The notes under the pieces: generated by a model
Told to the model about the DNA's origin: nothing
Database searches by the model: none
Seen by the model: only the letters and a program-made list of their open reading frames with translations
Origin: a virus
IMG/VR virus record: IMGVR_UViG_3300044996_000064
Span: 1-20,323 of that record
Direction: 5' to 3' (one strand)
Length of the DNA: 20,323 nt
Shown here: piece by piece, positions 1 through 20,323 of the stretch
Numbering within the stretch: position 1 is the stretch's first letter
How the letters are laid out: every line of letters begins with the position of its first letter
Position numbers and translations under genes: made by a program

Positions 1-104
1 TCCCGTCCACGGAATTCTATGAGTTCAAAGTCAAGAGAGCCAAGGGCGAGTGGAAGGTCCACAGCGTGAAGCTGCCCAAGGGGAAAAAGGAAGACGGCAA
101 ATGA
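1..104 (+). CDS. C-terminal end of an unknown protein (cut by left edge)
   Basis: An open frame enters from the left edge (first full codon at 3) and ends at TGA 102-104, giving about 33 residues ending in KLPKGKKEDGK. The tail is lysine-rich and reads as normal coding sequence, with aromatic and charged residues alternating (for example EFYEFKVKRAKGEW). The stop overlaps the ATG of the next gene as ATGA, a typical translational-coupling junction, which is the main reason to believe this frame. No function can be assigned from the fragment. Confidence 0.7.
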   Translation, partial: PSTEFYEFKVKRAKGEWKVHSVKLPKGKKEDGK

Positions 105-562
105 CCACGATCATTTGGGACGGGACGTATTTCGCCGCTGATCGCATGTCCATCAACGGCAGCCAGAAGGAGGAAGTCAGAAAATTACACCGCTTAGACG
201 GCGGCTTGTTTGGAGCATTCGCTGGCAGCTACGGGCCGGGTCTCATGCTGATAGACTGGTTCCAGAATGGAGCCGATCTATCTGCGTATCCGGCACCACA
301 GAAAACCGACGAATGGACCCGGCTCATTGTTTGCGCAAGGTCTGGTCAGCCTTCGGTGTACGAAAACCATCCGGTCGCTCTCACGTTCTTGGGGCCGTTT
401 CACGCCTGGGGGTCTGGTTCTCAATACGCGCTCGGTGCCTTGGCGGCTGGCGCTACTGTGGGCTTCGCGATGGAAATTGCTTGCCGGTTCGATCCGTCTT
501 CGGGGATCGCTTACGACATTGTCGATTTACAGACCGGGGAAATGAAAGAGGTTCGGCTGTAA
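101..562 (+). CDS. HslV/proteasome beta-like Ntn hydrolase (phage peptidase-like)
   Basis: A 153-residue protein beginning MTTIIWDGTYFAADR. I chose ATG at 101 because it has AAGGAAG 7 bases upstream and overlaps the previous stop as ATGA; an in-frame GTG at 50 would only add residues from the neighbour. Removal of Met exposes Thr2, as in HslV and proteasome beta subunits whose N-terminal Thr is the nucleophile. The Asp in AADR (residue 14) and Lys28 in RKLHRL sit where HslV has its catalytic Asp and Lys, followed by a Gly-rich AGSYGPG stretch like the AGGTAD region. HslV is about 175 residues, so this is slightly short. Similar proteins occur in phages but their substrate is unknown to me; no HslU partner is in the window. 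It could be an inactive structural relative. The gene is convergent with the holin. Confidence 0.75.
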   Translation: MTTIIWDGTYFAADRMSINGSQKEEVRKLHRLDGGLFGAFAGSYGPGLMLIDWFQNGADLSAYPAPQKTDEWTRLIVCARSGQPSVYENHPVALTFLGPFHAWGSGSQYALGALAAGATVGFAMEIACRFDPSSGIAYDIVDLQTGEMKEVRL

Positions 563-573
563 CTTTGGCCGGC

Positions 574-1083
574 CTACCGCTTCGTGAGCATTTCGTCCTT
601 CGCCCGTCCCGACGCCGACGAGCCGAAATAGAAATTGTTCGAAGCCGTGTAAGAGCCGAGAATGGCGCCGACGATCAGCAAGAACGCCTCGCTGCCGGCC
701 ATGTCCTTCGGGATGCCCTTGAAGATCAGCATGGCGAGGATGGCATAGACGCCAATCTGATTCAGGGTCGTCAAGATGCGCGGCGTCCAATGGTCAATCA
801 CCGCCATCTGTCGCGCGCTCGCCCGGTCGCCGGCGTGGACCTTCTCTAGGTCGATGTCCAATTCCTTCATCTTGGTGGCGAATGCCTGATCGGCCTGCTT
901 GATCGCGGCCAACTGTTCGGCCGTCGCGCCGGGCAGAGCCTTCGCGATAGCTTCCTCGGTGGCTTCTGATAGGCCGAGCGCATCGCCAACGAACTTGACG
1001 GCGAGCCCGCCGAGCGGGCCGCCGAGCGCTGTCCCGATTGTCGGAGCGACGTTCTTGACCAGGGATTTCCAATCGAAAGCCAT
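574..1083 (-). CDS. Holin, three-TM gene-transfer-agent type
   Basis: A 169-residue protein of the GTA-type 3TM holin family, which permeabilises the inner membrane so that endolysin reaches the cell wall. Visible are a Gly-rich hydrophobic N-terminal stretch (about residues 11-37), a charged linker with the family-like ELDIDLEKVHAGDRASAR segment, two clear membrane helices (about 105-122 and 132-147), and a C-terminus with NNFYFGSSASGRAKDEM that is typical of the family. The start ATG lies 1 base past the endolysin stop and has GGAGGG 5 bases upstream. It is the last gene of the leftward operon and ends 11 bp from the convergent Ntn-hydrolase gene. The assignment is by remembered sequence pattern; lytic function is inferred from pairing with the lysozyme. 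Confidence 0.8.
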   Translation of the reverse strand: MAFDWKSLVKNVAPTIGTALGGPLGGLAVKFVGDALGLSEATEEAIAKALPGATAEQLAAIKQADQAFATKMKELDIDLEKVHAGDRASARQMAVIDHWTPRILTTLNQIGVYAILAMLIFKGIPKDMAGSEAFLLIVGAILGSYTASNNFYFGSSASGRAKDEMLTKR

Positions 1084-1084
1084 G

Positions 1085-1504
1085 TCAGCCCTCCACCATC
1101 ATGCGCGCCAGCGTTTGCGCCCGAGCGCCAACTTGTTCTGCCCACTTGCTGTTTAGCATTTCGGCCGACGCCCCCGGCCAATCGGCCGATTTGATCGCGG
1201 CAAGGAAGCGCTCGAATTTCGATAGCCGCGCGCGTCCCAAATTGAACATCATGTCGATCAAGACCCGCTGACGGGCCGCCGTCAGGGATCGCCACGCCGG
1301 GAACAGCGCGTCAAGCTCGTCGCAGGCTTCGAGGATGTCGTTTCGAAGCATCAATTCGGCTTCATCGGGACGGATTCCCCTGTCCGTCAGATTACGGCCG
1401 ACTCCGATTGTCACTTTCCCGACGGTATCGACGTAGGGCTTTAGGCGCTCGCCTTCATGCAGGCGAAGCTGCGCCCACATCTTCTCGGGCTCGAAGGAGA
1501 TCAC
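1085..1504 (-). CDS. Endolysin, T4-type lysozyme (GH24 muramidase)
   Basis: A 139-residue GH24 enzyme predicted to cleave the MurNAc-GlcNAc bond of peptidoglycan. The T4 lysozyme catalytic triad is present with exact spacing: Glu17 in LHEGERLKPY, Asp26 and Thr32, that is +9 and +15 from Glu as in T4 (E11, D20, T26). The GVGRNLTDRGI and RVLIDMMFNLG segments are also typical. There is no signal peptide or SAR helix, so it should depend on the downstream holin for export. The start is GTG at 1504, overlapping the stop of the upstream gene as GTGA with no evident Shine-Dalgarno, so translation is probably coupled; an in-frame ATG at 1480 (Met9) would still keep the triad. No spanin genes were recognised nearby. 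Confidence 0.93.
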   Translation of the reverse strand: MISFEPEKMWAQLRLHEGERLKPYVDTVGKVTIGVGRNLTDRGIRPDEAELMLRNDILEACDELDALFPAWRSLTAARQRVLIDMMFNLGRARLSKFERFLAAIKSADWPGASAEMLNSKWAEQVGARAQTLARMMVEG

Positions 1505-4500
1505 GCGCTGAGCCCGAGCGAAGCGCCGAGCGGCGCGCGCGGCGTGAAATCCGACCGGACTTTCTGAGCCGGACGTTGATTTAGATCAAGATCAAGCTGA
1601 CCGCCCATAAGATCGGGCGGCGGCCTGTTGTTCATGTCTAGGCCGCCAATCGGGACATCATTCGGGACAGGCGCTTTGCCGGGGATTTTGTTAGGCGGCA
1701 AGAGCGTGTCCACTCCCTTGACCGGCAGCGGCAACACCGGCCCGCCCATGCTCCCTGGCCCCTGGCCTTTGGTCGGGTCTGCCGGCGACGGTGCCAGCGG
1801 CGGCGGGGCTTCGTCGTCATGCCTGAAGGCCGATGCGGCCATGCCCGCGCGAATGCGCTGAGCCACGTCGGCCGCGTTCTTTTCGGTGACGCGCGTGAGC
1901 AGCGCGCGCATGGTGTCGGGATCGAAAACAGCCTGCTCAAGCAGGCGCATGACCTTGGTTTCGGTCAGATCGCCCACCGCGTCCGAAATGACCTTGCCGA
2001 TGATGCGACCGACGCGGCCCATCGGCGTAAACGGCGACATCGTATGCGCCATGATGTTTTCGAGCGTCACGTCAGATTCCAGGGCAGCGACATTGCCCCG
2101 AATTTCGGACGTGATTGAACCGGCCGTTTTGCCCTTCTCGGCGCTCTCGATTTTGACAAGAACGCGCTGAATTGTCTCGATCCGGTTCACTTCTTCGCGG
2201 GAATAGAGACCGGACTCGACCATCGCGCGGCCGTAGCGGTCCAGTTCTCGCTTCAGGCCGTTCGCCGTTAGCGTAGCCTCGCCATCGGCATTGAGTCCCG
2301 AGCTTGCGCGCGCCATGAGATTTTCGTGCCACGACTGACGCAGGCCCGAGCGCGCCCGTCCCGTTGGGTCTTGGTCGGCCAGCGACGTGAGTGCCTTGAG
2401 CGCTTCGGACGGCTTGCTCGCGCCGGTGACGGTCGTCATGGCCTTTTCGGGGTCTTTGCCGAGGAACAATTCGGCGGCATCAAGCTCAGCGCCGCGATTG
2501 CCCTTCATCTTGGCGCCGGCCTTGACAAGCTCGTCAGCAACTTCTTGGGCCTTTTTCACGTCGGCAAGCTCGTCCCGAAGGCCAGGGAATTTCTCAAGAA
2601 CGCGGCCGAACCTATCATTCGACATGAACCGCTTGAGCAATTCCGGCTTCACTTGTCCATCGACGACAGTCTGTTCGAACATCCTCGAACGAATATGCGC
2701 CTCGATGGCGCCATTGATTCCTTCGGGACCGCCGGCGACGCTGAGAAGGTTTTCGACGTTGATAGCGCCCTGATTGCCGCCGACGTTCACCAGCCGATCA
2801 AACAGCAGCCGGGGGTCGATCTTCGCGCCGCCCTTCGTATTGCTTTCGAGGAAAGCGCCGATAGGGCCGCGCGTGAAATTGTCGTGCAGGGCGCGGGTGA
2901 AGGCAGCGGCCTCTTGATAGGCAGCGGCATACGGCTTGCCGGCGTCTGCGTCGCGCGCCGTCGCCTCCATCACCTTCAAGACTTCCTCTTGGACCTTCGT
3001 CAGCGCGGTTAGCGTTCTGGAATTGGCTGGAATCTTTCCGCCTTCCATGCGCTTCGCGTGAAGAATCTGGTCTCGAAGATGGGCCAGGAGCCCGACATCT
3101 GCCGTTTCGCCGATCTGCGCCGGATTGTCACCGCGCGGCTTGAAATAGTTGGCGATCTCTTTCGGGACAACGCCGTTCTTTTCGAGTGGGAACTTGGCGT
3201 TTTCTTCGTTGATGACCCTGACGATGGAGCGCGTGTCTTTGATCGTGTCGCCGCCAAGCTCGCGAACCTTGTCCCATAGGGCTTTTTCTTCGACCCTGGC
3301 AGCTTGCCGAGCGGTGTCGATGTGCAGCTTTCCGAGACTCGCTGCGTCCGTTTCGGACATGCCGGGACGGGCCGCATCGGTCTTGGTACGAGCGCGCTCA
3401 ATCGCCAAGTCGGTCGCTTCTTTCATTCTGGCGTCGTGTTTTTCGAGCTTGGCGCTGTAGTGTTCACGGAGCGCCACAGCGTCAGAAAGATCGCGTCCAC
3501 CGCCTGCCGCGTCTCGCATGGCTTCGCGGATCGCCGCGTTTTGCTCAAGGCGCATTTCTACGTCTCTGCCAGTTGCTTCGGCGCGCGAACGAGCGATCAT
3601 GCGCTGCAAAGCGCCAAGACCGCGATCTTCGGATGCTTGTACGCCAGTCAATTTGACGCCCGGAACCCCGCTGCCGCCGTTGAGGTAGTAGCTATCGAGC
3701 TTTTTCACGGTGTCCCATATGCTTGTGTCGTCGCCAAGAACATCGGGACGCGGCCCGCGCGCCATGCCCTGAACCTTCAGGGCCGCGATGTCCTTGACCT
3801 TTTTCGGCAGGGCGTCCCAAGTCTCGTTGATGTTGGCGTTTTCGCTGCCGACAATCAGACGACGGCCAAAATTGAACATCGCTTCGGCGCCGGACCCGAA
3901 GCTGCGAGCTAGGCGTTCGCCAGCCACGCGGAGTCCAGACGGGACAAGCCCACCGACAAAGCTGCCTCCAAGCTCAAGAGTCGGCTTCATTGGATTGGTG
4001 TCATCGACGTTCTGATGAACGACGGCCTGCCCCGCGCCGGCCCCGGCTCCAATCGCGCCTTCGCCTACTGCGGTACTTAGTGGGGCGTTCGCAGCGCGCG
4101 CCAAGACCGGATACTGCTTGGCCAAGTGAGCGGGAGCGCCGATCAACCCTCTTGCAATCCCCAACGAGGCGGCACCAATACCGCCAGCCGCACCAGTAAC
4201 AATCCCAGGCCCGACGATGGCGCCGACTTGTTCTTCGGTACTTGGCCCGACTTTGGTATTCAGGACGCCGCCCGGCACGGCATCGGCCAAGCGCTTCACG
4301 GCATCGACGCCAAAGTCGCTTTCAGCAATCAACGGGTCTTTCGGATTGTCCCGAAGCATTCGAACGGCTCCGGGCTCCATCGAGTTAATTATTATCCTCA
4401 ACACAGAAGCCGGGATGCCCACAAGCTCGGCAAGAAATGAGTTTGTCCCGTTACCAGCGCCCTTGGCCGCAAGCGCAAGGCTTTCGAGCGCGGATTTTTC

Positions 4501-4620
4501 GGCCGGGGTTTTGTTTTCGACCGGGGACGGCGGCGCGTAGTTTCCGCTGGCGACTTCCTGGGAAAGCCGCTCCTGCGCTGCGCGGAGTTTCGCGTCTATA
4601 GCGGCGTCGTTGTCGGTCAT
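1501..4620 (-). CDS. Very large internal virion / ejection protein candidate
   Basis: A 1039-residue protein, the longest in the window. I do not recognise a catalytic domain. It has a helical, charged N-terminus, a Gly/Ala-rich hydrophobic zone (about residues 131-162 and again 181-201) that could insert into a membrane, a long helical middle rich in Lys, Glu and Ala, and a Pro-rich C-terminal tail (last about 110 residues, with APPPLAPSPADP). Size, helix content and position, after two other long helical proteins and just before the lysis genes, match the internal or ejected proteins of short-tailed phages. That role is inferred, and a lytic transglycosylase motif was not seen. The start ATG overlaps the previous stop as ATGA (4617-4620), so it is translationally coupled to its neighbour. 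Confidence 0.75.
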   Translation of the reverse strand: MTDNDAAIDAKLRAAQERLSQEVASGNYAPPSPVENKTPAEKSALESLALAAKGAGNGTNSFLAELVGIPASVLRIIINSMEPGAVRMLRDNPKDPLIAESDFGVDAVKRLADAVPGGVLNTKVGPSTEEQVGAIVGPGIVTGAAGGIGAASLGIARGLIGAPAHLAKQYPVLARAANAPLSTAVGEGAIGAGAGAGQAVVHQNVDDTNPMKPTLELGGSFVGGLVPSGLRVAGERLARSFGSGAEAMFNFGRRLIVGSENANINETWDALPKKVKDIAALKVQGMARGPRPDVLGDDTSIWDTVKKLDSYYLNGGSGVPGVKLTGVQASEDRGLGALQRMIARSRAEATGRDVEMRLEQNAAIREAMRDAAGGGRDLSDAVALREHYSAKLEKHDARMKEATDLAIERARTKTDAARPGMSETDAASLGKLHIDTARQAARVEEKALWDKVRELGGDTIKDTRSIVRVINEENAKFPLEKNGVVPKEIANYFKPRGDNPAQIGETADVGLLAHLRDQILHAKRMEGGKIPANSRTLTALTKVQEEVLKVMEATARDADAGKPYAAAYQEAAAFTRALHDNFTRGPIGAFLESNTKGGAKIDPRLLFDRLVNVGGNQGAINVENLLSVAGGPEGINGAIEAHIRSRMFEQTVVDGQVKPELLKRFMSNDRFGRVLEKFPGLRDELADVKKAQEVADELVKAGAKMKGNRGAELDAAELFLGKDPEKAMTTVTGASKPSEALKALTSLADQDPTGRARSGLRQSWHENLMARASSGLNADGEATLTANGLKRELDRYGRAMVESGLYSREEVNRIETIQRVLVKIESAEKGKTAGSITSEIRGNVAALESDVTLENIMAHTMSPFTPMGRVGRIIGKVISDAVGDLTETKVMRLLEQAVFDPDTMRALLTRVTEKNAADVAQRIRAGMAASAFRHDDEAPPPLAPSPADPTKGQGPGSMGGPVLPLPVKGVDTLLPPNKIPGKAPVPNDVPIGGLDMNNRPPPDLMGGQLDLDLNQRPAQKVRSDFTPRAPLGASLGLSA

Positions 4621-6797
4621 TTCTTGGCGGCCTTTTGAGCTTCAAGGGCCGCAATATAATGCGTCAATTCTTTGCCGCTCATTTTCGTTTCATCTAGCTC
4701 CTTCAACGCCGAGAACGGAAAATACTTGAACACGTTCTTGTCGGGTGTCGCGTCGTTAAAGTATTTTTCCAGTCCATCGAGCTTTTGCTTGATGGTCTTG
4801 GCGTCGTCACCCCAGGCCGGGGCCAGCATGCCGTGAATTCGCGCATACTCGGAATCCGTTGCCGCGAGACCGCTGATGGCGCGCAGCATATGAGCGGCAG
4901 CCACGTCCATCGCCTGACGCGCACGACGACCGTCAGTAAGATAGACATTCCCCTGAAACGCCAACAAATCGGCCTTGCTCGGCTCAGTTTTCCCGCCGGC
5001 ATAGAGGATGTCTCTGACCTCTTGAACGGCTTTCCTGCCGGACTCAAGAGTTGCGTCTTTCGATGCGTTGCTGAGTTCCTTGTTGTGCATGTCGGCCATT
5101 GCGTTTGCCAGCTTCGCGCGCTCAAGCATGTTTTCTCTTTCGAGGGCTTCGGGAGTGGCCTTCGCAATTTCCTGAAGATTTTTCGCGACCTTGGCATCTG
5201 CCCCGGACTGTTTCGCATAGTCTTCTTGGAAGGCTTTCACCTGGGCCAACGTCGATTCTGCCTTGTTCTTTGCCTTCTCGCCGGCCTCGCCATCCATCGC
5301 GATCCGCGCCTGAATGGCCTTCATGGTAGCCTCGTCTTGAGCAGACGTGATTCTCGTTCCAACCGTTGCCGCCGCAACCTTGCCGCCGGCAACAGCCGTC
5401 GCGGCCTCTCCACTGGCTTGCGCGACCCTCTGTTCAACCGTGCGCCGGGCGACTTCCGCATTGGCCCGTTTGCTTTGGCTTTCGGCCAATTCGGCATCTA
5501 CCCGCGCCTTTGCGTGGTTGACCTGAGTCCGAAAGGCCGCAACAACATTGGCGGGCTTCTTTTCGTCGATTGCTTTTTGAAGTTTAGCCTCCAAAGCATC
5601 GAGCGCCCTTTGCGGCGCGGCGAGATCGGCAGCTTTCCGGCCGGCCTCCGTGGCATACGCCTCTTGGCCCTTCTTGTAAGAGGAATCGTCCCGAATGGCG
5701 AATCCCTGCGCAAGCTCCTGATTGCGTCCCAAAACCTCAAGCTCGCCTTCGCCGAGCTTTAGGTCTTTGTTGTTTTTCGCCATGAAGTTATTCAGGACGC
5801 GCAACTGCGAAACGCTGATCTCTTTTACCCCGGCATCATTCGTCGGCAGGGCGTCGATGAACGCCTTCACGTCTTCGTTGCCCTTGGCCAACTCCGCAAC
5901 GGAGCGCGCCATCATGTTCACTTTCGCGCCAGCCGACTCCGAATATCTCGCATCGTTTTCTTTTTGAGCCGCCGCCATGAATTCTTTGTTAGCTAGAAGG
6001 GCGATGGACTCCTTGATTGCGTCTTTTGGCGACATCGTTGCCTTGATACCGCTCAACGCTCTGGAAACAAGGCTATCTTGATCTTGGGTGTATTTGGCAA
6101 GCGAGGCCAATGCCTGCGCGGCCTCGGGATTTTCCGTCGAGGCTTTCAACGTCTCGGAAATGCCGGGAAACAGCTTTTCGTACTTGGCGCCGAAGCGCGT
6201 TGCCAGCGCGTCCCTCTTGTCGGGCGGCGCGTCGTTGATGATTTTCATGATTTCGGAAACGGCCTGCGTCTCGGCATGGGCGGACTGAAGATCGAGCTTC
6301 TTCTGCTCGATGCTCTTGGCCATCAACTTGCTAATCGCGTCGCCGCTCTTGCCGGAAAGAGCCGCCCCAACGTCAGAAAGTATGGCGCCCATTCGAAGCA
6401 TTCTCGTCTGTTCTTCCGTCCCCTTGCCGCCCATGATTTCGGCATAGGTTTTTGGGGCGGCGGGCGTGGTGACGGGTTTGCCGCCGGTCATCGTGCCGTC
6501 GGCCGTGGCCTTGTCGATTGCGGCCTTGGCGCCGGCAATGTCTTCTTCGCCGGCCCTTTTGCCTGGATTCGGCAACTCTGCCGACTTATCCGGCTTTTCC
6601 GGTTCCGTCTTTTGCGCATCCGACGCCGTTTGGGTCGGCGCGGCAAGATCGGGCTTGGCGTCGAGCTTCAACGTGGTTTCGTCGCCCTTGACCTTGGGCT
6701 TTTCCGCTTCGGTGTCGGTAAGACTCGCCGCAGGCGGCGGCTCGAATTTTTCGAGACCAAGTTCGCCGGGATCGCCGCCGTATCCGTACATATTCAT
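4617..6797 (-). CDS. Large helical internal virion protein candidate
   Basis: A 726-residue protein with no recognised enzyme motif. The first about 110 residues are rich in Pro, Lys, Glu and Thr and look disordered. The rest is Ala/Lys/Glu-rich and strongly helical, with coiled-coil-like runs around residues 390-460 (for example ALEAKLQKAIDEKK). There is no signal peptide or clear membrane helix. The start ATG at 6797 has GGGGAAG a few bases upstream and follows the previous stop (6809) by 11 bases; the 3' end overlaps the next start by 4 bp. The position between two other long helical proteins suggests a shared ejection or inner-core complex, as in T7-like and other short-tailed phages. This is inference from context. 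Confidence 0.75.
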   Translation of the reverse strand: MNMYGYGGDPGELGLEKFEPPPAASLTDTEAEKPKVKGDETTLKLDAKPDLAAPTQTASDAQKTEPEKPDKSAELPNPGKRAGEEDIAGAKAAIDKATADGTMTGGKPVTTPAAPKTYAEIMGGKGTEEQTRMLRMGAILSDVGAALSGKSGDAISKLMAKSIEQKKLDLQSAHAETQAVSEIMKIINDAPPDKRDALATRFGAKYEKLFPGISETLKASTENPEAAQALASLAKYTQDQDSLVSRALSGIKATMSPKDAIKESIALLANKEFMAAAQKENDARYSESAGAKVNMMARSVAELAKGNEDVKAFIDALPTNDAGVKEISVSQLRVLNNFMAKNNKDLKLGEGELEVLGRNQELAQGFAIRDDSSYKKGQEAYATEAGRKAADLAAPQRALDALEAKLQKAIDEKKPANVVAAFRTQVNHAKARVDAELAESQSKRANAEVARRTVEQRVAQASGEAATAVAGGKVAAATVGTRITSAQDEATMKAIQARIAMDGEAGEKAKNKAESTLAQVKAFQEDYAKQSGADAKVAKNLQEIAKATPEALERENMLERAKLANAMADMHNKELSNASKDATLESGRKAVQEVRDILYAGGKTEPSKADLLAFQGNVYLTDGRRARQAMDVAAAHMLRAISGLAATDSEYARIHGMLAPAWGDDAKTIKQKLDGLEKYFNDATPDKNVFKYFPFSALKELDETKMSGKELTHYIAALEAQKAAKK

Positions 6798-6808
6798 GAC
6801 TTCCCCGC

Positions 6809-7825
6809 CTAGCTCGCGAAAGCGGCCCCCATCATCATAGAGCCGCCCGCCTGCATCAACTTGGACGACATATCGACGTAATCCTGTAAGCCAAGCTGCT
6901 TTTGCATCTTCGAGTGTGTCGTCGCCTGGGCAATACGGGCGTTCGTGTCGGCGCCATAGATCGCGCCTCGATCACCGCTGATCTGCCCAAGCGACAAGCC
7001 GGTTCGGCTGAAATTCGACGTGAACCCGCCGCTGCCGCCGCTCGTCAAAGCGACGCGATTCTGAAACGCCTGTTGGGACAGACGGTTCTGAAAGTCCGTG
7101 ATCGACGCCTGAAAACTTTGCTGCCCCTGAAGCTGCGCCTGGGTGAGTTGTTGAACGGCCAGCGGGTAGTTCAGTTCGGCTTGAGCTTGGGCGCCCCGAA
7201 TGTTGGTCGCAAGCTGTCCCTTTTGGCGGACGGACTCGCGGGCCACAAGCGACGCTCGGTCGAGCATCGGCGTGTCGGTCGGGCGCAAGCCAAGCTGCGG
7301 CGCCAAATCCTCGCGGATTTGCCTGATGGCCTCGGCCTCGCCGGCGTTGATGTCGGACTCGCCGGATGCAATCGCGGCATCGGCACTCTTTTTGATGAGC
7401 GCCTTTTGCTCGGCAGTCGCCGCCGTGCCTTGAATCTGGTCCTGATACTGCTTTTGAAGGACGGCTTTCTGTAGCGGGGCCAATTCCTTTTGCAGGGCGA
7501 TGGCGTCCTTTTGGGCCTTCATCGTTTCGAGGGACAGTTCTTTCGCGGCCTTGTTCTCGGCCGAGTCCGGGTCCATTTCGCGAATGAGCTTGTCGTAGTA
7601 GTCGCCTTGCAGCTTTGCGCTCGCTGCCTGCGCCTGAATCATGCCGGAATCGACAATCGACTGATATGACAACCGCTGAAGCTCATTCTGGCGCTTCAAT
7701 TCCTCAAGTTGCAATTTGCCAATCTCAAGAGACTGGCGTTGCATTTCGATTTCTTCCGCCGTCTTGGGCGGAATGGTCGTTGCTTGAACGGTGGTCGATC
7801 CGCCGCCGCCGAAAATGCCACCCAT
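6809..7825 (-). CDS. Internal virion protein candidate, Gln-rich helical
   Basis: A 338-residue protein starting MGGIFGGGGSTTVQ, a short Gly-rich start that I recall from internal proteins of many short-tailed phages, followed by a long Gln/Leu/Glu helical region (about residues 22-135, for example LQLEELKRQNELQRLSYQ) and a second Gln-rich helical block near 220-260. The C-terminus (SSKLMQAGGSMMMGAAFAS) is mildly hydrophobic. The start overlaps the GNAT stop by one base (TAATG) with GGAGGG 7 bases upstream, so the two are coupled. It is first in a run of three long helical proteins that together may form an ejectosome. No enzymatic motif is visible. Confidence 0.75.
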   Translation of the reverse strand: MGGIFGGGGSTTVQATTIPPKTAEEIEMQRQSLEIGKLQLEELKRQNELQRLSYQSIVDSGMIQAQAASAKLQGDYYDKLIREMDPDSAENKAAKELSLETMKAQKDAIALQKELAPLQKAVLQKQYQDQIQGTAATAEQKALIKKSADAAIASGESDINAGEAEAIRQIREDLAPQLGLRPTDTPMLDRASLVARESVRQKGQLATNIRGAQAQAELNYPLAVQQLTQAQLQGQQSFQASITDFQNRLSQQAFQNRVALTSGGSGGFTSNFSRTGLSLGQISGDRGAIYGADTNARIAQATTHSKMQKQLGLQDYVDMSSKLMQAGGSMMMGAAFAS

Positions 7826-8235
7826 TACGCAGCCCTCCTAACCATGATGGTACTCCACTCGCGGGCATCCCATCCGAGTTTGCCGAGCTTTTGGACGTTT
7901 TCATAGTGAGGCAACGTGACCAACGTCATCATGACCGACACGCCGCATGCCGTGGCAACCTCGACGGCGACGTTGTTGAGCGCGATAGCAGCCTCGGCCT
8001 TTCGACGCTTGGTCAGGCTTTTGAGACACGCGAATTGGTCGATCAGGCCGATTGGCTTGCCGATCAAGACCTGGATGCACCCGACAATCGTCCCGAATTT
8101 CTCAGCAACAAGCCAGTACGGCGCGGCGCCCTCGAAGCTCACTCCTTCAAGGACGCGAGCGCCCCCGTCAAGCAAGAGATCGCGAATGGCCGGCAGATCG
8201 GCCTCGGTCGCTGAACGGACTGTCGGAAGGGCCAT
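7825..8235 (-). CDS. GNAT family N-acetyltransferase
   Basis: A 136-residue protein with the layout of a small GNAT fold: an N-terminal VRSATEADLPAIRDLL (beta1-alpha1) segment, a central GTIVGCIQVLIG strand pair, a helix with AIALNNVAVEVATACGVS where acetyl-CoA would bind, and a C-terminal YENVQKLGKLGWDAREW, the aromatic/Gly-rich end typical of the family. GNAT enzymes transfer an acetyl group from acetyl-CoA to an amine; the substrate is unknown. The canonical Q/RxxGxG/A loop is degenerate, so activity is uncertain. It has a GAGGA Shine-Dalgarno before ATG 8235 and sits inside the late operon, overlapping the following internal-protein gene by one base. That placement suggests a role in late infection or virion protein modification, which is inference. 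Confidence 0.8.
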   Translation of the reverse strand: MALPTVRSATEADLPAIRDLLLDGGARVLEGVSFEGAAPYWLVAEKFGTIVGCIQVLIGKPIGLIDQFACLKSLTKRRKAEAAIALNNVAVEVATACGVSVMMTLVTLPHYENVQKLGKLGWDAREWSTIMVRRAA

Positions 8236-8276
8236 GTTTCCTCACTGAGTCGGTATAACACAATTCGGGACAGCGG

Positions 8277-8606
8277 TCATTTGCCAAGGAATGGCAGCCA
8301 GCCCTTAATCGTCGCGATCCATGACAAAAAACCGCCGATGGTGACGCCGGCCATGCCGATTGACAGGGCCACCCCGCGCCCCTGCGCGCGAATTTCCCTG
8401 AACTCGGCAACTACCGTCGCGTGATCTCTCACCGTTGCCTCGATGGTCGCGATTTTGACTCCGCGACCGTGAAAGTCGGACAGGAAAACCGTCTGCGCTT
8501 CGAGAATCTTGTCGAGCTTTTTTTGAACCAGTTCCATTGCATCGTCCGAATGGGACATCTTGGTTTCGAGGACGGCCACTCTTGCCTCAAGCCCATCGTG
8601 AGTCAC
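8277..8606 (-). CDS. Small coiled-coil protein with C-terminal membrane helix
   Basis: A 109-residue protein with a long amphipathic, probably coiled-coil region (residues 6-73, for example LEARVAVLETKMSHSDDAME) followed by one membrane helix (about 78-100) and a short LPFLGK end. This resembles the XhlA/hemolysin-type accessory lysis proteins and other tail-anchored phage proteins, but I cannot name it firmly. It starts at GTG 8606 with a strong AAGGAG 7 bases upstream. It lies next to another small membrane protein and away from the endolysin/holin pair, so it could be a second lysis factor, an exclusion protein or a virion membrane protein. Confidence 0.7.
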   Translation of the reverse strand: MTHDGLEARVAVLETKMSHSDDAMELVQKKLDKILEAQTVFLSDFHGRGVKIATIEATVRDHATVVAEFREIRAQGRGVALSIGMAGVTIGGFLSWIATIKGWLPFLGK

Positions 8607-8636
8607 AGCACTTCTCCTTTGCGGGTCTTGCGCCCG

Positions 8637-8930
8637 TTACGTCGGCCCATTGGGCCGGATTTGGCGGTAGTTGTTGACCACGACAAGCGCATTGGCCGCC
8701 ATCGCCAGCGCCGCCGCGCCCGTGACCCAGGAATGGTCCATGGTCACAACCGCCCAGGCAATGCCAAGATGGATCGCCATCTTGGGAACGACCCACCAGC
8801 GCCCGAGCTTCATCGCCAGCCGCATGACCGGGTTAAGCTCGCTGCCGCCTTGGCCGATGACGCGATTGGTCGTCCACCAGTCGGCAAGACCGACTAGGAC
8901 GGCGAAGATGGCGACGATAATTTCCATCAT
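8637..8930 (-). CDS. Small three-TM membrane protein, DUF5658-like
   Basis: A 97-residue integral membrane protein with helices at about residues 3-18, 45-63 and 68-86. Between the first two lies DWWTTNRVIGQGGSELNPVM, which resembles the D-x-x-T-T...E-x-N-P signature of DUF5658-type small membrane proteins. Function is unknown; in a phage late operon a holin, antiholin or superinfection-exclusion role is possible. Two adjacent ATGs mark the start (8930 and 8927), with AGGA about 12 bases upstream of the first. The following gene has its own strong ribosome site 30 bases after this stop. Assignment of the domain is from memory of the motif only. Confidence 0.7.
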   Translation of the reverse strand: MMEIIVAIFAVLVGLADWWTTNRVIGQGGSELNPVMRLAMKLGRWWVVPKMAIHLGIAWAVVTMDHSWVTGAAALAMAANALVVVNNYRQIRPNGPT

Positions 8931-8982
8931 GGCGCACCCATTTCCTGATTGTGCCTGGCGTGTTGATTTGTCGTGAGGGTAC

Positions 8983-9453
8983 TCATATGTTCACCGCCGC
9001 GACTGCATCAGCGGTTAGAAGGTCGCGCGTCCTGTCGAGGATTCTTTGGTAATAGGCCCGCAGTTCGCTGGTTTTCTTCTCCCTCTCGGCAGCGCGATCC
9101 GGCGACAACGCGAATGGCCCGTACTCTGCATGGAGCCTGAGAATGTCCGTTTCGAGATACGCCTTAATGCGCTTGGTAGTCTCGTTCTCTTCGCGCGCTG
9201 CTACATAAGCAACTCGCTCTTCGTCCGATGTGGGCGGCAGTTCTCTAGCGGCCAAAGCAATCTTGTCCGCTCGCTCAGAGACGCGCCTGACCACGTTTGC
9301 CGAGGTCTCGCGCAAAGGACCAGCGAGAAGCCATGCGACGACGCCGCCATACTTATCTTGATTCATCGCGGCGACGCGCATCTCGTCGAGATTGATTCGA
9401 GCAACGACATCTTGAGTGTCGTCGCGCGTGATTGTGATTGTGATTGCGGGCAT
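8983..9453 (-). CDS. Unknown phage protein, helical
   Basis: A 156-residue protein that I do not recognise. It begins with a beta-like MPAITITITRDD segment and continues as charged helices rich in Glu, Arg and Ala (about residues 55-150, for example EENETTKRIKAYLETDIL). There are no membrane segments or cysteines. ATG 9453 has AGGAGAGG just upstream and follows the fibre stop by 9 bases, so it is translated right after the tail fibre. That position is often used by fibre-assembly or capping proteins, but nothing in the sequence proves such a role. Confidence 0.75.
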   Translation of the reverse strand: MPAITITITRDDTQDVVARINLDEMRVAAMNQDKYGGVVAWLLAGPLRETSANVVRRVSERADKIALAARELPPTSDEERVAYVAAREENETTKRIKAYLETDILRLHAEYGPFALSPDRAAEREKKTSELRAYYQRILDRTRDLLTADAVAAVNI

Positions 9454-9462
9454 GTGCCTCTC

Positions 9463-10761
9463 CTAATGACGTAGTCCACCGCTAAACCAGTAGTAACGGT
9501 CGCTTCCTACTCCGCCAGCGTTCACATTGATCGTCTTGGTGTTATTGTAGAACTGCGATTGCTGCACAGCAGTGTCGCCAGCGTCCATGTCGGCGTGAGA
9601 TACGCACCAGTTCAAGCCGAAATAGCCGGTATCCGACATCGTATATGCATGCAAAAGGCCGTGGCATCGATAACGCGCGTTCGATGTCCATATGCCGAGC
9701 CAATTCAATTTGTGATTAGCAACAAAGCCATTGAAACTTGGACTGCCTGAGAACTCATACACGCCAGTCACCGGGGCCGTGAATGTCCCAGTGGCATTGT
9801 TGAAGTTGTTACCAACGTCGATGGCTTCGCTATGAGCTTCCGTGTGATTGTAAGTGGTGCCGTCGCCCGTGACGTTTGAGGCGCCAGCCGAAGCAGAAAT
9901 GAAGTATGGCTGCTTCGGCATTGTGACGCAACCATTCGGGTCAATGTCGATGGCTTTCGCGCCGGCAGTCACGATGCCGATGTTGTTTGTGCCGACAACG
10001 TAAATGCCACAATCAGGGTCGCCATTGAACGACAGACCGGGATTGCTAAGAGACCCGCTCGAAGCGAGAATCATGGAGCCGTTGGAATATCCGCTGCTAA
10101 TTCCAATAACGGTCGCACTCGAAACATCGAGAGTCCCGCGCACAAGAAGCTGAGCGCCCGTCGCGAAGCTCTCGATGAACCCGCTCGCATGAGTCTCGAT
10201 GCCGTTATTGACAAAGGTCGCGCCCGAATTGATTTGGAACGTCGCGCCCGAGGCAAAAATCTCCGTCGCGCCAGAACCATGCGTCTCGGAGCCGTTGTTA
10301 GTGACGGTCGCAGCCGAGTTGATGGTGATGGCCGCTCCCGAGGCAAAGACTTCGGTGCTGCCAGAACCATGCGTTTCGGCGCCGTTGTTGGTGACAGTTG
10401 CGGCTGAATTGATGGTGATGGCCGCGCCCGAAGCAAAGACTTCGGTGCTGCCGGAGCCATGCGTTTCGGCCGCATTGTTGGTGATCGTCGAGCCTGTCCC
10501 GAATGTTTCGGAAAACCCCGATCCATGCGTCTCCGTGCCGTGATTGACAAGCGTGGAACCGGACGGGATGGTCAGGGTCTTGCCCGTTACCATCGTGAAA
10601 CTGCCGGCGCTCGACGCATCGTAGCCGCCGAAAGACACATTCGCCGTCAACGGGAAGGCAACCGACGTGCCATTGCCGGTGATTTGCGTGAAGGATGCGT
10701 TGAGATCGGCGGCCGTCAGGACTTCGCCGGCAATCCAGGTTTTATAGACCGAAATGGCCAT
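9463..10761 (-). CDS. Tail fibre with 30-residue repeats and C1q-like tip
   Basis: A 432-residue fibre, probably trimeric and host-binding. Residues 1-30 (YKTWIAGEVLTAADLNASF) resemble N-terminal virion-attachment segments of phage fibres. Residues 61-202 form five repeats (30, 22, 30, 30, 30 residues), each with an ETH-G/A-SG motif. Residues about 238-285 contain SFNGDPDCGIY, a motif common in phage fibres (usually GDTDTGIY). Residues about 286-432 look like a C1q/TNF-type jelly roll, with GTFTAPVTGVYEFS and a closing DRYYWFSGGL. Start ATG 10761 overlaps the nozzle stop by one base (TAATG), with GGAG 8 bases upstream. Being next to the nozzle gene supports a tail-fibre role. The repeats have a DNA counterpart listed separately. 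Confidence 0.88.
   Translation of the reverse strand: MAISVYKTWIAGEVLTAADLNASFTQITGNGTSVAFPLTANVSFGGYDASSAGSFTMVTGKTLTIPSGSTLVNHGTETHGSGFSETFGTGSTITNNAAETHGSGSTEVFASGAAITINSAATVTNNGAETHGSGSTEVFASGAAITINSAATVTNNGSETHGSGATEIFASGATFQINSGATFVNNGIETHASGFIESFATGAQLLVRGTLDVSSATVIGISSGYSNGSMILASSGSLSNPGLSFNGDPDCGIYVVGTNNIGIVTAGAKAIDIDPNGCVTMPKQPYFISASAGASNVTGDGTTYNHTEAHSEAIDVGNNFNNATGTFTAPVTGVYEFSGSPSFNGFVANHKLNWLGIWTSNARYRCHGLLHAYTMSDTGYFGLNWCVSHADMDAGDTAVQQSQFYNNTKTINVNAGGVGSDRYYWFSGGLRH
10156..10581. repeat. 90-bp tandem repeats inside the tail-fibre gene
   Basis: Tandem units run at an exact 90-bp period: the anchor word CCAGAACCAT (plus strand) or its close variants falls at 10181, 10271, 10361 and 10451, then 66 bp later at 10517. 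The shorter unit lacks 24 bp (8 codons). The two units at 10246-10335 and 10336-10425 encode 30-residue segments that differ at only three residues. The frame is kept throughout, so copy number can change without breaking the fibre, a plausible route to fibre-length variation. Confidence 0.9.
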
Positions 10762-12347
10762 TAGGGATTCTCCGACGAAACAGCGCCCGGAATCACCATA
10801 GCAGATATAGTGTGAATTTCTATATCTTCGCTAGGCGTTGAGTGCGTGAGGGCGAATTGAACGGCCCGGAATTCGCCGCCGGTCTCGATGTCCTTGAACA
10901 CGTCCACGTAGCGGTTGCCGGCCAAGACCGACGTTCCCAGGGTAAAATTGCCGCTTGAGATCGTGCCGAGCGCGTCGCCGCCCTGGCCGGTGATGGTTTC
11001 GGTCTGCGCCTGATTGCTATCCCTCGTCCATCGGAACGTGGTGTCGCCGCCATTGCGCGGGAAAAATCCCACTGCGACAAAACTCAAGGTCTTCTTGATG
11101 TGCGGCGACCCGTAGGTCAGGAAGGGCAACTGAACATTCGTGGTGATCCCGGTCGTTGAATCGATTGCGCGCTCCAACTGATTGAGCTTGCGCAGATAGC
11201 CGTCGTAGCAACCGGCAATCGGGACGGCGTGGTTGTTGTTGCCGGCGTCCACCAACATGCCGAGGCTGCAAACCGCAATGGCGTCCCAATAAGACCACCG
11301 CACCGGATTGAATCTGAAGTCCATGAGCAAGATCAGATTGTTGGTCGCACTCGATCCAATCGGCAGCGTAATGTACGTGACCCCGTAGGCGCTGATGGTC
11401 TTTGCCCAAGCCTTCTTGATTTGGGACAGATTCACGTTGTCGCGCAGATAGCCGTCAATCGGCGCCGACAACGATGCCGCGTTAAAGTCGCCGTAGTTGG
11501 CCGTCGCCGCGAGAGACCGAATTGAGCCATCGTGGGCAACGAACCCGAGATCGTCGCCGAACCGGAAGATGCCGTTGTGGCAAGCCGCGCCAAGCCCGTC
11601 GATGAAGGTCTTGCGCGCGAAATCCGACGACGTGGACCCGCTGATTTGGTGGATGCTGCCCTTGTAAGGCCCCTTGAACACGAACAAGAAATCCTTGTGC
11701 GAGGCGATTCCAGTGATGCGGTCGCCGTCGTTCGGGTCAATGTCGATGCTGCCGGAGCCGCCGCCGGTCCAATCGTTCGGGTCAAGCTGCACCGAATAAT
11801 AGAGCCGCGACGGCTGCGACGGGACGCCTGCCGCCCATGCGCGATTTTTGTGGGTCACACCGAAAGAGAACGTCGGCGGCGAACCGCTCAGATTGCCGGC
11901 GGTCGTTTGATCGTACTTTTTGGGTACGTCCGTGCCGCTGTCGTTCGCCATGATGAGGTAATCTTCGAAGACGAAGCAGCACGGCGTCGCGCCGCTGGTC
12001 ATGCCGGTGAGAATGTCGGCAAACACGCCGTCGGCATTGTCGGCCTTGATCTTGGTGCCGACGTGAACGATGCGCTTTTGGGTTGCCGTGCCCGACGTGC
12101 CGATTTTCCAGAAATCGAAACAGGACGTGATCGGGGCGCCGGACTCCAGGGCCGACGAATTGATTTTCGTCGTGCCGCCCATCTTGCGCGGCCCGCCATC
12201 AAGCTCGTATTGGATGTTCTTGGCGTCCGTCAGAAACGGGATGACAAGCTGCCCGGCGCCGTCAGGCGCGGCATCGTACATAGGCCCAAGGTCGGTTGCC
12301 CACCCGCCGCCGAAAAGGTGCCTCACGAATACGTCGGACGAGGGCAT
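10761..12347 (-). CDS. Tail nozzle / beta-propeller-like neck protein
   Basis: A 528-residue protein resembling the nozzle proteins of SU10-type podoviruses and P22 gp10-like tail hub proteins. The N-terminal PFLTDAKNIQYELDGGPRKM segment, the middle SRLYYSVQLDPNDW followed by SIDIDPNDGDRITGI, and the SHKDFLFVFKGPYKGSIHQI strand are hallmarks of these propeller-like proteins, which close the tail channel below the adaptor. The C-terminal third is beta-rich (for example TTFRWTRDSNQAQ). Start ATG 12347 follows the adaptor stop by 6 bases with GGAG 9 bases upstream; the stop overlaps the fibre start. The order adaptor-nozzle-fibre strongly supports the call. Confidence 0.83.
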   Translation of the reverse strand: MPSSDVFVRHLFGGGWATDLGPMYDAAPDGAGQLVIPFLTDAKNIQYELDGGPRKMGGTTKINSSALESGAPITSCFDFWKIGTSGTATQKRIVHVGTKIKADNADGVFADILTGMTSGATPCCFVFEDYLIMANDSGTDVPKKYDQTTAGNLSGSPPTFSFGVTHKNRAWAAGVPSQPSRLYYSVQLDPNDWTGGGSGSIDIDPNDGDRITGIASHKDFLFVFKGPYKGSIHQISGSTSSDFARKTFIDGLGAACHNGIFRFGDDLGFVAHDGSIRSLAATANYGDFNAASLSAPIDGYLRDNVNLSQIKKAWAKTISAYGVTYITLPIGSSATNNLILLMDFRFNPVRWSYWDAIAVCSLGMLVDAGNNNHAVPIAGCYDGYLRKLNQLERAIDSTTGITTNVQLPFLTYGSPHIKKTLSFVAVGFFPRNGGDTTFRWTRDSNQAQTETITGQGGDALGTISSGNFTLGTSVLAGNRYVDVFKDIETGGEFRAVQFALTHSTPSEDIEIHTISAMVIPGAVSSENP

Positions 12348-12353
12348 TGCTCA

Positions 12354-13373
12354 CTACTCCATCCGATCAAACTTGCCGTTGAGATCGTAACGGCGGCTGA
12401 CGCCCGAGCGCCACGGAGACTGAGCGGCGCGCGCGTAGCCGCTGCGGCGCGGCTGAATGCGCGGCCTTGGGGCGCCGATTTCCTGATCGACGGCCATTCG
12501 GGACATGAAATCGACGTACTCGGTTTTCACATCTTGGGAGCGCGTGTCGTCCTTTTTGTCCCGATACCAGTTGTAGAGCGCATGCAGGACGATGGCGAAG
12601 CGATAGCGCAGATAGACAATCGGCTCGTCGCTGTCGCTCGAAAGCGCGGCCGAAGCCGCGCCGGCGCTGGTCACAACAAGATTGCTGGTGATGTAGCTGT
12701 ACGGAATGGCATAGGCCGAGTCCGGGTAGCTGCTGAATTTGATCTTGCGAACCGGCGTCGTGTTGCCGCTGAAAGGCAAATCAATGATGGTCGCGACGCG
12801 CGGCCGTCCCGAAATGTCGTTGTTCGGGAACCGACGGCGAAATTCCGTCCGGCCCACCAAAGACACAGACGCATTGTCATCGAAATTCGACACCGAAACG
12901 GGACGCTTGAAATCCGAGGCGAGCGCGTATTCGTCCTCGAAATAGACATAGGTCCCGCCGCTCACGTCGCTGCCGACGTAGCTGCTTGCCAGGGTCGCCG
13001 ACGTGTCTGATGCCACGCTGGAAATCTCATAGATCGGCGACGTGCCGTTGATCTTGATTTTCCCGCCCGCGCGCATGTTCGCGACGCTGAAGGCGTTGTT
13101 GGTGTTCCATGCCGTGCTGCTTCCGGTCAGCGCCGTGCCACCCTTCGAAACCGAAAGCGTTCCGGTCGAATACGGCGCTTGCGTGACAAGCACGGCCCGG
13201 CGTTCGGCCCAGGGGACTTTTTCGTCGAAACCGATGTGCATGTCCTGAAGCGCGATGTTGATGTAGCGCTTCGCTTGGACGATGGTCGCGGTTCCGCCGG
13301 TGTCCGCCCTGATGCGGTTCATCAAGTCGGTGTAGAGATCGGAGAAGGTGGTAGGCGTCGTCGTTGACGACAT
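12354..13373 (-). CDS. Head-tail adaptor protein (SU10 adaptor-like)
   Basis: A 339-residue protein whose start TFSDLYTDLMNRIRADTG, followed by a helix AKRYINIALQDMHIGFD and beta segments (STGTLSVSKGGTALTG), matches the adaptor family that attaches under the portal dodecamer in short-tailed phages. The middle contains an inserted beta domain (residues about 70-150) and the C-terminal part has a helix LRYRFAIVLHALYNWYRDKK typical of the adaptor core, then a basic Arg-rich tail. Start ATG 13373 has AAGGGGG 8 bases upstream. It lies directly before the nozzle gene, as in related genomes. Confidence comes from pattern plus order. Confidence 0.85.
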   Translation of the reverse strand: MSSTTTPTTFSDLYTDLMNRIRADTGGTATIVQAKRYINIALQDMHIGFDEKVPWAERRAVLVTQAPYSTGTLSVSKGGTALTGSSTAWNTNNAFSVANMRAGGKIKINGTSPIYEISSVASDTSATLASSYVGSDVSGGTYVYFEDEYALASDFKRPVSVSNFDDNASVSLVGRTEFRRRFPNNDISGRPRVATIIDLPFSGNTTPVRKIKFSSYPDSAYAIPYSYITSNLVVTSAGAASAALSSDSDEPIVYLRYRFAIVLHALYNWYRDKKDDTRSQDVKTEYVDFMSRMAVDQEIGAPRPRIQPRRSGYARAAQSPWRSGVSRRYDLNGKFDRME

Positions 13374-13386
13374 GGCGGCTACCCCC

Positions 13387-13791
13387 TTATGCGCTTAGCC
13401 GTAGCTTTGCGTCGATGAGGATGGAGTACGTGCCGCTGGTTCCGCCGCTGGCGACGGTCAGCAAGAGATCGCCGGTTCCGTCGTTGATCTTCGGGTCCTT
13501 GAGCGGGCCGTTTTCGTCGAAGCACAGCTTTCCCGTACCGGACAAGTACGCCGCCACGTTGTCCGTGCCGTGATCCCACGACAGATCGACCGACTTGTGT
13601 GTGGCCGACACCGAGAACTGAATTCCGGTGATGTCGATGGCAAGAGGTTCGAGCCCCCTGACATCCGTCAGCGCCGATTTGTCGATCTTGACGACGTTCG
13701 ACTCGCCTGTGCCGTCGGATCGGCCGAGCAGCAAGATCGAATAGTGCGTCCCGGTGTTGACGAGGACAATCGACGAAACGGTGTCAGCCAC
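13387..13791 (-). CDS. Small beta-rich structural protein, unknown
   Basis: A 134-residue protein with alternating hydrophobic strands (SSIVLVNTGTHYSILLLG, DLLLTVASGGTSGTYSILI) and a SDGTGESNVVKIDKSAL segment that I recall from unassigned virion proteins near the head-tail junction of podoviruses. There are no membrane helices. GTG 13791 is the start, with GGGGGTGAG just upstream. Its place between head and adaptor genes suggests a head-decoration or neck role; this is inference. Confidence 0.75.
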   Translation of the reverse strand: MADTVSSIVLVNTGTHYSILLLGRSDGTGESNVVKIDKSALTDVRGLEPLAIDITGIQFSVSATHKSVDLSWDHGTDNVAAYLSGTGKLCFDENGPLKDPKINDGTGDLLLTVASGGTSGTYSILIDAKLRLSA

Positions 13792-13806
13792 GGCTCACCC
13801 CCAAAC

Positions 13807-14541
13807 CTACCGACGAAGCATCGCCGGCATGGGCGGCATGGACGCGGGCGCCGGCTCGGGAGCTTCGTCCCGAATGGCGTTCACGCTCGCCTGCTTGGCC
13901 GCGTCCCGATCAGCCTTGATCTTCTTCGTCAATTCCAGGGTTTCCGCGTCGATCCCCTCGCGCTCGTCGTCCGACATGACGTTGCGGACTTCGACGTTGC
14001 CGGGGATGTAGATGCTCTTGCCGGGAATCTGCGCGTTGTCCATGCTCAGTTCGCCGGCGCCGCCGCGCGGCCGATAGACTTCGATGTTGGCCACGTCGCG
14101 TTCGAGGCCGCCGAACGTCTCGCCGCTGGCATGCAGGCGCAGGCGAAGGTTCTTCCACTTGAGAACCTTGGGCTTGTTGCGGGCTTCCCAAGCGCGGAGC
14201 TTGTCGATGGCACCGGGCGGATTGCGGCGCATTTCCGCCTGGGTCGGCATGCCGGACGTGATTTCGTCCCGCAGCTTCTTCTCGGCGGCCAGCGCGTCTT
14301 TCATGGTCTCGGACGAAAACTTCTGCGGCTCCTTGGTGTCGAGGATTTCCTTGATCTTCCGACGACGCATCGCCGCTTCTTGAGGGGCCTTCGACGCGCC
14401 GGTGATGAAGGCCGGCTGCTGAGCCGCCGCCTCAAGCTGGCGCAATTCTTCCTTGTGTTCGCGGACTTCGTGCGGACGCAGAAGGACGGGAGCCGCCTTC
14501 GGCTTCTCGGGAATGGTCTGTTCCAAATCCAAGGTCGTCAT
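13807..14541 (-). CDS. Unknown phage protein, charged
   Basis: A 244-residue protein that I do not recognise. I place the start at ATG 14541 (MTTLDLEQTIPEKPK) because it has an AGGGGG site 5 bases upstream and follows the previous stop by 22 bases; longer readings overlap that gene. The N-terminal half is helical with many Lys, Glu and Arg. Residues about 130-200 form a probable beta domain (KVLKWKNLRLRLHASGE, IEVYRPRGGAGE, GKSIYIPGNVEVRNVMSDDE). The C-terminus is Ala/Pro/Met-rich and looks disordered. Recurrent 'IPG...V...V' wording suggests a structural role, but no function is claimed. Confidence 0.75.
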   Translation of the reverse strand: MTTLDLEQTIPEKPKAAPVLLRPHEVREHKEELRQLEAAAQQPAFITGASKAPQEAAMRRRKIKEILDTKEPQKFSSETMKDALAAEKKLRDEITSGMPTQAEMRRNPPGAIDKLRAWEARNKPKVLKWKNLRLRLHASGETFGGLERDVANIEVYRPRGGAGELSMDNAQIPGKSIYIPGNVEVRNVMSDDEREGIDAETLELTKKIKADRDAAKQASVNAIRDEAPEPAPASMPPMPAMLRR

Positions 14542-14563
14542 TCGAGCCCCCTGCGCCAAACGG

Positions 14564-15514
14564 TTAGGTGATCGCCAGAAGCAACGTGCCGCCGGCCGTG
14601 CCGCCGGAACCAAGCTGCATCACATAGTTTTCGGCAAGCTCGGCCGTCGTGGCGCCGAACGTATCGACGCCCTTCGTGACCTTGCTGCTGAAACGGTTGT
14701 CCAAGAACAAGACCGCGCTGGCGGTCGTGATGCCCGAGCCGTCGAAGCCGATGCTGATGGCCGTGCCGGTCGAGATCATGTTGCAGCGACGAACGATGAT
14801 GTCGTTGCTCAGCGCGCCGAACTGATTGGCGATGGCCCAGGTGCCGTTGGTATGGATGTAAACGCAGTCCTCGATGACCGAGCGAAGCGTTCCTTCCATG
14901 CTGATCGCCGGACCCTGCGCGCCGTCGCTCTCGAACGTGCATTGAGCGATCTTGACGTTCGCCGCGCCGGAGACGGTGCCGGACGTGCCGATCTGCTTGA
15001 TGGCGATGGTGCTGGTACTCGCGGCCGGCGTCGCCATATCGAAATAGCAGTCGTGGATGTGCAGGCCGTGTGCCGCGACCGAGAAGTCGATGCAGACCTG
15101 GGCCGTCGTCCCGATCAGATTGAGGTTCGCCACTTCGATGTCGGCCGCCGTGACGTTCATCAGTTCGTCGGCGGTGCCAGTGATGTCGATGACCGTCTTC
15201 TGCCGGAAGATGTTGCCCTTGCCCGCCGGCAGGCCGGTGATGGTGATGCCGGCCTTGCTCATCGCCAGGGACGCGGTGATCGTGTGGGTGCCCGGCAGCA
15301 AGACGATGACTTCGCCGGCGCTGGCCGTCGCATTGGTGATGGCCTGCGCGATGGTGCGAAGCGCCTTCTCGGGCGACAGGCCGTCGTTCTGGTCCGAGGC
15401 CGAATAGCTCAGGCCGGCGACCGTGTAGGTCGCGCCCGGCGCAACCCAATGAATCTTGCCGGCCGTCTCGGGCAGGAAGCCCCACTGAGTTCCGTAGCTG
15501 GTCAGAATGGCCAT
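14564..15514 (-). CDS. Right-handed beta-helix protein (pectate-lyase-like fold)
   Basis: A 316-residue protein with the marks of a parallel beta-helix: an entry region NDGLSPEKALRTIAQAI, then GEVIVLLPGTHTITASLAM, and regular strand-turn repeats (for example AGITITGLPAG, ADIEVANLNLIG, LHIHDCYFDMA, VKIAQCTFESDG, IIVRRCNMIS). Such folds occur in tailspikes and in capsid-decorating proteins; catalytic Asp/Glu pairs cannot be confirmed by eye. It sits between the capsid and adaptor genes rather than beside the fibre, so a head-surface or depolymerase role is equally possible. ATG 15514 has AGGAG 8 bases upstream. Confidence 0.8.
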   Translation of the reverse strand: MAILTSYGTQWGFLPETAGKIHWVAPGATYTVAGLSYSASDQNDGLSPEKALRTIAQAITNATASAGEVIVLLPGTHTITASLAMSKAGITITGLPAGKGNIFRQKTVIDITGTADELMNVTAADIEVANLNLIGTTAQVCIDFSVAAHGLHIHDCYFDMATPAASTSTIAIKQIGTSGTVSGAANVKIAQCTFESDGAQGPAISMEGTLRSVIEDCVYIHTNGTWAIANQFGALSNDIIVRRCNMISTGTAISIGFDGSGITTASAVLFLDNRFSSKVTKGVDTFGATTAELAENYVMQLGSGGTAGGTLLLAIT

Positions 15515-15515
15515 G

Positions 15516-15947
15516 TCACTTGCTCCTGCTCAATATCTTTCGAAGGAAGCCCTTCTTCTCGTCGCCGGCCTTCAAAGGCCCTGCGGCTTGAGAAGGCTGT
15601 TGCAGCGCGGAACCCCGTTCGACCGATTCCCCGGCTGTGCCTTCCCCGGCAGCCCCGGCGGCGTCATGGTCTTGATCGTCAGGCCGAGACCATTCCCGCC
15701 CTGAGCCTTCGGCGTCGATCCCTTGCCCGTCGATGCGTTCGCCTTCCGGCTCGGGAATTCGCTGTAGTTCTGGTTCGCCACAGTTGGCCTCCACCGAGAG
15801 AGTGCTGAGTGTCCCGTTCAAGCTCGCCAGCGTGTCCCGTATCAAGGCCGCCGCCCGTCCCGAATATCGCGCCGCGACGGTCGCCGTCCCGCTGATCGGG
15901 ATGACAACCGTCGCCTCGCGCGCGGCGGCAGGGGGGAGGGGGACCAC
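15516..15947 (-). CDS. Alternative overlapping frame after the capsid gene
   Basis: A 143-codon frame starting at GTG 15947, 7 bases after the capsid stop, with no Shine-Dalgarno. Its first about 55 codons look coding (high G/C at third positions; VVPLPPAAAREATVVIPISG then GTATVAARYSGRAAALIRD), but from about 15780 on the frame loses that bias just where the other frame gains it. The end (KKGFLRKILSRSK) is basic. It could be a real gene coupled to the capsid stop, or a capsid extension reached by +1 frameshift (see findings), or chance. It cannot coexist with the 69-residue gene as an ordinary pair. Confidence 0.35.
   Translation of the reverse strand: MVPLPPAAAREATVVIPISGTATVAARYSGRAAALIRDTLASLNGTLSTLSVEANCGEPELQRIPEPEGERIDGQGIDAEGSGREWSRPDDQDHDAAGAAGEGTAGESVERGSALQQPSQAAGPLKAGDEKKGFLRKILSRSK
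15572..15781 (-). CDS. Small unknown protein, Pro/Gly/Lys-rich
   Basis: A 69-residue protein starting at GTG 15781 with an excellent GGAGG 6 bases upstream. Codon third positions are mostly G or C, as in the flanking genes, while the competing overlapping frame is much less biased here. It starts MANQNYSEFPSRK and continues basic and Pro/Gly-rich (LTIKTMTPPGLPGKAQPG); no domain recognised. It completely overlaps a longer frame (15516-15947), so one of the two is spurious or both are used. I favour this one because of its ribosome site. Confidence 0.58.
   Translation of the reverse strand: MANQNYSEFPSRKANASTGKGSTPKAQGGNGLGLTIKTMTPPGLPGKAQPGNRSNGVPRCNSLLKPQGL
15811..15891. repeat. Cluster of four GTCCCG motifs at 23, 23 and 29 bp spacing
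   Basis: In the gap after the capsid gene, GTCCCG occurs at 15811, 15834, 15857 and 15886 on the plus strand. The first two copies share more (GTCCCGT, then TCAAG and CGCC at about the same offset). The 23-bp spacing is not a multiple of three, so it is not a protein repeat. Whether it binds anything is unknown. Confidence 0.4.
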
Positions 15948-15954
15948 CGCCGGA

Positions 15955-16878
15955 CTACGAGACTTGGGCGCCGAGAATCCAGCGCCAGTTGATCCACGCC
16001 TGCGAATAGCGCATGTACGCGCGCCATTTCGCGACCAGCGTGTCGAAGTCCTCGATGTAGGCGAATTCGAGCGGCACCCGGTCCACCCACAGCAAGAACT
16101 CCTTCATCAGGGTCTTGTCGAGCATGAACCAGTTGTTCGTGTCGGTGAGATACCGATTTTCCATCAGATCGTACTGGCCCTGATGGACGTTCTTGTTGTT
16201 GTTGCCGGTGTCGGGCTTGCCCATGCTCTCGACGATCTCGAACGCCTCGCCGTAGAGATTCGGCGGATAGAGCAGGCAGTCGGGATTGCTGTCGAAGATG
16301 TTGCCCCGGTCATCGACGTACCCGACCATCTGAATGCGCGCCGCCGCAACGGCCGTGGCCGTCAGCGATGACGTAATCAGATTGTCGAAGCCGGATGCCG
16401 TCGAGACGCCGGACGCCGTGGTCGTGTGGCTGTTCGAGCAGAGCGCCACGCCTTCGCTGTTGTTCCCGAAATAGGTGTCGTTGCTGAAGGCGTTGTTGAA
16501 CGGCCGGAGCGCGTGTTTGTTGCGCGAGCGAACGGCGGCTCGGGCGAGCCCCGTCGGCTTGGCGTCCATGACGTGATACTGATCGTCGTCGAACAGCTTG
16601 CGCTCGACTTGGAAGCCGCTGGTGAATTCGACGTGGGTTGCGGTCGTGTCGTAGCCCTGCGCCACCGAGTCGTAATTCACGGTGCCGGTGAAGGCGACGA
16701 AATCGCCGAACGCGCCGATGCCGGACCAGCGCATATCCGCGCGGCCGTTGTCGGGCGGCATGCCGAAGAACAGGGGAACCTGATCCGGCAACTGCTTCAG
16801 CGAGTCGTTCCAGATTTTCTGGAAACGCGGGTCGATCAGATCGCCGAAGCCGGTCGAAATGGCGGGGGTTGCGGGCAT
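15955..16878 (-). CDS. Major capsid protein (Mu gpT-like, HK97 fold)
   Basis: A 307-residue protein that should build the icosahedral head. The N-terminus (IDPRFQKIWNDSLKQLPD), a central VEFTSGFQVERKLFDDDQY strand-helix, the NNAFSNDTYFGNNSEGVALC segment with the following SHTTT, the PDCLLYPPNLYGEAFEIVES region, and the C-terminal KWRAYMRYSQAWINWRWILG are characteristic of gpT-like capsid proteins of short-tailed and other phages. ATG 16878 has a very strong AAGGAGG 9 bases upstream, as expected for the most abundant virion protein. It follows an unknown head protein and precedes a gap of about 170 bp. The stop is TAG. Confidence 0.88.
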   Translation of the reverse strand: MPATPAISTGFGDLIDPRFQKIWNDSLKQLPDQVPLFFGMPPDNGRADMRWSGIGAFGDFVAFTGTVNYDSVAQGYDTTATHVEFTSGFQVERKLFDDDQYHVMDAKPTGLARAAVRSRNKHALRPFNNAFSNDTYFGNNSEGVALCSNSHTTTASGVSTASGFDNLITSSLTATAVAAARIQMVGYVDDRGNIFDSNPDCLLYPPNLYGEAFEIVESMGKPDTGNNNKNVHQGQYDLMENRYLTDTNNWFMLDKTLMKEFLLWVDRVPLEFAYIEDFDTLVAKWRAYMRYSQAWINWRWILGAQVS

Positions 16879-16913
16879 GACTCAAGTCCTCCTTGAAAGG
16901 CCGGGGCCGGCGG

Positions 16914-17621
16914 TTAGGTCAACTGACCGGCGAACACGCTGTCGCTCGCCTGAATGAAGGCGAAGCTGTTATAGCGACCGTTCGCCGAAGCGTCCGCCGC
17001 CTGAAGCTCGATGACGCGCCACGTCCCGCCGGAACCGACCGCCGACGAACAGTCGATCTCGGTGACGTTCGTGGAGAGCAGGACCAACGTCGATTGGCCG
17101 GGCGTGAAGGGCGCGCGCAGGAAGTTGTCGCCGACAACGGTGTCATACGGGAAGGCGACGGTGACAGTCGCGTCCGAGGTCGAAACCGACGTGATCTTGC
17201 GCATGATGCCGGCATTGGCGCCGTCATAGCCCCAAATCGTGCCTTCGTCCTGCGTGACCGTGGACCAGTCGTCGCCGGTCTGGACGACGAGCCCGGACGT
17301 GCTGGCGACAGTCACGTCGTAGAGCGTGAGGGCCGTGCCTTCGGTCGCGTTGCCCGAGAGACGGGCCTTGTAAACCGAGTCGGGCCGGATGTTGAGCGTG
17401 AGCAGGGCAGCCGGGTCGGCCGAGCCCTGCGCCGTCGCGTAGGTCGCGGTGTCGAGATTGACGCCCATGAAATCGGTCGCGCTCGAAACCGTGCAGAGCG
17501 GGACGCCGGCGCCGTTGGCGGCCGGGATCATGAACGGCTGGCCGACACGCGAGATCGTCGCATTGGTCTGGTACTTCTTGAGTACCGGGGCGCCGCCGAA
17601 GAGGTTGTATGCGCAGTCCAT
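16914..17621 (-). CDS. Head-associated protein, unknown (possible decoration protein)
   Basis: A 235-residue protein, beta-rich with Thr/Ser/Ala-rich strands (for example SSATDFMGVNLDTATYATA and GTALTLYDVTVASTSGLVV). No membrane helix or signal peptide is seen. It lies directly before the major capsid gene, a position often held by head decoration or capsid-stabilising proteins; that is the basis of the guess. ATG 17621 has GAAGGAG 8 bases upstream. Confidence 0.75.
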   Translation of the reverse strand: MDCAYNLFGGAPVLKKYQTNATISRVGQPFMIPAANGAGVPLCTVSSATDFMGVNLDTATYATAQGSADPAALLTLNIRPDSVYKARLSGNATEGTALTLYDVTVASTSGLVVQTGDDWSTVTQDEGTIWGYDGANAGIMRKITSVSTSDATVTVAFPYDTVVGDNFLRAPFTPGQSTLVLLSTNVTEIDCSSAVGSGGTWRVIELQAADASANGRYNSFAFIQASDSVFAGQLT

Positions 17622-17636
17622 GATCGTGTCTCCTTC

Positions 17637-17930
17637 TCAGAACGTCCCGTTTTTGCGAAAAAGATTTGCCGGAACCATCTTGCTCCGGCATCCGTCGCAA
17701 TCGGCGATCACGCCATCCGAGAACGGATGAAGCGTCGCCTTGATGTAGTCGTATTTCTTGGCGTCGAACTTGCGCTCGCATGTGTATTTGCAGAGCGTGA
17801 TCGCCTTGCCAAGGTGAGCCATGTCGGCGATGTGCGAACCGGCGACAAGCCGAATGTTTCGGCCCTGCCATTGAATAGCCGCCAGCCGCGCGCGCGGCGT
17901 GTCCCGAAAGTATTGCAGGACGGCGGGCAT
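17637..17930 (-). CDS. Small four-cysteine protein, possible zinc-binding
   Basis: A 97-residue protein from ATG 17930, 2 bases after the scaffold-like stop, with AAGGGA about 11 bases upstream. It has cysteines at 47, 51, 78 and 81 (LCKYTCERK and DCDGCRSKM), a CxxxC...CxxC pattern that may hold a zinc ion, and basic residues around. An apparently longer frame continues upstream to 18734, but it overlaps the scaffold-like gene in another frame and is an artefact. The role is unknown; a small structural or DNA-binding role in the head is possible. Confidence 0.72.
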   Translation of the reverse strand: MPAVLQYFRDTPRARLAAIQWQGRNIRLVAGSHIADMAHLGKAITLCKYTCERKFDAKKYDYIKATLHPFSDGVIADCDGCRSKMVPANLFRKNGTF

Positions 17931-17932
17931 GG

Positions 17933-18661
17933 CTATTTGCGTCCCTTCACGTAGGGCTTGATCTCGGCCTGAAGGCCGGGATCGTTCCACCCGCCCGGAT
18001 AAATCCGGGTCGTGTCGATCAAGCGCTGATAGTGCTTCGCGAGATTGCTCGGGAGCCCGCGCGGGGCGGCGGGGACGCCGCTGTTGTGCTGATCGACGGC
18101 GCGGGCGCCGGCCGAAACATCTTCGTGGGTTTCGTGATCGGCCGGGCGGCGGGCCGCTTCGACGGCCTCGATGGGGCCGAAAGCGATCTGAAGCGCGGCC
18201 ACTTCGGTAGCGCGGTTCGACGGCGAGCCGTTGGCGCGCAGGCCGTCCCATGCCTTCTGAAGGCGGGCGCGCTCCGGCGAGCCGTTCTTGAGGATTTCGG
18301 GAATGGCCGCGCGGTAGCGGTCCAGTTCGCCGGTGACGCGCGCCGAAAGCTGCGACATATTCATTTCGTCGCGAACGATCTGCTCGGCCCGAGCGGCGGC
18401 GGTGTCCTGAATCTGCTTTTCGTAGATGGCGTCGGCCTGTTCGGCCGAGATCGTGCCCTGGTCGCGCAGGGCGTCGAGTTCCCGGCGGGTGTAGGTCTTG
18501 GGCTTTTCGGCCTGTTTTTCTTCGGTCGTCGCCTTGCTTTCCGCCTGAGCGGCGAAGGCGTTCGCGAACATATCCGTTTGACGTTCGACCATTTCGGCGA
18601 GCTTGGCGACGGGATCGGGCTTTTCCGTCTCGGTGTCCTTCTCGGCTTGGTCGTTGGCCAT
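17933..18661 (-). CDS. Scaffold-like head assembly protein
   Basis: A 242-residue acidic, helical protein: Glu/Lys/Ala-rich N-terminus (residues 1-60, including DPVAKLAEMVERQ), long central helices and a Pro/Gly-containing C-terminal end (IYPGGWNDPGLQAEIKPYV). Such composition and a place between portal and capsid genes is usual for scaffolding proteins. I place the start at ATG 18661, which has GGGGAG 5 bases upstream; a TTG 18 bases further upstream would place the ribosome site inside the gene. The intrinsic terminator hairpin lies immediately upstream of this ribosome site. The scaffold role is inferred from position and composition only. Confidence 0.68.
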   Translation of the reverse strand: MANDQAEKDTETEKPDPVAKLAEMVERQTDMFANAFAAQAESKATTEEKQAEKPKTYTRRELDALRDQGTISAEQADAIYEKQIQDTAAARAEQIVRDEMNMSQLSARVTGELDRYRAAIPEILKNGSPERARLQKAWDGLRANGSPSNRATEVAALQIAFGPIEAVEAARRPADHETHEDVSAGARAVDQHNSGVPAAPRGLPSNLAKHYQRLIDTTRIYPGGWNDPGLQAEIKPYVKGRK

Positions 18662-18672
18662 GATGTCTCCCC

Positions 18673-18704
18673 AAAACAAAAAGCCCCCGCCGATGGCGAG
18701 GGCT
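18673..18704 (-). terminator. Intrinsic terminator before the scaffold-like gene
   Basis: On the minus strand, a 10-bp stem (AGCCCTCGCC / GGCGGGGGCT, one G-T wobble) with an ATC loop is followed by TTTTTGTTTT. This is a textbook Rho-independent terminator for leftward transcription. It lies after the gene ending at 18759 and just before the GGGGAG ribosome site (18667-18672) of the next gene. On the plus strand there is no U-run. Confidence 0.85.
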
Positions 18705-18758
18705 CCGAATGTCGGATGACCGAATGCGGCGCAAGCTATTGTAGGGCGCCGCCGACTG

Positions 18759-18941
18759 TCAAGAGCTTATTTTTTCCTCGATGGTCGCGCCAAGAATTTG
18801 CCCCTGCCGAACATGCAGAGTTACGTTGCCGCTCTTGGCTTCGCGCAGGAATTCAAAGAGCGCGACGGCGACGCTCATGGGCAATCTTTGAGTGAGCCCG
18901 ACAGCCGCCGGCGGCGGCGCTGGCGGCACTTCGTTTCTCAT
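18759..18941 (-). CDS. Small unknown protein between portal and scaffold
   Basis: A 60-residue protein from ATG 18941: a Pro-rich start (NEVPPAPPPAAVGLTQRL) followed by SVAVALFEFLREAKSGNVTL and GQILGATIEEKISS. It is missed if only long frames are scanned. An in-frame GTG at 18971 would add 10 residues and overlap the previous stop as GTGA, with GAGG about 10 bases upstream; that alternative is about as likely. The ATG has only a weak site (AGG about 11 bases upstream). No function is known to me. The stop is followed by the intrinsic terminator. Confidence 0.68.
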   Translation of the reverse strand: MRNEVPPAPPPAAVGLTQRLPMSVAVALFEFLREAKSGNVTLHVRQGQILGATIEEKISS

Positions 18942-18967
18942 GGCGATTCGCGCCTGCGTTCCCTGGG

Positions 18968-19351
18968 TCACGGCCCGACTGCCTCGTCGGCATTGAGCAA
19001 CGCGGCGCGCTTGCGCCCTTCGAGCAAGTCTTTCGGCAAGGTCATCACGGCGTCCAACACGACGATGCTCGCTTTGGCCATGATGGCCTCGTTGCGATGC
19101 GCGGCGATCTGATCGGGCGTGATAACGCGCGGGTCGGCCAAGCGTTCCAGATTGGCCTTCAGGATTCTCTCGAAGCCGTTTCTCGATTCCTGCAAGTACG
19201 TCAGAAATTCGTTCCATTCGGGACTGGTGGTGACGGCTTCGGCCGAGACGGCAGCGCGCGCCGCCGCAACGATCTTCGGCGCTTCGGTCCTGTTTCGGGA
19301 CAGTTTTTGCGCCTCGCCGGCTTTGCGGTAGTCGGAAAGATCGAAAGTCAT
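18968..19351 (-). CDS. Unknown small helical protein after the portal gene
   Basis: A 127-residue helical protein (for example EAPKIVAAARAAVSAEAV and KANLERLADPRVITPDQIA). No motif recognised and no membrane segment. ATG 19351 lies 6 bases after the portal stop with GGGGGA about 9 bases upstream, so it is in the portal transcript. It may be a portal-module or head-completion protein; nothing in the sequence shows this. Confidence 0.75.
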   Translation of the reverse strand: MTFDLSDYRKAGEAQKLSRNRTEAPKIVAAARAAVSAEAVTTSPEWNEFLTYLQESRNGFERILKANLERLADPRVITPDQIAAHRNEAIMAKASIVVLDAVMTLPKDLLEGRKRAALLNADEAVGP

Positions 19352-19357
19352 GGCGTT

Positions 19358-20323
19358 TTATCCCCCTGGTTGCTGTGCCGCCGCGCCCCCGCCGCCCGCG
19401 CCGGGCAGCGTTTCGTCGATCAATTCGTCGTTGCCGCTGATCTGCGGCGGCTGGTCGGTCGGCGGCGGCTCCCCGCCCTTGCCCTGCGGCTCGCTGGACT
19501 TGCCGGTCTGACCCTGTTGGAATTGCTGCGCCGCCGCCAAGAGCGCCTTTTGCTTTTCTTCCGTGGCAGCCAGTTCGCGCACATTCATCAGATGCGCCTT
19601 GAACAGTCCAACGTCGGACGGCTTGAGCAGGCCGAATTCGTCGCTGTTCATGAACCCGAGCAGCTTTTCCAAATGCTCGCGGGCGCCGCCGCCTTCCGCC
19701 GGCAGGCCGCGCGGCGGGTTGCCGTTCATGATCGCCGCGATAGCTTCCTCGGCCATGAGGATCGGGCCATCGGCGCCCGGCGACGGCGGTGTCAGATATT
19801 GGTGCGGGTCTTGGCCGTTGGCTTCGCCATAGTCGCGAAGCAGCCGGTAGGCGCCGTCGGGCTTGGTGATGCCAAGCTGCATCGCGAGCGGCGTGATATA
19901 GACGCCCATCAACTCTTTCAGGGCTTGCTGCAACGCCGACTTCGACGTGTTGAAGGCATTGGCGCTGAAACCGAAATCGAACCGGCCGTCGATCTCTCGG
20001 GCCTGTGCAATCGTCATGAACGAGCCGGCCGGATCGGCATCGGGACCGAGAATTCGGATTGTCTTGTTCGGCGGCAAGAAGCGCTTGTTCAATTCGTGGA
20101 TTTGCGCCCAAACCTCCGTGAGCATCATGAAGAAACGCCGAAGCATCCTTTCGGGACGGGCGTCGCCCTGGCCCTGAACCATCGACATGCCGGCGGCTGT
20201 CCTGAGCGCGCTCGACCGGCCGACCGGGACGCGGCCGAACTGAAGCTCGCCCTGCATGGTCAGTTTTTCGGCATAGCCGCCGACCACCGTCAGCACGTTC
20301 ATCCCGAAAGCCGCCGCATTGTT
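19358..20323 (-). CDS. Portal protein, C-terminal part (cut by right edge)
   Basis: The open frame enters from the right edge and gives about 321 residues. The segment SSALRTAAGMSMVQGQGDARP, then RMLRRFFMMLTEVW and ELNKRFLPP, resembles the wing/clip and crown-proximal part of portal proteins in podoviruses, where S-x-x-R-T-A-x-G-M is typical. The remainder is helical, then Pro/Gly/Gln-rich at the C-terminus (PPPTDQPPQIS, GAGGGGAAAQQPGG) and probably disordered. The portal is the head-vertex dodecamer through which DNA enters and leaves. The missing N-terminal part and the terminase genes should lie to the right. An overlapping minus-strand frame (18759-20111) is a shadow. Confidence 0.72.
   Translation of the reverse strand, partial: NNAAAFGMNVLTVVGGYAEKLTMQGELQFGRVPVGRSSALRTAAGMSMVQGQGDARPERMLRRFFMMLTEVWAQIHELNKRFLPPNKTIRILGPDADPAGSFMTIAQAREIDGRFDFGFSANAFNTSKSALQQALKELMGVYITPLAMQLGITKPDGAYRLLRDYGEANGQDPHQYLTPPSPGADGPILMAEEAIAAIMNGNPPRGLPAEGGGAREHLEKLLGFMNSDEFGLLKPSDVGLFKAHLMNVRELAATEEKQKALLAAAQQFQQGQTGKSSEPQGKGGEPPPTDQPPQISGNDELIDETLPGAGGGGAAAQQPGG

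Follow-up and report, generated by a model that had tools for sequence, protein, structure and literature searches.

A histidine-bearing shaft of short period, probably of beta structure, joined to a C1q-like tip in a modular phage fibre

A minus-strand gene in a virus record encodes a protein in which one histidine recurs in the same local motif, which raises the question of what kind of protein this is and what the histidines do in it. The stretch analysed, here called the window, is the complete virus record of 20,323 bases. The original prediction had taken 10156-10581 (residues 61 to 202) for the repetitive shaft of a fibre, and a fibre is what the analysis supports: the protein is a modular fibre composed of a conserved N-terminal module, a shaft that was not found elsewhere, and a C1q-like tip. 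The gene, its parts, and its neighbour are as follows.

10761-12347, minus strand: putative gp10-like neighbour gene (head closure / DNA stabilization)
9463-10761, minus strand: fibre gene, an open reading frame of 432 amino acids plus stop
10618-10761, minus strand: N-terminal module, residues 1 to 48, probable tail docking (tblastn and gene position in 18 related loci)
10135-10581, minus strand: shaft, residues 61 to 209, 20 contiguous segments of 7 to 8 residues (segment split and strands of a weak model)
9937-10134, minus strand: linker, residues 210 to 275 (pLDDT below 50 from residue 215; no separate match found)
9466-9936, minus strand: C1q-like tip, residues 276 to 432 (phrog_15750, E = 2.8e-9; five-tip profile matching C1QL2)

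The fibre gene is part of a minus-strand structural module that holds a portal end (SU10_portal match, barely over the cut-off), a capsid gene (Phage_capsid_4, E = 5.7e-10), a gene at 12354-13373 that we call adaptor-like from its position, the gp10-like gene, the fibre gene, and later a phage lysozyme gene. The fibre gene and the gp10-like gene overlap by one base pair, the first of the fibre gene being the last of its neighbour. A role of 10761-12347 in head closure or DNA stabilization is suggested by distant relatives annotated as phage stabilization protein (24 to 32% identity); in PHROGs, the best match was phrog_5107, named amidase (E = 4e-18), and head closure Hc3 was matched with just E = 0.012. 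In P22, the needle gene likewise follows gp10. Approximately residues 66 to 149 of the adaptor-like protein (minus strand) matched, in PHROGs, the very N termini of several families of tail fibres.

Relatives of this arrangement were collected through the capsid, which retrieved 46 viral loci (52 to 71% identity). A gp10-like gene is present in 27 of them, 5 of which end within it, leaving 22 testable loci. The gp10-like gene is followed by a gene starting with the N-terminal module in 18/22 loci, at a distance from the end of the match of within 50 bases in 15 and of 281 to 727 bases in 3 (L121, L128, and L130), and best tblastn matches to the module had 33 to 67% identity over 21 to 153 residues counted from residue 1. 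Judged by this conservation and by gene position, the first ~48 residues would dock the fibre to the tail. The module was not found after the gp10-like gene in the other four testable loci (L091, L094, L095, and L125). Open reading frames directly after the gp10-like gene in L091 (~6849-7838) and L125 (~16617-17606) are non-fibre genes, which we take to resemble dioxygenase and cupin. Six of the 18 genes with the module run off their contig, 4 of them showing just 21 to 118 residues, so that 14 could be judged for the shaft. Since all 18 show the module and none shows ETH in its visible sequence, the docking end, at the level of sequence, is constant while shaft and tip vary among relatives, which would make this one phage group in which the docking end of the fibre is fixed and everything behind it is exchanged. 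The motif TWxxGEVLTAxDLN of the module was also met in 29 stretches of viral contigs by pattern search. Amid the virion genes of the window, a small open reading frame (7825-8235, minus strand) had a tblastn match in 9 of the 46 capsid-related loci and no Pfam match at E = 0.01; it presumably resembles a GNAT acetyltransferase. An N-acetyltransferase is annotated directly after the stabilization protein in Microcystis phage Mae-Yong1326-1.

The distal end was placed by profile comparison. Residues 281 to 399 matched phrog_15750, and the window protein matched Pfam C1q over a short stretch with 19.8 bits, under the cut-off of 23.7. Tip-like matches occurred at 4 loci among 397 genomes of one arbitrarily chosen order, and the relative L116 had 34% identity to the tip (E = 4e-10). 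L161, from a bacterial genome, passed the Pfam C1q cut-off (31.7 versus 23.7 bits), and L116, L162, and L164 stayed under it. A profile of five tips (A3, from which L163 was left out, having no local tblastn match) matched PDB entries of C1QL2 (E = 3.9e-4 over profile positions 47 to 165 of 166) and single chains of cerebellin-1 (E = 2e-4 over positions 26 to 77); the best single-domain matches of A3 thus range from E = 2e-4 to 4e-4, the row with E = 5e-14 being a three-copy construct. AlphaFold2 modelling of the tip with one relative gave a mean pLDDT of 40.0. As judged by these profiles, the tip belongs to the C1q/TNF-like kind. C1q domains form trimers, and because the tip is C1q-like, the fibre is probably trimeric, which upholds the predicted trimer as a deduction from the family of the tip.

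The five histidines were indeed found at residues 79, 101, 131, 161, and 191 in a repeated motif (ETHGSG four times and ETHASG once), as originally predicted. ETH[GA]SG occurred five times in the protein versus at most once in any of 20,000 protein shuffles, 3 of which had one. Steps between the five are 22, 30, 30, and 30 residues, and the units that contain them are listed below.

10468-10533, minus strand: unit 1, residues 77 to 98, 22 residues in three segments, His79
10378-10467, minus strand: unit 2, residues 99 to 128, four segments, His101
10288-10377, minus strand: unit 3, residues 129 to 158, four segments, His131 (79/90 bases as in unit 2)
10198-10287, minus strand: unit 4, residues 159 to 188, four segments, His161
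10108-10197, minus strand: unit 5, residues 189 to 218, His191 (repeat kept in the first half only)

The five units agree at eight positions without exception (E, T, H, S, and G, then E, F, and G), the repeat being followed in unit 5 just to residue 202. The 22-residue unit is, as had been predicted, a shorter step, without one 8-residue segment, but it is the first unit and not the second. A sixth shaft histidine (residue 74) occupies the Asn position of other NNG segments, and the tip has one additional E-x-H (residues 308 to 310).

The 90-bp DNA units had been described as near-identical, and hence as allowing gain or loss of repeats in frame. Near-identity applies to units 2 and 3 only (longest exact run, 20 bases); the remaining nine unit pairs share 37 to 64 of 90 bases, with unit 1 compared ungapped, which lowers its four pair scores. 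Units 2 and 3 are separated by 10 synonymous changes and 1 coding change (pS = 0.42, pN = 0.02; P = 1.5e-5, in a test that compares dependent repeats within one gene), and the duplication would therefore be old and the protein kept by selection. The synonymous excess fades with distance, and pairs with unit 5 fell short of P = 0.03 (P = 0.034, 0.076, and 0.083). The case for gain or loss is weakened, as silent differences have accumulated at 10 codons even between the two most similar units. We give next to no credence to the array being a recent slippage product without function: the 90-bp repeats do lie head to tail, but silent differences are many and the protein has been kept, as the pS and pN values of the closest pair indicate.

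A split of our own partitions residues 61 to 209, without gaps, into 20 segments that are each 7 or 8 residues long (in order 8, 7, 7, 8, 7, 7, 8, 8, 7, 7, 8, 8, 7, 7, 8, 8, 7, 7, 8, and 7) and have a terminal Gly or Ala. Self-identity by shift peaked at 8, 22, 30, and 38 residues (0.29, 0.34, 0.58, and 0.22, respectively), and the period is therefore ~7.5 residues. With such segments as the basic unit, both the 30-residue unit (two 8s and two 7s) and the 22-residue unit (one 8 and two 7s) are explained. The segments are of four kinds, two with 8 residues (xxExFxSG and xxIxINSG-like) and two with 7 (xT-hydrophobic-x-NNG and xETHGSG); the shaft would be put together from these four kinds, and the histidine recurs because one of them recurs. 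All 10 shaft Glu and five of the six shaft His fall in paired ETHGSG-xxExF segments, and the charge of the shaft otherwise consists of one Lys and one Arg, with no Asp.

AlphaFold2 run on the single sequence gave a mean pLDDT of 42.8 (54 to 70 in shaft blocks and 22 to 34 in tip blocks from residue 281 on), and this monomer, modelled without an alignment, has strands every 7 to 8 residues in the shaft. Together with the period peaks, these strands of a weak model support the repeating beta shaft that had been proposed. It is rather unlikely that each chain forms its own right-handed beta-helix of the tailspike type, with three of them side by side, so that the histidines never meet on an axis. 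Three segments of 7.5 residues would make a coil of ~22 residues, and the solved structures that come nearest to the model are beta-helices formed by one chain rather than trimers with intertwined chains. These include the adhesin 5nxk (Z = 11.3, rmsd 3.9, 226 residues) and the CBA120 tailspike 5w6h (Z = 10.7), from a listing in which the lack of a family does not exclude it, as well as TibA (best PDB match in Foldseek, E = 0.056) and a phage neck appendage protein (best in the Foldseek viral library, E = 1.3e-3, TM-score 0.22). However, neither Foldseek library yielded a match with E ≤ 0.001, the neighbours are those of a low-confidence monomer, and a four-segment unit would shift the repeats to other faces of a three-sided coil, which would be unusual.

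The direction in which the histidines point depends on how the segments are aligned, and two registers give opposite answers. When the 20 segments were aligned on the last Gly, the other 15 residues of the histidine column were all V, I, L, F, or T, which puts the histidine inside, and ETHGSG matched EVFASG position by position. When the motif segments were aligned with the other 7-residue segments by their start, the histidine fell beside the hydrophobic column with the Glu on the same side, that is, outside. A plain assignment of the histidines to the core column was dropped, as it depends on the former alignment and is reversed by the latter. The start-aligned register, in which E and H flank an inner T on the same outer face, suits an outer patch, in which His and Glu would form a repeated surface that touches host polymer or cations; these clusters account for almost all of the charge in the shaft. 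The end-aligned register contradicts such a patch, and we consider it improbable.

The end-aligned register would instead suit a metal ring, in which three His, plus three Glu from E-x-H, meet on the trimer axis in each repeat as a one-His-per-chain cousin of HxH. The hydrophobic column and the parallel with EVFASG, the invariance of E, T, H, S, and G in five of five units, and the gathering of Glu and His in paired segments of a shaft with so little other charge all favour a ring, as does the buried Glu with a hydrated Mg ion described for T4 gp5 (PMC4576200). Against it stand the absence of HxH from all 432 residues of the window fibre, the start-aligned register, and look-alikes at the motif level that have Gly in place of His, and a ring seems quite improbable to us. 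The look-alikes were 10 of 25 pattern-found viral stretches, which carry the segment style SG[AS]TLxxNSGATIxNNGTA; none has His at the position in question, and NNG is followed by TATGF in nine and TASGF in one, with Gly where His stands here. These 10 viral contig proteins (L133, L134, L135, L141, L143, L146, L148, L155, L156, and L157) share the style SG-ATLNINSG-ATIANNG with the window fibre but lack ETHGSG and have only approximately three consecutive segments, and they are look-alikes whose homology is not proven.

As the protein has no HxH, the likeness to the iron site of T4 gp37 put forward in the original prediction fails. The iron sites of phage fibres, as described in the accounts cited, consist of six His from three HxH (PMC6116203, PMC6957217). 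T4 gp37 and R-pyocin fibres resemble the window fibre, itself probably trimeric, in being slender and in having His at intervals; the HxH of those fibres contrasts with one His per repeat here (PMC6957217, PMC6116203), so that a layer would hold at most three His and not six. The fibre of Alteromonas phage R22Y likewise has several His sites in a row, for which metal is proposed, but these are six predicted HxH sites in a predicted trimer (PMC11705849), whereas the window fibre has single His in 7- to 8-residue segments. The triple-stranded beta-helix of T4 gp5 shares short regular segments with the shaft, which may likewise be an intertwined trimer, but is built on a VxGxxxxx motif in the text cited (PMC4576200); octads of this type do not make up the shaft, which has one V-x-G in 149 residues. 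The Sf6/HS1 tail needle with its TNF-like knob combines, as in the window fibre, a TNF/C1q-type trimeric tip with a thin stalk, and in the description cited the shaft of P22-type needles is helical (PMC3741392), unlike the beta segments predicted here. A Glu/His cation site in each repeat, with one His per chain per layer and perhaps Glu, is conceivable. We consider it highly doubtful that five such sites form a ladder along the shaft, in which E-x-H and the next E-x-F would gather as many as six Glu, together with three His, per trimer into a non-HxH metal site that keeps the three chains in register. If Glu/His pairs did bind metal, they would be a second kind of metal site in phage fibres beside HxH.

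The explanation that we prefer, and consider reasonably likely, is that the protein serves a phage, probably a short-tailed one, as a trimeric fibre for receptor binding, with a docking end, a beta shaft, a C1q-like tip, and histidines that are structural. The shaft of 20 short beta segments would set the tip, C1q-like by profile and presumably trimeric, apart from the particle, and the histidines, instead of binding metal, would most likely serve in packing or in contacts of Glu with His from strand to strand. The protein adds to the known modular fibres of phages a case in which a short-period beta shaft is combined with a C1q-like tip, and its shaft is one of short period whose unit is three or four segments.

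A tblastn search of 50,697 phage records gave no relative of the whole fibre, although the sets searched may omit records very near the window and a close cousin could exist, and no relative was confirmed from seed patterns in either viral_contigs (8 stretches) or genome_contigs (34 stretches). The shaft alone had one match in phages (E = 5, spanning small hypothetical genes in a Klebsiella phage) and one in plasmids (E = 0.1); the tip alone had none in phages at E = 0.1, and the N terminus alone matched 12 phage records, all with E = 0.4 or worse. Pattern searches with NNGxETHG in viral_contigs (6 stretches, 4 in open frame) and with NN[GA]xETH[GA][ST]G in genome_contigs (3 stretches, 1 in open frame) retrieved no fibre, and a longer repeat pattern had 0 matches. 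Two ETH[GA] 90 bases apart were found in 44 stretches of viral_contigs, none of them a relative of the shaft; the 15 in open frame were rejected, being simple repeats, Arg-rich readings, or one protein (L043, L074) without such a repeat. A PDB sequence search with the shaft had a lectin as its best match (E = 0.0096), which was set aside as weak and repetitive, and NCBIfam TIGR03000 was rejected (17.7 versus a cut-off of 43.1). Among the 18 fibres with the N-terminal module, HxH occurs in two, once in L123:9908-11335 and three times in L130:16891-18258, where it lies behind a weak collar match (18.8 versus a cut-off of 24). The fibre at L124:16724-18925 has a repeat of ~90 residues with one His each (residues 133, 223, and 313).
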